A stretch of DNA of 64,000 nucleotides from an uncultured Clostridia bacterium (GTDB lineage Bacteria; Bacillota; Clostridia; Oscillospirales; Ruminococcaceae). Position numbers and translations under genes: made by a program. Of the stretch, positions 1 to 64,000 are shown in pieces; within the stretch, counting starts at the first letter, position 1, and every line of letters begins with the position of its first letter. Under the pieces are notes generated by a model, which was not told the DNA's origin, did not search any database, and was given only the letters and a program-made list of their open reading frames with translations. Location of the stretch: positions 57,569 to 121,568 of the forward strand of contig CANQRG010000009.1 in assembly GCA_947626165.1 (NCBI GenBank), written 5' to 3'.

Positions 1-2
1 GC

Positions 3-962
3 GACATTGTAACAGACAGAATGAGAACAATATTCAAATCGGTATTTATGCTCGCATTGCCAATAGCAGTAAGCTCTGTTATAACAACTGTAATATCCAT
101 GATCGACCTTGCAACCATTCCTCCTATAATCAAGTCGCTTTATGATAGAAACAGCAGTATAGGTTTGTTTAAGATAATCGGCGATCAAATAGATGCACCA
201 GACATTCCCAACTTTGTTTACGGCTCGTTCGTAGGTCTTGCGCTTACTATATTCGGTCTTATTCCGTCTCTTACAAGCATATTCGGTAAAAGCTCATTTG
301 CAAACGTAGCAGCCTGCTACTCGAAGAAAAATATGAACGCTCTTGCCAAAAGTGCGAATGCGGCTCTATTTTCAACTAACTTTATTGCGATGCCCTGCGC
401 TTTGGGTATTATGATTTTAAGCAAGCCTATACTGTCTCTTTTTTTCAGAACCAGACCTCTGGAGGTTTCCATATCAGTTAAACCTCTTATGTACCTTTGT
501 ATAGGTATGATCTTTATTTCAATAACAGTAACTACATTTTCTCTTCTTCAAGCTGTGGGTAATGTTAAAGCTCCGCTGAAAATACTTGCGGTAGGTTTGA
601 TAATAAAGCTTGGTTTAAATATTGCACTTATGAACATACAGATACTAAACATAAGCGGAGCCGCAATATCAACAAGCGTAAGCTATATGTTTATAGGAAT
701 ATGCGCCGTACTCACTTTTGTAAAACACACAAATGTAAAAATTGATTTGATTACAACAACTATAAAACCTCTTTTTGCCGGAATTTTGTCGTCAATTGTA
801 ATACTATTCAGCTTCATTTTTGTAAATGAAAACCATAATCAGGTTATTTCTATGGCATTTTCTATAATAATTGGTGGCATTATGTACATTTTATTTATGT
901 GTTTATTGTCTGTTTTCAACAAAAATACTATAAAAAGCCTGTTTTTTAATACAAATATTTAA
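3..962 (+). CDS. MATE/MOP-family lipid flippase, SpoVB-like (5' partial)
   Basis: This is the C-terminal part of a polytopic membrane protein of the MOP exporter superfamily (polysaccharide/lipid flippase, SpoVB/MurJ branch). The frame is open to the left window edge, so the ATG at 21 is probably internal and the gene starts outside. About eight hydrophobic segments separated by short polar loops can be seen over 313 residues; the family is usually about 500-530 residues, so roughly 200 are missing. The neighbours mazG, hup and an S4 gene match the Bacillus spoVT-yabM-yabN-yabO region, which supports a SpoVB/YabM-like role moving lipid-linked precursors across the membrane during sporulation or envelope synthesis. 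The substrate cannot be told from sequence. Confidence 0.8.
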   Translation, partial: DIVTDRMRTIFKSVFMLALPIAVSSVITTVISMIDLATIPPIIKSLYDRNSSIGLFKIIGDQIDAPDIPNFVYGSFVGLALTIFGLIPSLTSIFGKSSFANVAACYSKKNMNALAKSANAALFSTNFIAMPCALGIMILSKPILSLFFRTRPLEVSISVKPLMYLCIGMIFISITVTTFSLLQAVGNVKAPLKILAVGLIIKLGLNIALMNIQILNISGAAISTSVSYMFIGICAVLTFVKHTNVKIDLITTTIKPLFAGILSSIVILFSFIFVNENHNQVISMAFSIIIGGIMYILFMCLLSVFNKNTIKSLFFNTNI

Positions 963-1116
963 AAAGCACTTGAAATTAAATTAAAATTGGAGTATTATTA
1001 TATAGGACTTTTTTATTTTGTAAGTATCGCAGTCAGTGAACTGCAACATTCTGCGTATTGCTGAAGCAAATATTACATAAATTTAGAAGTCAAAACCTTT
1101 CGGAGTTGTTTTATTA

Positions 1117-1917
1117 ATGGTTGATTTCAATTTTAAAGAAAGATATAATATTGATGACTTAATTGAAATCGTAAGACTTCTGAGAAGTGAAAACGGCTGC
1201 CCTTGGGATAAAGAGCAAACTCATAAATCTATTCGTATGGATATTCTTGAAGAGGTTTACGAGGTTATTGAAGCTATTGACTTCGACAGCGAGGAAATGC
1301 TGAGAGAAGAACTTGGCGATGTGCTTTTGCAGGTGGTGTTTCATTCTCAGATCGAAACCGAAAAAAACTCATTTAATTTTTCGGATGTAACTAATGATAT
1401 TTGCAATAAGTTGATTGTCCGCCATCCTCATGTTTTCGGAGAGGTTTCTGTTGAAAGCTCGGAAGATGTTTTGAAAAACTGGGATAGCATTAAGAAAGAG
1501 ACAAAAGGACAAAAAACTTTTACCGACACACTGAAAAGTGTTCCTCGTGTGTTCCCTTCCCTTTTAAGGGCCGGCAAGCTCGGAAAGAGAGCCTCAAGAG
1601 CTAATTTGGATTTTAAGGACGCTGACAGCGCATTTCAATCTCTTAAAGACGAGGTCGAAGAACTGTCCGAGTCTATTAGATCCAACAACACAGAGCTAAT
1701 TTCTGAGGAGTTGGGAGATGTATTGTTTTCAACTGTCAATGTAGCGAGAAAACTTAACCTTAACGCTGAAGAACTTTTGACCAGCGCAAACGAAAAGTTT
1801 ATTTCACGCTTTGAAAAGGTTGAGAAAATGGCTATCGACAATAATGAAAATATGCAGGATCTATCGCCGGAAAAATTGGACAAGTACTGGAACAAAGTAA
1901 AGGCAGACAAACGATGA
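1117..1917 (+). CDS. mazG: MazG nucleoside triphosphate pyrophosphohydrolase
   Basis: Hydrolyses (d)NTPs to the monophosphate and pyrophosphate, a house-cleaning activity against non-canonical nucleotides. The 266 residues hold two MazG modules. The first has CPWDKEQTH near residue 28, then the metal-binding acidic pair EEVYEVIEAID and EELGDVLLQ near residues 45-72. The second repeats this as DEVEELSE and EELGDVLFS near residues 178-205. The length equals the usual two-domain MazG. It lacks the N-terminal methylase-like domain of Bacillus YabN. ATG follows a CGGAG site. It lies between the flippase and HU genes, the conserved Firmicute order. Confidence 0.95.
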   Translation: MVDFNFKERYNIDDLIEIVRLLRSENGCPWDKEQTHKSIRMDILEEVYEVIEAIDFDSEEMLREELGDVLLQVVFHSQIETEKNSFNFSDVTNDICNKLIVRHPHVFGEVSVESSEDVLKNWDSIKKETKGQKTFTDTLKSVPRVFPSLLRAGKLGKRASRANLDFKDADSAFQSLKDEVEELSESIRSNNTELISEELGDVLFSTVNVARKLNLNAEELLTSANEKFISRFEKVEKMAIDNNENMQDLSPEKLDKYWNKVKADKR

Positions 1918-2034
1918 TTTTGGCTAAAAGAAATTTTTATAAATTTCTTTGCAAAGGCTTAACCGAAAATCATTAAATCGGTAAGCAAATAATATTATTT
2001 GGCTATTTGCCAAAAATTTGGGAGGAAAATTAAA

Positions 2035-2310
2035 ATGACAAAGACTGAGCTTGTAAGCCTTATCGCTGATAAGGGAGACTACTCAAAAAAGGATGCTGAA
2101 AAAGCATTGGCAACAGTTATTGATGCTATCACCACATCACTTAAAAAGGGTGAAAAGATTTCTCTTGTAGGTTTCGGCACCTTTGAGGTTCGCGACAGAG
2201 CTGCTAAAACTGCTATCAATCCTATGACAAAGGAGAAGATCAATGTTCCTGCTAAGAAGGTTCCTGCTTTCAAGGCTGGAAAGGCTCTTAAGGATGCAGT
2301 TGCAAAGTAA
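2035..2310 (+). CDS. hup: HU-family DNA-binding protein
   Basis: Small histone-like protein that bends and compacts DNA as a dimer. The start is ATG at 2035, preceded by GGGAGGAAAAT, giving 91 residues; the longer ORF from 1999 adds 12 residues with no ribosome binding site. The HU signature GFGTFEVRDRAAKTAINPMT (about residues 46-65) contains the DNA-binding beta-arm, followed by the Lys-rich C-terminus. An intrinsic terminator follows directly, so it is probably transcribed as a short abundant message, alone or with mazG. Confidence 0.96.
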   Translation: MTKTELVSLIADKGDYSKKDAEKALATVIDAITTSLKKGEKISLVGFGTFEVRDRAAKTAINPMTKEKINVPAKKVPAFKAGKALKDAVAK

Positions 2311-2323
2311 TTACAATATAATT

Positions 2324-2350
2324 GCCTGTCAGTTATCTGGCAGGCTTTTA
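2324..2350 (+). terminator. Intrinsic terminator after HU
   Basis: GCCTGTC and GGCAGGC pair (one G-T wobble) around an 8-nt loop and run into CTTTTAATTTT. It starts 14 bases after the HU stop codon. Confidence 0.8.
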
Positions 2351-2402
2351 ATTTTGGTATAACAACTTATTTAATTTAAACACAGTAAGGAACGGTGATC
2401 AT

Positions 2403-2645
2403 ATGAGACTGGATAAATACCTCAAAATAACAAGAATTATAAAAAGGCGTACCGTCGCAAATGAGGCTTGTGACGCGGGAAAGATATCGGTCAATGACAA
2501 AATTGCCCGTGCGTCGTATGACGTTAAGGTGGGCGATATAATTGAAATTAATATGGGGCAAAAGCCGCTTAAAGTTAAAGTAATAAGCATAAGCGACTAT
2601 GTTAAAAAAGACGAAGCCGCCAATTATTATCAAGTTATTGATTAG
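2403..2645 (+). CDS. S4-domain RNA-binding protein (YabO/HslR family)
   Basis: An 80-residue protein that is almost entirely an S4 RNA-binding fold: MRLDKYLKITRIIKRRTVA at the N-terminus, then the turn NDKIARASYDVKVGDIIEI. The family includes Bacillus YabO/RqcP and E. coli Hsp15, which bind 50S subunits carrying peptidyl-tRNA and help rescue stalled ribosomes; RqcP supports C-terminal tailing by RqcH. The position after mazG matches yabO, so an RqcP-like role is likely, though inferred from family and neighbourhood. ATG follows AACGGTGATCAT. Confidence 0.9.
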   Translation: MRLDKYLKITRIIKRRTVANEACDAGKISVNDKIARASYDVKVGDIIEINMGQKPLKVKVISISDYVKKDEAANYYQVID

Positions 2646-2667
2646 TTTTTACAACTAAAAAAATACA

Positions 2668-2706
2668 AAAGCCTGCCGGATTAAACCTACCGACAGGCTT
2701 TATTTT
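2668..2706. terminator. Bidirectional terminator between yabO-like gene and lipoprotein gene
   Basis: GCCTGCCGG pairs with CCGACAGGC around an 11-nt loop, with an A-run on the left and a T-run on the right. It can therefore end the S4 gene (+) and the convergent lipoprotein gene (-). Confidence 0.85.
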
Positions 2707-2709
2707 TAT

Positions 2710-4383
2710 TTACATTTGAATATCATCAGCATCAATCTCAAAGTCGTCTATATCGATCTGCGACATAAAGGCTTTGTAATCTTCTTCGCCGAGATCCTTC
2801 TTCAGTTTATCGTAGTCAAAAGTGCCGTCTTCTTTGTAATAGTCCTCAAGCATTATTGCATCTTCGTCTTCTGATGCATCTGCTTCATCACCTGACGCTT
2901 CTGTTTCATCTGCAATAAGACCTTCGATTAATGATGATAAAGCCGCTGTTAAATCATCTCCAAGCGCTTTCTGAATATTAGTAATAAACTTATCGAGCTT
3001 CATTGACGACTGGTATTTCTCTATCTCATCCATTGTGTAAATTGTTCCGCTCGGGATAGAAACATCCGAAGCATTTGTGATCTCACTTAACAATGTGATT
3101 TTCGCATACTGCGTATCATTTACTGAAATATTGATCTCAGAATTCTGCTTGCTTTCTTCTGCTTTATATACAACATCTAATTTTGCTGTATCGTCACCAA
3201 ACTTAGCTTTAAACTTAACATCTCCTTTTGCCAATCCGTTTTCCTTGTCAGTTATTTCAAAATCCTCAATATCCAATACAAATGATACATCTTTTGTATC
3301 TTCCTCAGCGGCAGTGATGTTTGATTCACAGTCAATGTCAAGTTTTTTACCGTCCTTTACCACAGTAAACAAGCAATTTGCTCCCTCGCCCTCAACGCTT
3401 AAAGCATAAGCGTCATTCTCATCAACGCATACCACTGTAGCGTCATTCAGCTTTATTCCAACTACATCATCGTCATCGTAGATCAAACTTATTTCGGCTT
3501 TTTCTACCTGAGAAACCTCTTTGAGCAATGAATTTTTAGCATCATCTACTTTTGCAGCATAATCATCTTCAGTTAACCCAAGAGCAGAACCTAAAATATC
3601 AACTGCCAGCTTCTTTACATCTTCATCGCTTTTTAGCTTTTCAAAAACAGCTTCTATTATATTTTTAATATTATCAGATGTCAGCGTATATGTTCTCTGC
3701 TTATATGAGTATTCAACCTCTTTGACTTTGCCGTTAAAATCATCTTTCTCATACTCATCAGGAAGTTTATCAGTTATAACCTTTATATAATCGTCTAAAA
3801 TCTTATCATATTTATCGACCTTTATATTAGAAAGATTTTTGATTGACGATAAAGCCGACAAAGCTGAAATTCCTGTAACAGACTTTAAATCGGTTGCCTC
3901 TGCTGAAAACAGTTGATCCTTAAGGTCTTTAAAATCATCTGAGGAAACACTTAAATAAGCATCTGACAGTTCAGGTACTTTTATGTATAACTTTTTAGCC
4001 TCGTTATCATACACACCATTCAACGAAGCAAGATTATTTCCATCGTATGTAATAGATATATCAGTTCCTGCTTTAGCTCCCTTTAGCTTAGTTTCAGATG
4101 TCAGCGACAAAGGCTTGACCTCTGCCCCTAAAGCGTCTGTAACGCCTTTTCCAAACTCAATTGTCGCATTTGTTTTTGAAGCGGTATCAGCCTCGCCCGA
4201 AAACACACCGGAAAATGAGCTTGAATTGAAAGTCGTGTCAAATACATCTGAAAGCATTTCCTTAACGGATAACGATTCAGCCTCATTTTTATTCTTTTCC
4301 CCACAGGCTGTGAAAACAGCTGCTGACATTGCTCCTGCAAGAATAATAGCCGTTGCTTTTTTGAGTATACCTTTTATTTTCAT
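2710..4383 (-). CDS. Large acidic lipoprotein, unknown function
   Basis: A 557-residue predicted lipoprotein. The N-terminus has a Lys-rich start, a hydrophobic stretch and the lipobox VFTAC near residue 27, so the mature Cys should be lipidated and the protein held on the outer face of the membrane. The start is ATG at 4383 with GGAGG seven bases upstream; the ORF track start is an earlier TTG. The mature part is rich in Asp, Lys and Ser, with beta-rich segments resembling other clostridial solute-facing lipoproteins, and ends in an acidic Glu/Asp linker and DYYKEDGTFDYDKLKKDL. I do not recognise a named domain. It is monocistronic, facing the S4 gene across a shared terminator. Confidence 0.8.
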   Translation of the reverse strand: MKIKGILKKATAIILAGAMSAAVFTACGEKNKNEAESLSVKEMLSDVFDTTFNSSSFSGVFSGEADTASKTNATIEFGKGVTDALGAEVKPLSLTSETKLKGAKAGTDISITYDGNNLASLNGVYDNEAKKLYIKVPELSDAYLSVSSDDFKDLKDQLFSAEATDLKSVTGISALSALSSIKNLSNIKVDKYDKILDDYIKVITDKLPDEYEKDDFNGKVKEVEYSYKQRTYTLTSDNIKNIIEAVFEKLKSDEDVKKLAVDILGSALGLTEDDYAAKVDDAKNSLLKEVSQVEKAEISLIYDDDDVVGIKLNDATVVCVDENDAYALSVEGEGANCLFTVVKDGKKLDIDCESNITAAEEDTKDVSFVLDIEDFEITDKENGLAKGDVKFKAKFGDDTAKLDVVYKAEESKQNSEINISVNDTQYAKITLLSEITNASDVSIPSGTIYTMDEIEKYQSSMKLDKFITNIQKALGDDLTAALSSLIEGLIADETEASGDEADASEDEDAIMLEDYYKEDGTFDYDKLKKDLGEEDYKAFMSQIDIDDFEIDADDIQM

Positions 4384-4536
4384 CAAATGACCTCCATAAC
4401 AAAATTGTAATAAATTTATAATTAATTATATCAACCTACAGACAAATTGTCAATGGCAATCAAGTGAAAACAAAATGCTAATTATAACATAATTTAACAT
4501 ATTTTGATTCAATCAAAAAATATTTACATTTTATGA

Positions 4537-4758
4537 TTACTCTTTGTTTTCCGCATCATCTTCAGTATCAAAAAGATAATTTGCGTCAACTTTATATAGT
4601 TTTATCAATGCTTTAATTGTTTTAATATTAGGACTTATATCTCCATTTTCATATTTTGATATATTACTTCTGGATATCTCTAATTCAAATGATACTTGCT
4701 CCTGAGTAAGTCCAGCCTTTTTTCTTGCTTGTTTAAGTCTATTTGCAAATTGATCCAT
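4537..4758 (-). CDS. XRE-family HTH regulator (leftward of a divergent pair)
   Basis: A 73-residue single-domain Cro/C1-type repressor. The helix-turn-helix is clear: LKQARKKAGLTQEQVSFELE then SRSNISKYENGDISPNIKT (residues 8-46). There is no extra sensory domain, only a short acidic tail. It is divergent from another XRE gene at 4928. Between them are two identical-architecture palindromes (TGTTC-N7-GAACA), one about 50 bases upstream of each start, as expected for auto- and cross-repression. It looks like a small lysogeny-type switch, but no phage genes are nearby. Confidence 0.88.
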   Translation of the reverse strand: MDQFANRLKQARKKAGLTQEQVSFELEISRSNISKYENGDISPNIKTIKALIKLYKVDANYLFDTEDDAENKE

Positions 4759-4805
4759 TAAATCACGTCCTTTGTTCTACTTTATCATATTTTCACAAAA
4801 ATGTC

Positions 4806-4822
4806 TGTTCTATTTTGGAACA
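4806..4822. promoter_or_regulatory. Candidate XRE operator 1 (TGTTC-N7-GAACA)
   Basis: Perfect 5-bp inverted repeat with a 7-bp spacer, 47 bases upstream of the leftward XRE start. The same arrangement recurs at 4865-4881. The arms are inverted relative to a Gram-positive LexA box, so a dedicated XRE operator is the better reading. Confidence 0.55.
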
Positions 4823-4864
4823 TTAGCTAATAGATTTTATATTATTTATATGCTAAAATAATAA

Positions 4865-4881
4865 TGTTCTAAATCTGAACA
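4865..4881. promoter_or_regulatory. Candidate XRE operator 2 (TGTTC-N7-GAACA)
   Basis: Second copy of the palindrome, 46 bases upstream of the rightward XRE start. The arms match operator 1 exactly and the spacer differs, which argues for a shared binding protein. Confidence 0.55.
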
Positions 4882-4927
4882 TTTTTAAATTCAAAATATG
4901 CTAAGATAAAATAAAGGATGTGATAAA

Positions 4928-5158
4928 ATGTATAACTATTTAAAAAGATTAAAAGAGTTAAGAAAAGAATCAGGGCTGTCTCAGCAACAGGTTGCAGAAA
5001 TTTTGCATGTGACGCAAAGCACTTATTCAAAATACGAGAGCGGAGTGAGTTTAATAAAAGTTGACCAAGTAATAAAATTAGCTGAATTTTATAATGTTTG
5101 TATGGATTACATAGGCGGTTTTACAGATAAAAAAGTTAATTTTATTAATGAAAATTAG
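4928..5158 (+). CDS. XRE-family HTH regulator (rightward of a divergent pair)
   Basis: A 76-residue Cro/C1-type DNA-binding protein: LKELRKESGLSQQQVAEILH followed by TQSTYSKYESGVSLIKVDQ (residues 7-45), then a short tail ending DKKVNFINEN. It resembles immunity-repressor-like regulators of mobile elements. It is divergent from the XRE gene at 4758 with twin operators between. ATG follows AAAGGATGTGATAAA. Targets beyond the pair cannot be seen. Confidence 0.88.
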   Translation: MYNYLKRLKELRKESGLSQQQVAEILHVTQSTYSKYESGVSLIKVDQVIKLAEFYNVCMDYIGGFTDKKVNFINEN

Positions 5159-5204
5159 CTCTAATAAAAAAGAAGCAAGAGAAAATAATCTCTTACTTCT
5201 AATC

Positions 5205-5365
5205 CTATTGCTTGTGATTATAAATGAATAATTAATTGTCCATTTTCCATTATCAATTATCAATTGTTAAGCCTGACGTTTTGCAAGCTATGTTTCATAT
5301 GATAATTTACCAAGAGCGGACTGGATGCAACGTCACCGTTGCCTGCTCGCCGGTCACTGTTGCTC
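5205..5365. repeat. Composite intergenic repeat, copy 1
   Basis: Contains an AT-rich tract of ATTATCAATT-type 7-8 bp units, a GC-rich palindrome GCAACGTCACCGTTGC and CTCGCCGG. The same parts recur in other orders at about 9.9, 16.3, 19.1, 24.3, 48.9 and 56.3 kb. No gene is seen here; the short ORF at 5236 is repeat sequence. Confidence 0.6.
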
Positions 5366-5620
5366 AGTCGATACGTAAGTTCCACCCTCCCACAGTTCTA
5401 CCTCAGAAATGTCAATATCTGCGTTCCAGCCTACTGCACAGCCTCCACATTCTACCTTGACTAGCTTGAAAAAAGCCTCGTCTTTCAGCTTTTCATAATG
5501 TGAAAATTTAGGTAGTAATTGCTTTGTATCATACTCTTTTACTACTCCATTCTCAAAAGTAACCAACAGAGTCATGTCCTTAACAGGAGTTACATCAGTA
5601 ACCCTTATGAATAATCCCAT
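5354..5620 (-). CDS. DUF2442 domain protein
   Basis: An 88-residue protein of the DUF2442 family: VTDVTPVKDMTLLVTFENGVVKEYDT near the N-terminus and the conserved end GCAVGWNADIDISEVELWE. DUF2442 proteins usually sit beside a DUF4160 partner, as here (22 bases downstream of it). Such pairs are often listed as toxin-antitoxin-like modules, but the biochemical role is not established. Strong site GGGAGGAGG before ATG. The C-terminal codons run into the adjacent intergenic repeat. Confidence 0.85.
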   Translation of the reverse strand: MGLFIRVTDVTPVKDMTLLVTFENGVVKEYDTKQLLPKFSHYEKLKDEAFFKLVKVECGGCAVGWNADIDISEVELWEGGTYVSTEQQ

Positions 5621-5642
5621 ATAATAGCCTCCTCCCGTTTTA

Positions 5643-5894
5643 TTATTCCAACGGCGGTAACTTTTTAAGCGTTTTTGTTTCCCACATCTTCATAATGTCA
5701 TCGATATACTGCTCCGCCCATTCTTTCACCAAAGCCTGTGCCTTTGCAGGCAAATCGCCTTCAATCATTTTCAGCGTAGAGATTTCAAATGTTCCGTTAT
5801 ACTCTCCGTAGACCGCATGAAAATGTGGCGGATTATGCTCCCTTGTGAGAAAAATCTTAATGATAATTCCGTAAAATCTTGTTATTTCCGGCAT
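5643..5894 (-). CDS. DUF4160 domain protein
   Basis: An 83-residue DUF4160 protein: MPEITRFYGIIIKIF, then REHNPPHFHAVYGEYN, the family's most conserved segment with its His residues, then a helical tail with KEWAEQYIDDIMKMWE. It precedes DUF2442, the usual pairing. Its ATG overlaps the stop of the oxidoreductase gamma gene as TAATG, so it is probably translated by coupling from the metabolic operon, an unusual place for a toxin-antitoxin-like pair. Function unknown. Confidence 0.87.
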   Translation of the reverse strand: MPEITRFYGIIIKIFLTREHNPPHFHAVYGEYNGTFEISTLKMIEGDLPAKAQALVKEWAEQYIDDIMKMWETKTLKKLPPLE

Positions 5895-6424
5895 TACACC
5901 TGTCCCCCTATATTTATCGCCTTCATATTAACATCAATTAGATGCGCCTTCTTAGGTGGGATTGCCTTTTCAAATGCTTTATGCAAAGTGTCTAGCGATA
6001 TTATGCCTGTCTCCTTAATGAACTTTCCAAGCAGTATAATATTTGCCATTCCTGACATTTCGTTTTCCTCCGCAAGCTGAGAGGCAGGTAGGTAAAAGCA
6101 CTCTATGTCGTCCCTGTCTGATTTTTTATCGATCATTGTACTGTCAATAAATACCTTTCCGCCAGGCTGCACGCTTCCTATAAACTTGTCAAAAGACGGC
6201 GTGTTCATAGCGATAAGATAATTAGGCTCTAAAACAAGCGGTGAACCGATAGGGTCGTCTGAAATGCAAACGCTGCAGTTTGCAGTACCTCCCCTCATCT
6301 CAGGTCCGTATGATGGAAGCCAAGAGATTTCCTTGCTGTCCATAAGTCCGCCGTATGCAAGTATCTTTCCAGCGAACAAAATTCCCTGTCCGCCAAAGCC
6401 AGCTAAAATTATTTCATTTAACAT
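5894..6424 (-). CDS. 2-oxoacid:ferredoxin oxidoreductase, gamma subunit
   Basis: Gamma (POR catalytic domain) subunit of a CoA-dependent 2-oxoacid:ferredoxin oxidoreductase. It starts at ATG 6424 after GGAGGAAAAGTAAG, giving 176 residues; the ORF track start is 10 codons too early. It has the N-terminal signature ILAGFGGQGILFAGK and SWLPSYGPEMRGGTANCSV. It is the last metabolic gene of the operon and starts one base after the beta-subunit stop. Substrate choice (2-oxoglutarate or branched-chain oxoacids) cannot be decided here. Confidence 0.93.
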   Translation of the reverse strand: MLNEIILAGFGGQGILFAGKILAYGGLMDSKEISWLPSYGPEMRGGTANCSVCISDDPIGSPLVLEPNYLIAMNTPSFDKFIGSVQPGGKVFIDSTMIDKKSDRDDIECFYLPASQLAEENEMSGMANIILLGKFIKETGIISLDTLHKAFEKAIPPKKAHLIDVNMKAINIGGQV

Positions 6425-6425
6425 C

Positions 6426-7187
6426 TTACTTTTCCTCCTTTGGATTTTTAGCATCGCAGTCTTTAAAAACTCCCAGAGGATAGTAAGGGATCATATCAGT
6501 TCTCAGTCTCTCCAAAGCCTCTACAGGAGAAAGCCCCCAGTTTGTCGGACAAGTGGAAAGCACTTCGACAATAGAGAAGCCCTTTTCGTCTCTCTCATTT
6601 TCAAAGGCTTTTCTTATAGCCTTTTTAGCCTCGTTAATGTGAGGTACACTGTCAACGGCAACTCTCTGTGCAAGAGCCGTTCCAGAAAGGGTCGAAAGCA
6701 TCTCGCAGACCCTTATAGGATAACCCTGAACCTTTGGATCACGTCCGAAAGGAGTTGTCTGAGTTACCTGACCGGGCAAGGTAGTAGGCGCCATTTGACC
6801 GCCAGTCATTCCGTAGGTGGTGTTGTTTACAAAAATAACAACTATGTTCTCACCTCTTGTTGCGGCGTGAACAGTCTCAGCCGTACCTATAGCAGCCAAG
6901 TCGCCGTCGCCCTGATATGTAAACACCATAAGGTCGGGTCTTGCTCTCTTAACGCCCGTCGCAGTAGCAGGAGCTCTGCCGTGAGCCGCCTCTATCATAT
7001 CGCAGTTGAAGTAGTCGTATGCCATAACCGAACAGCCAACAGGACATATGCCAACAGTATTTCCCTCAATGCCCATTTCGTCAATTACCTCACAGACAAG
7101 TCTGTGGATAATTCCATGAGTACAGCCCGGGCAATAGTGCAGATTAACATCGCAAAGCGCATGAGGTTTTTCAAATACAACTGCCAT
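6426..7187 (-). CDS. 2-oxoacid:ferredoxin oxidoreductase, beta subunit (thiamine-PP binding)
   Basis: Beta subunit that binds thiamine pyrophosphate and carries out the decarboxylation step. ATG at 7187 follows GGAGGTGCAACTA and overlaps the alpha-subunit end by 17 bases; the GTG three codons upstream has no suitable site. In order: HYCPGCTHGIIHR (Fe-S/TPP region), GRAPATATGVKRARPDLMVFTYQGDGD, the TPP/Mg motif GDGDLAAIG with downstream NNTTYGMTGGQMAPTT. Length 253 residues, normal for the family. Probably cytosolic, with CoA and ferredoxin as cosubstrates. Confidence 0.94.
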   Translation of the reverse strand: MAVVFEKPHALCDVNLHYCPGCTHGIIHRLVCEVIDEMGIEGNTVGICPVGCSVMAYDYFNCDMIEAAHGRAPATATGVKRARPDLMVFTYQGDGDLAAIGTAETVHAATRGENIVVIFVNNTTYGMTGGQMAPTTLPGQVTQTTPFGRDPKVQGYPIRVCEMLSTLSGTALAQRVAVDSVPHINEAKKAIRKAFENERDEKGFSIVEVLSTCPTNWGLSPVEALERLRTDMIPYYPLGVFKDCDAKNPKEEK

Positions 7188-8241
7188 TAGTTGCACCTCC
7201 CAGTTTCTTTATTTCATCTAAAATTTCCGAAGGCTTTGGAATTACTCCGCCTGTTCTTCCGAAGAATGACACAGGAATTCTGCATTCAAGAGCCAGCTTG
7301 ACATCGTCTATCATCTGTCCCATAGACATCTCAACGCTCAGCACATTTTTTGCAGACTTGCAAGCCTCGTTTATCTCCTTAACAGGGAATGGCCACAACG
7401 TCTTAGGACGGAAAAGTCCTGCCTTTATACCCTGCTCTCTTGCTGTATTGACAGCGCTCTTTGCAACTCTTGCCGTTGCGCCAAACGCAGTAACAACGAT
7501 TTCAGCGTCGTCGCAAAGATAAATCTCTGCGTCGGTTTCGGTCTCTTTTATCTTTTTATATCTCTCATAACGACTTATGTTAGAGTTCTCGAGCGTTTCT
7601 GGCTGAAGATAAAGCGAATTGATAATATTGTGCTTTCTCTTCATCTTTGTACCGTCGCATGCCCATGGCTTAGGTTTTTGCTCGGCGCTTATCTCAGGGA
7701 AAGTCACAGGCTCCATCATCTGACCAAGCAGACCGTCTGCCAAAATCATAGCAGGCATTCTGTATTCGTCAGCTTTGTCAAATGCCTTTACTACCATATC
7801 TACCATTTCCTGAACTGACGCAGGCGCAAATACCAAAAGCTGAAAATCTCCATGTCCGAGAGCCTTTGTTGCCTGCCAGTAGTCAGACTGCGACGGCTGA
7901 ATTCCGCCCAGTCCCGGACCGCCTCTCTCTACATTTATAATAACACAAGGCAAATCCGAACCTGCTATGTAGGATATTCCCTCGCTTTTAAGCGATATTC
8001 CAGGCGACGAACTCGAGGTCATACATCTTGTTCCTGTCGCAGACGCACCCAGAACCATATTTATTGCTGCGATCTCGCTTTCAGCTTGTAAAAATACTCC
8101 GCCGTTTGCCTGCATTTTCTTTGCCAAATATGCCGATATCTCCGTCTGAGGTGTTATTGGGTAACCGAAAAAGCATTTACAGCCTGCTCGCATTGCGGCT
8201 TCTGCCAATGCCTCGTTACCCTTCATTAAATTTCTCTCCAT
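7171..8241 (-). CDS. vorB: 2-oxoacid:ferredoxin oxidoreductase, alpha subunit (VorB/KorA type)
   Basis: Alpha subunit (POR N-terminal TPP-associated plus transketolase C-terminal domains), 356 residues: MKGNEALAEAAMRAGC, FFGYPITPQTEIS, then ERGGPGLGGIQPSQSDY. A second in-frame ATG five codons in, after GGAGAG, is an alternative start. The four-gene ferredoxin-alpha-beta-gamma layout is typical of both 3-methyl-2-oxobutanoate (Vor) and 2-oxoglutarate (Kor) enzymes. In clostridia, closely similar alphas are generally labelled VorB, so the symbol is provisional. The reaction links oxoacid oxidation to ferredoxin reduction and acyl-CoA formation, or runs in reverse. Confidence 0.92.
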   Translation of the reverse strand: MERNLMKGNEALAEAAMRAGCKCFFGYPITPQTEISAYLAKKMQANGGVFLQAESEIAAINMVLGASATGTRCMTSSSSPGISLKSEGISYIAGSDLPCVIINVERGGPGLGGIQPSQSDYWQATKALGHGDFQLLVFAPASVQEMVDMVVKAFDKADEYRMPAMILADGLLGQMMEPVTFPEISAEQKPKPWACDGTKMKRKHNIINSLYLQPETLENSNISRYERYKKIKETETDAEIYLCDDAEIVVTAFGATARVAKSAVNTAREQGIKAGLFRPKTLWPFPVKEINEACKSAKNVLSVEMSMGQMIDDVKLALECRIPVSFFGRTGGVIPKPSEILDEIKKLGGATNGSCI

Positions 8242-8272
8242 TTAATTCAACTCCATTTATATAGTTTATTTC

Positions 8273-8479
8273 CTATCTCTCAACCGTTATACAACAGTCG
8301 GGACACATAATTGCACAGCTTTTACAGCCTATACAAGCGTCATCGTCAATGCATACCGCTGTGAAATAGCCCTTTGAGTTTCTCTTTTTCTTCTGAAGCT
8401 CAACTATTTTCTTTGGGCAGGCAGTCGTGCAAAGACCACAGCCTTTGCATTTTTCAAAATTAACAGTAATTTTTGCCAT
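8273..8479 (-). CDS. 2x[4Fe-4S] ferredoxin subunit of the 2-oxoacid oxidoreductase (delta)
   Basis: A 68-residue ferredoxin with two CxxCxxCxxxC/P clusters: CKGCGLCTTACPK and CIGCKSCAIMCPDCC. It is the first gene of the oxidoreductase operon and carries electrons from the alpha/beta/gamma complex. The size and position match the delta/KorD subunit. ATG follows GAGGAAAAG. Confidence 0.94.
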   Translation of the reverse strand: MAKITVNFEKCKGCGLCTTACPKKIVELQKKKRNSKGYFTAVCIDDDACIGCKSCAIMCPDCCITVER

Positions 8480-8523
8480 ACTTATACTTTTCCTCCTCGT
8501 TTATTTTTCAAAATAATTATCAA

Positions 8524-8760
8524 TTATTCATTCTCTGTTGTTTCTTCTTCATCTACATATTCCATAATATCGCCGGGCTGGCAATTTAATAATTTACAAA
8601 TACGTTCTAAAGTTCTTGTATCTATATTTCCCTTGCCATTTTTCATTTTGGTCAGTGCCGCCTGAGAAATAAGATTTTCCTTTCTGATTTTATATGTGGA
8701 AAATCCTTTTTGTTTTAGCAATTCAAATAGCTTTTCATATTTAAATGGCATTTTAGACAC
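8524..8760 (-). CDS. Small HTH regulator (Cro/C1, HTH_26 type), cassette 2
   Basis: A 78-residue single HTH of the short Cro/C1 class: FELLKQKGFSTYKIRKENL then SQAALTKMKNGKGNIDTRTLERICKLLNC, ending in the typical PGDIMEYV and an acidic tail. It lies just upstream of the oxidoreductase operon in the same direction, so it could affect that operon. It is related to the HTH gene at 9128-9334 (both end xCxxGDIxEY), and each is preceded by a ribbon-helix-helix gene. A 15-bp palindrome and an 8-bp inverted repeat lie upstream. Confidence 0.88.
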   Translation of the reverse strand: MSKMPFKYEKLFELLKQKGFSTYKIRKENLISQAALTKMKNGKGNIDTRTLERICKLLNCQPGDIMEYVDEEETTENE

Positions 8761-8799
8761 CTCTTTTATTTGCCAATATTACTTACTGAATACTTCATA

Positions 8800-8814
8800 G
8801 TAATATGTTATTAC
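8800..8814. promoter_or_regulatory. Palindrome upstream of the cassette-2 HTH gene
   Basis: GTAATA-TGT-TATTAC, a perfect 6-bp inverted repeat with a 3-base centre, 40 bases before the HTH start codon. A candidate operator by position and symmetry only. Confidence 0.4.
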
Positions 8815-8847
8815 AATTTTTGTGGCAACTGTACAAAATACACAAAT

Positions 8848-8871
8848 ACATTCACTAAACATTGTGAATGT
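8848..8871. promoter_or_regulatory. 8-bp inverted repeat between the RHH and HTH genes
   Basis: ACATTCAC-N8-GTGAATGT. It may be an operator or a short RNA hairpin after the RHH gene. It lacks a U-run, so it is not a good terminator. Confidence 0.35.
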
Positions 8872-8910
8872 TTACCATCGACTATTCACTCGTCCAAGTG
8901 TATAATGCAA

Positions 8911-9105
8911 TTACACACTATTTTTATCTCTTTCTATAGCTTCATCAGCTGCTCGATTAAGAAACTTGTTCAGAGAACCGTCATACTCCTTTGCATGTGC
9001 TGCAAGTTTTTCCTTTTTACCTATCGGAACTCTCATCTCTATTCTTTCATAGTGCTCTTTGTTGTATTTATCAATTGCTTTTATCTTATCTTTACTAGCA
9101 GGCAT
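8911..9105 (-). CDS. Ribbon-helix-helix (Arc-like) small protein, cassette 2
   Basis: A 64-residue protein of the Arc/CopG-like type: a basic N-terminus KAIDKYNKEHYERIEMRVPIGKKEKL (the strand that would contact DNA) then an amphipathic helix with AAHAKEYDGSLNKFLNRAADEAIERD. It is nearly identical through the core to the protein at 16373-16564. It is preceded by AAGGTGGTAAAAAT, a site also conserved at the second locus. RHH proteins of this size usually autoregulate as antitoxin-like repressors, but no toxin is evident. Confidence 0.85.
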   Translation of the reverse strand: MPASKDKIKAIDKYNKEHYERIEMRVPIGKKEKLAAHAKEYDGSLNKFLNRAADEAIERDKNSV

Positions 9106-9127
9106 ATTTTTACCACCTTATATCCGT

Positions 9128-9334
9128 TTAATCTTCCCTATACTCTAATATATCACCTATATCACATTCAAGCAAACTGCAAAGCTTTGATAGGACAGCA
9201 TAAGATACACTTTTGTTGTGCCTCAATCGTTGCAATGTAGCTTCTCCTAATATTTTTTCTTTTCTTAAACGTGATGTATTATAGCCTTTTGCTTTTAATT
9301 CTGCTAAAACATTAATTTTATATCTTATAGGCAC
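9128..9334 (-). CDS. Small HTH regulator (Cro/C1, HTH_26 type), cassette 1
   Basis: A 68-residue Cro/C1-type protein: INVLAELKAKGYNTSRLRKEKILGEATLQRLRHNKSVSYAVLSKLCSLLECDIGDILEY. It has the same build as the gene at 8524-8760. It sits 13 bases downstream of an RHH gene and 22 upstream of another, forming RHH-HTH-RHH-HTH in tandem. Function unknown; probably a local transcription regulator. Confidence 0.87.
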   Translation of the reverse strand: MPIRYKINVLAELKAKGYNTSRLRKEKILGEATLQRLRHNKSVSYAVLSKLCSLLECDIGDILEYRED

Positions 9335-9347
9335 ATTACCGCCTCCG

Positions 9348-9533
9348 CTAATCCTTTAACATTCCATTAGTATCTGCGTTGATTAGGTCTTTAATATATG
9401 CGTTTACACTCTTTCCAAGCTCTGACGCTTTTTTAAAGATCTTTTCTTTATCGCCCTTTTTTACAGTTAAAACGACCCTTTCATAAGCCTTTTTATTATA
9501 CTTTTGCTTACTTGCTGTTGATGTCTTTCCCAT
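9348..9533 (-). CDS. Ribbon-helix-helix small protein, cassette 1
   Basis: A 61-residue RHH-like protein: MGKTSTASKQKYNKKAYERVVLTVKKGDKEKIF then KKASELGKSVNAYIKDLI. ATG 9533 is used; the ORF track's TTG lies upstream without a good site. The fold pattern (basic strand, two helices, the second ending SVNAYIKDLI) is common among clostridial small RHH proteins. It diverges from the acidic gene at 9679, with a 12-bp palindrome ATACAATTGTAT between. Confidence 0.82.
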   Translation of the reverse strand: MGKTSTASKQKYNKKAYERVVLTVKKGDKEKIFKKASELGKSVNAYIKDLINADTNGMLKD

Positions 9534-9617
9534 ATGTTCTACCAACCTTTCAATACAATTGTATTTTATTAATAAAAATTTGCTCCAATTAAATTACAAA
9601 TTTGTGCATTTTAACCA

Positions 9618-9647
9618 TTGAAAATACTATGCACAGTATGCTATTAT
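9618..9647 (+). promoter_or_regulatory. Sigma-A-type promoter for the small acidic gene, copy 1
   Basis: TTGAAA, 18 bases, TATTAT. The spacer contains TATGC-ACAG-TATGC. The second locus (16.68 kb) shares CATTGA, TATGCTAT and the TGACATCAATG start context. Confidence 0.5.
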
Positions 9648-9678
9648 ATTTACAATAAAAATATAGGAAGTGACATCA

Positions 9679-9891
9679 ATGAAAGAAAAAATCGGAGCAA
9701 TCCATTTAGTGGATTTTGAAGAAGTAATGAAAGAGGCTGAAAAGCTAGAAGGGCTGTCTGAAGTATGTGTAATGTACTTTATACACGTATATGGTGATGA
9801 CATTTTAAGAGGAGCGCTTGAATGTTTAGCAGACGAAACCAAAAGACTAAGCGAACATTGTTATAAACTTATGCAAGAAGCGGAAGAATGA
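9679..9891 (+). CDS. Small acidic helical protein, divergent from RHH cassette (copy 1)
   Basis: A 70-residue acidic, helix-rich protein that I do not recognise. Pattern: HLVDFEEVMKEAEKLEGLSEVC, then FIHVYGDDIL, then ALECLADETKRL and a Cys-containing end. It aligns over its length with 16740-16955 (GLS near the middle, YG, a Leu-rich amphipathic helix, Cys near the end) at low identity. Both are divergent from an RHH gene. ATG 9679 has AGGAAG ten bases upstream; an in-frame GTG three codons before is matched by TTG in the paralogue (GTG/TTG ACA TCA ATG), so the longer start may be used. Confidence 0.7.
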   Translation: MKEKIGAIHLVDFEEVMKEAEKLEGLSEVCVMYFIHVYGDDILRGALECLADETKRLSEHCYKLMQEAEE

Positions 9892-9896
9892 TTTAA

Positions 9897-10055
9897 TTAT
9901 CCATTTTCTATTGTCAATTATCAATTATCAATTATCAATTAATAAACCCGCCGTTGCACAAACTATAACATTTATCAAACTTTCCAAAGGCGGCAAAGCG
10001 TGCAGGGCTCAGCCCTGCCGGTCCGCCGGTCTTGCTTCTTGCCTCTAAATCTCTT
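9897..10055. repeat. Composite intergenic repeat, copy 2
   Basis: TTGTCAATTATCAATTATCA-type units, then CCCGCCGTTGCAC, CCAAAGGCGGCA, a GGGCTCAGCCC palindrome, GGTCCGCCGG and CTTGCTTCTTGCCTCT. The same modules appear near 19.1, 24.3 and 48.9 kb. No gene seen. Confidence 0.6.
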
Positions 10056-10072
10056 GCCTCTGGGAAAATGGC

Positions 10073-10735
10073 TTAGCCATTTTCCCATATATTGCGTACA
10101 TAACGCTTTATTACCTTAATTTTCGTGCGTTCGCATTCAAACTCACAGGGCGACGAGGTAAACACTACAGGCAGACCTGTCTGCTTTGAAACCTCATCAG
10201 CATAGTCAAGAGAATCCAGAACGGTCTGAGTGTCTGTCTCCTCACCTAAGTTTGAATTGTTTATTATACCCGTATGCTTAAAGCGCGCGGTATATTCTAT
10301 CTCTCTCATAAGCGAAACAGCGTCATCAGGTTTACTTGTCAGAAGTCTGTACTTATTGATAACATAAAGCATATCAATGTCTCCCGACTTGGAAAGCCTC
10401 TCAAAAACAGACTTGTATCTTCCCAAAGCAGTCGAACCGCTGTCGTCTCCGCCTACATCTATTATAAGATAACCTTCTTCACTTGTCAGCCTTTCGATGT
10501 CAAAGCTTATCGCAGGTATATCAAGATTAGAATTTGCGTACATAGGCGTGATAAGCTCAATGTTATTTTCTGAAAACAGGTCACCGAAATCGGCGGTTCT
10601 GAAATACGGATTTACAATGTCAAGATCTACAACCGTAACTTTTTTTCCGCTTTTAGACATATCAAGTGCAAGATTTACGGAGATATTTGTCTTACCGCTT
10701 CCGTAATGCCCTGTGATAATAGTAACCTTTTTCAA
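10073..10735 (-). CDS. ParA/MinD-type P-loop ATPase
   Basis: A 220-residue nucleotide-binding protein of the MinD/CobQ/ParA group. The deviant Walker A is TGHYGSGKTNISVNLA at residues 8-23, switch I VDLDIVNPYFR near 39, Walker B LIIDVGGDDSGS near 94. The start is TTG at 10735 with GGAGGTAGATT before it. It has no partition partner and no Cys clusters. Similar proteins occur near 2-oxoacid oxidoreductase genes in clostridia, so a role in that metabolism or in Fe-S handling is possible; this is inference from neighbourhood. Confidence 0.85.
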   Translation of the reverse strand: MKKVTIITGHYGSGKTNISVNLALDMSKSGKKVTVVDLDIVNPYFRTADFGDLFSENNIELITPMYANSNLDIPAISFDIERLTSEEGYLIIDVGGDDSGSTALGRYKSVFERLSKSGDIDMLYVINKYRLLTSKPDDAVSLMREIEYTARFKHTGIINNSNLGEETDTQTVLDSLDYADEVSKQTGLPVVFTSSPCEFECERTKIKVIKRYVRNIWENG

Positions 10736-10783
10736 AATCTACCTCCGCTTAGATAACAACTTCTTTGACGCCTTAATATGCAA

Positions 10784-10822
10784 ATAAATGACTGATACTA
10801 ATAAAGTATATCAGTCATTTAT
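10784..10822. terminator. 14-bp perfect hairpin after ftsH
   Basis: ATAAATGACTGATA pairs perfectly with TATCAGTCATTTAT around an 11-nt loop. It lies downstream of ftsH (-) and upstream of the ATPase gene. The T-run is weak, so this is a terminator or mRNA-end hairpin with moderate support. Confidence 0.5.
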
Positions 10823-10902
10823 AGATTATATCATATTTTGATTTTTATTTCAATACTTTTGAAAGTAACAATTACAGCTTTGTCTGCCGTTACAATTTTC
10901 CT

Positions 10903-12801
10903 CTATTCGCTTTCATCAGCTTTAGAATCATTATCCTCTGTGTCTGAAGTCTTAGAAAGTTCACCTTTCATTAAAGCCTCAAAATCATCACCGTCGATCT
11001 TTTCATTCTTGATAAGATAATCTGCAACCAAATGGAGCTGGTCGATATGCTCTCTGAGAATTTTCTCCGCATCTTTGAAACAGTTTTCGATAATGCTTCT
11101 TATCTCGCTGTCTATTTGATAAGCGATCTCCTCGCTGTAGCGATTTCCGTTAGTATAGTCACGACCCAAAAATACCTCGTGCTCGTCATTTCCATAAACA
11201 ACTGGTCCGAGCTTCTCGCTGAAACCGTACCTTGTAACCATACTTCTCGCAGTAGAAGTAGCACGCTCAAGGTCGTTTGAAGCGCCTGTTGAAATATCGT
11301 CAAGAATAATTTTTTCAGCCACACGTCCGCCGAGCAAAACTATAATATTCTGATACATTTCCTTTTTGGAGACATAAGCCTTATCCTTTTCAGGAAGAGA
11401 AAGAGTAAATCCTCCTGCCGCACCTCTCGGAATAATAGACACCTGATGCACCTTATCCTGCCTGTCGCAGTAGTAGGTGCAGATAGCGTGACCGCCCTCG
11501 TGATACGCAGTAAGTCTTTTTTCATTTTCAGTAACGACCTTAGAACGTTTTTCAGGTCCGGCAATTACCTTAATTGAAGCCTCCTCCAAATCCTCGCTGG
11601 TGATGGCTTTTCTGTTCTTTCTTGCCGCAAGCAGACTTGCCTCGTTGATAAGGTTCTCCAAATCTGCTCCTGTAAATCCGACCGTTGTCTTTGCAATGGT
11701 TTTCAGGTCAACATCGGGCGCTAACGGCTTGTTTCTAGAGTGTACTTTCAGTATCTCCTCCCTGCCCTTAACGTCGGGATACGAAACTAAAATCTGCCTG
11801 TCGAATCTGCCCGGACGGAGCAGCGCCGGGTCGAGAATATCACGCCGGTTTGTAGCCGCCATAACGATTATACCCTCGTTGCCTGTAAAACCGTCCATTT
11901 CAACAAGAAGCTGGTTAAGCGTCTGTTCACGCTCGTCGTGACCGCCGCCCAGTCCTGCTCCTCTTTGACGTCCTACAGCGTCTATCTCATCTATAAATAT
12001 GATTGCAGGTGCGTTTTTCTTTGCCTCAGAAAACAAGTCTCTTACTCTCGACGCACCCACGCCGACAAACATCTCAACAAAATCTGAGCCGGAAATCGAG
12101 AAAAACGGTACTCCTGCCTCTCCTGCAACAGCCCTTGCAAGCAAAGTTTTACCAGTTCCCGGAGGACCTAAAAGCAATACGCCTTTAGGAACCCTTGCGC
12201 CTATCTCGTTATACTTTTTAGAATCCTTTAAGAAATCGACAATCTCGGCAAGCTCTTCCTTTTCCTCGTCTGCGCCTGCAACGTCGTCGAAGGTAGCCTT
12301 TTTACTGGTAACCATATGCTGCTTAGCATTAGATTTTCCAAAGTTGCCTATCTTTCCTCCGCCGCCGGCAGTTTTCATCATCATATAAACGAATAAGCCC
12401 ATTGCTCCCAGAACTACCAGTGTGGGTATTAGATTTATCCAGAAGCTGTTGTCCTTTACCTCTTTCATATTCATCTTAAGAGGTTTATCAGGATGCGCTT
12501 TGTTATACTCTTTTTGATAATCGTACTGATCGTTGAAAATTCTGTTGTAGAAGGCTGTCACACTCGGCACAGTGTATTTTTTCTCCTGCGATGAACCGAT
12601 AAGTTTGTAACTAAGCTCTCCTGATCCCAAATCAAGAGTAAACTCCGATACTCTGAGATCGTCAAAATAACCTGTAATAGTCGAATAATCAACCTCGTCT
12701 TTATTTGTATTTACGTTATTCAACATAAATACAAGACCTGTTATTATTGCTAACGATACCAAAATATAAATAATTAAGCTCTTATTTCTGTTTTGTTTCA
12801 A
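10903..12801 (-). CDS. ftsH: ATP-dependent zinc metalloprotease FtsH
   Basis: Membrane-anchored AAA+ protease that degrades unneeded or misfolded membrane and soluble proteins. 632 residues: TM helices near 9-27 and 121-141 with an extracytoplasmic domain between, Walker A GPPGTGKT at 212-219, Walker [15 protein letters not shown] arginine region, then the zinc site HEGGH near 435 (a Gly variant of HEAGH). A Ser/Asp-rich tail ends the protein. The start is TTG 12801 after GGAGTTGACAAA. It is downstream of tilS, as in Bacillus (tilS-hprT-ftsH), but hprT is missing between them. Confidence 0.97.
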
Positions 12802-12825
12802 TTTGTCAACTCCATTCCGTAGAAA

Positions 12826-12925
12826 TTAGAATTAAAAGACAACAGATTAGAAATTTATCTTCCAACTGCCTGAATTTAAAGTCTAGATTCTTAATTCTAA
12901 CCTCTAACTTCTAACCTCTAATATA
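12826..12925. repeat. Heptad satellite and inverted repeat between ftsH and tilS
   Basis: Read on the minus strand it has TTAGAGG-TTAGAAG-TTAGAGG-TTAGAAT, a period-7 satellite, whose end is inverted-complementary to TTAGAATTAA at 12828. No gene seen. Confidence 0.5.
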
Positions 12926-12944
12926 ACACTAAATTGTGATAGTT

Positions 12945-14282
12945 TTATGATATTTCAACCTCTAAAATTCGCTTTGTATTTTCATCAGCCGATACTCGCT
13001 CGTCTGCGCCGAAGCCTTCGACATATATAACTCCGTCGTTATCGCTTAAAACAACAACCTTATGACGTTCTTCAAGCGGAATGCTCTCATTAAAAAGCTT
13101 TTTCAAGCTCTTTGTAAGACCTCTTTCTGCAAGCCTTATTTTATCTCCGCTTTTTCGGTTTCTGAGAAAAATCTTGCCTTTTATTTTATCATAATCAATA
13201 TCTTTCTTTGTAAACATATTGTGAACATTAGATTCATTACTATCCCTTTCAATAAGACAGATTTTTACCCTTCTGTCTAAAAAAAACTCGCTTACTTTAT
13301 CAGTATTTTCAAATGATATTTCTTTAAAGTAAACCTGTGGCTTTTCTTTTTCCCCAGTAATAATTAGCTTTCCCGTTTTAACGCTTGCGTAAACATTCTT
13401 TTTGAGATTTATTTTCTTGCCTTCTTCACACGCTCTCTTTAAATCTTCAAGTTTTGCCGCCGAAACCTCAACCTCGTACCTTTTTAAAAGCATTATAAGC
13501 ATACGGTTCAAAACTGCCTCGTGTGACGAAAAAACAACTTCATAATCAAAAGTATTTTCATCTGTCTGAGCCCTTTTGAGCAAATTCTCAGCCTCAGTGC
13601 TCAAATAATCCTCGTCGAGTTTTATAGAATTAAGCGTTTTGCTTATATTTTGGTAAAGACTCCCGTTTTGCTCTTTTGATATCTCGGCTAATTTAGGAAC
13701 AACTAAATGCCTTATCTTGTTTCTTGTATAGTCGTTTGAATTATTAGTCGAATCAGTAACATAACCGATATTTCGTTCGCTTAAAAACGCTTCAATTTCC
13801 TCTCTTGTGCAATCTATCAGCGGACGCACTATGTTTCCACGTTTGTTAGGCACTCCGCAAAGACCTTTAAGCGCAGTTCCTCTTATGAGATTTATCAGCA
13901 TAGTTTCAACGCTGTCCGAAAGAGTGTGCGCTGTGCAAATCTTATCCGTCTTAGCGGTTGAAAAAAAACTATATCTCAGCTCTCTTGCACCCTCCTCGAT
14001 ACCCAACTTATTTCCTTGGCAATATCCTTTAACGTCTACGCTTTTAACAGTAAGGTGTATTCCGAGATTTTTGCAAAGTTCAACACAAAACCTCTCGTCA
14101 CGGTCGCTCTCCTCACCTCTTAGATTGTGGTTTATGTGCATAGCTGACACATTATAGCCCAGTTCAGTTAAACACACCAAAAGTGCAACGCTGTCTGCTC
14201 CGCCGGAAAGCCCGACAAGTACGCTATCCGAAGAAGAAAGCATATCATATTTTGATATTGTATTTTTTACTTTTTCGAGCAT
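12945..14282 (-). CDS. tilS: tRNA(Ile)-lysidine synthase
   Basis: Converts the wobble cytidine of tRNA-Ile(CAU) to lysidine using ATP and Lys, so that AUA is read as Ile. The PP-loop VGLSGGADSVALLV lies near residues 21-34, followed by HINHNLRGEESDRDE, ICTAHTLSDSVET and the RPLIDCTREEI segment; TilS substrate and C-terminal domains follow, ending near VSADENTKRILEVEI. ATG 14282 has GGAG seven bases upstream, so the six extra ORF-track residues are unlikely. Length 445, normal. Essential in most bacteria. Confidence 0.95.
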   Translation of the reverse strand: MLEKVKNTISKYDMLSSSDSVLVGLSGGADSVALLVCLTELGYNVSAMHINHNLRGEESDRDERFCVELCKNLGIHLTVKSVDVKGYCQGNKLGIEEGARELRYSFFSTAKTDKICTAHTLSDSVETMLINLIRGTALKGLCGVPNKRGNIVRPLIDCTREEIEAFLSERNIGYVTDSTNNSNDYTRNKIRHLVVPKLAEISKEQNGSLYQNISKTLNSIKLDEDYLSTEAENLLKRAQTDENTFDYEVVFSSHEAVLNRMLIMLLKRYEVEVSAAKLEDLKRACEEGKKINLKKNVYASVKTGKLIITGEKEKPQVYFKEISFENTDKVSEFFLDRRVKICLIERDSNESNVHNMFTKKDIDYDKIKGKIFLRNRKSGDKIRLAERGLTKSLKKLFNESIPLEERHKVVVLSDNDGVIYVEGFGADERVSADENTKRILEVEIS

Positions 14283-14355
14283 AATAATACTCCGTTTCAT
14301 ATTATTAATGGATAACAGACAATTTTTATCAATTATCTGTTATCCATCTTTTAAT

Positions 14356-15705
14356 CTACTGCTCCCTAATAACGTCTATACTCCTGAACAACTGATATTC
14401 TCCCAGCCATGCCAGTTTAACAGTACCCGTCTCGCCGTGACGGTTTTTAGCAACTATACATTCAGAATCCCCTTGATTCGGATTCATCTTGTCGTAGTAG
14501 CCCTCACGGTACAGGAACATTACAATATCCGCATCCTGCTCAATAGAACCCGATTCACGCAAATCAGCCAGCAGGGGTCGGTGATCTGTCCTGTTCTCCG
14601 GTCCACGGGCTAGCTGTGAAAGACATATTACCGGAACATCAAGCTCCTTTGCCATCAGCTTTAGCTGCCTTGTAATCTCTGAAACCTCAGTTACACGGTT
14701 AGTATGGCGATTAGGACTTTCCATAAGCTGTAGGTAGTCTATAATAACAAGACCCAGATTTCTCATTCTTCTTAGCTTTGCCTTCATCTGCGGAACAGTC
14801 AACCCCGCAGAATCGTCTATATATATGGGCAGTTCTGACAACGCTCTTGCGCCCTCTGCAAGTTTAGTCCAGTCCTCGACCTCCAGCATACCGCTTCTCA
14901 GAGAATTATTATTTACCAGCGATTCTGACGAAAGCATACGGGAAACAAGCTGTTCCTTGCCCATTTCAAGAGAGAAAATAGCAACCTGCTTATCAGAAGT
15001 CTTGCACATATTTCTAGCAACATTCAGTGCAAATGCGGATTTTCCCATACCGGGCCGCGCCGCCAGAATTATCAAGTCAGATTTATTTAGCCCTGTTGTA
15101 TAACTGTCAAGAAGCGCAAATCCCGTCTTAGCGCCGAGAAATTTCTCCTTGTCAGAACCAGAAATTTTTTGCAGTCTGTCATAAGACTCTATGATGATCT
15201 CATCAATTTTCGTAAGACCGTTGGAAGCCTTGCCCTTTCTTATGTCATATATTCTCTGCTCGGCAATATCAAGCAGATTTTCAGCGTCAACAGTTGTTGC
15301 CGCCTTTTCTATAATATCCTGAGCAGTCTCAATTAGCGACCTCAGATAAAATTTATCTTCAATTATCTTGCAGTAGCTCGCTATATTTGAAACAGACGGT
15401 ACGTTTTCCATCATACCTTTAAGGTAAGTCTTAGCCATTACGCTTGTTTCAAATACGCCTGTTTCATAAGCCTCGTTGCCCACAGTTACTATATCAACAG
15501 TTTCATTATTAGTGAACATTCTCACCATTATATTGAAAATCTGCTTGTGTATATCGTTGTAAAAGCACTCAGGCTTTAGCGTTTCAATTACGGTCGGAAG
15601 CGCCTTTTGTGCGTCAATCAATACGCCGCCCAGAACAGTCTGCTCTGCCTCTAGGCTGTATGGAATTTCTCTGCCAGTAATTTCTGGCTGATTATTCAAG
15701 TCCAT
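14356..15705 (-). CDS. dnaB: Replicative DNA helicase DnaB
   Basis: Hexameric 5'-3' replicative helicase (DnaC in Bacillus naming). 449 residues: the N-terminal helicase-interacting domain starts YSLEAEQTVLGGVLID; the RecA-like core has Walker A ARPGMGKSAFALNVA near 210, IFSLEMGKEQLVSRML, LVIIDYLQLM, the H4 region and the Arg finger region. No intein. ATG follows AAAGGAGCGTCATATAA. It lies 72 bases downstream of rplI, the usual Firmicute pair. Confidence 0.97.
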   Translation of the reverse strand: MDLNNQPEITGREIPYSLEAEQTVLGGVLIDAQKALPTVIETLKPECFYNDIHKQIFNIMVRMFTNNETVDIVTVGNEAYETGVFETSVMAKTYLKGMMENVPSVSNIASYCKIIEDKFYLRSLIETAQDIIEKAATTVDAENLLDIAEQRIYDIRKGKASNGLTKIDEIIIESYDRLQKISGSDKEKFLGAKTGFALLDSYTTGLNKSDLIILAARPGMGKSAFALNVARNMCKTSDKQVAIFSLEMGKEQLVSRMLSSESLVNNNSLRSGMLEVEDWTKLAEGARALSELPIYIDDSAGLTVPQMKAKLRRMRNLGLVIIDYLQLMESPNRHTNRVTEVSEITRQLKLMAKELDVPVICLSQLARGPENRTDHRPLLADLRESGSIEQDADIVMFLYREGYYDKMNPNQGDSECIVAKNRHGETGTVKLAWLGEYQLFRSIDVIREQ

Positions 15706-15777
15706 TTATATGACGCTCCTTTCCAAATTAATACCGAAACAACAGGCAATACATATTGCCCTTGCTTAACTTGATAT

Positions 15778-16224
15778 CTATTGTTCTAATACTTTTACTT
15801 TTATTGAAAAATTAACCCCCTGCGAAAGCTTGACCGCTGCATTAAAATCACCGTAGCTTTTTATCTCGCCGTTTGTTGATATTTTCTTTTTATCAATTTC
15901 AATACCGTAAAGCTCTTTTATCTTTTCACTGATACTAAGAGCAGTAACCGCGCCGAACAGCCTTCCGCCCTGTCCTGCCTTTGCCTTTATCTCAATAGTC
16001 TTGTCTTTGAGCTTTTCTGCTATTTTCTCGTTTTCAGCCTTTTCAACTTCCAGCTTGTGCTGCTTAGATGCTTTTTTGCCCTCAAGCTCGTTTAAGTTCT
16101 TGGCGTTTGCCTCGCAGGCAAAACCGCGTGCAATCAGAAAGTTTCTCGCATAACCGTCGGCTACATTAAGAATATCCCCTGCTTTGCCCGAACCTTTAAC
16201 GTCCTTTAATAAAATTACTTTCAT
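15778..16224 (-). CDS. rplI: 50S ribosomal protein L9
   Basis: 148 residues: the N-terminal rRNA-binding domain [31 protein letters not shown], a Lys/Glu-rich connecting helix (about 45-80) and the C-terminal domain with [14 protein letters not shown]. It precedes dnaB. In most Firmicutes gdpP directly precedes rplI; here an RHH/acidic gene pair and repeat sequence separate them. ATG follows AAAGGACGATAGAAT. Confidence 0.97.
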
Positions 16225-16229
16225 ATTCT

Positions 16230-16372
16230 ATCGTCCTTTCTAGAAGCAAGAGACCAGAGACAAGCACTTTACAAAAATATCTTGCTTCTTAAATTATCTA
16301 TCTACTATCCATTGTATCCATTATAAATTAACCATTGTAAATTGTTCATTATCAATTATCCATTGTCAATTG
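16230..16372. repeat. Composite intergenic repeat, copy 3
   Basis: AGAAGCAAGAGACCAGAGACAAG followed by ATTATCCATTGTCAATTG-type units up to the RHH stop. It is made of the same AT satellite and GCAAGA modules as the other copies. No gene seen. Confidence 0.55.
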
Positions 16373-16564
16373 TCAATTATTATTGTCTCTTTCTATAGTC
16401 TCGTCAACTGCTCGATTAAGAAATTTGTTCAAAGAGCCATCATGCTTCATCGCATGAGCCGCCAGTTTTTCTTTTTTACCCTTTGGAACTCTCATATCAA
16501 TTCTGTCATAGTTTTTTTTATTATACTTAGCTGTTGCTCTTAACTGAGCTTTACTAACTGACAT
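16373..16564 (-). CDS. Ribbon-helix-helix small protein, second locus
   Basis: A 63-residue RHH-like protein, MSVSKAQLRATAKYNKKNYDRIDMRVPKGKKEKLAAHAMKHDGSLNKFLNRAVDETIERD. It is close to the protein at 8911-9105, sharing KKEKLAAHA and DGSLNKFLNRA. ATG 16564 with AGAGGTGGTAATAAAT is used. It is inserted between gdpP and rplI together with the divergent acidic gene at 16740. A candidate mobile or duplicated regulatory module of unknown function. Confidence 0.84.
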   Translation of the reverse strand: MSVSKAQLRATAKYNKKNYDRIDMRVPKGKKEKLAAHAMKHDGSLNKFLNRAVDETIERDNNN

Positions 16565-16739
16565 ATTTATTACCACCTCTATAAAATAAGACCACTCTTC
16601 TCATTAAATATATCATATTTGTGCAATATAATCAATATATATTTGTGGGAGTAGTGAATATTTGTATATTTTGCCCATTGATTTTATAATCCTGACATTA
16701 TATAATTATGCTATATAATACAGAAGGGACTTGACATCA

Positions 16740-16955
16740 ATGGAAAAAGTAATTACAGACAAAATAATATCCGATATAGAAGAAATCAAATGCAATTCTG
16801 ATTTGCTGGCAGGGCTATCATACATCCTGACCGTATTTTTTGAGACCACATATGGGTCTGAAGATGTAATAAGAGTTTTCTCATATCTAATGGAAGAGGC
16901 ATATAAAATGCAGGATAAATGCAATTCTCTTCTTAAATTGACAACTGATAAATAA
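16740..16955 (+). CDS. Small acidic helical protein, second locus (paralogue of 9679-9891)
   Basis: A 71-residue acidic protein: SDIEEIKCNSDLLAGLSYIL, then FFETTYGSEDVIRVFSYLMEEAYKMQDKC. It matches the 9679 product in the positions of the acidic helix, GLS, YG, Leu-rich helix and Cys. It is divergent from an RHH gene with a related promoter and an identical TTGACATCAATG-type start context. I do not recognise the family. It points against the gdpP-rplI-dnaB direction and would break that operon unless transcription continues through it. Confidence 0.68.
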   Translation: MEKVITDKIISDIEEIKCNSDLLAGLSYILTVFFETTYGSEDVIRVFSYLMEEAYKMQDKCNSLLKLTTDK

Positions 16956-16957
16956 TT

Positions 16958-18943
16958 CTATGACAACTTATTTTGTTCGTTAAATTCGTAATACTTATCA
17001 ATGGCTTCCTGTAATTTTTTTGTTGCCTCATCAAGACTAGTTTCAAGCTGACCGCCTGCAGATGTCTGATGTCCGCCGCCGCCAATAGACTCCATAACCA
17101 CCTGCACATTCATTTCTCCTATAGAACGTGCGGAAATAGATGTCTTGCCGTTGTCAGCGTAAACAACGAACGACGCCTTTACGCCCTCAATATACAACAA
17201 TTCGTCAGCCGCCTGAGGGGCGGCTATTCTTATAGTATCGCTGTTCTCGTCGTCAGTTACCGTTATTGCACAGCCCTTATACATAACCGAATTTTTAATA
17301 AGGTCAGTTTTTCTTTTATATAAATCAAACGAGGTCGAGAACATAGTTTTTACAGTTACCGTATCGGCGCCTGCGCGTTTAAGATACGCTGCCGCCTCGA
17401 ATGTTCTAACGCCTGTTCGCATAACAAAGTTTTTAGTGTCCAGCATAATTCCTGCCATAAGACACTCTGCAATACTCGGAGAAAGCTTGATATTATCTCC
17501 GAAATACTGCACAAGCTCTGTCACCATCTCAGAAGCTGAAGAAGCATAAGGCTCATGGTAGAACACAATATAATTTTCAATAGACTTTACCATTCTTCTG
17601 TGGTGGTCGATTACGATAACCTTGTCAAACATCTTGTATAACTCAACGCTGTCGAGGATTTCAGGATTATGAGTATCAACTATTATGAGCGTTGTTTTAT
17701 CAGTTTTCATTGAGATAGCAAGCTCAGGCGGAATGAAAAAGGTATCATTTTCATTTTTGTTTATATGTTCTATTAAGACCCCCGAAAGGTTCTCCTCAGG
17801 GTCAACAACAACATACGACTTCTTACCTATCTGTCGCATAAGAGTACATACTCCTATAGCCGAGCCGACGCTGTCGAGGTCGGCAAGCCTGTGTCCCATA
17901 ATTAAAACCAAATCCGACTGCTTTACGCTATCGTTAATTGCGTTAGCGATTATTCTTGTTTTTACCTTAGTTCTTTTTTCAATGCCTTTAGAAACTCCGC
18001 CGAAGAACTCAAACCCGTTATCCGTTTTAACTGCAGCCTGATCTCCGCCTCTTCCCAGACACATATCAAGCGCCTGTCTTGCATAGACCTCGCTCTCGTG
18101 GAGAGTTTTAGCTCCGTGACCAACGCCTATAGAAAGAGTGATCGTCTGTCTTTCTCCGATTTCTATTTTTCTCGCCTTATCAAGAATATCAAACCTGTTC
18201 TCTATAATTTTTGAAAGATGCCTTTCCTCAAGAACGACAAAGAATTTGTTATTTGAGATTTTCTTGGTAACTCCCGTTGTGCTGTCGATAAAATTTTCGA
18301 CAAGTTTTTCAATTTCGACTAAAATATGAGCCTTTTCGCTGTCTCTTGCATTTTCAAGCAAGTCCTCATAGTCGTCCACCGAAATTATCATAACCGAAGG
18401 ACGCGACTGCCTGTATTCGTAATCGAGGTTTACAAAGTCGGTTTCGTTTTTGAAATATATCATCGTAAGCCCTGAATCATTAGTCTCAGGTTTAACTGCC
18501 AAAGCACGGTAATACTTACCCTTATATGTAACCAGAGTACCCTTCTTAGTAAACAGCTTATTGAAATTAATATCCATAAGGTCGTCCAAACGAACGCCGA
18601 AAGCGTCCTTTTCTCTGAACACCTCTTTATCGAAGCGTGAGTTTAGCCAAACTATGACATTATTTTCGTCAATAATAAACGCAGGAGCGGGAAAGTTATA
18701 AAGAGTCTCACGCTGAGTGATAGAAATATCCCTTGACATTCGGGCTACATATCTCATTCTACCAAAATAAAACAGCACAAGCTCTATCGTCATAACAGCA
18801 AACCCTGCCAAAGCCAGAGCAAAAAGCGCTATACCAAGAACTTTATAATCAGTAGCCTTACGTATAAACAACGAAGAAAAAATTCCTGCTGCGCCTAGTA
18901 TTATATATGAAACTATAAAAAACGGAGAAAGTCTGTTTTTCAT
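16958..18943 (-). CDS. gdpP: Cyclic-di-AMP phosphodiesterase GdpP
   Basis: Membrane phosphodiesterase that hydrolyses c-di-AMP to pApA, controlling osmotic and cell wall homeostasis. From ATG 18943 (661 residues): two N-terminal TM helices, a PAS-like domain (TLYNFPAPAFIIDENN), a degenerate GGDEF domain (SVDDYEDLLENARDSE), then DHH-DHHA1 with GHRLADLDSVGSAIGV, VDTHNPE, IDHHRR and GGGHQTSAGGQ. The ORF-track GTG at 18973 sits one base from AGGAGG and is unlikely. The ATG comes after a hairpin that follows the same AGGAGG, an arrangement shared with rnj, hisD and engB. Confidence 0.95.
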   Translation of the reverse strand: MKNRLSPFFIVSYIILGAAGIFSSLFIRKATDYKVLGIALFALALAGFAVMTIELVLFYFGRMRYVARMSRDISITQRETLYNFPAPAFIIDENNVIVWLNSRFDKEVFREKDAFGVRLDDLMDINFNKLFTKKGTLVTYKGKYYRALAVKPETNDSGLTMIYFKNETDFVNLDYEYRQSRPSVMIISVDDYEDLLENARDSEKAHILVEIEKLVENFIDSTTGVTKKISNNKFFVVLEERHLSKIIENRFDILDKARKIEIGERQTITLSIGVGHGAKTLHESEVYARQALDMCLGRGGDQAAVKTDNGFEFFGGVSKGIEKRTKVKTRIIANAINDSVKQSDLVLIMGHRLADLDSVGSAIGVCTLMRQIGKKSYVVVDPEENLSGVLIEHINKNENDTFFIPPELAISMKTDKTTLIIVDTHNPEILDSVELYKMFDKVIVIDHHRRMVKSIENYIVFYHEPYASSASEMVTELVQYFGDNIKLSPSIAECLMAGIMLDTKNFVMRTGVRTFEAAAYLKRAGADTVTVKTMFSTSFDLYKRKTDLIKNSVMYKGCAITVTDDENSDTIRIAAPQAADELLYIEGVKASFVVYADNGKTSISARSIGEMNVQVVMESIGGGGHQTSAGGQLETSLDEATKKLQEAIDKYYEFNEQNKLS

Positions 18944-18981
18944 AATTGCGGCTATGCCCCCAAACGAGAGCACTCCTCCTT
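18944..18981 (-). promoter_or_regulatory. SD-hairpin-start element, gdpP
   Basis: Read on the minus strand: AAGGAGGAG, then TGCTCTC-GTTT-GGGGGCA (7-bp stem allowing G-U), then 11 bases and ATG. The linear SD-start distance is far too long for normal initiation unless the stem shortens it. Confidence 0.5.
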
Positions 18982-19039
18982 ACATAAATTTTATAATCAA
19001 AGAGTATTTGCCTGATATTATTTTATAGTATTTTATCCT

Positions 19040-19400
19040 TATTGTCAATGCCGGCGAGCCGCCGGAAGCTCTCTGCCTTTGGAAAGATTGTAAAAAGTGT
19101 TTTTTTATAAACGCAGATCAAAACGACTGCAATAACGACAGGACTTCGCTCCTTAACCCGCCGTTTATCAAATTATCCTTATTAATCTTACTAGCCAAAG
19201 GCGGCAGTGCCACCGGCGGCTTTCTGCCTTTGGAAAGATTGTAAAAAGTGTTTTCTTTTATAAACGCAAATTAAAACAACTGCAATAACGACAGGAATTC
19301 ACTCCTTGACCCGCCGTTTATCAAATTATCCTTTTAATCTTACTAGTCAAAGGCGGCAGTGCCACCGGCGGCTCGCCGGCTCGCCGGTATCTTGCTTCTA
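19040..19400. repeat. Composite repeat, copy 4, with a 151-bp tandem duplication
   Basis: A unit beginning TCTGCCTTTGGAAAGATTGT at 19072 is repeated at 19223 (period 151), with about 90% identity through AACCCGCCGTTTATCAAATT and AAAGGCGGCAGTGCCACCGG. CCGGCGAGCCGCCGG and CGGCTCGCCGG flank the pair. This explains the 420 bases between gdpP and rnj; no gene seen. Confidence 0.75.
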
Positions 19401-19402
19401 GA

Positions 19403-21463
19403 TCACGCCTCCATAATAATTGGCAAAATCATCGGATTGCGCTTTGTTTTCTGGTAAATAAAGTTTGAGAGAACGTCTTTCATTCTTATTTTGATAGCAT
19501 TCCACTCGGTTATGTCGTTTTCAAAACACTTTCTCAGCGTAGAAGACAACAGCTTTCTTGCGTCCTCCATAAGCTCCTCGCTCTCACGAACATAAACAAA
19601 GCCTCTCGATATTACATCAGGACCTGCAATAATCTCTCCGCTCGGCGAATTGACCGTTGCAATGGCAATAAGAAGTCCGTCCTGAGAAAGGTGTTTTCTG
19701 TCTCTCAAAACAATAGAGCCGACATCTCCGACGCCTAATCCGTCTACTAGTACCCTTCCTGCCTGGACTGAGCCTTTGACCCTCATATCAACGCCGTCAG
19801 TTTCAATAACATCGCCAATGCTGGAAATGATTATATTATTCTCGGCAATACCAAGCTTTCTAGCTGTCTCGGCGTGCTTTGCCAAATGTTTATACTCACC
19901 GTGAACGGGAATAAAAAACTTAGGCTTTGTAAGCGAAAGTATGAGCTTTTGTTCCTCCTGGCAGGCGTGACCCGAAACGTGAACGTCATACATTTTCTCA
20001 TATACAACTTCAGCGCCCGACTTCATAAGCTCATTTACAACATTTGTAACGAGCTTTTCATTACCCGGTATAGGCGTTGCGGAAATTATGATAAAGTCCT
20101 TTGGAGTTATGTTTACCTGCCTATGCTCGTTTCTCGACATTCTAGTAAGAGCAGACATAGGCTCGCCCTGACTTCCGGTAGTAATTATGACAAGCTGTTC
20201 GGGATTGTAATTCTTTATCTCGTCAATGTCTATAAGTATACCCTTAGGGCATTTTAAGTAACCAAGCTCGACGCTTTTTCCTATTACGTTTACCATACTT
20301 CTTCCCGAGACGGCAACCTTTCTTTTCTGCCGTTCGGCAATATTAATTATCTGCTGAACTCTGTGAATGTTAGAAGCAAACGTCGCAATAATTATTCTTC
20401 TTGTATCAGCCGTTGCAAACAGCTTTTCAAAACTTTCTCCAACAAGCCTCTCGCTCATTGTATAACCAGGTCTTTCCGAGTTTGTCGAATCTGACATAAG
20501 CGCCAAAACGCCCTTATTACCTAATTCAGCAAAACGTGCCAAATCAATAACCCCATCGTCAATAGGCGTAAAATCCACCTTGAAATCACCTGTGTGGCAG
20601 ATTATACCCGCAGGAGTGTGAAAAGCCAATCCCACAGCGTCAGGAATTGAATGGTTCACCCTGATAAACTCTACTGCCATACATCCGAGCCTTACCGTCT
20701 GCCCGGGTGTCACGTTGACAAGCTTAACGCCTTTTATTCCATGTTCTATCAGCTTTCCCTCTATAAGACCTATGGTCAGCCTTGTCGCATAAACAGGAGC
20801 CTTTACCTTTCTAAGCATATAGGGCAGTCCGCCTATGTGATCCTCATGACCGTGAGTTATAACAATTCCCCTTATTTTTTCAGCGTTTTTCTCCAGATAG
20901 TTATAGTCAGGTATAACAAGGTCAATACCCGGCATCTCGCTGTCCGGGAAAGCTATTCCCGAATCAAGGATTATTATATCATTTGAACACTCGATTACGG
21001 TCAGATTCTTTCCTATCTCATTAAGCCCTCCCAAGGGGATGATCTTAACAGGCGTTTTGCGCGCAGCGTCACGTTTTGGAGCCGTTCTCTGGTTTCTCGG
21101 CTTTGGAACATATGTTTTTGATGACCTTTTCACCGATCCTGCGCTTACGCTTTTTGCACTAGCTTCAGTTCTTGTATTTCTCTGTGCATTTAAAGCATTA
21201 CCTTTCTGCAAATTCGTTTTCCTGACTGACTGTGCATCACTTAAATTTCTCCCAGCACTATTTGACTTTTTACTGTTTACAGCCTGCTTTTCCGAGTTCT
21301 TTGCCAAAGACAAATTAATTTCAGACGTGTCGATAGTAATAAGATTCGTCAAGCCGTCGTCTGTCTTTCCGTTCACTGAAGACGGCTTTCCCCTTTGCTG
21401 TGATGAGCCCCTCTGCACTCTGTTATTGTAAGGGCTGTCAGGTCTGTTATTCTGTTTTTTCAT
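19403..21463 (-). CDS. rnj: Ribonuclease J
   Basis: Metallo-beta-lactamase/beta-CASP ribonuclease with endo- and 5'-3' exonuclease activity in mRNA and rRNA processing. From ATG 21463 (686 residues) there is a basic, Ser/Asn/Arg-rich, probably disordered extension of about 135 residues, then the core KIIPLGGLNEIGKNL, the catalytic THGHEDHIGGLPY, ICHTGDFKVDFTP, MSDSTNSERPGYTMSE, and PVHGEYKHL. The C-terminal domain is complete. The core alone (about 550) is the usual length, so the N-terminal extension is notable. A long structured leader and an SD-hairpin-start element lie upstream. Confidence 0.96.
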   Translation of the reverse strand: MKKQNNRPDSPYNNRVQRGSSQQRGKPSSVNGKTDDGLTNLITIDTSEINLSLAKNSEKQAVNSKKSNSAGRNLSDAQSVRKTNLQKGNALNAQRNTRTEASAKSVSAGSVKRSSKTYVPKPRNQRTAPKRDAARKTPVKIIPLGGLNEIGKNLTVIECSNDIIILDSGIAFPDSEMPGIDLVIPDYNYLEKNAEKIRGIVITHGHEDHIGGLPYMLRKVKAPVYATRLTIGLIEGKLIEHGIKGVKLVNVTPGQTVRLGCMAVEFIRVNHSIPDAVGLAFHTPAGIICHTGDFKVDFTPIDDGVIDLARFAELGNKGVLALMSDSTNSERPGYTMSERLVGESFEKLFATADTRRIIIATFASNIHRVQQIINIAERQKRKVAVSGRSMVNVIGKSVELGYLKCPKGILIDIDEIKNYNPEQLVIITTGSQGEPMSALTRMSRNEHRQVNITPKDFIIISATPIPGNEKLVTNVVNELMKSGAEVVYEKMYDVHVSGHACQEEQKLILSLTKPKFFIPVHGEYKHLAKHAETARKLGIAENNIIISSIGDVIETDGVDMRVKGSVQAGRVLVDGLGVGDVGSIVLRDRKHLSQDGLLIAIATVNSPSGEIIAGPDVISRGFVYVRESEELMEDARKLLSSTLRKCFENDITEWNAIKIRMKDVLSNFIYQKTKRNPMILPIIMEA

Positions 21464-21499
21464 CAGTGTCACGCTCTTTTTTAGAGCAAACCTCCTTTT
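21464..21499 (-). promoter_or_regulatory. SD-hairpin-start element, rnj
   Basis: Minus strand: AAAAGGAGG, TTT, then GCTCT-AAAAA-AGAGC, then GTGACACTG and ATG. The GTG immediately after the hairpin is an alternative start. It has the same design as gdpP, hisD and engB. Confidence 0.5.
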
Positions 21500-21833
21500 A
21501 AAGTATTAAAATTTTAAATCCGTAGCTTTTGTACCTGTTGCACAAGGTGTTTTCATACACTAAAAATCTGGGTCTTATTTTGAAAAAAGGCAAAACAAAA
21601 CCTTAAGGCTTAACCTTTTTAAGCCTACATTTCCGAATAATAAAACAATCTGAGAAATGAGATGGTTTTAGTATTTAGACTTCTCAGATAAAAACAGAAC
21701 CTCAGCGTTTAATACGCCCTGTCATTCTGTTTAACCCTAACGGGCATTTAACTTTAAGCTTCCGAACACAAATTATATTTTAGATTATACTCCATAAAAT
21801 TATTAATGTCAAGACGGCAAACTAATCCGGCTT
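21500..21833 (-). promoter_or_regulatory. Long structured 5' leader of rnj
   Basis: 334 bases without an ORF. Read toward rnj there are paired segments GCCCGTTAGGG...CAGGGC, TCTGAGAAGTC...CATTTCTCAGA and GGCTTAAAAAGGTTAAGCC. Multiple stems in this position suggest a regulated leader, perhaps for autoregulation by RNase J. No known riboswitch was recognised. Confidence 0.4.
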
Positions 21834-24158
21834 TTATACATATCCCTTAAGCTTTTTCTCTATACTATCACACATCGCTTGTGCCGTCTCTGCTTTTTCA
21901 GAATCAACATAAAGCATAAGACCTTTACCCTTGCTAACCGGTTTTATAACAGCCCTTGCTTTATTTTCATTTATAACTATACCCTCGTCTGAGCGCTTAT
22001 ATTTTGACTTGATTTCGCTCCAAAAGCTGTCTGTTTCCCTTTTGTCTCCAAGAGCCAAAAACCTCTCGCTTGCGTAAAACTCAGGGAGCTTTTCCAGTGC
22101 TTCTGACAGACTTATTTTCTCTTTTGTAAGATAACTCAAAATGTCTGCTATCAAATACATTCCGTCGTGAACATAACTATTGCTCTCTCTTGATGCCAAT
22201 TCCCGAGCCTTATCGTCAGCGTGGGAACAGCTTGAGCTAAAATATCTGTAAAGCTTAGCAGAATAATCTCTTGCAAGGTCGTCAAACACACTGGGAAAGG
22301 TAAACGGAATGGCAGTATCCTCGTTATTTTCCAAATGAATCTTTGTACAAAGCAAAACAAGTCTTTCGAAAACTACATATCCTGTTTTTTCAGAATATGC
22401 AGTAACCTTATGAGCATTGTCAAGAATGTGAAATACTATTTCCTCACCGTCAATGTCGTTAATCGGAGCAATGAGCCTGTCGATCTCCTGAGCCGTTTTC
22501 TCGTTAGATGTCTTAACGCTTACGTTTAAGCCATTAAGCCTTTTGGGAAGAACAGTCTTTAAATTCGACAAATACATTTCACTCAATCCTCCGCAGAAAA
22601 CATATTCTCCGAAAGCTGATATATCTACCAAACGGAAAACCCTTGTTTTTAGTCTGTGTTCTATTGAAGCCTCCATATCACGCTTTATTCTAAGACCTCC
22701 AGGGCATTTTAGCATAAGCCTGGGAGACGGATTTGCAGACAACACTGCATAAATGTCTGCTCTTAGGGTAATTGACGCAAAATCAGCGGCTCTTTCATGT
22801 GAAACTCCCAAATCCCACACAGAAACCCCTGTTGACATTATTCCCGACATAAGAGCTTTAGCATATGCCGAACAGCCAACGCTTTCACAGCAAATGAGTA
22901 CACTGCTGTGATTATCCAGCGCCGAGCCTATAGCACAGCCTAATGAAGCTGCCTGAACAGGAGAAATAAGCTTATCGCTTCCCTCCTCGTTAAATGAGAA
23001 ATCAGGCTTTGAACCGTAACGCAGATTGGTTTTTAACCTTGTGTTTTTTGCAAGAGTTTTTCCGCTCCACAGCTTTACTCCCTCGCTTATTATTGAGTTT
23101 TCCAAAACGGTCGAGCTTTCTCCCGCAACCGCAAGTCTTTCAAGCTCTGCACCGTTATCAATTCGAGAGTTTTTACATATAATTGCTTCCTGAACTTTTA
23201 TTCTGTCTCCTATTTTCGAATACTCCCCTATATACGAACCTGTAATATCGGTATTTTCTCCGATAACTGCATTATCCTCTATAACCGTTCCTCTGCCGAT
23301 TATGCACCCCATACCTATACTCACATTACTGCCGATATATAATGGCGGAATAAATGAAACCCCTCTGAACATATACGGCGTATTTGAATACACGCCGTCC
23401 TCAATAGGAACACCATTGTCAAAAATCTTTTCAGACACCGTTTTTTTCGCAGCTTTTAGCAAATCCTCCGTTGTTTCTATTCTTTGATAAAAAGGTTTAA
23501 AAGAACCTGCCTCGCAGTTTTCATCTGTATAGACGTATATATTATGTTCTCTTTTAAAATTCATCCACGAAAAAAGACTTTTTTTATCGCTTTTTGAATC
23601 GTTCTCATCAAGCAGTCTGCTAAGCATTTCTACAGATATAATATACACCGGAGCAGTTTTATAATTTGTCGAAGGAAAATCGCTCTTAACAGTTTTATAA
23701 AACCGCTCAAACCTGTTCTGCCCGTCAAACTCGACAGTTGTATCGTAATCCGAATCACTGCCATTTGCCTTTAACGCATACACACAGGCAAGTCCGCCTT
23801 TGCTCTTATGAAACTCGATCATCGCTTTAAAATCAAGCTTGAATATACCGTCAGCCTGAATAACCATAATTTCATCTCTGCCGTTCCAGAGTGTATTTAG
23901 AATATCCTTTGTTGACATACCCTCATTGCTCAAAAAAACATCGACATTTACATCACAGGCTATAAGTCGTTCAATATATTCCTTAGTATCTACGCTGTCA
24001 GTAACGACTGTGCAGTCGGTTATTCCGTTTTCTGATAAGTTGTCAAGAACATAGTCTATAATCTTTCTTGAGCAAAAAGAAAGAAGCTCGAGCGGAGTGT
24101 CAGTCGTAACAGGTTCAAGAGCCTCGTTTTCACTAGTGCAAAAAATAATTGTCTGCAT
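21834..24158 (-). CDS. Fused nucleotidyltransferase-LbH-phosphohexomutase homologue, both active sites degenerate
   Basis: 774 residues from ATG 24158 (GGGAGGAAACCTT upstream). Residues about 1-230 follow the sugar-nucleotidyltransferase fold but lack the Gly-rich GGxGTRL loop (IIFCTSENEALEPVTTDTP instead). About 250-390 is a left-handed beta-helix (IGSNVSIGMGCIIGRGTVIEDNAVIGENT). About 395-774 is a phosphoglucomutase/phosphomannomutase-like part whose phosphoserine loop TASHNP is replaced by LSANPSPRL. The parent fusion would make NDP-hexoses, but missing signatures in both domains suggest a regulatory or structural paralogue. It is monocistronic, upstream of rnj. Confidence 0.8.
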   Translation of the reverse strand: MQTIIFCTSENEALEPVTTDTPLELLSFCSRKIIDYVLDNLSENGITDCTVVTDSVDTKEYIERLIACDVNVDVFLSNEGMSTKDILNTLWNGRDEIMVIQADGIFKLDFKAMIEFHKSKGGLACVYALKANGSDSDYDTTVEFDGQNRFERFYKTVKSDFPSTNYKTAPVYIISVEMLSRLLDENDSKSDKKSLFSWMNFKREHNIYVYTDENCEAGSFKPFYQRIETTEDLLKAAKKTVSEKIFDNGVPIEDGVYSNTPYMFRGVSFIPPLYIGSNVSIGMGCIIGRGTVIEDNAVIGENTDITGSYIGEYSKIGDRIKVQEAIICKNSRIDNGAELERLAVAGESSTVLENSIISEGVKLWSGKTLAKNTRLKTNLRYGSKPDFSFNEEGSDKLISPVQAASLGCAIGSALDNHSSVLICCESVGCSAYAKALMSGIMSTGVSVWDLGVSHERAADFASITLRADIYAVLSANPSPRLMLKCPGGLRIKRDMEASIEHRLKTRVFRLVDISAFGEYVFCGGLSEMYLSNLKTVLPKRLNGLNVSVKTSNEKTAQEIDRLIAPINDIDGEEIVFHILDNAHKVTAYSEKTGYVVFERLVLLCTKIHLENNEDTAIPFTFPSVFDDLARDYSAKLYRYFSSSCSHADDKARELASRESNSYVHDGMYLIADILSYLTKEKISLSEALEKLPEFYASERFLALGDKRETDSFWSEIKSKYKRSDEGIVINENKARAVIKPVSKGKGLMLYVDSEKAETAQAMCDSIEKKLKGYV

Positions 24159-24229
24159 AAGGTTTCCTCCCATACTAAATTTTATAACTCATCTTTAGTA
24201 TGGGAATATTTAGCTATATTTATGCACCG

Positions 24230-24590
24230 GCGTGACGGCAACGGTGACGTTGCATCCGGTGCTGCCTATTATTAATTTGAAAAATGTTAAAGTTTGTGCA
24301 ACGGCAGGCTTATCAATTGACAATTGATAATGGACAATTGATAATTATCAGAAGCAAGAAACAAGAAAATCAGAGGCAAGAGGCAACGGTGCCGGCGTGA
24401 CGCCGGTGGCTCTGCTGCCTTTGGGCAGTTTGTCAAATGTGTTCACTTTGTAAAATGTCAGACTAGTACCTTGATGTAAGAAACCATAGGCAACGGTAAC
24501 GTTGCGTCCGGTGCTACCTATTATAAATTTGAAAAATGTTCAAATTGGTACAACGGCAGACCTATAAATACCGCAAAAAGTAAAATTATA
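24230..24590. repeat. Composite repeat, copy 5 (two related sub-copies)
   Basis: Holds two versions of GGCAACGGTGACGTTGC-atCCGGTGCTgCC followed by TATTATaAATTTGAAAAATGTT, at 24239 and 24489, the stem GCAACG-GTGA-CGTTGC, the stem CCGGCG-TGA-CGCCGG, TTGATAATTGACAATTG units and GCAAGAGGCAA. It fills the gap before the SRP RNA promoter; no gene seen. Confidence 0.7.
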
Positions 24591-24623
24591 TCGACAATTA
24601 TTGTAACAATTGTGTTCAACCCC

Positions 24624-24652
24624 TTGAAAAACAAAACGAACTATGGTATACT
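24624..24652 (+). promoter_or_regulatory. Promoter of the SRP RNA
   Basis: TTGAAA, 17 bases, TATACT, immediately upstream of the SRP RNA. Optimal sigma-A spacing. Confidence 0.8.
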
Positions 24653-24671
24653 AAGTGGGTAATAGGTTAAT

Positions 24672-24805
24672 TTGATCCGAGATATAGGTGTACAGGTCCT
24701 GTACAATGAAGCGCTGTGAACCATGTCAGGCGGGGAACCGAGCAGCATTAAGCAGAAAGTTTCATGTGATACAGTTTCGCCTGCACACCTATATGTCGGA
24801 TTGAA
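24672..24805 (+). ncRNA. ffs: Signal recognition particle RNA (small bacterial type)
   Basis: The ends GATCCGAGATATAGGTGT and ACACCTATATGTCGGAT pair almost perfectly into a long helix. The apical domain IV has GTCAGGCGGGGAACCGAGCAGC, the Ffh-binding core with GGAA-type tetraloop. At about 130 nt it lacks the Alu domain of Bacillus scRNA. It lies directly upstream of dnaX, its normal Firmicute location. It guides nascent membrane and secreted proteins to the translocon with Ffh/FtsY. The exact ends are estimated. Confidence 0.88.
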
Positions 24806-24832
24806 TGTTTTAAATTCAAGGGAGTGAAGTAT

Positions 24833-26485
24833 ATGTATCACGCATTATACAGAAAATGGCGTCCTCTTACATTTGACGACGTAGTTTCGCAGCCACATAT
24901 TACTACCACTCTTAAAAACCAGATACAAAGCGATAAAATTGCGCACGCATATTTATTTACAGGTTCAAGGGGAACGGGTAAAACTACCTGTGCGAGGATA
25001 TTTGCGAAGTCAGTGAACTGTGCCAACGCAAAAGGTGGCAATCCTTGTCTTGAATGTGAAACATGCAGACAAGCGGACAGCGAATCGCTTACTGATATAA
25101 TAGAGATAGACGCAGCATCAAACACAGGCGTTGACGACATAAGAGCGTTAAAGGAGTCGGCTGAATTTCTTCCAGAGCAGTGCAGATACAAGGTATACAT
25201 CATTGACGAAGTTCATATGCTTTCGATAAATGCGTTCAATGCCCTGTTAAAGATAATGGAGGAGCCACCTTCTCACGTTATATTTATACTTGCCACAACA
25301 GAGGTACACAAGGTACCTGCGACGATAATATCACGTTGTCAGCGTTTTGATTTCAGACGAATCAGAGTTGAGGATATAGTTTCGAGATTAAAGTATATTG
25401 CCGATCAGGAAGGTATAAGTCTTGACGATGACGCTGCAACCCTTATAGCGAAAATTTCAGACGGCGGAATGAGAGACGCATTATCATTGCTTGACCAGTG
25501 CATAGCCTATTCAGAAACTATTGATTTAAAAACTGTATCAGACGCGGCAGGAATTGCCGGAAGAGATTATCTTTTTAACATTTTAGACGGCATTTTTGCA
25601 CATGATATTACAGTAGTTATGGAAACAATAGCGTCGCTTTACGATATGGCAAAGGATATGACAAGGCTGTGTAGCGAACTTTTAGAGCAGATGAGAAATC
25701 TGATGCTTATCAAAGCTGTTCCTGGAAATGACACAGTAATGTGTCTGCCAGACGAATACAAGAGACTTGAGGCTATTGCAAACCAAACCGATATGGGTAA
25801 TATTCTCGAAAAAATAGAGATTCTCAGCGAATGTAATGAAAATCTGACTAAAGCAACATCAAAGCGCATAGAGCTTGAAATGTGTATGGTCAAGCTTTGC
25901 ACTTTTGGCAATACTGCTTTTTCTAAAAGTACAAGCATACCTGTAAACCAAACCAATTATAAAAAAGCAGAGCCTATAAATATAGAACCTGAAAACGCAA
26001 CAGATAAAGAGCCTCAACAGACTTCTGACAGCGTCGAAAAGACGATAGTTCAAGAAAAATCAAAGGAAAATGTTAAGCCTGAGGTTAAGGAGCAAACAGC
26101 TGAAACTCCTAAAAAAAAGGTTACAACAAAGGACTTCGTACCTCTTGATTGCTGGGAAGAAATTGTTGAACGATTTAAAAGTGAATGTCCGTCTGCTGTT
26201 GGATTTTTGTCTGAATCAAGGGCGTTTATCTATGAAAATATGATTCTAATTATAGTAAAAGACGCTTTTGATTTAAAAATGTTCAAGCTGCAAATTGCAG
26301 ATGTAAACAGAGTAATAACTGATTTTTTCGGAAGGAAATTTAAGGTTTCGGTTAAAGCTAAGGATACAAGCGGTTCTGCAAATGGTGACGCCGAAGCTGA
26401 AAATAATAATGCTAAATCTGCAAGCCCTGTTGATAAGTTAATTGAAAAAGCTAAGAGTGAAAACATTGATATAGAAATAAAATAA
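24833..26485 (+). CDS. dnaX: DNA polymerase III subunits gamma/tau
   Basis: Clamp-loader ATPase. ATG 24833 after GGGAGTGAAGTAT gives 550 residues. MYHALYRKWRPLTFDDVVSQ start, Walker A GSRGTGKT near 44, zinc Cys4 CANAKGGNPCLECETC, Walker B IDEVHMLS, SRC motif SRCQRFDF. After residue about 370 a charged Lys/Glu linker leads to a C-terminal tau-like domain. No programmed frameshift slippery run was sought systematically. First gene of dnaX-ebfC-recR. Confidence 0.96.
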   Translation: MYHALYRKWRPLTFDDVVSQPHITTTLKNQIQSDKIAHAYLFTGSRGTGKTTCARIFAKSVNCANAKGGNPCLECETCRQADSESLTDIIEIDAASNTGVDDIRALKESAEFLPEQCRYKVYIIDEVHMLSINAFNALLKIMEEPPSHVIFILATTEVHKVPATIISRCQRFDFRRIRVEDIVSRLKYIADQEGISLDDDAATLIAKISDGGMRDALSLLDQCIAYSETIDLKTVSDAAGIAGRDYLFNILDGIFAHDITVVMETIASLYDMAKDMTRLCSELLEQMRNLMLIKAVPGNDTVMCLPDEYKRLEAIANQTDMGNILEKIEILSECNENLTKATSKRIELEMCMVKLCTFGNTAFSKSTSIPVNQTNYKKAEPINIEPENATDKEPQQTSDSVEKTIVQEKSKENVKPEVKEQTAETPKKKVTTKDFVPLDCWEEIVERFKSECPSAVGFLSESRAFIYENMILIIVKDAFDLKMFKLQIADVNRVITDFFGRKFKVSVKAKDTSGSANGDAEAENNNAKSASPVDKLIEKAKSENIDIEIK

Positions 26486-26505
26486 TTTACATTTGGAGGA
26501 TAACT

Positions 26506-26853
26506 ATGAAAGCAAGATTACCTGCCGGTATGGGCGGCGGACCACAAAATATGAATCAAATGCTTAAGCAAGCACAGAAAATGCAGGAGGACATTCAAAG
26601 GGTACAGTCTGAGATTGACGAAAAGACCTTTAAGGCGTCAGTTGGCGGCGGAGCTGTTGAAATTGAGGTTTTGGGCAACAGAACTGTGCAATCGCTTAAA
26701 ATCAAACCTGAGGTTGTCGACCCTGATGATGTTGAAATGCTTGAGGATCTGATCATGAGTGCGTTTAACGAGGCAATTAACAATATTGAAAAGGAAAGCG
26801 AAGAGGAAATGTCAAAGGTGACAGGCGGCGTATCTCTTCCGGGGTTATTCTAA
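26506..26853 (+). CDS. ebfC: YbaB/EbfC nucleoid-associated protein
   Basis: 115-residue DNA-binding protein of the YbaB/EbfC family: [22 protein letters not shown] coiled helix, [13 protein letters not shown], then [15 protein letters not shown]. It has a Met/Gly-rich start [11 protein letters not shown]. It forms tweezers-like dimers on DNA. It sits between dnaX and recR with a TAATG overlap into recR. Confidence 0.95.
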
Positions 26854-27455
26854 TGGCAGAGGCTAATGCACTTCCGCTGGTCGAGCTTGCAGAACAGTTT
26901 GCAAAGCTCCCGGGAATAGGTATGAAAACGGCTCAAAGACTTGCATACTTTGTTATGTCTATGAGCAAGGAGGAAGCTAAAGAATTTTCTGAGGCAATAA
27001 TTCGCGCTCATAGTACAGTTCATATGTGCAGAATTTGCCAGAACCTAACTGACAAAGAAATCTGCCCAATATGCGACGATATCAAGCGTGACAAAGCTAC
27101 TGTCTGTGTAGTTGAAAGTCCCAAAGATATCACAGCGTTTGAACGTACAAGAGAGTATAACGGTGTATATCACGTTCTGCACGGTCTTATCTCCCCTATT
27201 AATAACGTCAGCCCTGATGATATAAAAATCAAAGAGCTTTTGGAAAGAGTTAATAACGAAGAAATTTCCGAGGTAATAATGGCAACCAACCCAACCGTTG
27301 AGGGCGAAGCAACTGCTATGTATATTTCAAAACTACTAAAGCCACTCGGCATAAAGGTGACCCGACTTGCATTCGGGCTTCCTATCGGCGGAATTTTGGA
27401 ATACGCTGATGAAGTAACGTTATTCAAGGCTCTTGAAAACCGCAGTGAGATTTAA
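26853..27455 (+). CDS. recR: Recombination protein RecR
   Basis: 200 residues: helix-hairpin-helix [19 protein letters not shown], the zinc finger [16 protein letters not shown] near 57-72, Toprim with [14 protein letters not shown] and [15 protein letters not shown], and the C-terminal Walker-B-like segment [16 protein letters not shown]. Works with RecO/RecF in loading RecA onto SSB-covered gaps. Its start overlaps ebfC by one base (TAATG). Confidence 0.97.
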
Positions 27456-27474
27456 TTTATATTAGTTAATACTA

Positions 27475-27512
27475 AAGGTGTACATCAAAAAATTTGATGG
27501 ACACCTTGTTTT
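27475..27512. terminator. Terminator after recR
   Basis: AAGGTGTACATCAAA pairs with TTTGATGGACACCTT, followed by GTTTTT. It lies between recR (+) and the convergent repeat-protein gene. Confidence 0.8.
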
Positions 27513-27518
27513 TATGTA

Positions 27519-30500
27519 TTATATTTGCCTCAATATTTTCTTAAAGATAGCAAAACCGGAATTATATATCAGCCTGCTTATAATTTCCCCAGGAGCTGAT
27601 GCACCGCATACCGTACATTTATTTGTAGAACTATCCCAAGTATGCCCTTTAGCACTTCCCTCTTTGATTCGCTTTTTTGTAGCTTCACACCTGTCGCATT
27701 TTGCCGTCTCTGTTCCGTCTTCCGTACAGGTTGCATCTTCATTATACACATAATTAGTATAGCTATGACCAAGATTTTTTATTTTTGTTACTTCAATCTT
27801 GTCATTACATCTGATGCAATGCTTAGACTTTGAACCGGCTTTTACACAAGTAGCTTCAATATCCACCGTAAATTGATCTGAATATTTATGTCCCAATGCA
27901 GAACCAAAAACTGTATGAGAATCTGTCTCATCACATCTCTCACATTTTGCCGTCTCGGTTCCGTCTTCTATGCAGGTTGCATCGTTATTACTTATGTATT
28001 TTTCAAAGTTATGTCCTAGTGCTTGAACTATTTCTGTCTCTTTCTCTCCGCAAATTGAGCAGGTACGAGCTATAGTACCCCATTTTGTGCAGGTAACCTG
28101 AATATCTGTTTTCCAGTCTCCGAATTTATGTCCGCTGTATCCAAGCGCAGTACCCGCCCTTGTATGGGTATCCTCCTTCATACACCTACTGCATACAGCA
28201 GTTTCAGTTCCGTCATTTATACAAGTAGCATCATCGTTATAAGTATAATCAGAATAATTATGACCTAACTTTTCTATAGCTGTTATCTGCGTTTTAGCAT
28301 CACAGCGACTACAGTGTTTTGATTTTGAACCGTCTTTCTCACAGGTTGCTTTCGCATCAATTGTAAACTTATCAGCATAGTCATGCCCAAGCGCCGAACC
28401 TGTCTCTGTACGGACATCCGTCTTATTACACCTACTGCAAATTGCAGTTTCTGTACCGTCTGAAGTACAAGTTGCATTATTATTATAAGTGTAGACAGCA
28501 AAATCATGACCTAGTTTTTCAATTGTTTCTATATCTTTTTTAGCGTCACAGCGTATACAATGCCTTGACTGTGAACCGGCTGTTTCACAAGTTGCCTTAG
28601 TATCTATCGTAAACCCTTTTGAGTAATCGTGACCAAGTGCTGAATCTTGCTTTGTACGAGTATTTTTGGCAGCGCATCGACTGCACGTTGCTGTCTCTGT
28701 GCCATTTTCAGTACATGTTGCATTGTTATTATAAATATAATTCGCAAAATCGTGACCTAACTTTTTTATTGTAGTTATATCTGTTTTATCACCACAACGT
28801 ATGCAATGTCTTGATTGTGAACCAGACTTTTCACAAGTAGCCATAGTGTCAACTATAAATTCGTTTGAATATTTGTGTCCCAATGCAGAACCATAAACTG
28901 TATGAGAATCTGTAACAGCACATCTTTCACACTTTGCCGTCTCAGTTCCGTCTTCTGTGCAGGTTGCATCGTTATTACTTGTGTATTTTTCAAAGCTATG
29001 CCCAAGAGGCTGAACAATTTCCTTTTCCTCCTCTCCGCAAACTGAGCAGGTACGAGCTACATTACCCCACTTTGTGCAGGTAACCTCAATTACTGTTTCC
29101 CAGTCTCCGAATTTATGTCCGCTGTATCCGAGTGCGGTACCTGTCTTTATTCGGGTATCCTCCCTACCGCAGCGACTGCATATTGCAGTTTCTGAACCGT
29201 CAGCTACACAAGTAGCATCGTTGTTGTAAGTATAGTCAGAAAAATTATGACCCAGCTTATCAATTTTTGTTATTTCGTTTCGAGCATTACATCGGCTGCA
29301 ATGCTTTGATTTTAAACCGTCTGTCTCACAGGTAGCATTAACATCGACCGTAAACCCTTTTGAGTAATCGTGACCAAGAGATGAATCTTGTTTTATACGA
29401 GTATTTTTTAAATCACAACGACTGCACTTTGCTGTCTCTGTGCCATTTTCAGTACACGTTGCATCATTATTGAATATATAATTAACAAAATCGTGACATA
29501 ACTTGTCAACTTTTGTTACTTCGGTTCTAGCATTACATCGGCTGCAATGCTTTGATTTTAAACCGTCTGTTTCACAGGTAGCATTAATATCAACCGTAAA
29601 ACCTTTTGAGTAATCGTGACCAAGAGCTGAATCTTGCTTTGTACGAGTATTTTTGGCAGCACATAGACTGCACTTTGCTGTCTCTGTGCCATTTTCAGTA
29701 CACGTTGCATCATTATTGAATATATAATTGACAAAATCATGACCTAACTTATCAACTTTTGTTACTTCGGTTCTAGCATTACAACGACTGCAATGCTTTG
29801 ATTTTAAACCGTCTGTCTCACAGGTAGCCTTAGTATCTATTGTAAATCCTTTTGAGTAATCGTGACCAAGTACTGAAGCTTGCTTTGTACGAGTATTTTT
29901 CGCATCACATCGACTGCACTTTGCTGTCTCTGTTCCGTCTTCCGTACATTTAGCATCATTATTATAAACGTAATTTGTAAAAGCGTGACCTATTTTAATT
30001 ATCTTTGCATCAATTCTAGAATTGCATCGTGTGCAGTGTCTTGACATAGAACCTTCTGTGTTGCAAGTGGCAGCGCTATCGACTATAAAATATTCTGAGT
30101 AATTGTGACCAAGCTCGGGTATTATACGCACTTTCACATCATTACACGAGCAAGTCGAAATTTGCTCGCCTTGCGTTGTGCAGGTAGGAAAAATAATTGT
30201 TTTCCACTCTGAATATTTATGTGTATGTACTGATTCAGTGTTCACTTCGGCTGCTTGTCTTTTATTATTCTGTGCAGACTTATGCGTTTTATTTTTTTGT
30301 TTTGTCACCTTAACTGCTTCTTTGTAAATTCCCTTAAATGCATCTTTACCTACTTTTTTCAACTTTCTATCTGAGATATTTATTTTCTTTAGATTAATGC
30401 AACCATAAAAAGCTTGTTTACCAATACTAGTTATTTTGGCTTTTGTAGTTACCGATTTCAGATTTATGCAATTCATAAAGGCCTTTTTGCCAATTGCAGT

Positions 30501-30815
30501 TACTTTTAGATTATATCCATTCTTTTTAACTTTTTTGGGTATTCTGGCTGATTTTATAGATTTTGACTTAGTGCCGATAAGAGACGCTTTACCCTTTTTA
30601 CCGTTCAAAGAGACAACCTTGTATCTAAACTTACCCTTAGTAAAGTTTTTGCCCTTTTTCAGACTTATCACTTTATTTGATTCATTGCTAGTGGCCTGTA
30701 AGGAATCCTTGCCTATAATATTTCTGTCTGCAACAACTAAAATTCCGCTGATCACAACAATTATTGACAGTATAAATGAAACAAGCAGACACATTGTACG
30801 TTGTCTCAATCTCAT
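27519..30815 (-). CDS. Secreted Cys-rich repeat protein with BspA-like LRR segment
   Basis: 1098 residues. An N-terminal hydrophobic signal (LLVSFILSIIVVISGILVV), then about 80 residues of BspA-type LRR_5 repeats (AIGKKAFMNCINLKSV, IGKQAFYGCINLKKI), a Lys-rich linker, and from about residue 200 some 21 half-repeats of about 41 residues. Each contains ATC-x-x-DG then CxxC and ends LGHD/N. Two main types alternate (YSKGFTVD... and FVNYIFNNDATC...), with a third (FGDWxT) twice. The last unit is cut to NKCTVCGA. No LPxTG or other anchor is seen. The CxxC pairs could bind metal or make disulfides. Several units are nearly identical in DNA. Function unknown; probably an extracellular or adhesion protein. 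Confidence 0.85.
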   Translation of the reverse strand: MRLRQRTMCLLVSFILSIIVVISGILVVADRNIIGKDSLQATSNESNKVISLKKGKNFTKGKFRYKVVSLNGKKGKASLIGTKSKSIKSARIPKKVKKNGYNLKVTAIGKKAFMNCINLKSVTTKAKITSIGKQAFYGCINLKKINISDRKLKKVGKDAFKGIYKEAVKVTKQKNKTHKSAQNNKRQAAEVNTESVHTHKYSEWKTIIFPTCTTQGEQISTCSCNDVKVRIIPELGHNYSEYFIVDSAATCNTEGSMSRHCTRCNSRIDAKIIKIGHAFTNYVYNNDAKCTEDGTETAKCSRCDAKNTRTKQASVLGHDYSKGFTIDTKATCETDGLKSKHCSRCNARTEVTKVDKLGHDFVNYIFNNDATCTENGTETAKCSLCAAKNTRTKQDSALGHDYSKGFTVDINATCETDGLKSKHCSRCNARTEVTKVDKLCHDFVNYIFNNDATCTENGTETAKCSRCDLKNTRIKQDSSLGHDYSKGFTVDVNATCETDGLKSKHCSRCNARNEITKIDKLGHNFSDYTYNNDATCVADGSETAICSRCGREDTRIKTGTALGYSGHKFGDWETVIEVTCTKWGNVARTCSVCGEEEKEIVQPLGHSFEKYTSNNDATCTEDGTETAKCERCAVTDSHTVYGSALGHKYSNEFIVDTMATCEKSGSQSRHCIRCGDKTDITTIKKLGHDFANYIYNNNATCTENGTETATCSRCAAKNTRTKQDSALGHDYSKGFTIDTKATCETAGSQSRHCIRCDAKKDIETIEKLGHDFAVYTYNNNATCTSDGTETAICSRCNKTDVRTETGSALGHDYADKFTIDAKATCEKDGSKSKHCSRCDAKTQITAIEKLGHNYSDYTYNDDATCINDGTETAVCSRCMKEDTHTRAGTALGYSGHKFGDWKTDIQVTCTKWGTIARTCSICGEKETEIVQALGHNFEKYISNNDATCIEDGTETAKCERCDETDSHTVFGSALGHKYSDQFTVDIEATCVKAGSKSKHCIRCNDKIEVTKIKNLGHSYTNYVYNEDATCTEDGTETAKCDRCEATKKRIKEGSAKGHTWDSSTNKCTVCGASAPGEIISRLIYNSGFAIFKKILRQI

Positions 30816-31041
30816 ACTCTGTCATCTGCCTTTCTTAATTAAATCTTAACTTTTTATTATTAATTTGTCTTATTATATCACATTAGATTATGCAATGTCA
30901 ACAAAAAAAGTTATAATTCTTTATTGAAAATGTTGTAAATCACCTCAATTATTTTCCAATAATAATTTTATAATGTTACATTTTTTAAAAAATAATGAAA
31001 TTAAGTTTAATCATTACTGCCATACTTTATTTAATTAGTAT

Positions 31042-31815
31042 TCAGCAGAACTGCTTTTTTATCTGCTCCAATGCGCCTTTTTCAAGTCTTGAAACCTGAG
31101 CCTGTGAAATACCAATGCTTTTTGCAACCTCTACTTGAGTTTTGCCCTGAAAAAATCTTAAACTGAGTATGTTTTTCTCTCTGGGCATAAGCTTTGAAAT
31201 AGCCTCCTTAAGGGATATTTCATTTAGCCAACTTATATCGTTATTTCCGTCTCCAATCTGGTCAAGAACAAATAAAGCGTCTCCTGAATCTGAATAAACC
31301 GGCTCGTATATTGAGATCGGATCACATATGGATTCAAGGGCGGTTACCACATCTGAGGTTTTGGCGTCTATCATTTTAGCTATCTCTTCAATTTTTGGTT
31401 CCTTTTGATGCTCGTTTATATACTTCTCCTTTGCCTGCATAGCCTTATATGCCAGATCACGCAGCGAACGGCTTACTCGTATTGGAAAATTATCCCTTAA
31501 ATACCGTCTTATCTCACCTAATATCATGGGAAACGCATAAGTGGAAAATTTGACGTCATATTCAAGAGAAAAATTATCTATTGCCTTTATAAGCCCTACA
31601 ACTCCTACCTGAAATAAATCGTCAGGAGACTCTCCTCTCCCTGCAAACATCTGCAAAACACTTAAAACAAGCCTCAGGTTACCGTTTATTAGTTCATCTC
31701 TTGCATTTTTATCTCCGTCCCTTACCTTCTTTAACAGCTCCAGCTTTTCAGATTCCTTTAGTGTGGGCAGCTCAGAAGTATTTACCCCGCTTATCTCAAC
31801 TTTATTATACTGCAT
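31042..31815 (-). CDS. sigG: Sporulation sigma factor SigG
   Basis: Late forespore sigma factor. 257 residues: KVEISGVNTSELPTLKESEK at the N-terminus, region 2 NLRLVLSVLQMFAGRGESPDDLFQVGVVGLIKAID, FSTYAFPMILGEIRRYLRDN, RVSRSLRDLAYKAMQAKE, and region 4 ILSLRFFQGKTQVEVAKSIGISQAQVSRLEK. It keeps spacing from sigE typical of the spoIIG locus but is separated by hsp20. A GCATA-N15-GCCAATAAT element upstream fits sigma-F/sigma-G promoters. Confidence 0.96.
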   Translation of the reverse strand: MQYNKVEISGVNTSELPTLKESEKLELLKKVRDGDKNARDELINGNLRLVLSVLQMFAGRGESPDDLFQVGVVGLIKAIDNFSLEYDVKFSTYAFPMILGEIRRYLRDNFPIRVSRSLRDLAYKAMQAKEKYINEHQKEPKIEEIAKMIDAKTSDVVTALESICDPISIYEPVYSDSGDALFVLDQIGDGNNDISWLNEISLKEAISKLMPREKNILSLRFFQGKTQVEVAKSIGISQAQVSRLEKGALEQIKKQFC

Positions 31816-31847
31816 TTTTGATCTTCTCCAACAATTAGTTTAATATA

Positions 31848-31876
31848 ATTATTGGCTGTGAGATTTTCTTATATGC
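31848..31876 (-). promoter_or_regulatory. Candidate sigma-F/G promoter of sigG
   Basis: Minus strand: GCATA, 15 bases, GCCAATAAT, 33 bases before the sigG start codon. It agrees with the forespore consensus GYATA-N15-GGnnAnnnT with one mismatch. Confidence 0.4.
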
Positions 31877-31910
31877 AAAAAATCAAAATGATTGAAAGGT
31901 CAATTTCTGG

Positions 31911-31945
31911 TAAAAAAACACCTGCTACGCTTAACATAGCAGGTG
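31911..31945 (-). terminator. Terminator after hsp20
   Basis: Minus strand: CACCTGCTA, 9-nt loop, TAGCAGGTG followed by TTTTTTTA. Perfect 9-bp stem. Confidence 0.88.
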
Positions 31946-31990
31946 AAAAGTATATATTTAAAAGAAATGGAGTGTTAAATGCAATTACTT

Positions 31991-32425
31991 TTACTTGATT
32001 TCAAGCCTTCTTGATTCAGGCTCTGTCTTAGCCTTCTTAGGCAAATCAAGCGTCAGTATACCGTTTTTGTACTCTGCCTGAATAGCCTCAGAATCTATAT
32101 TTGAAATATCATATCTTCTCTGATATGAGCCGTAAGAACGCTCTCTGCAAATATAGTTGCCGTCCTTGTCCTTATCCTCCTTCTCAGACTTATGTGTAGC
32201 TGATAAAGTCAGATAATCTCCGTTTATGTCAATGTTTATATCCTCCTTTGCAAAGCCCGGCAGTTCAGCCTCAAGTACAAACTTGTCGCCCTTGTCGCAA
32301 ATATCAGTCTTGCATGACCTTAAATCGTGAGATGGCTTCGAGTTAAAAAAGTCCTTTTCAAACTCGTGAAATACATTGAATAAATCGTATGTGCTTCTTT
32401 CAAATGGTGTTAATCCGTATAACAT
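31991..32425 (-). CDS. Small heat shock protein Hsp20/alpha-crystallin
   Basis: 144-residue ATP-independent holdase. The alpha-crystallin domain spans about 38-140: DICDKGDKFVLEAELPGFAKEDINIDINGDYLTLSA, CRERSYGSYQRRY, ending AEYKNGILTLDLPKK and a basic tail. The N-terminus FERSTYDLFNVFHEFEKDFF is typical. ATG has AGGAGGAATTAATT upstream. It is controlled by a CIRCE element and promoter at 32561-32602, i.e. by HrcA, and sits between sigE and sigG. Confidence 0.95.
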   Translation of the reverse strand: MLYGLTPFERSTYDLFNVFHEFEKDFFNSKPSHDLRSCKTDICDKGDKFVLEAELPGFAKEDINIDINGDYLTLSATHKSEKEDKDKDGNYICRERSYGSYQRRYDISNIDSEAIQAEYKNGILTLDLPKKAKTEPESRRLEIK

Positions 32426-32560
32426 AATTAATTCCTCCTAATAAATTTTAATTTTTGTTTGCTTACTCGTTTTATAAATCCTTGTCCATCGGAATCACTT
32501 CTTTCCTTTCAACAATTACATAATATTGCTCTATTGTGTTAATTTTGTGAAAATTTAATG

Positions 32561-32589
32561 ATATTAAGATGAAAATTAGCACTCTACAA
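32561..32589 (-). promoter_or_regulatory. hsp20 promoter overlapping CIRCE
   Basis: Minus strand: TTGTAG, 17 bases, TAATAT. The -35 lies inside the CIRCE spacer, so HrcA binding would block polymerase directly. Confidence 0.6.
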
Positions 32590-32602
32590 AAGAGAGTGCT
32601 AG
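32576..32602. promoter_or_regulatory. CIRCE operator (HrcA binding site)
   Basis: TTAGCACTC-N9-GAGTGCTAG, one mismatch to the CIRCE consensus TTAGCACTC-N9-GAGTGCTAA. A further half site GAGTGCTAAC follows at about 32618, running into the sigE stop codon. Confidence 0.9.
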
Positions 32603-32621
32603 CATTTATAATTTTTGAGTG

Positions 32622-33338
32622 CTAACATATCTTTTCTAAATTATCCTTTATTGTTTTTAGTATTCTCTTTTCAAGCCTAGATATGTATGACTGAGATATT
32701 CCAACTATATCCGCGACTTCTTTTTGTGTCATTTCTCTCTGTCCCAAAAGACCGAAGCGCATCTTCATAATCTGTTTTTCCCTATCTCCCAGCTTTTCAA
32801 TCTCAATTAAAACTAGCTCTTTCTCGACTTCGCTCTCAATTCCCCTTATTACAACGTCCTCATCTGTGCCTAGAATATCAGAAAGTAAAAGCTCGTTTCC
32901 GTCCCAGTCGACATTAAGCGGCTCGTCAATAGAAATATCGTTTCTGTATTGGTTTGACTTTCTTAAGAACATAAGTATTTCATTTTCAATACACCGTGAT
33001 GCATATGTCGCAAGCTTTATATTTTTATCGACCTGAAATGTGTTTACCGCTTTAATTAAGCCTATAGTTCCTATTGAAATCAAATCCTCTATCCCTATGC
33101 CGGTTGACTCAAACTTTTTTGCAATATAAACTACAAGTCTCAGATTATGGACGATAAGCGTTTCCCTGCCTTGCTTATCGTTGTTCTTTATTTGTTCAAA
33201 TGCCTTTTGTTCCTCTTCTGCCGAAAGCGGCGGAGGTAGTGACTCTGCGCCGTTTATGTAATCTATATACTTTTTCTTTCTGTTCAAAAGAATAGTTATT
33301 TTGTTTAGTATTTTATTAAATAATAAATTTAATTTCAT
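32622..33338 (-). CDS. sigE: Sporulation sigma factor SigE (pro-sigma-E)
   Basis: Mother-cell sigma factor made as an inactive precursor. 238 residues: a hydrophobic/basic pro-sequence MKLNLLFNKILNKITILLNR, then ESLPPPLSAEEEQKAFEQI, NLRLVVYIAKKFESTGIGIEDLISIGTIGLIKAV, LATYASRCIENEILMFLRK, DWDGNELLLSDILGTDED, and region 4 VADIVGISQSYISRLEKR. The upstream spoIIGA product should remove the pro-sequence. The AGAGGAGA site lies 25 bases before ATG, with a GCTTTTTAAAAGC stem between. Confidence 0.97.
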   Translation of the reverse strand: MKLNLLFNKILNKITILLNRKKKYIDYINGAESLPPPLSAEEEQKAFEQIKNNDKQGRETLIVHNLRLVVYIAKKFESTGIGIEDLISIGTIGLIKAVNTFQVDKNIKLATYASRCIENEILMFLRKSNQYRNDISIDEPLNVDWDGNELLLSDILGTDEDVVIRGIESEVEKELVLIEIEKLGDREKQIMKMRFGLLGQREMTQKEVADIVGISQSYISRLEKRILKTIKDNLEKIC

Positions 33339-33398
33339 TTTGTTTTGCTTTTTAAAAGCTTATCTCCTCTCTAATTTTATTTAAACCTAACATTAAAT

Positions 33399-34217
33399 TC
33401 AGCTTAATATGCTTGGGTTAAATATCGCCGACGGCTCATCTGTTTCACTGCTTGTTATACCAATACACGCTCTCACCTCTTTACAGTTTCCGTTTTCATC
33501 TTTTATTTTAATTCCCTGCATTGACTTAATAGGTATAATACTGTCTCCTGCAACAGTGGCATACGGTATAAGTCTAAAGCCGGTGTTTACATTTTGATTA
33601 ATAAGCTCATTATACAGACCCATAAGCTCATTGCTTTTACATACAACAACCGAGCGTCCTGAAAAATAATCGTATAGATTATTTCCCGTGTCGACAATTC
33701 CCTTAAAAGAATAATCTTTATTAAACAGATTAAAAGATATCGTATATAAGCCTGACAGATTTCTTCTATTTATTAAAAAGTAATCAGCTATAGTCATTAT
33801 AAAGTAAACCAAAATAGTGATTATTATAAGCATTATCAAAGATATATCAAAGTATACGGTGAAATTCTTTACATATATAATTCTGCCGCCTGAGAGTTTC
33901 CATATAAAAAAGCAAATACCTGTAAAAACAATATTGATAAGAATAAATGTAAGCGAGTATTTTAAAATATCGTATTTGTCTTTTGAAAATCCGCAAATGC
34001 AAATTATTAAAAAAACAGCTGCAAGCTTAAACAGCATAATTATATAATCGTTTATCGGAAGTAAAATCAAAAGTGCGGATAAACCTCCTACCGCTGATGA
34101 AAAAGCAATACGCTTTGCGCTTGTATTTATATGAAATACCAAGCACAATATTTTAATAAAGAAATATGTAAAATATATATTCGTAATGACCAAAACATCA
34201 GCATAAATGCACTTCAA
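33399..34217 (-). CDS. spoIIGA: Sigma-E processing peptidase SpoIIGA
   Basis: Membrane-embedded aspartic protease that activates pro-sigma-E after signalling from the forespore. 272 residues: five hydrophobic segments in the first 155 residues and a cytosolic protease domain with the catalytic FKGIVDTGNNLYDYFSGRSV near 180, then LIPYATVAGDSIIPI. The start is TTG 34217 with GAGGTGAAGCTCT. It precedes sigE by 60 bases, the conserved spoIIG order. Confidence 0.94.
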   Translation of the reverse strand: MKCIYADVLVITNIYFTYFFIKILCLVFHINTSAKRIAFSSAVGGLSALLILLPINDYIIMLFKLAAVFLIICICGFSKDKYDILKYSLTFILINIVFTGICFFIWKLSGGRIIYVKNFTVYFDISLIMLIIITILVYFIMTIADYFLINRRNLSGLYTISFNLFNKDYSFKGIVDTGNNLYDYFSGRSVVVCKSNELMGLYNELINQNVNTGFRLIPYATVAGDSIIPIKSMQGIKIKDENGNCKEVRACIGITSSETDEPSAIFNPSILS

Positions 34218-34288
34218 AGAGCTTCACCTCACGCTTTATTAATATTATAATCCAAGCCTTTTAATAAATATGTCGATTTTAAAGCATA

Positions 34289-34318
34289 AAAAATGCACCT
34301 GCAAAAAATTGCAAGTGC
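34289..34318 (-). terminator. Terminator after the aminopeptidase gene
   Basis: Minus strand: GCACTTGCAA-TTTT-TTGCAGGTGC (one mismatch) followed by ATTTTTT. Confidence 0.75.
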
Positions 34319-34336
34319 GTTTAACAAAAAACAAAC

Positions 34337-35737
34337 TTAATCTTCAATAAACACTTTAAAAGCCTTGTAAGCCATATATGTGTCTATTTTTGAGGTTATC
34401 TCAAAAGGCGCGTGCATTGAAAGCACCGGAACTCCTACATCTATTACATCAATGTTGAGGTTGGCTATATACATAGCGACCGTTCCTCCGCCGCCTAAAT
34501 CTACCTTTCCAAGCTCTCCTGTCTGCCAGATAACATTTTTGCTGTCCAATAAATTTCTTATTCTTGCAACAAATTCCGCAGAGGCGTCAGACGTACCTGA
34601 TTTACCTCTTGAACCTGTAAATTTGGTTACGCATATGCCGTAGTTGATTTTTGATGCATTTCTGATTTCCAGAACATCGGGAAATGTAGGATCAAAAGCG
34701 GCGTTCACATCGGCAGAAAGACACTCGGACGCAGATATGACCTGTCTTGGCTTTCCTCCCAGCTTTTCAGCCAAGTCGTAAAGAAAATACTTCAAATACG
34801 AGCTGTTTAGTCCTGTATTGCCGTCGCTGCCCGTCTCTTCTTTATCAGTTAAGACTGTTATCGCAGTTTTCTTAGGCACTTTATCACAATCAAGAAGCGC
34901 TTTAAGAGCCGTATAAGCACAAACTCTGTCGTCCTGACCGTAAGAGCCTATCATACTTCGGTCAAAACCGATATCCTTTGCCTTAAAGGCAGGTACTGCC
35001 TCAAGCTCTGCTGAAATAAAATCATCTTCATCAATTCCGTACTTTTCATTTAGAATTTTGATAATATTCAGCTTGACCATTTCAGATTCTTTGTCGTCTT
35101 TAAACGGTCTTGAGCCAATAATTATATTAAGCTCCTCACCCTTAACGCCCTCTGATAGATTTCTTTTCATTTGCTGAGTTGCTAAATGCGGGAGTAAATC
35201 GCAGACGCAAAATACAGGGTCAGATTCGTCTTCACCGATTTTGACCTCTATCTTTTCATTCTTGGAATTTATAATAACACCGTGAAGCGCCAACGGAATT
35301 GTCGTCCATTGGTATTTTTTAATTCCGCCGTAGTAATGAGTTTTGAAAAAACCTATTTGATTATCCTCGTAAACAGGATTCTGCTTTAAATCAAGTCTCG
35401 GTGAATCAATGTGTGCTGCGTTTATTCTGAAACCCTTGTTGACATCTTCACTGCCGATAATTGCAGCAATAATTGCTTTTCCCCTGTTGTTAATGTAAAT
35501 TTTATCTCCGGGTTTTAAATCCTTATCAAAATTGTATTGAGAAAAGCCCTTTTCTTCAAGAAGCTTTACAGCTTCGCGTACTGCCTCCCTTTCGGTTTTT
35601 GCCGCGTCAAGAAAATTCATATACCCTTTGCAGAAATCATCTGCTTTGTTTATTTCGCTGTCGTCTAAAATAAAACCTGCATTTTTCTTTTTAGTAAACA
35701 GCTCCTTTTTTAAGTCCTTAGCTTTTGATTCTGACAT
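34337..35737 (-). CDS. M18 family aminopeptidase
   Basis: Cocatalytic zinc aminopeptidase releasing N-terminal residues (aspartyl or broad specificity). ATG 35737 with AAAGGATGATTTCA gives 466 residues; the track start is too early. Signatures: GFRINAAHIDSPRLDLK (zinc His/Asp), TVLTDKEETGSDGNTGLN, SADVNAAFDPT, and SMHAPFEITSKIDTYMAYKA near the end. Length agrees with M18 enzymes. It is downstream of a lytic transglycosylase and coaE in one direction. Confidence 0.93.
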   Translation of the reverse strand: MSESKAKDLKKELFTKKKNAGFILDDSEINKADDFCKGYMNFLDAAKTEREAVREAVKLLEEKGFSQYNFDKDLKPGDKIYINNRGKAIIAAIIGSEDVNKGFRINAAHIDSPRLDLKQNPVYEDNQIGFFKTHYYGGIKKYQWTTIPLALHGVIINSKNEKIEVKIGEDESDPVFCVCDLLPHLATQQMKRNLSEGVKGEELNIIIGSRPFKDDKESEMVKLNIIKILNEKYGIDEDDFISAELEAVPAFKAKDIGFDRSMIGSYGQDDRVCAYTALKALLDCDKVPKKTAITVLTDKEETGSDGNTGLNSSYLKYFLYDLAEKLGGKPRQVISASECLSADVNAAFDPTFPDVLEIRNASKINYGICVTKFTGSRGKSGTSDASAEFVARIRNLLDSKNVIWQTGELGKVDLGGGGTVAMYIANLNIDVIDVGVPVLSMHAPFEITSKIDTYMAYKAFKVFIED

Positions 35738-35756
35738 TGAAATCATCCTTTCTGTT

Positions 35757-36344
35757 TTATCTATATAATCTGTTATACTCTTTATAAGCACTTATAACCT
35801 TGTTTATGTAATGCCTTGTATCAGAATATTCACTCGGTATATTATCAAGATTTAAGTTATCCTCATCAAGAACTCCGCTGTATAACCAACCCCTGACTTC
35901 AGTCATGCCGGCGTGATAAGCAGCTATTGTAAGCTCATATGAACCGAACTGCTCATACAGATAATCCAAATACCATGTGCCGTACATTATATTGTATTCA
36001 GGGTTATACATATCCGAATATTTAAGACCTTTGTTGTCCTCGATATTATTGCTTACCTCTTTAAAAGCAATAGGCATAAGCTGCATTAGTCCAACTGCTC
36101 CGACATTTGACCGTGCGTCGGGATCAAATCCGCTTTCGGTTTTAATAACAGCATATATGAAGTTTTCATCTATATCATATTCTTCACTGTATCTCTCTAC
36201 ATATTCAGAATACTTCTTGGGATAAACATTTTTCTTTAAAAATGCCGGCACCGATTTATATAAGACAAATGCAATAACGGAAAGAATTATTAAAACTAAT
36301 AAAAAAACAGCTCCTCTATTCTTTCTCTTTGCTCTTCTTGCCAT
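35757..36344 (-). CDS. Membrane-anchored lytic transglycosylase (SLT domain)
   Basis: 195 residues: Arg/Lys-rich start, one TM helix (AVFLLVLIILSVIAFVLY), then the SLT fold with catalytic Glu in YAVIKTESGFDPDARSNVGAVGLMQLMP and YNIMYGTWYLDYL, TIAAYHAGMTEVRGWL. It cleaves peptidoglycan at MurNAc-GlcNAc bonds and is anchored outside the membrane. It starts inside the end of coaE (29-base overlap). Similar to YjbJ-like clostridial enzymes. Confidence 0.93.
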   Translation of the reverse strand: MARRAKRKNRGAVFLLVLIILSVIAFVLYKSVPAFLKKNVYPKKYSEYVERYSEEYDIDENFIYAVIKTESGFDPDARSNVGAVGLMQLMPIAFKEVSNNIEDNKGLKYSDMYNPEYNIMYGTWYLDYLYEQFGSYELTIAAYHAGMTEVRGWLYSGVLDEDNLNLDNIPSEYSDTRHYINKVISAYKEYNRLYR

Positions 36345-36939
36345 TGTAAATCTCCTTAATGCTCTGTGCTGTTAGTACGGCTTTTTTGATTAATTCTTCT
36401 TCACTGCCGTTATTCTCTATAATAAAATCACTGTTCTCTTTGAAAAACTTCTCACTAAACTGAGATGAAAACCTTTTTTCAGCTTCCTCTTTAGAAATTT
36501 TATCCCTTTTCATAATTCTATCAAGCCTTAAAGCCTTATCCGATATAACGCTGACTATCTCATCACAGCTTTTATTGAGTCCGCTTTCAAATAAAGTAGG
36601 CGCATCAACGACAATCAGCTTATTATTACCGATATTTTCAATTTGCCTGTTTATCTCATCAATTATATATGGAAAAGTTATTTCCATAAGCTTGTCAAGC
36701 TTTTCTCTGTCTGCAAAGACTAACGAACCCAGCTTACGTCTGTTTAAAACGCCGTTTTCGATATATTCTTCTCCAAACGCAGTTTTGAGCTCATCAATAC
36801 AAGACTTGCTGTTTTCGGTTATATATTTTGAAACCAAATCAGCGTTTATAATATGAAAGCCAAGTGACTTAAAAGTATCACAAACAGTTGTTTTACCTGA
36901 ACCGCTTTGACCTGTAAGCCCGATGATATAAGACTTCAT
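36316..36939 (-). CDS. coaE: Dephospho-CoA kinase
   Basis: Last step of CoA synthesis: phosphorylates the 3'-OH of dephospho-CoA. 207 residues, P-loop GLTGQSGSGKTTVCDTF near 7-23, IINADLVSKYI, LIVVDAPTLFESGL and RIMKRDKISKEEAEKRF. The Lys-rich C-terminal tail is slightly longer than usual and overlaps the next gene. It starts immediately after the threonylcarbamoyl-AMP synthase gene. Confidence 0.95.
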   Translation of the reverse strand: MKSYIIGLTGQSGSGKTTVCDTFKSLGFHIINADLVSKYITENSKSCIDELKTAFGEEYIENGVLNRRKLGSLVFADREKLDKLMEITFPYIIDEINRQIENIGNNKLIVVDAPTLFESGLNKSCDEIVSVISDKALRLDRIMKRDKISKEEAEKRFSSQFSEKFFKENSDFIIENNGSEEELIKKAVLTAQSIKEIYNGKKSKEKE

Positions 36940-37956
36940 TCAGTCACCCTCTTTAATAACTTTAAATCCCGCCGCGCGAAGCATTCTGTTATAAACAGCA
37001 AGTCCTATTCCCTCTTTTGACGGACATCTGGCATAAACCTTTTTTGCTCCGATTTTGTCAATTTCTCTTAAAACTGCAAATATTCTTTCTGCCTGCTGTT
37101 CGCTGCTGCCGCCGTACTTTATCGACTTAATATCATTTGATATATTATCACCGTCAAAAATCAAAGCGTATGTTTCAGCAGAATTTCTTTCACTAACATA
37201 CCTTTCAAAAAATTCAGCCGAACCATCTATAAGAGTAACATCAGCCTTCGGTGAATAGTGCTTATATTTCATACCAGGTGATTTTACCCTTGTATCATTT
37301 GAAATAACTTCTAAAACTCCATTGTCGATAATCACATTTGTTGTGACCGTCTTTAAATCATCAACAGAAATTCTGCCCGGTCTTAACAATCTGATTATAT
37401 CACTCTCAAAAGAGATAACTGTCGATTCAACGCCGACAGAACATTTTCCGCCGTCAAGTATAGCGGGTATTCTTCCGTTTAAATCGTCATAAACGTGGCT
37501 TGCCGTTGTAGGACTTGGACTTCCCGAAAGATTAGCAGAAGGCGCCGCAAGCGGCAAACCGCTCGCTCTAATAAGCTCTCTAGCTACCTCATTAGACGGC
37601 AGTCTTATCCCTACAGTGTCAAGACCTCCGCTTGTAATCAACGGAATTTTATCACTTTTAGGCAAAACAACCGTCAAAGGTCCGGGCCAAAATCTTTTGC
37701 ATACATCAAACGCAATATCTGGAACATCTTTTACTAAACCTTTGAGCATTTCTATATCCGCAATATGAACAATCAAAGGGTTGTCAGCAGGACGCTTTTT
37801 AGCCTCGAAAATCTTTTTTACAGCAGCCTCATCAAAAGCGTTTGCTGCAAGACCGTATACAGTCTCGGTAGGCATTCCTACAACCTCTCCGCTTTTAATC
37901 AGTTTAGCGCAGCAGCTGATATTTTCTTTTGTAGGTTTTAAAATTTTAGTATTCAT
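36940..37956 (-). CDS. L-threonylcarbamoyladenylate synthase (Sua5/YwlC)
   Basis: Makes threonylcarbamoyl-AMP from Thr, bicarbonate and ATP for the tRNA t6A modification. From ATG 37956 (338 residues): a YrdC domain with GEVVGMPTETVYGLAANAF, KRPADNPLIVHI, PGPLTVVLPK, GLPLAAPSANLSGSPSPT, then the C-terminal Sua5 domain with SPGMKYKHYSPKADV. This is the long, two-domain Sua5 form. The ORF track start 13 codons upstream lies inside prfA and is less likely. No strong site precedes ATG, suggesting coupling with prfA. Confidence 0.93.
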   Translation of the reverse strand: MNTKILKPTKENISCCAKLIKSGEVVGMPTETVYGLAANAFDEAAVKKIFEAKKRPADNPLIVHIADIEMLKGLVKDVPDIAFDVCKRFWPGPLTVVLPKSDKIPLITSGGLDTVGIRLPSNEVARELIRASGLPLAAPSANLSGSPSPTTASHVYDDLNGRIPAILDGGKCSVGVESTVISFESDIIRLLRPGRISVDDLKTVTTNVIIDNGVLEVISNDTRVKSPGMKYKHYSPKADVTLIDGSAEFFERYVSERNSAETYALIFDGDNISNDIKSIKYGGSSEQQAERIFAVLREIDKIGAKKVYARCPSKEGIGLAVYNRMLRAAGFKVIKEGD

Positions 37957-37969
37957 AAATTTATTACGA

Positions 37970-39052
37970 TCAGCTTTCGCTGTCCTGCATAGCAAGCTTT
38001 GCAGCCTGATCAGCAGTTGCCAGAGCGTCGATAACCTCGTCCATATTGCCGTTTAGAAATTGTTCTAATCTGTATATTGTAAGACCTATCCTGTGATCTG
38101 AAACTCTGCCCTCAGGGAAATTATAGGTTCTAATTCTCTCTGAACGGTCCCCTGTTCCGACCTGAGAACGCCTTACAGCCGCAATTTCATTTTCCTGAGC
38201 TCTTTGCTGTTCCTCATATAGCTTTGAGCGCAGAACCTTTAATGCTCTTTCCTTGTTCTTATGCTGGCTTCTCTCGTCCTGACATTCAACAACTAAACCG
38301 GTAGGGAGATAAGTTATTCTTACAGCCGACTCGGTTTTATTTATATGCTGTCCGCCTGCTCCCGACGCTCTGAAAACATCAATTTTTAAATCGGTAGCCT
38401 CGTTGATTTCAAACTCAACATCGTCTGCTTCAGGCAAAACCGCAACAGTAACAGTTGATGTATGAACCCTGCCCTGCGACTCAGTCTCGGGAACTCTCTG
38501 CACTCTGTGAACTCCGCTTTCATACTTTAGCCTTGAGTATGCACCCTCGCCCTGAATACTGAACGATATCTCTTTGAATCCGCCAAGCTCTGTTTCATTA
38601 GCGTTTATAACCTCAATGCTCCAGCCGTTTCTTTCGGCATACATAGTATACATTCTGTAAAGGGAGTTTGCAAAAAGCGAAGCCTCTTCTCCACCTGCTC
38701 CACCTCTTATCTCAACTATAACATTTTTATCGTCGTTGGGGTCTTTAGGTAAAAGCAGAATTTTAAGCTCCTCAGTTAACGCCTCCTCCTGCTCTTTTGA
38801 TTCATCATACTGAAGCTGTACCATTTCCTTGAATTCCTTATCCAGTCCGCCGGCATCAAGCAACTCTACAGCCTCGTCGAAAGACGCCTTTGCCTTTTTG
38901 TATTCTCTGAACTTCTCTATTATCGGAGTAATGCTCTTATACTCCTTCATAAGCGATGTGTAGAGCGCCTGATCATTTATAACATCAGGTTCCATAAGTT
39001 TATTGTTTATTTCTTCATATCTTTCCTCTAGCGCTTTTAACTTTTCAAACAT
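37970..39052 (-). CDS. prfA: Peptide chain release factor 1
   Basis: 360 residues. Decodes UAA/UAG; the codon-recognition PxT region is [20 protein letters not shown], with PET as in many RF1, and the peptidyl-tRNA hydrolysis motif is GGQ in [17 protein letters not shown] near 230. N-terminal coiled domain [20 protein letters not shown] follows GGAGAATATTT. No in-frame UGA recoding is seen. Confidence 0.96.
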
Positions 39053-39108
39053 AAATATTCTCCTATAAATTATATTGTATATTAAGATTAACCTAACTTC
39101 CCAAAGCG

Positions 39109-39306
39109 CTAGGTATCCTCATCTCTGATAACAGATTTTATGTTTTTCTCAGCTTTTGAACGTGCTATCATAAACTCGCGTCCGCATCCGATACATCTAA
39201 GTTTAAAGTCCATTCCCGAACGCAGAACAAGCATTTTCTTTTCCCCGCAAGGGTGCTTTTTTTTCATAATTAATATATCATCAGGTCTTATATCCGTAAT
39301 GATCAC
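39109..39306 (-). CDS. DUF951 family zinc-ribbon-like protein
   Basis: 65 residues with [40 protein letters not shown], the DUF951 pattern in which Cys residues could bind zinc. Function unknown. The GTG start at 39306 is directly abutted by AGGA, so the true start is uncertain; an ATT two codons further in would be better spaced. Confidence 0.85.
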
Positions 39307-39561
39307 TCCTGTTAATAATATGAATATATTTTAACTCAAGATGTTAGTATAGCACATATTTATCAAAAAAGCAAATAGAACTTCTACTTTCCCTGCGTTT
39401 ATCAATAAAGTCATAATTGAACATTTGCTCTCATAGAATTAGATATAAAACTTTTTATACAGTATATTAAGATTATTGTCAAAAAAGTATAAAACAAACA
39501 GTTATATTGAGCTGCTGCAAATATAAAAAAGCTCAATCACAAAGGAAGGAATGATAATTTA
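39307..39561. other. Divergent spacer DUF951/S1 gene
   Basis: 255 AT-rich bases with no ORF. It should hold promoters for both directions, but I do not see a consensus pair convincing enough to place. The + gene is preceded by AAAGGAAGGAATGATAATTTA. Confidence 0.5.
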
Positions 39562-40482
39562 ATGAAAAACTATCTGCCCGAGGGCAAGCTGATAAGCACC
39601 AATGCCAACAAAAGCCACTTAAGATCCATATCAACATTAAATGATGCAAAAGAATCCGGCGTTATTTTGGAAGCAAAGGCTTTGATGTGCGACTGCGAAC
39701 ACAATATTGTAGTAGATATTCCATGTGCAAAAGCAATAATCCCAAGAATTGAAGGTGCAATCGGCATTGAAACCGGCGAGACAAAAGATATTGCCCTGCT
39801 TTCAAGAGTAAACAAACCTGTGTGCTTTAAGGTTATGGACATAATTGTAAATGAAAACGAAGAAACTTTGGTGATTCTTTCAAGAAAAGCCGCACAGGAG
39901 GAGTGTATCGCAAACTACGTAAACAACCTTAAAAGCGGCGATGTTATACCTGCAAAAATAACTCACATAGAACAGTTCGGATGCTTTGTTGATATAGGCT
40001 GCGGTATTGCGTCTCTTATTCCCATAGACGCTATATCAGTATCAAGAATATCACACCCGTCTGACAGATTTTATAATGGTCAGGATATTTACGCCGTTGT
40101 TAAAGGAAGAGAGAACGACAGAATTTTTCTTACACATAAAGAACTTTTGGGTACATGGTCTGAAAATGCCGAGCTGTTTGAAGTAGGTCAGACTGTTGGC
40201 GGTATTATCCGTTCAATAGAGGACTATGGAATTTTTATTGAACTTACTCCAAATCTCGCCGGTCTTGCCGAGCCAAAGGATAATGTACATATAGGTCAGT
40301 CTGCAAGTATTTTCATAAAATCAATTATCCCAGAAAAAATGAAGGTTAAGCTTATCATTGTTGATGTTTTTTCATCAAGCGGATTTGATAAATCTCTGAA
40401 TTACTATATAACTGAAGGTCATATTGATAAGTGGAATTACTCTACACAAGAATGTCACAAGCAAATATACACTGAGTTTTAA
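39562..40482 (+). CDS. S1-domain RNA-binding protein
   Basis: 306 residues with two clear S1 domains: SGDVIPAKITHIEQFGCFVDIGCGIASLIPIDAIS (about 133-165) and VGQTVGGIIRSIEDYGIFIELTPNLAGLAEPKD (about 215-247), after an N-terminal segment whose ENEETLVILSRKAAQEEC resembles a degenerate S1/linker. It resembles clostridial 'S1-like' proteins related to RpsA/YugI and may help translation initiation or RNA turnover. Exact role unknown. A shared terminator follows. Confidence 0.88.
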   Translation: MKNYLPEGKLISTNANKSHLRSISTLNDAKESGVILEAKALMCDCEHNIVVDIPCAKAIIPRIEGAIGIETGETKDIALLSRVNKPVCFKVMDIIVNENEETLVILSRKAAQEECIANYVNNLKSGDVIPAKITHIEQFGCFVDIGCGIASLIPIDAISVSRISHPSDRFYNGQDIYAVVKGRENDRIFLTHKELLGTWSENAELFEVGQTVGGIIRSIEDYGIFIELTPNLAGLAEPKDNVHIGQSASIFIKSIIPEKMKVKLIIVDVFSSSGFDKSLNYYITEGHIDKWNYSTQECHKQIYTEF

Positions 40483-40486
40483 ATAA

Positions 40487-40520
40487 AAAGGCTAAGGAAT
40501 CTTATAACTCCTTAGCTTTT
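40487..40520. terminator. Bidirectional terminator S1 gene / rarA
   Basis: GCTAAGGA pairs with TCCTTAGC around a 10-nt loop, with A-run before and T-run after. Serves both convergent genes. Confidence 0.85.
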
Positions 40521-40533
40521 CTTTTTTATATTA

Positions 40534-41796
40534 CTATCCTTTTATCTTTTTCCTATATTGCAAAGCAGTCTGTTCCTGCTTGTTATCCCCGAACTCGTAA
40601 TAAACTCTGTCCTTCAAATTATCAGGAAGATACTGCTGCTTAACATAATGATTAGGAAAATCATGAGGGTATTTATAGTTTTGCCCTTTAACCTCTGCGT
40701 CGTCGCCGTCAAAATGAACATTCTGCAGCTGTCTAGGTATAGCACCTGCCAGCCCCTTTTCAATGTCGTCCATTGCAGAGTTAATAGCCATATATGCGCT
40801 GTTTGATTTAGGAGCAGTACACAAAAGAATAATAGCCTCTGCAATCGGTATTCTCGCTTCTGGAAGTCCTAACTGAAGTGCGCTGTCTACACACGATTTT
40901 ACAATAGAAACAGCCATAGGATAAGCAAGCCCAACATCCTCTGACGCCACTACCAGCAGACGTCTGCATAGAGAAGTAAAGTCCCCTGCTGTCATCAGCC
41001 TTGCTGCATAATGTAAAGCTGCGTTTTCATCGCTTCCCCTGATTGACTTCTGAAATGCAGATAAAATATCGTAATGCTCATCTCCGTCTTTATCATAACG
41101 CATATTACTTTTCTGTGTAAGCAGTTTAGCGTTATCAAGTGTAATTTCCAAGCATTCACCATTTTTATCAGCAGATAAAACGCATAGCTCTACTGTATTA
41201 AGCGATTTTCTCACGTCTCCTCCGCAACCGGTAGAGATATAGTCAACAACTCCGCTTTCCAGTCTGAGCCTTACACCCATCTCGTCAGCAATAATCTGAA
41301 ACGCACGTTTAACAGCAGGAATTACATCAACTGAACTCACCTGCTTAAATTCAAATACAGTAGAACGGCTTATGATTGCGTTAAACACATAAAAGTACGG
41401 GTTTTCTGTAGTAGACGCTATAAGCGTGATCTTACCGTTTTCTATATATTCAAGCAAAGACTGCTGCTGCTTTTTATTCAGGTACTGAATTTCATCTAAA
41501 TAAAGCAGTATACCGTTAAAGCCCTCAAAGGTCTCAGTCTCTGCAATAATATCTTTAATATCAGAAATTGACGCAGAAGTGCCGTTTAGCTTGTACATTT
41601 TTAGATTTGTATTGTCAGCAATTATTCTGGCAACAGTTGTCTTTCCCGTTCCCGAAGGACCGTAGAAAATCATATTCGGTATCTGACCGCTTTCTATTAT
41701 TCTTCTAAGCGGCTTATCTTTACCCAGCAAATGAGATTGACCGACAACTTCATCAAGCGTTTTCGGTCTTATACGGTCTGCCAAAGGCTTGTTCAC
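40534..41796 (-). CDS. rarA: Replication-associated recombination protein RarA (MgsA)
   Basis: AAA+ ATPase acting at stalled forks. 420 residues: LADRIRPKTLDEVVGQSHLLG, Walker A YGPSGTGKTTVARII near 46, Walker B LYLDEIQYLNKKQQQ, ASTTENPYFYV, then the C-terminal DUF/oligomer domain with AIRGSDENAALHYAARL (here SIRGSDE) and YKYPHDFPNHYVKQQYLPD. Start GTG 41796 after AAGGAGTTGACCGACA. Confidence 0.95.
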   Translation of the reverse strand: MNKPLADRIRPKTLDEVVGQSHLLGKDKPLRRIIESGQIPNMIFYGPSGTGKTTVARIIADNTNLKMYKLNGTSASISDIKDIIAETETFEGFNGILLYLDEIQYLNKKQQQSLLEYIENGKITLIASTTENPYFYVFNAIISRSTVFEFKQVSSVDVIPAVKRAFQIIADEMGVRLRLESGVVDYISTGCGGDVRKSLNTVELCVLSADKNGECLEITLDNAKLLTQKSNMRYDKDGDEHYDILSAFQKSIRGSDENAALHYAARLMTAGDFTSLCRRLLVVASEDVGLAYPMAVSIVKSCVDSALQLGLPEARIPIAEAIILLCTAPKSNSAYMAINSAMDDIEKGLAGAIPRQLQNVHFDGDDAEVKGQNYKYPHDFPNHYVKQQYLPDNLKDRVYYEFGDNKQEQTALQYRKKIKG

Positions 41797-41829
41797 TGTC
41801 GGTCAACTCCTTAAATTATATTTTATTAA

Positions 41830-43074
41830 TTAGTATAAAGGATACTTCCTGCAAAGATCATTAACCTTTTCTCTGATTTCGTCTGCCTTATTCTCAAAAT
41901 CAGTAGCCGTTAAATAAATGCACTCTGCAATAACTTCCATATCCTCTTCTTTAAGTCCCCTTGTTGTAACAGCAGGCGTACCTACTCTTATTCCGCTTGT
42001 TATAAACGGACTTTGAGGATCATTCGGAATAGCGTTCTTATTAACTGTTATGTAAACCTCGTCAAGTCTATGCTCCAATTCCTTACCTGTTATATTAAAA
42101 GGCTGTAAATCAACAAGCGCTAAATGGTTGTCTGTTCCGCCTGAGACTAGTCTGAAGCCTCTTTTTACAAGTCCCTCTGCAAGAGCCTTTGCATTTAAAA
42201 CCACCTGATGCTGATATTCCTTAAACTCAGGCTTTAGAGCCTCGCCAAAACATACTGCCTTGCCTGCTATAACGTGTTCTAGCGGACCGCCCTGTGTTCC
42301 TGGGAAAATAGCCTTGTTAAACTTCTTTGCAAGCTCCTCGTCGTTAGTCAGAATAAGTCCGCCTCTTGGACCTCTCAGGGTTTTGTGAGTAGTTGTGGTA
42401 ACAACGTCAGCGTATGGCACAGGCGACGGATGCTCGCCTGCCGCAACAAGACCTGCGATGTGCGCCATATCAACCATAAAATATGCGCCGACTGATTTTG
42501 CAATGTTTGAAATTCTCTCAAAGTCAATAATTCTGGGGTAAGCCGACGCTCCTGCTACAATAAGCTTTGGCTGACACTCTTTAGCTTGTCTTTCGATCTC
42601 GTCATAGTCTATTCTCTCATCGTCTCCAAGCTCGTAAGAAACGAAGTTAAAATACTTTCCGCTTAAATTTACAGGGCTTCCATGAGTTAAATGACCGCCG
42701 TGTGCAAGGCTCATACCCATAATAGTATCGCCCGGATCAACTAAAGCAAAGTAAACAGCAGTATTCGCCTGTGCGCCAGAGTGCGGCTGAACATTTGCAA
42801 ACTTAGCATTGAAAAGTTTGCAGGCTCTTTCTATTGCAATATTTTCAACAACGTCAACACACTGACATCCGCCGTAATATCTCTTTCCCGGATAGCCCTC
42901 TGCATATTTATTTGTTAAAACGCTTCCCATTGCAGCCATAACAGCCCCTGAAACAATATTTTCACTTGCTATAAGCTCAAGGTTTCTCCTCTGACGTGCA
43001 AGCTCAGCGTCCATAGCCTCTCCTACTTCTTTATCATACTTTTTCACATAACCTATTGAATCCATCATTTCCAT
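41830..43074 (-). CDS. glyA: Serine hydroxymethyltransferase
   Basis: PLP enzyme interconverting Ser/tetrahydrofolate and Gly/methylene-THF, the main one-carbon source. 414 residues: [31 protein letters not shown], the PLP-lysine motif [16 protein letters not shown] near 228, and [17 protein letters not shown] 43074 follows AAGGAGTATATTACT. Divergent from mnmA. Confidence 0.97.
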
Positions 43075-43181
43075 AGTAATATACTCCTTCGTTAAATAAT
43101 ATAAAATTATTATATACTAAATTTCATTCTATTTCAAGTTATTTTACATTATTTTTGTATACCCGCAATTTCTTTGCTCTC

Positions 43182-43210
43182 TTGACAAAACTCAGATATT
43201 ATTTTATAAT
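43182..43210 (+). promoter_or_regulatory. mnmA promoter
   Basis: TTGACA, 17 bases, TATAAT: exact sigma-A consensus, 35 bases before the mnmA start. Confidence 0.9.
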
Positions 43211-43244
43211 GTGCCTATTAATTGTAACAAGGTGAAACATAATT

Positions 43245-44321
43245 ATGAATAAAAAGGCTGTTATAGCTATGAGCGGAGGCGTTGATTCAAGCGTAGCCGC
43301 TTATTTAATAACCAAACAGGGTTTTGATTGCATCGGTGCTACGATGAAGCTGTTTAACAACGAGGATATCGGCGTCTCAAAAAAGCATACCTGCTGTTCT
43401 GCCGAAGATGTCGAGGACGCAAGAAGCGTTGCATATTCTCTTGATATTCCCTACTATGTTTTTAATTTTTCTGATAGCTTTAAAGAAAAAGTAATAGACA
43501 AGTTTGTATATGCTTATGAAAACGGAATGACGCCGAATCCTTGTATTGATTGCAACCGCTATCTGAAATTTGAAAGGCTGTTTATGCGGGCAAAGGAATT
43601 AGATTTTGATTACGTTGTAACAGGGCATTACGCTCAAATTGAATTTGACAAAGAGAATAACCGTTATTTGCTCAAAAAAGCCGTAGACAAAACAAAAGAC
43701 CAAAGCTATGTTTTGTATTGTATGACTCAGGAACAGCTTAAACACACTTTGTTTCCTTTAGGCGGAATGGAAAAATCAGAGGTAAGAAAAATCGCTGAAG
43801 AAAAAGGCTTTGTAAATGCCAATAAGCACGACAGTCAGGACATATGCTTTGTTCAGGATAAAAAATATTATGATTTCATTGAACAGTATACTGGCAGATC
43901 TTATCCTAAAGGTAATTTCGTTGACTTAAACGGCAATGTACTCGGTACGCATGAAGGGATTATTCGCTATACAATAGGTCAACGGCGAGGTCTTGGCGTA
44001 TCTATTTCAAACAACCCGACCTTTGTTTTATCTGTTGATCCCGAACAAAACACCGTCACTCTCGGCAGAGAGCAGGACTTATACACCAAAACGCTTACGG
44101 CAAAAAATATAAACCTCATATCAAAAGAAAAACTTACCGCGCCATTAAGAGTTAAAGCAAAGGTACGTTACCGTCAAGCAGAACAGTGGGCAACGGCGGC
44201 ACAGCTTGATGACGATACCCTTGTAATTGAATTTGACGAGCCGCAGAGAGCTGTAACAAAAGGTCAGGCAGTTGTTTTATATGACGGTGATATAGTTGTC
44301 GGCGGAGGAATTATACAGTAG
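43245..44321 (+). CDS. mnmA: tRNA-specific 2-thiouridylase MnmA
   Basis: Adds sulfur to U34 of tRNA Lys/Glu/Gln. 358 residues: PP-loop AMSGGVDSSVAAYL near 8-21, NPCIDCNRYLKF with the catalytic Cys near 103, DYVVTGHYAQI, KDQSYVLYC, and the second catalytic Cys in KHDSQDICF near 200, then RYTIGQRRGLG. ATG follows AAGGTGAAACATAATT. A cysteine desulfurase partner is not in the window. Confidence 0.96.
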   Translation: MNKKAVIAMSGGVDSSVAAYLITKQGFDCIGATMKLFNNEDIGVSKKHTCCSAEDVEDARSVAYSLDIPYYVFNFSDSFKEKVIDKFVYAYENGMTPNPCIDCNRYLKFERLFMRAKELDFDYVVTGHYAQIEFDKENNRYLLKKAVDKTKDQSYVLYCMTQEQLKHTLFPLGGMEKSEVRKIAEEKGFVNANKHDSQDICFVQDKKYYDFIEQYTGRSYPKGNFVDLNGNVLGTHEGIIRYTIGQRRGLGVSISNNPTFVLSVDPEQNTVTLGREQDLYTKTLTAKNINLISKEKLTAPLRVKAKVRYRQAEQWATAAQLDDDTLVIEFDEPQRAVTKGQAVVLYDGDIVVGGGIIQ

Positions 44322-44414
44322 CGTCTGCTGATTTTCAGCAACTTTATTGCTTGAAAAGGCAGTTATGTTGTGTTATACTATAATGAAATCAGATTTTTAA
44401 AAAGGAGCATTAAT

Positions 44415-45338
44415 ATGCCTATTAGAATACCGAACAATCTTCCTGCATTTTCGGTTTTTGAAGAGGAAAACATCTTTGCCATACCTAAAGACAGAGCTGA
44501 ACATCAGGACATAAGACCTTTGGAGATTGCCATTGTTAATCTTATGCCAAAGAAAATAGAGACTGAGACCCAATTTTTAAAACTCTTATCCAACACTCCA
44601 TTGCAGGTTAATATAGAGCTTATACAAATGGCTTCACACAAATCTAAGAATACACCTATGGAGCATTTACTTTCATTTTATAAGACTTTTGACGAGATAA
44701 AAGACAATAGATATGACGGTATGATAATTACCGGCGCTCCTGTTGAACAAATGGATTACGAGAAAGTTGATTATTGGAATGAGCTTTGTGAAATTTTCGA
44801 GTGGTCAAAGACGAATGTTTACTCGACTATCCACGTTTGCTGGGCAGCTCAGGCAAGTCTTTACTACCATTATGGAATACCAAAGTACACGCTTGAGAAA
44901 AAAATGTTCGGTGTATTTCCGCACAAGGTTCTTCACCCTAAGCATCCTCTTTTAAATGGTTTTGATGATGTTTTTTTAGTTCCTCACTCAAGATATACTG
45001 AGGTGAAAAAAGAGGATATTGAAAAGGTAAAAGAATTAACTATTTTAACAGAATCGGATATAAGCGGAGTACATATCGTCGCTGACAAAACGGACAGGCA
45101 GTTCTTTTTGACGGGACATTCTGAATACGATAAAAGAACGCTTGAAAACGAATATCGCCGCGACTTAGAAAAAGGACTTGATATAGATATCCCTTATAAC
45201 TACTTTCCAAATGATGATCCGAATAACAAGCCGGTTCATTCGTGGGTATGCCATGCAAATCTTATGTTTTCAAACTGGCTTAACTATTTAGTATATCAGG
45301 CAACTCCTTTTGATTTGAATAATCTAAAGAAAATATAG
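44415..45338 (+). CDS. metA: Homoserine O-acetyltransferase (MetA family)
   Basis: Activates homoserine for methionine synthesis. From ATG 44415 (AAAGGAGCATTAAT) 307 residues. Catalytic Cys142 in [19 protein letters not shown]; His/Glu in [10 protein letters not shown]. Residue 111 is Glu ([11 protein letters not shown]); in MetA enzymes Glu111 goes with acetyl-CoA use and Gly111 with succinyl-CoA, so this should be an acetyltransferase despite the usual 'succinyl' label. No SAM riboswitch fits in the 93-base gap after mnmA. Terminator follows. Confidence 0.95.
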
Positions 45339-45344
45339 AAATAC

Positions 45345-45374
45345 AAAAGCTCCCGTTTATCGGGAGCTTTTATA
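45345..45374 (+). terminator. Terminator after metA
   Basis: AAAGCTCCCG-TTTAT-CGGGAGCTTT, a perfect 10-bp stem followed by TATAT. Confidence 0.9.
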
Positions 45375-45483
45375 TCAAGAAACCCCATATCATAATCTGA
45401 TATAGAGGGTAATTGCATCGCCTAACCTGTAAACGGTTTGCGCTATTGTTCGTTGTTTCTGATTTCTTATATATCGCCGTGAC

Positions 45484-45520
45484 AAAAGCGTTCAAGTCTT
45501 TTATTGACCTGAACGCTTTT
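45484..45520 (-). terminator. Terminator after tsf
   Basis: AAAAGCGTTCA pairs with TGAACGCTTTT around a 15-nt loop; on the minus strand it ends in TTTTGTC. Confidence 0.8.
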
Positions 45521-45539
45521 GCGTTTGAATATGATTATT

Positions 45540-46460
45540 TTACTTTATCATCGACGCCACTTCATCAGCGAAGTTGTCTTGCTTCTTTTCAATTCCCTCG
45601 CCGCGCTCGTATCTTACAAACTCTAAAACGGTCAGCTTTCCGCCCTGAGCCTTTGCAACGCTGTCAAGATACTGCTTAACTGATACCTTGTCGTCCTTAA
45701 CGAATGTCTGGTCGAGCAGACAGTTTTCTTTATAGAACTTTCCAATCTTACCGTCAATAATCTTAGCCTTGACCTGCTCAGGCTTTGAAGCCATTTTAGG
45801 ATCGTCATTCATCTGAACAAGCATAATGTTCTTTTCTTCTTCAATAGCAGACTCAGGTACCGAAGCCTCGTCTAAATACTTAGGATTCATTGCGGCTATC
45901 TGAAGCGCACAGTTTTTACCAGCCGCAAGCATTTCAGCATTGTCAGGTGCAATGTCTGTGTCAAGTTTTACCATAACGCCTATGCTTCCTCCGCCGTGAA
46001 CATAAGGAACTAAAATACCTTCAAATCTTTCAAAACGGCGAATGCTCATATTCTCTCTTATTTTTAAGAATAACTCGTCGTATAACTCCTTAACTGTCAT
46101 ATCACTTCCGCTTGCCTTTGTTGCAAGTAAAGCGTCTATATCAGCAGGGTTACTTTCTATGATTGTGTTTGCAACTGTATCAACAAATGCCTTAAACTCG
46201 TCATTTTGTGCAACGAAATCTGTCTCTGAGTTTACCTCAACAACTACACCTACGCCGTCTTTAACAACAGCAGTAACTATTCCCTCAGAAGCAGATCTGC
46301 CCGCTTTCTTAGCCTGCGTAGCAAGTCCCTTTTCACGAAGAATAAGAATTGCTTTCTCTGTGTCTCCGTCAGCCTCAACCAAAGCCTTTTTACAATCCAT
46401 CATTCCGACGCCTGTTTGCTTTCTCAGCTCTGCAACGTCTTTTGCCGTTATATTAGCCAT
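45540..46460 (-). CDS. tsf: Elongation factor Ts
   Basis: Nucleotide exchange factor for EF-Tu. 306 residues: ITAKDVAELRKQTGVGMMDCKKALVEADGD, GLATQAKKAGRSASEGIV, VVEVNSETDFVAQNDEF, HGGGSIGVMV and VSVKQYL. ATG follows AACAGGAGGAAAATAAA. Downstream of rpsB in the universal pair. Confidence 0.97.
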   Translation of the reverse strand: MANITAKDVAELRKQTGVGMMDCKKALVEADGDTEKAILILREKGLATQAKKAGRSASEGIVTAVVKDGVGVVVEVNSETDFVAQNDEFKAFVDTVANTIIESNPADIDALLATKASGSDMTVKELYDELFLKIRENMSIRRFERFEGILVPYVHGGGSIGVMVKLDTDIAPDNAEMLAAGKNCALQIAAMNPKYLDEASVPESAIEEEKNIMLVQMNDDPKMASKPEQVKAKIIDGKIGKFYKENCLLDQTFVKDDKVSVKQYLDSVAKAQGGKLTVLEFVRYERGEGIEKKQDNFADEVASMIK

Positions 46461-46542
46461 TTTATTTTCCTCCTGTTATCTGTTAAAATTAAGGCAGGAA
46501 TTATCCTGCCCGATTATATTATTTTTATTTGGTTTGAACTTA

Positions 46543-47325
46543 TTATTCCTCAGAAGATTCTTCAACTACTTCTTCTTGGGTTTCCTCTTCAGGGGTTTCT
46601 TCAGCAGTCTCATTCTCTGCTTCTTCATCAGCAGTATTCTGTTCACCCTGTCTGCCCTCGATAATTGCGTCAGCCAATGCTCCTGCTATCAGTTTAACTG
46701 CTCTTATAGCGTCGTCATTTCCAGGAATAACATAGTCAATATCATCAGGGTCACAGTTTGTATCGACAATAGCTACAACCGGAATACCCAGTTTTTTAGC
46801 TTCTAAAACTGCGATTCTTTCCTTTCTCGGGTCAACTACAAACAAAGCTCCCGGAAGCTTGTTCATATTCTTGATTCCGCCCATAAACTTTTCAAGCTTT
46901 TCAATTTCAAGATTCAGCTTGATAACTTCCTTCTTTGGCAAAAGGGCAAATGTTCCGTCCTCTTCCATCTGATGCAGCTGTTCAAGTCTCTTTACTCTCT
47001 GCTTTATCGTTCTGAAGTTTGTCATCATTCCGCCGAGCCATCTTGCATTTACATAATGTGCTTCAGCTCTTGTTGCCTCTTCCTTAACAGAATCAGCAGC
47101 CTGTTTTTTAGTTCCTACAAAAAGAACTTCCTCTCCGTTTTCTGAAAGCTCACGGATAAACATATAAGCCTCTTCAAGTTTAGCAACTGTCTTTTGAAGG
47201 TCGATAATGTAAATTCCGTTTCTTTCTGTGAAAATGTACGGTGCCATTTTCGGATTCCATCTTCTTGTCTGGTGACCAAAGTGTACGCCGGCTTCAAGAA
47301 GCTGTTTCATTGATACTACTCCCAT
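46543..47325 (-). CDS. rpsB: 30S ribosomal protein S2
   Basis: 260 residues: [80 protein letters not shown], and [29 protein letters not shown]. The last about 35 residues form a Glu/Thr-rich tail ([16 protein letters not shown]), longer than the E. coli protein. ATG follows AAGGAGGAACTACC. Confidence 0.97.
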
Positions 47326-47460
47326 GGTAGTTCCTCCTTAATTAATTGGTTTTTACTTGTCTGAAAATCAGACACCCTCCGCGTTACCTTAGCATGCATT
47401 CTACCTGAACCGCTTCAGGAACCAAATGCAAATGATAAGCGTGCGAATTGCTTAAATATT
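47326..47460 (-). promoter_or_regulatory. rpsB leader with hairpins
   Basis: Minus strand: CCTGAAGCGGTTCAGG and TGTCTGATTTTCAGACA stems and GCGGAGGGTG before the true SD. It may be an S2-type autoregulatory leader; no known leader family is recognised. Confidence 0.3.
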
Positions 47461-47501
47461 ATACCATTTTTTACACTTCAATACAACAATTTATTTGCAA
47501 T

Positions 47502-47792
47502 TTATTTGAACAAATTTTCAACTTTAATTCCTTTCGTTTTTGTACAAATTGTACTGTTTTGAAAAGAAACCAAAATTGTATCCTCTCCGATAAGCTGGAT
47601 ATTGTCAAAACTTATAAGTATATCATCCTCATGCCCGAACAATCCAAAAAACTTTGGACGTCCGTAAACTATCATATTGACGATCTCCGAGCTTTCTGTG
47701 TCAATCTCAATATCGTCAACATACCCTATCTTAATACCTGTTGTTACATTTATCACTTCTTTATTTTTCAGCTCTGCAAACTGACAAATCAT
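47502..47792 (-). CDS. YlmC/YmxH family PRC-barrel sporulation protein
   Basis: 96 residues of PRC-barrel fold: ICQFAELKNKEVINVTTGIKIGYVDDIEID, VYGRPKFFGLFGHEDDILISFDNI. The YlmC/YmxH family is linked to sporulation in Firmicutes, with unknown mechanism. It lies just upstream of rpsB in the same direction, separated by the rpsB leader. Confidence 0.88.
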   Translation of the reverse strand: MICQFAELKNKEVINVTTGIKIGYVDDIEIDTESSEIVNMIVYGRPKFFGLFGHEDDILISFDNIQLIGEDTILVSFQNSTICTKTKGIKVENLFK

Positions 47793-47987
47793 CTATTCTC
47801 ACACCTTATTAAAAAATCTTAATCTCTACGGCATAATTTCTCATTAATAATATGAAAATTAATGCTTGTATAATGCAAAGATTATTTAAAACCCCCACAA
47901 TTCCCTTTCATATGCACAAAATTAATAAATATGAATAAGATATATAGAAGTCTAAAACTTCAAATATTACTAAAGGAGGAAACTTAA

Positions 47988-48830
47988 ATGAGCGAATTTA
48001 ATTCTAACTCAGCCGCTTTCAGCGAAGCAGTTTGCATTGAAGCAATGAGAATTTTCGACAGCTGTTCTGACAAAGACTGCATTGAAGATTTAGAAGTTGT
48101 GTTCGGCTTGCCCGAAGAGCAGGAAATTATAAAAAATGCAACATTCATTAAAAGCAAAAGCGTCGAAGTTGTAAACACGGTCTTTGACATTGAGCCTGTG
48201 CCTTTCAACAAGGGCTTCTTCTCTGTTGACCTGACTTACACCTTTAATGTAGAAATCGAAGCGTTCACTAATGTAGCACTTCCCTCGACAACCCTTAACG
48301 GCGTAACTACCTTCAGTAAGAAGGTCATTCTCTACGGCGGCGACGGAAATACAAAATACTTCTCCTCTGATGAGACAACGGAAGTCATCAATTCTAACGG
48401 ATACTATTCACAGACACTTCCAAGAGCGACGGTCAGCGTTGTAGAGCCTATCTCTCTGGACTGCAAGCTGCTGCCGAAATATCGCTACAATCGCTGTGAT
48501 TGTCCTGTTCAGTGTGATGATAACAACTCGGGAGACTGCAATATTCCAAAGGTCGCTTACATAACAATCGGACTTTTCTCAATAGTCCAGCTTTCACGTC
48601 CTGTACCTATTCTGGTTCCTGCATACGACTACTGCATACCAAGCAAGGAATGCTCAACAACCACAGACTCCCCTTGTGAGCTGTTTGAGAAAATAAAATT
48701 CCCGACAAACGAATTTTTCCCGAGATCGCTTGAAGAAACCGAAATGCTCAACTCGGGAAGAGTTCACGAACCGGTATCAGAACAACCAACACAACAATCA
48801 GAAACGCAAACAGAAAATCAAACTGAATAA
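47988..48830 (+). CDS. Conserved clostridial Cys-rich protein, unknown (possible spore-associated)
   Basis: 280 residues I cannot assign. No signal peptide or TM. Paired Cys motifs: VCIEAMRIFDSCSDKDCIEDL near 15-38, YNRCDCPVQCDD and SGDCN near 170-185, and a late YDYCIPSKEC. The middle repeats beta-strand-like stretches such as FFSVDLTYTFNVEIEAF. A Gln/Glu/Thr-rich tail ends it. ATG follows AAGGAGGAAACTTAA. The Cys pattern and the sporulation-gene context suggest a coat or spore-surface role, but this is inference. A repeat element begins right after the stop. Confidence 0.8.
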   Translation: MSEFNSNSAAFSEAVCIEAMRIFDSCSDKDCIEDLEVVFGLPEEQEIIKNATFIKSKSVEVVNTVFDIEPVPFNKGFFSVDLTYTFNVEIEAFTNVALPSTTLNGVTTFSKKVILYGGDGNTKYFSSDETTEVINSNGYYSQTLPRATVSVVEPISLDCKLLPKYRYNRCDCPVQCDDNNSGDCNIPKVAYITIGLFSIVQLSRPVPILVPAYDYCIPSKECSTTTDSPCELFEKIKFPTNEFFPRSLEETEMLNSGRVHEPVSEQPTQQSETQTENQTE

Positions 48831-48985
48831 TTGATAATTGATAATTGATAATGGACAATTGACAGAAGCAAGACCGGCGTGACGCCGGTTGCTCTGCTGC
48901 CTTTGGAGAATTTTGTTTAATGTTTAACTTTGATAAACGGCATGCTAGTACCTAGATGCAAGAAACCAGAGGCAAGAGGCAAGAA
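48831..48985. repeat. Composite intergenic repeat, copy 6
   Basis: TTGATAATTGATAATTGATA (period 8), ACAATTGACAGAAGCAAGA, the stem CCGGCG-TGA-CGCCGG, GCTCTGCTGCCTTTGG and GCAAGAGGCAAG. The closest relative is 24.38-24.5 kb. No gene seen. Confidence 0.65.
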
Positions 48986-49015
48986 AAGCGTTCGGAATTT
49001 TTCCGAACGCTTTGT
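48985..49015. terminator. Terminator of the his operon
   Basis: AAAGCGTTCGGAA-TTT-TTCCGAACGCTTT with GTGTTTT. On the minus strand it ends the his operon. The same stem sequence recurs after engB (56372). Confidence 0.85.
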
Positions 49016-49044
49016 GTTTTTAAAACTATATTAACCCATACAAT

Positions 49045-49368
49045 TTAGGTGTTTTTATCAACTACTTTCATTTTCTTTAAGTTTCCCGTCTTGTTATGTC
49101 GTTCGTCAAGAACTGCCTCAACCTCACTCCATGGCAATTCCCTTTCAACACACATTACCATAAGATGATACAACAAATCCGCAACCTCGCCTTTAAGCTC
49201 TGAATTATCCTTGTTTTTAGCGGCGATTATAGTTTCTGCGCTCTCCTCGCCTACCTTTTTAAGTATCTTGTCAATTCCCTTTTCAAAAAGATAACAGGTG
49301 TATGAACCCTCCGCTTTTGTTTCCTTTCTGGACTTTACAACCTGCTCTAATGTCTTTAAAGTTTCCAT
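49045..49368 (-). CDS. hisE: Phosphoribosyl-ATP pyrophosphatase HisE
   Basis: Second step of histidine synthesis. ATG 49368 after GGAGGAACAGAA gives 107 residues: TLKTLEQVVKSRKETKAEGSYTCYLFEKG, KKVGEESAETIIAAK, LKGEVADLLYHLMVM. The ORF track adds 23 residues without a site. It is a separate gene from hisI (fused in many bacteria). Last gene of the his operon. Confidence 0.95.
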   Translation of the reverse strand: METLKTLEQVVKSRKETKAEGSYTCYLFEKGIDKILKKVGEESAETIIAAKNKDNSELKGEVADLLYHLMVMCVERELPWSEVEAVLDERHNKTGNLKKMKVVDKNT

Positions 49369-49381
49369 TTCTGTTCCTCCG

Positions 49382-49726
49382 TTAATCCCTGTAAATTTCG
49401 TTAAAAAAACAGCTATACGAGCCTGTATGGCAGGCATTACCCGTCTGTTTGACGTTTAAAAGTAATGTATCGTCGTCACAGTCGCTGTAAATAGATACAA
49501 CCTTTTGCAAATGTCCGCTAGTCGCACCCTTGTTCCAAAGCTCGCCTCTAGAACGGCTCCAGTACCATGTATACCCCGTCTCAAGAGTTTTCTTAAGGCT
49601 CTCCTTGTTCATATAAGCAAGCATTAAAACAGTCTTTGTATCAACGTCAAATGCAATAGCAGGAATAAGCTCCGACTTAACAAAATATTTATCAAGATTA
49701 TTAATATCTATTTTTATTTTACTCAT
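49382..49726 (-). CDS. hisI: Phosphoribosyl-AMP cyclohydrolase HisI
   Basis: Third step. From ATG 49726 (AAAGGAAATACA) 114 residues: [55 protein letters not shown], the metal-binding DCDDDTLLL and CHTGSYSCF. Monofunctional, 13 bases before hisE. Confidence 0.96.
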
Positions 49727-49751
49727 TGTATTTCCTTTCAATTATTTTCAT

Positions 49752-50540
49752 TCAGAAAAGTCTAGGCGATAGATTATTGCTCACATCTCTAACAGTCACA
49801 CCGTGCTTTATAAGGTATGATTTTACCTCGCTCACCGTCAGCTCCTTGAAATGGAACAATGACGCTGCAAGAGCCGCCGAGCAATTTGTCTTTTCAAAAG
49901 CTTCAAGAAAGTCCTCTAATTTTCCGCAGCCGCCGGACGCTATCACTGGGATTTTTACAGCGTCACAAACAGCATTGAGCATTTCAATATCGTAACCGCC
50001 ACGAACACCGTCCGTGTCAATTGAATTCAAGCATATCTCACCTGCACCCAGCTTTTCTATTTCCTTGACCCATTCTATAAGGTCAAGCTTATAATCTATT
50101 CTTCCACCGTTGATATAGACAGTCCACTTGCCGTCTGAAATCTTCTTAGCGTCGATTCCCACAACCACGCATTGACTTCCAAAAATATCAGCCGCCTCAC
50201 GTATAAGCCCGGGATTCTGAACAGCCTGCGAATTAACCGAAACCTTATCTGCCCCTGCTCTTAGCGTTTCTCTGAAATCATCAATAGTTTTTATTCCGCC
50301 GCCAACAGTGAGAGGGATAAAAACCTTTTTAGCTGTGTTCCTTACAACGTCAAGCATTGCCCCTCTGCCCTCGTGAGAAGCCGTTATATCGTAAAATACA
50401 AGCTCGTCAGCGCCCTGCATATTGTACTCATATGCAAATTCAACAGGATCGCCGACGTCTTTTACGCCCTCAAAATTAACGCCTTTTACAACGTGTCCGT
50501 CTCTAACGTCAAGACAGGGAATGATTCTTTTTGCAAGCAT
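49752..50540 (-). CDS. hisF: Imidazole glycerol phosphate synthase subunit HisF
   Basis: Cyclase (TIM barrel) that uses ammonia from HisH to form imidazole glycerol phosphate and AICAR. 262 residues: [22 protein letters not shown] with catalytic Asp, [42 protein letters not shown] with the second catalytic Asp, and [14 protein letters not shown] follows AACGGAGGATAAAA. hisA, normally between hisH and hisF, is absent. Confidence 0.96.
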
Positions 50541-50566
50541 TTTTATCCTCCGTTTTATATTGAATG

Positions 50567-51181
50567 TTATTTAATAAGTAGGGAAAAGTTCTGTAAGATT
50601 TTAAGCCCTATTTTTCCGCTCTTTTCAGGGTGAAACTGCGCTCCGTAAACAAAATTCCCGTCCCAAACCATAGCGGGAACCTTGTCTCCGTATTCGCAGT
50701 AAGCAACTAAATTCTTATTATCATTATCGCAGTAAGCCTTGTAAGAATGTACAAAATACACATAATCATTCCCGGGTAGTCCCTCAAACAGCGGACAGTT
50801 TTTTATATTGTATTCAAGCTTGTTCCACCCCATATGCGGAATAATCAGATCAGGCTCGTTAATTTTGTCTACCTTTCCGTGAATAAGCCCAAGACCGTCA
50901 CATTCTTCAAATTCATAACCCTTGTCAAATAAAAGCTGCATTCCAAGACAAATACCCAAAAACGGCTTTTTGGTTGCCTCATACTTTATCGTGTCTATAA
51001 GACCGCTTTTTTTAAGCTCGTTCATAGCCCACGGAAAAGCCCCGACTCCGGGCAGTATTATAGCATCGGAGTTTTCAATGACCTTTCTTTCTTTTGTCAA
51101 AGCGCTCTCAATACCAAGCATATCAAGAGCATTTTTAACACTGAATATGTTCCCTGCTCCGTAATCAATTATAGCTATCAC
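50567..51181 (-). CDS. hisH: Imidazole glycerol phosphate synthase subunit HisH
   Basis: Glutaminase partner of HisF. 204 residues: [28 protein letters not shown], nucleophile Cys in [13 protein letters not shown] near 83, [18 protein letters not shown], and [17 protein letters not shown] with the His-Glu pair. ATG directly abuts the hisB stop, so translation is coupled. Confidence 0.96.
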
Positions 51182-51763
51182 TTATAACACTCCCTTAGTA
51201 GACAGAACCTCTCCGCTTTTATTTTCACAAATAGCCATTTTAAATGCGTGAGCGGCTGCCTTGTAAAGCGACTCGCATATGTGATGGTCATTGCTTCCAT
51301 AAATTTCTGATATGTGTAATGTTATACCCGAATTAAACGCAAACGCTCTGAAAAATTCCTCAACAAGGCAAGAATCCATCTCGCCTATTTTTTCATTACT
51401 AAAATCTGCATTAAACACCAAAAACGGTCTACCGCTTATATCAAGAGAACAAAAGCCCAAAGCCTCGTCCATAGGAATATATGCGCTGCCGTATCTGGCA
51501 ATGCCCGATTTATCTCCCAAAGCCTTTGCAACAGCCTGACCCAGAACGATCCCAGTATCCTCAACAGTGTGGTGACTGTCAACATTCAAATCGCCGGTCA
51601 CGTTTATCTGCAAATCAATGCCTGAGTGTACTCCAAACGCTGTAAGCATATGATCAAAAAATCCTATTCCCGTATCTACCGACACCTTACCATCGCCGTC
51701 CAGCTTTATAAATACGTTAATTTCCGTTTCCTTTGTCTTTCTCGAAATCTCGGCTGTTCTCAT
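51182..51763 (-). CDS. hisB: Imidazoleglycerol-phosphate dehydratase HisB
   Basis: 193 residues, monofunctional. Mn-binding motifs GIGFFDHMLTAFGVHSG and NVDSHHTVEDTGIVLGQAV, and the second half IYGSNDHHICESLYKAAAHAF. Lacks the phosphatase domain of the E. coli bifunctional form; no histidinol phosphatase gene is in the operon. Confidence 0.96.
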   Translation of the reverse strand: MRTAEISRKTKETEINVFIKLDGDGKVSVDTGIGFFDHMLTAFGVHSGIDLQINVTGDLNVDSHHTVEDTGIVLGQAVAKALGDKSGIARYGSAYIPMDEALGFCSLDISGRPFLVFNADFSNEKIGEMDSCLVEEFFRAFAFNSGITLHISEIYGSNDHHICESLYKAAAHAFKMAICENKSGEVLSTKGVL

Positions 51764-51788
51764 AATAATCCTCCGTTCATAAGCAAAG

Positions 51789-52850
51789 CTACTTATTTTT
51801 TAATATATCTTCTAATGCTTCAAAGAAATTATCCATCTCTTTGTTTGTACCTATCGTAATCCTCAGATAGTTATTTATCCTAGGCTTATCCCAATAGCGT
51901 ACGAAAATCCTTCTCTTTTTTAGCTCTTCAAAAATCTCACTTGCAGGCTTATTGGGGTGAGATGCAAAAATAAAATTGCTCTTTGAATCAGGAAAAGTAA
52001 ATCCAAGCTCTTTCAATTTTATCTTTGTTCTTTCCCTCATCTGAATAATTTTATTTATAGTTTCTACAAAATATCTTTCGTCCTTAACCGCCTCAACGCC
52101 GATTTTTTGAGTAAGACTGTTCATTGTGTAGGAATTGACTGAAAACTTGACATCATTCAGATATTTTATAAGCCTTTCATTTCCAATGGCAAAGCCTATT
52201 CTCGCTCCTGCCATTGAGCGTGACTTTGAAAATGTCTGAATAACAAGCAGATTATCATACTTTTTAAAAAGAGGAATACAGCTTACCTCGCCAAAATCTA
52301 TATAAGCCTCATCAATCATAACGATGACATCAGGATTTGCCTTTATAATACTTTCTATCTTGTCGAGGCTTTCATAAACTCCTGTCGGCGCATTGGGATT
52401 AGGAAAAATAATTCCGCCGTTTTCACAGTTATAATCATCTGGGTTTATTCTGAAATTTTCGTCAAGAGGTTTGGTCTTGTATGGAATATTATAAACCTTT
52501 GCCCAAACGTCGTAAAACGAATATGTTATATCAGGGAAAATAATCGGCTTATCTGAATTAAAAAACGTCATAAAAGACATTGAAATAACATCGTCAGAGC
52601 CAACGCCAACAAAAACCTGTGACGGCTTTACTCCGTACCTCTCAGCAATCGCATTAACAAGCTCCTCAGATGAGGGATCAGGATAAAGCCTTAAATTATC
52701 CGCATTATAATCCTTCAAAGCCTTAATAACTCCATCGGCAGGAAGGTACGGATTTTCATTTGTGTTTAATTTAATTATACCCTTATCCTTTGGCTGTTCT
52801 CCGGGAATATAAGGCTCAACCCTTTTTACATTGCTTTCCCAATTTCTCAT
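51789..52850 (-). CDS. hisC: Histidinol-phosphate aminotransferase HisC
   Basis: PLP aminotransferase. ATG 52850 (AAAGGAAAGTTTATA) gives 353 residues. IKLNTNENPYLPADGV, VGVGSDDVISMSF, FPNPNAPTGVY, VMIDEAYIDFG, PLP lysine in VIQTFSKSRSMAGARIGF near 215, then NYLRITIGTNKEMDNFFEAL. Between hisD and hisB. Confidence 0.96.
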   Translation of the reverse strand: MRNWESNVKRVEPYIPGEQPKDKGIIKLNTNENPYLPADGVIKALKDYNADNLRLYPDPSSEELVNAIAERYGVKPSQVFVGVGSDDVISMSFMTFFNSDKPIIFPDITYSFYDVWAKVYNIPYKTKPLDENFRINPDDYNCENGGIIFPNPNAPTGVYESLDKIESIIKANPDVIVMIDEAYIDFGEVSCIPLFKKYDNLLVIQTFSKSRSMAGARIGFAIGNERLIKYLNDVKFSVNSYTMNSLTQKIGVEAVKDERYFVETINKIIQMRERTKIKLKELGFTFPDSKSNFIFASHPNKPASEIFEELKKRRIFVRYWDKPRINNYLRITIGTNKEMDNFFEALEDILKNK

Positions 52851-52863
52851 TATAAACTTTCCT

Positions 52864-54153
52864 TTATTCAAATCTTACCTTAATCGCATTTGCGTGAGCG
52901 GTAAGTCCCTCTTTCTCAGCAATCAAAACAATATCGTCCTTTGCTTCTCTTAGTGCGTCCTTTGTGTAATATATAAAACTTGAACGCTTTTCAAAGCTGT
53001 TTACAGAAAGCGGTGAGAAAAATCTTGCCGTACCGCTTGTAGGCAGAACATGGTTAGGTCCTGCATAGTAATCGCCCAGCGGTTCTGGCGCATATGAGCC
53101 TAAAAATATTGAGCCTGCGTTATCTAATCTGCCTACATACTCTAATGGATTTTCAAAAAGTACCTCTAAGTGTTCAGGTGCAAGGTCATTAGCAAGTTGT
53201 ACAGCCTTATCCTTTGAATCGCATACAATTATTGCTCCGAAGCCTGTCAGTGATTCATCAATTATCTCTTTTCTTGAAAGCTCCTTTATCTGGCGCTCCA
53301 GTTCGGCTTTAACATCACCTGCAAGCCTTTCGCTTGTTGTAACTAAAATAGCCGAAGCAATTCTATCGTGCTCTGCCTGACTCATCAAATCAGCCGCAAC
53401 AAACTTAGGGTTTGCGCTCTCATCAGCGATTACCAAAATCTCGCTTGGACCTGCTATCATATCAATGTCAACTGTACCGTATAAAATCTTCTTTGCAGTT
53501 GCAACAAAAATATTTCCGGGACCTACTATCTTATCTACTTTAGGAATTGTCTCTGTACCATACGCAAGCGCCGCTATTGCTTGAGCGCCTCCTGTCAGAA
53601 ATACTCTGTCAACACCGCATATTGCCGCCGCAACTAAAATGTCCTTATTAGGTGTTCCGTCCTTTAGCGGAGGAGTAACCATAATTATTTCCTTAACACC
53701 TGCGATTTTTGCAGGGATCGCATTCATAAGTACAGACGACGGATAAGCGGCTGTTCCACCTGGAACATACAAACCGACACGCTCCAGACCTCTTACTCTC
53801 TGCCCAAGAATAACTCCGTTAGCTTTATTATCTACAAAGCTCTGCGACTTCTGTCTGTTGTGAAAGTCTGCAATGTTTTCCTGTGCGTTTAAAAGTGCCT
53901 CTACAAAAGCAGGATCAGCCTCAGTCAGCGCATCGTTTATAACATCTCTCGGAACTTCATAGTATTCCGGTGCTTTACCGTCAAACTTTATTGTGTAATC
54001 ATTTACAGCCTTGTCTCCGCCTGCTTTTACAGTATCAATAATCTCACTTACTATCGCAGTTACCTTTTTATCCGTTTCGCCGTTTCGGTCAGCTACCTGT
54101 TTTAAAAACTCAACCTCGTCTTTACCGTTTGCGTAAATCGTCTTTATACTCAT
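52864..54153 (-). CDS. hisD: Histidinol dehydrogenase HisD
   Basis: Zinc NAD enzyme for the last two oxidations to histidine. 429 residues: LYVPGGTAAYPSSVLMNAIPA, VFLTGGAQAIAALAYGTETI, KIVGPGNIFVATAK, IAGPSEILVIAD, MSQAEHD (zinc), and NHVLPTSGTARFFSPL. The SD GGAGGAA is 23 bases from ATG, with a 16-nt hairpin between them. Confidence 0.96.
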   Translation of the reverse strand: MSIKTIYANGKDEVEFLKQVADRNGETDKKVTAIVSEIIDTVKAGGDKAVNDYTIKFDGKAPEYYEVPRDVINDALTEADPAFVEALLNAQENIADFHNRQKSQSFVDNKANGVILGQRVRGLERVGLYVPGGTAAYPSSVLMNAIPAKIAGVKEIIMVTPPLKDGTPNKDILVAAAICGVDRVFLTGGAQAIAALAYGTETIPKVDKIVGPGNIFVATAKKILYGTVDIDMIAGPSEILVIADESANPKFVAADLMSQAEHDRIASAILVTTSERLAGDVKAELERQIKELSRKEIIDESLTGFGAIIVCDSKDKAVQLANDLAPEHLEVLFENPLEYVGRLDNAGSIFLGSYAPEPLGDYYAGPNHVLPTSGTARFFSPLSVNSFEKRSSFIYYTKDALREAKDDIVLIAEKEGLTAHANAIKVRFE

Positions 54154-54182
54154 ATTTCTGCCCCTTGCGGAGCATTCCTCCT
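54154..54182 (-). promoter_or_regulatory. SD-hairpin-start element, hisD
   Basis: Minus strand: AGGAGGAA, then TGCTCC-GCAA-GGGGCA (6-bp stem, GNRA-type loop), then GAAAT and ATG. Nearly the same sequence precedes engB. Confidence 0.6.
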
Positions 54183-54200
54183 CTCGAAATTTAACCTAAC

Positions 54201-54839
54201 TTAAAGATTTGCTTCTACAAGCGAAACAAGCTTTTCAATTTCTGCCTGTCTCAGCTTCATACTCACCGTGTTTACTATAAGCCTTGCTGAAATTGGCGCA
54301 ATATCTTCAATAATTTCAAGACCGTTTTCCTTTAGCGTCGTTCCAGTTTCAACAATATCTACAATACCATCGGATAGCTCCAAAAGTGGTGCCAACTCAA
54401 CTGAACCCTCTATCTTGACAATTTCCAGATCCATACCCTTAGCTTCAAAATACGCTCTTGCAACATTCGGATACTTAGTCGCTATCGTTTTGATGTCGTA
54501 ACCGCCGTAGAAGCCCGAACCCTTCTTTGCGGCAAGTGCAAATCTGCATCTGCCGAAGCCTAAGTCAACAAGCTCGAAAAACGAACCGCCCATTTCCATA
54601 ATTGTATCTTTCCCCACAACGCCCATATCACAGACGCCGTGCTCGACATATGTAATTACATCATTTGCCTTTGCAAGAACAACCTCTAAATTAGCGTCAG
54701 GAATGGGAAGTATCAGCTTTCTTCCCTTTTCTCGTACACTTGTGCAGTCAAAACCGATTTTCTCTAAAAGCCCGACTGTATCCTTTTCAAGCCTGCCCTT
54801 TGTCAGAGCAATTCTAATAGGTTTATTCATAATATACAT
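54201..54839 (-). CDS. hisG: ATP phosphoribosyltransferase HisG (short form)
   Basis: First committed step of histidine synthesis. 212 residues from ATG 54839 (a later ATG at 54830 is possible). PIRIALTKGRLEKDTVGLLEKIGF, HGVCDMGVVGKDTIME, the PRPP loop DGIVDIVETGTTLKENGLE. The short form lacks the C-terminal regulatory domain and needs HisZ, which is encoded directly upstream. Confidence 0.95.
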   Translation of the reverse strand: MYIMNKPIRIALTKGRLEKDTVGLLEKIGFDCTSVREKGRKLILPIPDANLEVVLAKANDVITYVEHGVCDMGVVGKDTIMEMGGSFFELVDLGFGRCRFALAAKKGSGFYGGYDIKTIATKYPNVARAYFEAKGMDLEIVKIEGSVELAPLLELSDGIVDIVETGTTLKENGLEIIEDIAPISARLIVNTVSMKLRQAEIEKLVSLVEANL

Positions 54840-54899
54840 CAATTTCCTTTCAAATTCAAGATGTCAAATGCAAGAACTATTCTAAATCAAAGTATCATC

Positions 54900-56096
54900 T
54901 TATAAATCAATTTCCTTAACCTCATTTGACACTGCATACAGCTTTGATATTCCCTTTTTCCGTGCGTATTCTATCGTTTCTTCAAGCGTTTCAAAAAGCG
55001 AATTCTCAACTGTCATTCCGCTTTTTGCTAGAGCATTTGAATACGCAACAGCTTTCAAAACATTTTCTTTCTCACCGAATACAATAGCGTCTGCAACCTT
55101 AGTTCTCGGCGCGTTATCGCTTTTAAGCAGCAGCGATGAAACTGCATTGACATTTATTCCAAAGCCTGTGGCGGCAGCGTCAAAACCAAATTCAGATATT
55201 AGCTTATTATAACGTCCGCCAGACAAAACAGGCTCGCCTATTCCCTCTAAATATCCTCTGAAAACTATTCCTGTGTAGTAATCTACTCTGTTTACCGTTC
55301 CTAGATCGACAATGATTTTGCCCTCATATCCCAGCTTTGACAGCGAATTATACACATACCTTAAATCAGAAAGCATTTTTTCTATCTTCTCATCAGAAAA
55401 CAGCTTTGATGCTCTCTCGAATACCTCTTCGCCGCCGAATAAACGAGGAAGCTGCTTTAGCGCTCTTGTAGCATCGTTATCGCTTATTCCGTCAAGTAAA
55501 TCATTAAGCGCAGGATAGTTCTTATTAGAAACCAGATATCTGATTTCCTCCGCTGTGTTTTCATCAATATCCAACTTGGAAATAAGCTCCTTGAAAAATC
55601 CTATTGTTCCAATTTCTAGACGGAATTTATCCTTTTCAAATGCTGTAAGCGTCTCCATTGCCGTAGACAATACCTCAAAATCCGCTTTCCTGGAATCTGA
55701 ACCGATAAGCTCAATACCTGCCTGAACAATTTCATCAGAATGACCTTTCAGCAAAACGTTATTCTCATACATCGTCTGTATGTAATACAATCTCAGCGGC
55801 ATTTCAGCGTCTTTAAGACGTGTGGCAACAAGCCTTGCAATCGGTATCGTTGAATCAGGGCGCATAGCAATAAGCCTCCCCTTTGAATCAACGAGCTTGT
55901 ATAACTGTTCCTGAGGTATAGACCTTGACCCTTTATTAAATACATCATAAAATTCAATTCCCGTTGTCACGACTTCGCTGTAACCGTGGGACTTAAAAAT
56001 CTCAGCAAAATTATTTTCAACAGCACGTCTTGACAAACATTCGTCAAATAACAAATCCTTAGTACCTTCAGGGGTTATCAAATCATATCTTTTCAT
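54900..56096 (-). CDS. hisZ: ATP phosphoribosyltransferase regulatory subunit HisZ
   Basis: 398-residue class II His-tRNA synthetase paralogue that completes the hetero-octameric HisG/HisZ enzyme and mediates His feedback. LITPEGTKDLLFDECLSRRAVENN, MRPDSTIPIARLVATRL, LYYIQTMYENN, and GGRYNKLISEFGFDAAATGFGINV. No anticodon-binding domain, as usual for HisZ. First gene of the operon. Confidence 0.95.
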   Translation of the reverse strand: MKRYDLITPEGTKDLLFDECLSRRAVENNFAEIFKSHGYSEVVTTGIEFYDVFNKGSRSIPQEQLYKLVDSKGRLIAMRPDSTIPIARLVATRLKDAEMPLRLYYIQTMYENNVLLKGHSDEIVQAGIELIGSDSRKADFEVLSTAMETLTAFEKDKFRLEIGTIGFFKELISKLDIDENTAEEIRYLVSNKNYPALNDLLDGISDNDATRALKQLPRLFGGEEVFERASKLFSDEKIEKMLSDLRYVYNSLSKLGYEGKIIVDLGTVNRVDYYTGIVFRGYLEGIGEPVLSGGRYNKLISEFGFDAAATGFGINVNAVSSLLLKSDNAPRTKVADAIVFGEKENVLKAVAYSNALAKSGMTVENSLFETLEETIEYARKKGISKLYAVSNEVKEIDL

Positions 56097-56144
56097 TTTT
56101 CACTCCGAAATAGTTATATATTTTTCTTACATCAGCTTATATTA

Positions 56145-56173
56145 TTTACTTTATCTTAGTAAAGTGATATCAC
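56145..56173. promoter_or_regulatory. Candidate operator in the his leader
   Basis: TTTACT-N7-AGTAAA inverted repeat followed by GTGATATCAC. TAGTAAA recurs at 56197 (in the promoter spacer) and 56224. Likely a repressor site for the his operon. Confidence 0.45.
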
Positions 56174-56187
56174 GCTAATCTAGTAGC

Positions 56188-56216
56188 ATAATATCATAGT
56201 AAAATCACTTTGTCAA
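56188..56216 (-). promoter_or_regulatory. his operon promoter
   Basis: Minus strand: TTGACA, 17 bases, TATTAT, with TTTACTA in the spacer. Transcription would begin near 56181, giving an 85-base leader before hisZ. No His T-box is seen. Confidence 0.85.
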
Positions 56217-56254
56217 TAAAGTTTAGTAAAATTCACAGTTAGTTTACATTTAGG

Positions 56255-56372
56255 AATTTGTAAAACCACGTTCAACGACAGGCTTATCAATTGATAATTG
56301 ACAATGGATAATGGATAATGGATAATGGATAATGGATAATGGATAATGGATAATTATCAGGAGCAAGACAAA
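56255..56372. repeat. Composite repeat, copy 7, with a 7-unit TGGATAA satellite
   Basis: CAACGACAGGCTTATCAATTGATAATTGACAA, then exactly seven copies of TGGATAA at 56305-56353, then TTATCAGGAGCAAGA. Exact repeats suggest replication slippage. No gene seen. Confidence 0.75.
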
Positions 56373-56400
56373 AGCGTTCGGAATTTTTCCGAACGCTTCT
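56370..56400. terminator. Terminator after engB
   Basis: AAAGCGTTCGGAATTTTTCCGAACGCTT with GTGTTTTT, near-identical to that after hisE. Ends the lon-engB unit on the minus strand. Confidence 0.85.
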
Positions 56401-56409
56401 GTGTTTTTA

Positions 56410-56997
56410 TCAATTAGCACTTACATCTTCAATTATCTCTTTTATTGTGTCTATGCCCTCGCCTGTCTGTGCAGAGCAAGGTATAACTGTTATATCATCA
56501 AAATATGGTATCTCGCTTTTGAAAGCCTCCAGTCTTTGCTTTTTCGCCGTTGGCTTGAGCTTATCGGCCTTCGTAAGCACAACAACAAACGGAAGCTCGT
56601 TTTCAACCATAAAATCTATCATCATAAGGTCGTCTTTTGAGGGCGCATGACGCATATCAATTAGTTGGAAAATTAAATCAATCCTTCTCGATTTGTCATT
56701 GAGATACCCCTCTATAAGACTAGCCCATCTTTTCTTTTCACCCTTAGAAACCTTAGCATAGCCGTATCCGGGTAAATCGACAATATAAATATTCTCAAAA
56801 CTGAAAAAGTTAATAGTAACCGTCTTTCCCGGCATAGAGCTTACCTTTGCTAACTGCTTTCGGTTGAATATTTTATTGATAAGCGAAGACTTACCGACAT
56901 TAGAACGCCCCGAAAAGGCTATCTCTATGCGTTCCGCTTTGGGTATCTGGTCAAGCCGACCGTATGATGTTTTAAATTCTACGTTGTTAAAATTCAA
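56410..56997 (-). CDS. engB: Ribosome biogenesis GTPase YsxC/EngB
   Basis: 195-residue GTPase in 50S assembly. G1 FSGRSNVGKSSLINKIF near 28-44, G3 VDLPGYGYAKVS, G4 VVLTKADKL, G5 CSAQTGEGID. Start TTG 56997; the SD AAAGGAGGAA is separated from it by the stem TGCCC-CAAG-GGGCA. Downstream of lon, as in Bacillus. Confidence 0.95.
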   Translation of the reverse strand: MNFNNVEFKTSYGRLDQIPKAERIEIAFSGRSNVGKSSLINKIFNRKQLAKVSSMPGKTVTINFFSFENIYIVDLPGYGYAKVSKGEKKRWASLIEGYLNDKSRRIDLIFQLIDMRHAPSKDDLMMIDFMVENELPFVVVLTKADKLKPTAKKQRLEAFKSEIPYFDDITVIPCSAQTGEGIDTIKEIIEDVSAN

Positions 56998-57030
56998 GTC
57001 TGTTTTCTGCCCCTTGGGGCATTCCTCCTT
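56998..57030 (-). promoter_or_regulatory. SD-hairpin-start element, engB
   Basis: Minus strand: AAGGAGGAA, TGCCCCAAGGGGCA, GAAAACAGAC, TTG. The hairpin flanks GGAGGAATGC and GGGGCAGAAA are identical to hisD. Confidence 0.6.
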
Positions 57031-57063
57031 TTATGTTATTAACCGTCATATGTATTTTTAATA

Positions 57064-59484
57064 CTAAACCGCAGCGGTGATACTCTCTTTTGACGTTTCA
57101 CCTGCAATCATACCAAGCGGAATTTTATCCTCGATTTCTTTAATATCCAACGCTGTTTCAAGAACATCGCTTATATTCTTTGCCAAAACAATTTCAACAG
57201 ATGATTTAACTGTCTCGTCGATCTCCTCAATATCCGCCTTGTTGTCATATGGTATTATTATTGTTTTGATTCCTGCTTTATAAGCTGCCATAGACTTTTC
57301 TCTTAAACCGCCTATAGGCAGAACCTTTCCCCTCAGGGTTATCTCACCCGTCATAGCGACAGAGCTTTTAACAGGAGTACCAGACAGTGCTGAAATCATA
57401 GCCGTAACCATAGTAACTCCCGCCGAAGGACCGTCCTTTGGCACTGCTCCCTCAGGTGCGTGAATATGCAGATCCTTAGTTTTATAAAATTCCTTATCAA
57501 TATTGAACTTATCAGCTACACTTCTGCAATAGCTTACTGCTATCTTAGCGCTTTCCTTCATAACGTCTCCGAGAGAGCCGGTAAGAGTTATCTCACCCTT
57601 TCCGTCAAGCACTAAAACCTCCATTGGCATAGTAACGCCGCCTACAGCCGTCCACGCAAGACCGTTTACTAAGCCTATCTCGCTTTCTTTTGCAACAAGG
57701 TCGGGAAGATACTTTTTAACACCTAGATACTCTTCGATATTGCTCTCTTTAAATGTGACCTTTTTAACGTCGTTTTCCACAATTTCTTTAGCTGCCTTTC
57801 TGCATAGAGAAGCAATACATCTTTCAAGCTTTCTGACACCTGCTTCCCTTGTATAGCTATCAACAAGAGTGTATATGCAGTCATCAGTGATTTTCATTTG
57901 CGCTGCTTTCATTCCATTAGCCTTTAGCTGTTTTGGAATAAGATGGCGCTTTGCAATATTAAACTTTTCCTCTCTGGTGTAGCTTGAAAGCTCAATAACC
58001 TCCATTCTGTCGAGCAAAGGCGCTTGAACAGTATTAAGGTTATTTGCCGTTGTGATAAAAAGAACATTCGACAAATCAAATGGCATTTCAATGTAGTGAT
58101 CTCTGAACTCTTTATTCTGTTCGCTGTCTAAAACCTCAAGCATTGCAGAAGACGGATCGCCTCTGAAATCATTGCTCATTTTATCTATCTCGTCTAAAAG
58201 CATTACCGGATTGTTAGTTCCTGCCTGTTTGAGCGCAGTTATAATTCTTCCCGGCATTGCACCAACATACGTTTTCCTGTGACCTCTTATATCAGATTCG
58301 TCCTTAACTCCTCCGAGCGATACTCTTACATACTGTCTGCCCAAAGCGTGAGCTATTGACCTGCCGATTGAAGTTTTGCCCACTCCCGGAGGTCCGGCAA
58401 GACATATGATCTGACCTTTAACATCAGGGTTAAGAGCCTTTACAGACAGAATTTCCAGTATTCTTTCCTTTACCTTTTTCAGACCGTAATGATCTGCGTC
58501 AAGAATTTTTCTTGCCTTCTCAATATTTGCTGTATCTTCAGTAGATTTATTCCAAGGGAGAGCCAAACAGGTATCAAGATAAGTTCTTATAACAACAGCC
58601 TCCTGAGAACCAGACGGCATTTTCTCAAGCCTTCTGACCTCTGCCATAAGTTTATCTTGACGCTCTTCGTCAAGATTTAGTTCGCATATTTTATTAGTAT
58701 ACGATTCAATGTCATCTTCTTCAGAGTCATCTCCAAGCTCAGAACGTATAACCTTTAGCTGTTCTCTGAGATAATATTCTCTTTGGTTTTCTTCTATATT
58801 CTGCGATACCTGAGACTGTATCTCTTTCTCAATAGATAACACCTCAAGCTCGTTTGACAACATGCTGATAAGCTGTGTAAGCTTTTCACCTACGGTTTTT
58901 ATTTCCAAAAGCATCTGCTTATATTCAGCCGAAATGGATATATTGAAAACTACAGATTCAAACAAATCCTTTGGCGTCTGTGCAGAATACACCGAAGCTA
59001 AAATCTCCTTTGGCATTCTCGGAACATTTTCAGCATACTCTCTAAAGGTTCGTTTTACCTCTCTCATTACAGCTTGAAGCTCATAATCGTCCAAAGGTTC
59101 TCTGGAATATGTAGGAAGCCTTTTAACCTGTGCCTCTAAATATCCATTCTCGCAGAGATAAATATTTTGCGCTTTTGCTTTGTAAAGTCCCTCAACCAAT
59201 ACTCTTGAATATCCCTCAGGAGTTTTTATTATCTGTTTTATTTCGGCTATTACACCGGTTTTATACAAATCTTTAAAATCAGGCTTATCTACAATCAAAT
59301 CCTTCTGAGTAGTCAGAAAAACCATTCTGTCATTATCCAGCGCCGCCTTTAAGGCAAGAACTGACCTAGATCGAGCTACGTCAAAATGCATTACCATATT
59401 TGGAAACAATACGATATCTCTCATAGCTACACAAGGCATTATCTGTATATTTTTTGTGTTTGACGTTTTTATTTTCTCATTCAT
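57064..59484 (-). CDS. lon: ATP-dependent protease Lon (LonA)
   Basis: 806 residues. N-terminal LAN domain (MPCVAMRDIVLFPNMVMHFDVAR), AAA+ with GPPGVGKTSIGRSIAHALGR near 365, LLDEIDKMSNDFRGDPSSAMLEVLD, then the Ser-Lys protease with catalytic Ser in PKDGPSAGVTMVTA near 690 and Lys in RGKVLPIGGLREKSMAA. Complete. A TTGCAA-N17-TATAAT promoter is present; no CIRCE or CtsR site seen. Confidence 0.97.
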   Translation of the reverse strand: MNEKIKTSNTKNIQIMPCVAMRDIVLFPNMVMHFDVARSRSVLALKAALDNDRMVFLTTQKDLIVDKPDFKDLYKTGVIAEIKQIIKTPEGYSRVLVEGLYKAKAQNIYLCENGYLEAQVKRLPTYSREPLDDYELQAVMREVKRTFREYAENVPRMPKEILASVYSAQTPKDLFESVVFNISISAEYKQMLLEIKTVGEKLTQLISMLSNELEVLSIEKEIQSQVSQNIEENQREYYLREQLKVIRSELGDDSEEDDIESYTNKICELNLDEERQDKLMAEVRRLEKMPSGSQEAVVIRTYLDTCLALPWNKSTEDTANIEKARKILDADHYGLKKVKERILEILSVKALNPDVKGQIICLAGPPGVGKTSIGRSIAHALGRQYVRVSLGGVKDESDIRGHRKTYVGAMPGRIITALKQAGTNNPVMLLDEIDKMSNDFRGDPSSAMLEVLDSEQNKEFRDHYIEMPFDLSNVLFITTANNLNTVQAPLLDRMEVIELSSYTREEKFNIAKRHLIPKQLKANGMKAAQMKITDDCIYTLVDSYTREAGVRKLERCIASLCRKAAKEIVENDVKKVTFKESNIEEYLGVKKYLPDLVAKESEIGLVNGLAWTAVGGVTMPMEVLVLDGKGEITLTGSLGDVMKESAKIAVSYCRSVADKFNIDKEFYKTKDLHIHAPEGAVPKDGPSAGVTMVTAMISALSGTPVKSSVAMTGEITLRGKVLPIGGLREKSMAAYKAGIKTIIIPYDNKADIEEIDETVKSSVEIVLAKNISDVLETALDIKEIEDKIPLGMIAGETSKESITAAV

Positions 59485-59581
59485 TATATGTATGTTCCTT
59501 TCTTTCTATTTAAACTGTATGTCATTGATCATGTAAACTTCCAAGAATGTAAACATTGTATCAGCACTTACGATTAAGGTT

Positions 59582-59610
59582 ATTATAACAGTATTCGCAG
59601 ATTTTTGCAA
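59582..59610 (-). promoter_or_regulatory. lon promoter
   Basis: Minus strand: TTGCAA, 17 bases, TATAAT, about 98 bases before the lon start. Confidence 0.8.
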
Positions 59611-59810
59611 CAGGAATTATATTCTTGTCAATGGAAAGTGCGTTGATAATGAAATCACTTGAATAAGCCATTTGAAACAGGTAAGGAAAGGAGATCATAT
59701 GTGCCTGATTTTTTCAAATATTTGGTTGGTGATAGTTCGAGTCCTTACAGTTCCGTAAATTTCCCCAAAACGATCGATGAAACTACCTTTTGAAATTTTA
59801 TTCAAAAATG
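59611..59810. other. Spacer between lon promoter and tRNA-Pro
   Basis: About 200 bases with no supported gene. AAAGGAGATCAT precedes a 19-codon frame (ATG at 59699), and GATAGTTCGAGTCC resembles a tRNA T-arm without pairing partners. Neither is convincing. Confidence 0.4.
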
Positions 59811-59839
59811 CAAAAAAGTCCCGAAAATACGGGACTTTT
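59811..59839 (-). terminator. Terminator after tRNA-Pro
   Basis: AAAGTCCCG-AAAATA-CGGGACTTT; on the minus strand it is followed by TTTTTTG. Confidence 0.85.
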
Positions 59840-59868
59840 CATAGGCGATCGATTTTACTACCCTTTCA

Positions 59869-59944
59869 TGGTCGGAGTAACAAGACTTGAACTTGCGACC
59901 TCTTGACCCCCAGTCAAGCGCGCTACCACCTGCGCCATACCCCG
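59869..59944 (-). tRNA. tRNA-Pro (GGG)
   Basis: Minus strand cloverleaf: acceptor CGGGGTA/TACTCCG (one G-T pair), D arm GCGCAGGTGGTAGCGC, anticodon arm CTTGA-CTGGGGG-TCAAG giving anticodon GGG, T arm GCAAG-TTCAAGT-CTTGT, discriminator A and encoded CCA. A terminator follows at 59811-59839. It reads CCC/CCU codons. Confidence 0.93.
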
Positions 59945-60043
59945 ATAAAATAATTATACATCATTTCTTATCATTTGTCCAGCACAAAATAAAATTTTTT
60001 CAGCCTTATTAATCTACAAAATTATTAAATTGACTACCCCAGC

Positions 60044-60901
60044 TCACTTATCAATAGCTATAAATGGTATCTCCATCTCATCTTTTGTAAGCCCTGCGTG
60101 TACTCCTATAAACTTGTTATCTTTATTATAAATTGTTAGATCACTCACCGCAATAGCAATGTAATCTCCTAGCATTTCATTGAAACGCTTGTGATTTTCA
60201 CCACCGCCAAATAGCTCTTTAGCAATTACCTCTTCTTTGCAAAGCAGAATAAACTTGTCTCCAAAATGCTTATTGAATGCTTCTTCAAACTGATTTTCCA
60301 TTCCTTTTTTAACAAATAAATTCAATGTTCTTGGCTCAATTGACGGTATTCGTATGAGACATTCCATAACATCAGGATAGTCGGTTATAACTACACCGTC
60401 AGAATCTATAAGTCCATGATCTGCTGTGATAATAAGAAGAGTATCGCTTAAATCTTTTGACAGCTCCTTAGTCTGACGCTCAAGCTCACGCAAAATGCTC
60501 TTGCTCTTTTTTGAAAAACAACCCGTTCTGTGCATTATGCTGTCAGGCTCGTTCCAGTACGCATAGATATATTTCCTGCCATCCAAACTGCAAAGATGTT
60601 TTATTCTCTTACATATATCACTGAAACTCTGCGGATAAGGCTCACTAAATGGAGTTACCTCATACGATATACCTCCTGCCTCTTTTATCCTGTCCGCAAC
60701 ACGCAAATATGGGCAATATGTCCAAGCTGCATTGAATTCAGCAGCTTGATTGCCGTTTGTATCTGTGTTGTTGAATACCGTAACATTCTTGTCAAGCTCT
60801 TTGTAGTAGCATTCCCAGCCGAGCCAGCTATGCTGATTCGGGAACAGCCCGCTGTCAATAGACGTGGTAGCAGAAACTGTCGTTGGAGGGAAAACAGATG
60901 T
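60044..60901 (-). pseudogene. Alkaline-phosphatase-superfamily gene, 5' truncated
   Basis: Homologous to type I phosphodiesterase/nucleotide pyrophosphatase proteins. The ORF track starts at a TTG (60706), but family sequence continues upstream in frame: TSVFPPTTVSATTSIDSG (the nucleophile Thr region), FPNQHSWLGWECYYKELD. It is then cut by TAA at 60902-60904, beyond which there is no similarity. The metal sites YAYWNEPDSIMHRTG and TADHGLIDSDG remain, but the first part with its metal-binding Asp is missing. The break coincides with the left end of the GC-richer block. It may still give a short product, but is probably inactive. Confidence 0.75.
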
Positions 60902-60975
60902 TTATTTCAGTTAAGGATACAACACAGACAATCCACGCTTACAAATACCAAAAAGTCTTCTCCGGTGCTGCTTGA
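60898..60975 (+). CDS. Possible 25-codon leader ORF before a terminator
   Basis: ATG with GGAGGG eight bases upstream encodes FISVKDTTQTIHAYKYQKVF and four more residues, and its stop lies in the loop of the terminator at 60957. This layout resembles an attenuator leader. However, the SD sequence is also antisense to the phosphatase remnant, so it may be accidental, or the 25 codons may be the end of a lost gene. Confidence 0.25.
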   Translation: MFISVKDTTQTIHAYKYQKVFSGAA

Positions 60976-60991
60976 ATCGGAGAAGTTTTTT
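60957..60991 (+). terminator. Terminator at the island left end
   Basis: CTTCTCCG, 13-nt loop, CGGAGAAG, TTTTTT. A strong + strand intrinsic terminator 100 bases upstream of the HTH-LysR pair. Confidence 0.88.
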
Positions 60992-61091
60992 GCTGTTCAC
61001 ACATTCATCAAATTTTCGTCACCGCAATTGTCTTGAAAAAGTTCGTTTAACCGCATATAATGACAATGATGAATGGAAGGGATGGTTTATC

Positions 61092-61298
61092 ATGCTCAAT
61101 GTGATTTCTGCAAAAGAAGCTGCGGAAAAATGGCAGATTTCCGAACGACGGGTTCAGAGACTGTGCGAAAGCGGCAGAGTCGAAGGTGTAAAGCGTTTTG
61201 GGCACTCGTGGATGATCCCCGCAGATGCAGAAAAGCCTTTCGATTTAAGATGTAAGAACCGACAGAACGGAGAAAATAATCATGCTGAAACAGATTAA
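61092..61298 (+). CDS. Small HTH (MerR/excisionase-like) DNA-binding protein
   Basis: 68 residues from ATG 61092 (AAGGGATGGTTTATC). NVISAKEAAEKWQISERRVQRLCESGRVEGVKRFGHSWMIPADAEKP is a winged helix of the HTH_17 type, as in excisionases and helix-only regulators. No effector domain. It overlaps the LysR gene by 17 bases. It could regulate the LysR gene or be the remnant of an integrative element; no integrase is visible. Confidence 0.83.
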   Translation: MLNVISAKEAAEKWQISERRVQRLCESGRVEGVKRFGHSWMIPADAEKPFDLRCKNRQNGENNHAETD

Positions 61299-62172
61299 AT
61301 ACTTTCAAGCCGTCGTTCGGGCTGGCAGCTTCAGCGAGGCGGCGGAACAATGTTACATATCGCAGTCCGCAATTTCTCAGCAGGTTCAGACCTTGGAACG
61401 GGAGTTGGGTGTAACGCTGCTAAAACGGGAAAACCGACGTTTCTCCCTGACACCTGCCGGAGAGCATTTCTATCGGCAAAGCCTTCTGCTGATGGCGGAT
61501 TTTGACCGATTGTGCAAAGAAACAAAAAGGATCGCACAGGGAGAGGATTTTGTCCTGCGTATCGGATATATCAAAGGATACGGCGGCGAGGAATTTCAGC
61601 GGGCGGTAGTGGAATTTACGGCAAAGTACCCCGATATTCCCATTGATATGAAAAACGGCAATCACGAGGACCTGTATGAACTGCTGCGTTTTAATCAGGT
61701 AGACTTAGTGCTGAACGATCAGAGACGTGCTTTTTCAGACGAGTATGTTAATACCGTTCTGACCGTCATAAGCTGTCATATTGAAATCTCCATCAGAAAT
61801 CCCATAGCCGGTCTGGAGTATGTCAACGTGGGCGACTTGCGGAACACCCCCTGTATTTTAGTCGCATCAAAGGAACAGCAGGAGAACGAGCAGTCCTATT
61901 ATCACGAAATATACGGGATCGAGAGCAAATTTCTATTTGCCGAAAATCTGGAGGAAGCGCGGCTGATGGTCGTGAGCGGGAAAGGTTTTCTCCCCATCGA
62001 GGGAGGCGAAGCGCCTACACAGTTTGCCGAGACGATTGCCAGACGGCCGCTTTGCCGAAACGGAAAGCCGATCAGCCGCAATTACTGCGCTTTCTGGAAG
62101 GCCGACAACTCCGGCTATTATATCGAGGAATTTGCCGAGATTTTGAAGGCACAATTTGCAAAACAAAAGTAG
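61282..62172 (+). CDS. LysR-family transcriptional regulator
   Basis: 296 residues: HTH MLKQIKYFQAVVRAGSFSEAAEQCYISQSAISQQVQTLERELGV, then LLKRENRRFSLTPAGEHFYRQ, and a substrate-binding domain (about 90-290) with LRIGYIKGYGGEEF and VSGKGFLPIEGG. Convergent with the sirtuin operon. LysR proteins usually act on a divergent or nearby operon in response to a small molecule; the ligand is unknown. G+C-rich compared with the left of the window. Confidence 0.92.
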   Translation: MLKQIKYFQAVVRAGSFSEAAEQCYISQSAISQQVQTLERELGVTLLKRENRRFSLTPAGEHFYRQSLLLMADFDRLCKETKRIAQGEDFVLRIGYIKGYGGEEFQRAVVEFTAKYPDIPIDMKNGNHEDLYELLRFNQVDLVLNDQRRAFSDEYVNTVLTVISCHIEISIRNPIAGLEYVNVGDLRNTPCILVASKEQQENEQSYYHEIYGIESKFLFAENLEEARLMVVSGKGFLPIEGGEAPTQFAETIARRPLCRNGKPISRNYCAFWKADNSGYYIEEFAEILKAQFAKQK

Positions 62173-62188
62173 GTGTTCTGCCTAACAG

Positions 62189-62236
62189 AAAAGGCATATC
62201 CGTCACTATTGCATCGAGTGACGGATATGCCTTTTT
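62189..62236. terminator. Bidirectional terminator LysR gene / sirtuin operon
   Basis: GGCATATCCGTCACT pairs perfectly with AGTGACGGATATGCC (15 bp, 9-nt loop), with AAAA before and TTTTT after. Confidence 0.92.
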
Positions 62237-62257
62237 AATTATCATTGATTGATATGA

Positions 62258-63130
62258 TTATCGATGCAGATCATTCAGCACCGCTCCAATATCCGCATCA
62301 ATGCAAATCGACTGCTTCTCGATCTCCGTCGGGCAGACCGCCTCGCCGTAGTTAATACAGGCATAGGTCGCCGCCCTGTTCTGCGCGGTCATACGCCAGA
62401 AAGGGTACTTTATAATGACCGGCGTGTTGTAGCCAACACCCAGCTCCAGGAACAAGATCCGTCCGTTTCTCCGCGTCCGCAGGAAGTTTTCGTACCGCTC
62501 CGCCGCCCGGTGCCAGCCCTCGTCCTCCACAAACTTATCGTCAGCGCGCAAATTCATTGTCAGGGGCTTGCCACAATGGGGGCAGACGGGCAGCAGCTCG
62601 GACGGGATACGCATATCCTTTTGTTGTTCCATCATCTGCCGGATCAGGTTCTCATTATCGAAGGTCTCTTGACAGCACGGTTCGGAGCATTGAAACAGGC
62701 CGTAGTCTCCCTGGGTGTAGAAAAGGCGCTTTTTGTCAAAGCCCGCTTTTTGGAAACAGTGATCCACGTTTGTAGTGATTACAAAATAGTCCTTGCCATG
62801 AACCAGCGACAGCAGATTTTCATAGACCGGTTTCGGCGCGTCAGTATAGCGGTTGATGAAAATATAACGGCTCCAATACGCCCAAAATTCCTCCGGCGCA
62901 GCAAACGGATAAAAACCGCCGGAATACATATCCCGAAAGCCGTATTTCCCGGCAAAGTCGGAGAAATACCGCTGAAACCGCTCCCCGGTATAGGTAAAAC
63001 CCGCCGCGGTAGACAAACCTGCTCCCGCGCCGATCACAATGGCGTACGCTTTGTCCAGTGCCTCCCTGAGCCGCTGGATATTATCCGAGTAGTCCCCGGT
63101 AGATTTGGTTATCGACATCCTTGAAAACAT
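62258..63130 (-). CDS. Class M sirtuin (SirTM), probable protein ADP-ribosyltransferase
   Basis: 290 residues of Sir2 fold: NAD loop VIGAGAGLSTAAGFTY near 32-47, ITTNVDHCFQKAG near 120, FYTQGDYGLFQC near 138, a four-Cys zinc site (CSEPCCQ and CPHCGKP), and LELGVGYNTPVIIKYPFW. The catalytic His of deacetylating sirtuins (HG) is Gln here (TQG), the substitution reported for SirTM enzymes, which ADP-ribosylate a lipoylated GcvH-like carrier in pathogens. SD GGAGGTGAT lies within the macrodomain gene, and the reading frames overlap by 50 bases. Confidence 0.92.
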   Translation of the reverse strand: MFSRMSITKSTGDYSDNIQRLREALDKAYAIVIGAGAGLSTAAGFTYTGERFQRYFSDFAGKYGFRDMYSGGFYPFAAPEEFWAYWSRYIFINRYTDAPKPVYENLLSLVHGKDYFVITTNVDHCFQKAGFDKKRLFYTQGDYGLFQCSEPCCQETFDNENLIRQMMEQQKDMRIPSELLPVCPHCGKPLTMNLRADDKFVEDEGWHRAAERYENFLRTRRNGRILFLELGVGYNTPVIIKYPFWRMTAQNRAATYACINYGEAVCPTEIEKQSICIDADIGAVLNDLHR

Positions 63131-63845
63131 TAAAGATCACCTCCGTGTCGCCTTTATATTGCCGCACCGTGTCCACGGCGATTTTTGCGGCTTCGTCATT
63201 TGGAAAATGAAACTCTCCCGTGGAAATGCAGCAGAACGCCACGCTCTTGATCTTGTTCCGTTGTGCCAGCTCTAAACAGGAGCAGTAGCAGGAGGCAAGC
63301 AGTTCCCGATCCTTTTGCGTCACACGACCGTATATGATGGGGCCGACGGTATGGAGAACGTAATCGCAGGGCAGATTGTAGGCGGGTGTGAGCTTGGCCT
63401 GTCCGGTGGGTTCCTCATGCCCTTGCTTCTCCATAAGTTCCTCGCAGGCCAGCCGAAGCTGTACCCCGGAAAAGGTATGAATGGCGTTGTCGATACAGCC
63501 GTGACAGGGTACATAGCAGCCAGTCATACCGCTATTGGCGGCGTTTACAATGGCACCGCATTTCAGAGTGGTAATATCGCCCTGCCAGAGATAGATACCC
63601 GGCTCCACGGGTGTCAGGTCAGCTATATCCGTGACGCCCTTCCGGGAGGTTTCCTCTTGTAGATATGCGTCCTGCACCATCAGAAAATCGTCCTCCATTG
63701 GACGCGGCGGGCGGACGTTCATCAGAGAGCGGAGCAGTTTCTTCTGTCCGGCTGTATCATGTGGGATCAGCAAATTGTGATATTGCGGCGCTTCGTCCAG
63801 TAGTTTTTGAATCAAGAATATTTGTCTCTCTGCCTGTGTCATCAT
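63081..63845 (-). CDS. Zinc-type macrodomain ADP-ribosylhydrolase partner of SirTM
   Basis: 254 residues: an N-terminal helical part (about 1-75), then a macrodomain GIYLWQGDITTLKCGAIVNAANSGMTGCYVPCHGCIDNAIHTFSGVQLRLACEEL, VLHTVGPII, and VAFCCISTGEFHFPN. The Cys/His cluster GCYVPCHGCIDNAIH is the metal-binding signature of SirTM-linked zinc macrodomains, which remove ADP-ribose added by SirTM. ATG 63845 overlaps the upstream ferredoxin-like stop (ATGA). Confidence 0.93.
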   Translation of the reverse strand: MMTQAERQIFLIQKLLDEAPQYHNLLIPHDTAGQKKLLRSLMNVRPPRPMEDDFLMVQDAYLQEETSRKGVTDIADLTPVEPGIYLWQGDITTLKCGAIVNAANSGMTGCYVPCHGCIDNAIHTFSGVQLRLACEELMEKQGHEEPTGQAKLTPAYNLPCDYVLHTVGPIIYGRVTQKDRELLASCYCSCLELAQRNKIKSVAFCCISTGEFHFPNDEAAKIAVDTVRQYKGDTEVIFNVFKDVDNQIYRGLLG

Positions 63846-64000
63846 ACCCCTCTTTTCACAACTGCCCGTGCCGGGCAGACCTCATAGCAGTTTCCGCAGT
63901 GCAGGCAATTCTCCTGCCGAATAACCACCGGCTTTACTGAAATATCAATACATTTCTGCGGACATTTGGAATAGCAGAACTTGCAGCCGATACACTGATC
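63842..64000 (-). CDS. 2x[4Fe-4S] ferredoxin-domain protein (C-terminal part)
   Basis: The gene enters from the right edge; only the last about 52 codons are seen: QCIGCKFCYSKCPQKC, ISVKPVVIRQENCLHCGNCYEVCPARA and the end VVKRGV. Two CxxCxxCxxxC clusters form an electron-transfer domain. It could be a stand-alone ferredoxin or the tail of a larger flavin or reductase protein. Its stop overlaps the macrodomain start, so it is part of the same operon and suggests a redox link for the ADP-ribosylation system. Confidence 0.85.
   Translation of the reverse strand, partial: DQCIGCKFCYSKCPQKCIDISVKPVVIRQENCLHCGNCYEVCPARAVVKRGV

Follow-up and report, generated by a model that had tools for sequence, protein, structure and literature searches.

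A strong Shine-Dalgarno (SD) sequence followed by a small hairpin, P4, recurs directly ahead of the start codons of dozens of unrelated genes in one lineage of uncultured gut bacteria. The arrangement keeps to the sense strand and to a characteristic geometry, its stem is maintained by compensatory changes, and in related genera it forms the 3′ end of a larger structured leader. It is probable, in our view, that these sites are ribosome binding sites of the accommodated (split) kind, in which P4 shortens the path between the SD and the start codon.

The starting point was a stretch of DNA of 64,000 nt (the window), in which the initial annotation had described the sequence AGGAGG-AA-TGCTCC-GCAA-GGGGCA-GAAAT-ATG at hisD and the same layout before four other genes. 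The hisD element is present as described on the minus strand, with 23 nt from GGAGG to ATG, and all four other sites were found in the sequence (Table 1). According to Pfam the latter precede an EngB-type 50S-binding GTPase, a GdpP-like phosphodiesterase, ribonuclease J and a sigma-70-type factor. Across the five sites the distance from SD to start is 23–31 nt. The spacer of hisD has a predicted ΔG of −9.4, compared to a mean of −2.1 for mononucleotide shuffles (RNAfold, p = 0.002), and the same comparison gave p values of 0.002 for engB, 0.004 for the sigma-factor gene, 0.026 for rnj and 0.066 for gdpP. Two features of the predicted ensembles count against an accommodated site: the SD of hisD is unpaired only ~50–80% and the starts of gdpP and engB are paired.

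Table 1. Elements in the window (positions in nt). R1 is a covariance model trained on examples of the motif, so that its matches were found with a motif-trained model.
Feature	Positions	Strand	Composition	Support
hisD Shine-Dalgarno	54177..54182	−	AGGAGG	read from sequence; R1 match 54157-54195, E = 2.5e-11
hisD P4 hairpin	54159..54174	−	TGCTCC-GCAA-GGGGCA; arms 54174-54169 and 54164-54159	RNAfold hairpin
hisD 3′ linker	54154..54158	−	GAAAT, to ATG (54153-54151)	read from sequence
hisD, histidinol dehydrogenase	52864..54153	−		Pfam PF00815, E = 1.1e-176
engB element	56998..57029	−	AGGAGG 57029-57024, AA, P4 TGCCC-CAAG-GGGCA 57021-57008, 10-nt linker, TTG at 56997	R1 match 57006-57042, E = 1.1e-8
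gdpP element	18941..18976	−	GGAGG 18976-18972, AG, P4 TGCTCTC-GTTT-GGGGGCA 18969-18952, 11 nt, ATG at 18940	R1 match 18953-18993, E = 1.3e-6
rnj element	21464..21495	−	GGAGG 21495-21491, TTT, P4 GCTCT-A5-AGAGC 21487-21473, 9 nt, ATG at 21463	R1 match 21470-21509, E = 6.8e-8
sigma-factor gene element, AT-rich	33339..33368	−	AGGAG 33368-33364, ATAA, P4 GCTTT-TAA-AAAGC 33359-33347, 8 nt, ATG at 33338	weak R1 match, E = 0.52

The proposal that the motif recurs at unrelated loci was borne out far above chance, both by the covariance-model counts given below and by a simple pattern search. The statistics draw on such searches across whole genomes, together with sampled stretches. In the whole genome from which the window derives (1.84 Mb), the pattern GGAGGN{1,4}GCYCYN{2,10}RGRGC has 23 matches and its reversed form has none. 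All 23 lie upstream of a long open reading frame whose start is ~20–33 nt past the GGAGG. Distances from GGAGG to ATG in a 464-kb sample of this genome are bimodal, with values of 5–11 and 23–33 nt, and this distribution has no clear counterpart in the hairpin-poor sister species. Apart from terminator-like hairpins, no copies lacking an SD were found in the non-coding DNA of ~400 kb of sampled stretches outside the window. The N-termini of YebC, CTP synthase, RuvC, Dxr, GalU and PlsX are fixed by family conservation. The element precedes proteins with such conserved N-termini, so start mis-annotation was rejected, and alternative starts at normal SD spacing, named at the outset as a finding that would speak against the motif, did not emerge. 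A shared pathway among the target genes was looked for, and none is evident.

The geometry was measured on R1 matches sampled from five other species, 59 of 60 of which are upstream of an open reading frame. The SD lies 28.05 ± 1.9 nt from the start; the hairpin occupies 17.5 nt of this distance and 10.6 ± 2.4 nt are unpaired. Four-nucleotide loops predominate in P4 (48 of 59). An unpaired path of ~10–11 nt agrees with the earlier suggestion that folding would bring the SD to a workable distance from the start. The standard deviation of the unpaired length (2.41 nt) is not below that of the total distance (1.87 nt), and the total distance correlates with hairpin length at only 0.20, so these numbers alone are no proof that hairpin length is compensated.

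Comparison of orthologues supports the idea that the stem is a real feature, as it is conserved through compensatory change at yebC, at hisD and in the full-length copies discussed below. The YebC start, MSGHSKW, is fixed by family conservation. Upstream of it the stem CGCTCC/GGAGCG is replaced by CGTTCC/GGGACG in genome G151, a compensatory change, and in all five hairpin-poor sister species the gene has an ordinary ribosome binding site, GGAG at the usual distance from the start. At hisD, P4 is kept in eight of nine hairpin-rich species, with the closing pair alternating in a compensatory manner between T-A and C-G (TGC..GCA, CGC..GCG). The hisD gene of G151 has no element at all, which indicates that it is dispensable at this locus. 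Orthologues of engB carry the stems ATGCTCT/AGAGCAT and ATGCCC/GGGCAT, and the sigma-factor gene of G153 (L300) carries ATGCTCT-TAAA-AGAGCGT. Among 88 short copies the inner P4 pair shows 14 U·G and no C·A combinations, as would be expected of a pair that acts in RNA; the loop-closing pair shows 15 U·G and 5 C·A.

The element is restricted to a narrow group of genomes, most of those compared being MAGs. Within the genus, strict matches number 17–24 per genome in ten species and 0–2 in five. The corresponding counts with the motif-trained model R1 are 35–60 and 3–8. HisD of the hairpin-rich species is 92–99% identical to the protein encoded in the window, and that of the hairpin-poor species 77–81%, so that the former make up one group by HisD identity. 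A stricter pattern gave at most two matches in any of 394 genomes from elsewhere in the order, and only a few further genomes stand out in the family as a whole (299 genomes). Most of the named records with the element ahead of a start are MAGs of uncultured Clostridia from the rabbit gut; they also include one MAG of Oscillospiraceae and one of Ruminococcus. An exact-match scan of wider genome contigs gave many GC-rich chance matches with no start codon in place, and viral contigs gave a single match (L128), also GC-rich and not upstream of a start. The expectation that the motif would be found across clostridial genomes was not supported for Clostridia in general: beyond the genus, only a few genera of one family stand out. 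A gene for a ribbon-helix-helix/HicB-like protein of 58–60 residues (MFEIKK..) carries the SD-hairpin-start arrangement even in hairpin-poor species (L061, L071, L150).

Beyond what a single window could show, SD-P4 is the 3′ module of a larger repeat. In Oscillospiraceae HAN076 (G538) and in genomes G540 and G671 it ends a structured leader of ~150 nt, which also occurs in a few copies within the genus of the window. The order of parts is a hairpin P0, a three-way junction P1–P3, AAAGGAGG, P4, ~10 nt and the start. In the junction, P1 (CGAGUUUUGUGC paired with GCNCAAAACnUCG) encloses P2 (UUUCGGAC/GUCCGAAA) and P3 (UUUUGC/GCAAAA). A second model, R2, found 61 copies in G540, 43 in G538, 30 in G671 and 12 in G093; hairpin-rich genomes of the window's genus have 2–10 copies each and the hairpin-poor ones none. 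In 42 of 45 distinct full-length copies that possess an SD, an open reading frame starts 20–41 nt downstream. Three unrelated sequences, ATGCTCC, ATGCTTGC and CATTTTCCC, serve as the P4 stem at this one position, and all of them bridge SD and start. Among 66 distinct full-length copies, double changes were found in 21 of 25 leader pairs including all seven P4 pairs, and 99.1% of P4 cells are paired. Over the whole structure there are 225 double-change cells, compared to 55 in shuffles (0/500), in an alignment (A4) that was fitted to the structure; sliding the partners destroys the covariation signal.

Tandem arrays of three to four units, each 122–123 nt long, occur in G540 (L411, L427; contigs C9, C21), and the last copy adjoins a gene. 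In L427 this last unit is without P4 and lies ahead of a PanD-like start. Stand-alone units of ~300 nt with a TTGACA/TATAAT-like promoter and P0–P3, but without SD-P4, were seen at L386 and L402 (G000) and at L387, L388, L390 and L403, each near position 1500. The L387 unit encodes MTMISYSELFLFANFVIGVVTLCFNIFNHKK, with a weak, sub-cut-off match to Hol_Tox (E = 0.033), which suggests a putative type I toxin-antitoxin locus sharing the P0–P3 leader. In G671 (L428–L438) and G538 (L441, L442, L446) an in-frame AUG is often located inside the 3′ arm of P4, four codons ahead of the presumed start (GGGAAAAUG-GUC-AUA-NNN-AUG); initiation at copies of the G671 type could be more complicated for this reason. 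Some short copies at least are probably reduced full-length leaders, because the A-rich 14 nt that precede the SD in many of them match the 3′ strand of P1. The gene encoding MKDIEKTN has the full leader in G154 and only the P1 3′ strand with SD-P4 in G158 and G151.

The view that the motif lies outside the named RNA families agrees with Rfam searches. With Rfam 15, only an SRP RNA and a tRNA reach the gathering threshold in the window, and full-length copies searched to E = 1 matched no family at its cut-off. The two hits are a bacterial small SRP RNA at 24690–24789 (+), just upstream of a DnaX-like open reading frame, and a tRNA gene at 59872–59944 (−). TD-2 is an RNA described from Treponema. 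In searches with its model (RF03162, clan CL00124) the best score was 38.1 bits against a gathering score of 48.7, and none of ten genomes passes. These sub-cut-off matches run antisense to full-length copies (L086 1269–1387, L442 370–494, L356 206–325), hence opposite to the coding sense of the element. TD-2 may be a distant relation of the element, because its reverse complement has the same part order: a P0-like hairpin, P1-like strands CGAGUUUUGC/GCAAAACUCG, a GGA-containing stretch and a P4-like 3′ hairpin. The TD-2 model, however, places P2 and P3 within an insertion. BOX- and STAR-type repeats of Firmicutes are modular, hairpin-rich, multi-copy and intergenic, and are sometimes found in tandem. 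The present element shares the modularity, the hairpins, the copy number and the occasional tandem arrangement, but contains an SD and ends at start codons in sense; we know of no BOX or STAR element that does so. PMC3532100 deals with STAR elements.

A different cause of the same pattern has to be considered, in which the P0–P4 leader proliferates in the manner of BOX or STAR elements and carries a ribosome binding site only incidentally. Copies beside start codons would survive by supplying a working SD-P4 and later shrink to it, so that the hairpin is element biology first and translation second. Such an origin is compatible with an accommodated ribosome binding site, and we regard it as plausible, if somewhat short of probable. 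It would explain why sister species hold very different numbers of copies, why near-identical copies occur within one genome while G538 holds two P4 sequence families, and why G540 has tandem arrays among its 61 dispersed copies; the shortened leader of the MKDIEKTN gene also fits. A freely moving repeat should be found in both orientations and away from starts, but nearly all copies have the sense orientation and directly adjoin a start codon, the exceptions being P0–P3 units without SD-P4. Free hairpins other than terminator-like ones were not seen in the sampled non-coding DNA, neither a target-site duplication nor a transposase was found, and rsmD-like and DUF3842-like genes carry the element in both of two genera. 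The leaders of yebC and hisD differ between species, but no clean empty site was found. With some reserve we also entertain the possibility that the element is a dispersed structured cassette (P0–P3, SD, P4) of an undescribed class, which would spread through the genomes of a single family of Clostridia in the gut as it captures the ribosome binding sites of resident genes, thereby making hairpin-accommodated initiation standard, and possibly co-regulated, for dozens of chromosomal genes.

Regulation through P4 or P1–P3, such as the gating of translation suggested at the outset, is possible. A full translational regulon, in which a protein, small RNA or ligand particular to the lineage acts at P4 and/or the P1–P3 junction and gates many genes at once by stabilizing or melting the hairpin, appears unlikely to us. 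Within a lineage the stem sequence is conserved beyond what pairing needs, leader and linker sequence (ACAYCGAAAGGAGG, GTCATAA) recurs across genera, and the hairpin-rich species cluster by HisD identity, all of which such a factor would account for. Yet the target genes have no evident pathway in common, the stem sequence is swapped wholesale between lineages and neither a candidate factor nor a regulating condition was found. The 3′ arm of P4 (GGAG/GGGG) might itself be the real SD, with the upstream SD competing for CUCC in a switch. At hisD this arm places AAGGGG 7 nt ahead of the ATG, and GGAG occurs within many other 3′ arms. This switch is very improbable and was rejected, since arms without SD character hold the same position (GCAAGCAT in G540, GGGAAAATG in G671, AAAGC at the sigma-factor gene); moreover, the upstream SD is kept in nearly all copies. 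Least credible of all is a DNA palindrome that serves as a transcription-factor operator in the 5′ untranslated region. Many full-length copies have a P4 whose inverted repeat is perfect, as an operator might be, but the strict strand and the placement between SD and start disfavour it, as does the acceptance of G·U and absence of A·C at the inner position (14 versus 0).

The accommodated ribosome binding site that we prefer has precedents in phage T4 (Nivinskas 1999; Malys and Nivinskas 2009; both as cited in PMC3014915). There, structure reduces the spacing between SD and AUG from 22 to 5 nt in gene 38 and from 27 to 11 nt in gene 25, and destabilizing it lowers initiation (PMC3014915). We read P4 as an accommodated hairpin because its arrangement is that of genes 25 and 38: a strong SD, a hairpin and a start, with a spacing that structure would shorten, confined to a clade of close relatives. 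The extended spacing with an intervening hairpin (~23–33 nt) and the phylogenetic covariation of that hairpin, both marks of a gene 25-type site, are found here as well. Unlike these two phage genes, the present sites number dozens per genome on the chromosome, share a core of stem sequence and are part of a dispersed repeat. In the split ribosome binding site of Escherichia coli thrS the ribosome accommodates a hairpin that stays folded (PMC3936740). The likeness lies in this accommodation; thrS differs in being a single gene with large domains. It is an autoregulated gene.

In the mechanism we propose, a site would consist of a strong SD, 0–3 nt, a P4 hairpin of 5–9 bp, ~8–12 nt and the start codon. 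Folding of P4 in the mRNA would remove 16–20 nt from the path between SD and start, so that a separation of 23–33 nt would act as ~10–11 nt and the 30S subunit could engage SD and start codon at the same time. From the anatomy of the sites and the precedents, we infer that folding places the SD at a workable distance; P4 would be folded during initiation and needed for translation. Many short copies, possibly including that of hisD, may be reduced full-length leaders or copies of the leader 3′ end, and would be retained because they now supply the ribosome binding site of the gene.

The known examples of hairpin-bridged ribosome binding sites, a couple of phage genes, are regarded as curiosities. 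A literature search, which had few subscription papers within reach, found no genome-wide case. Here a single bacterial lineage has them at dozens of unrelated genes, and because nature has supplied both compensatory mutants and exchanged stems at these genes, it becomes directly testable whether a folded hairpin between SD and start codon is tolerated by the 30S subunit. Start-site prediction based on distance would miss such sites. With the larger repeat, the provision of translation signals is also tied to a dispersed element.
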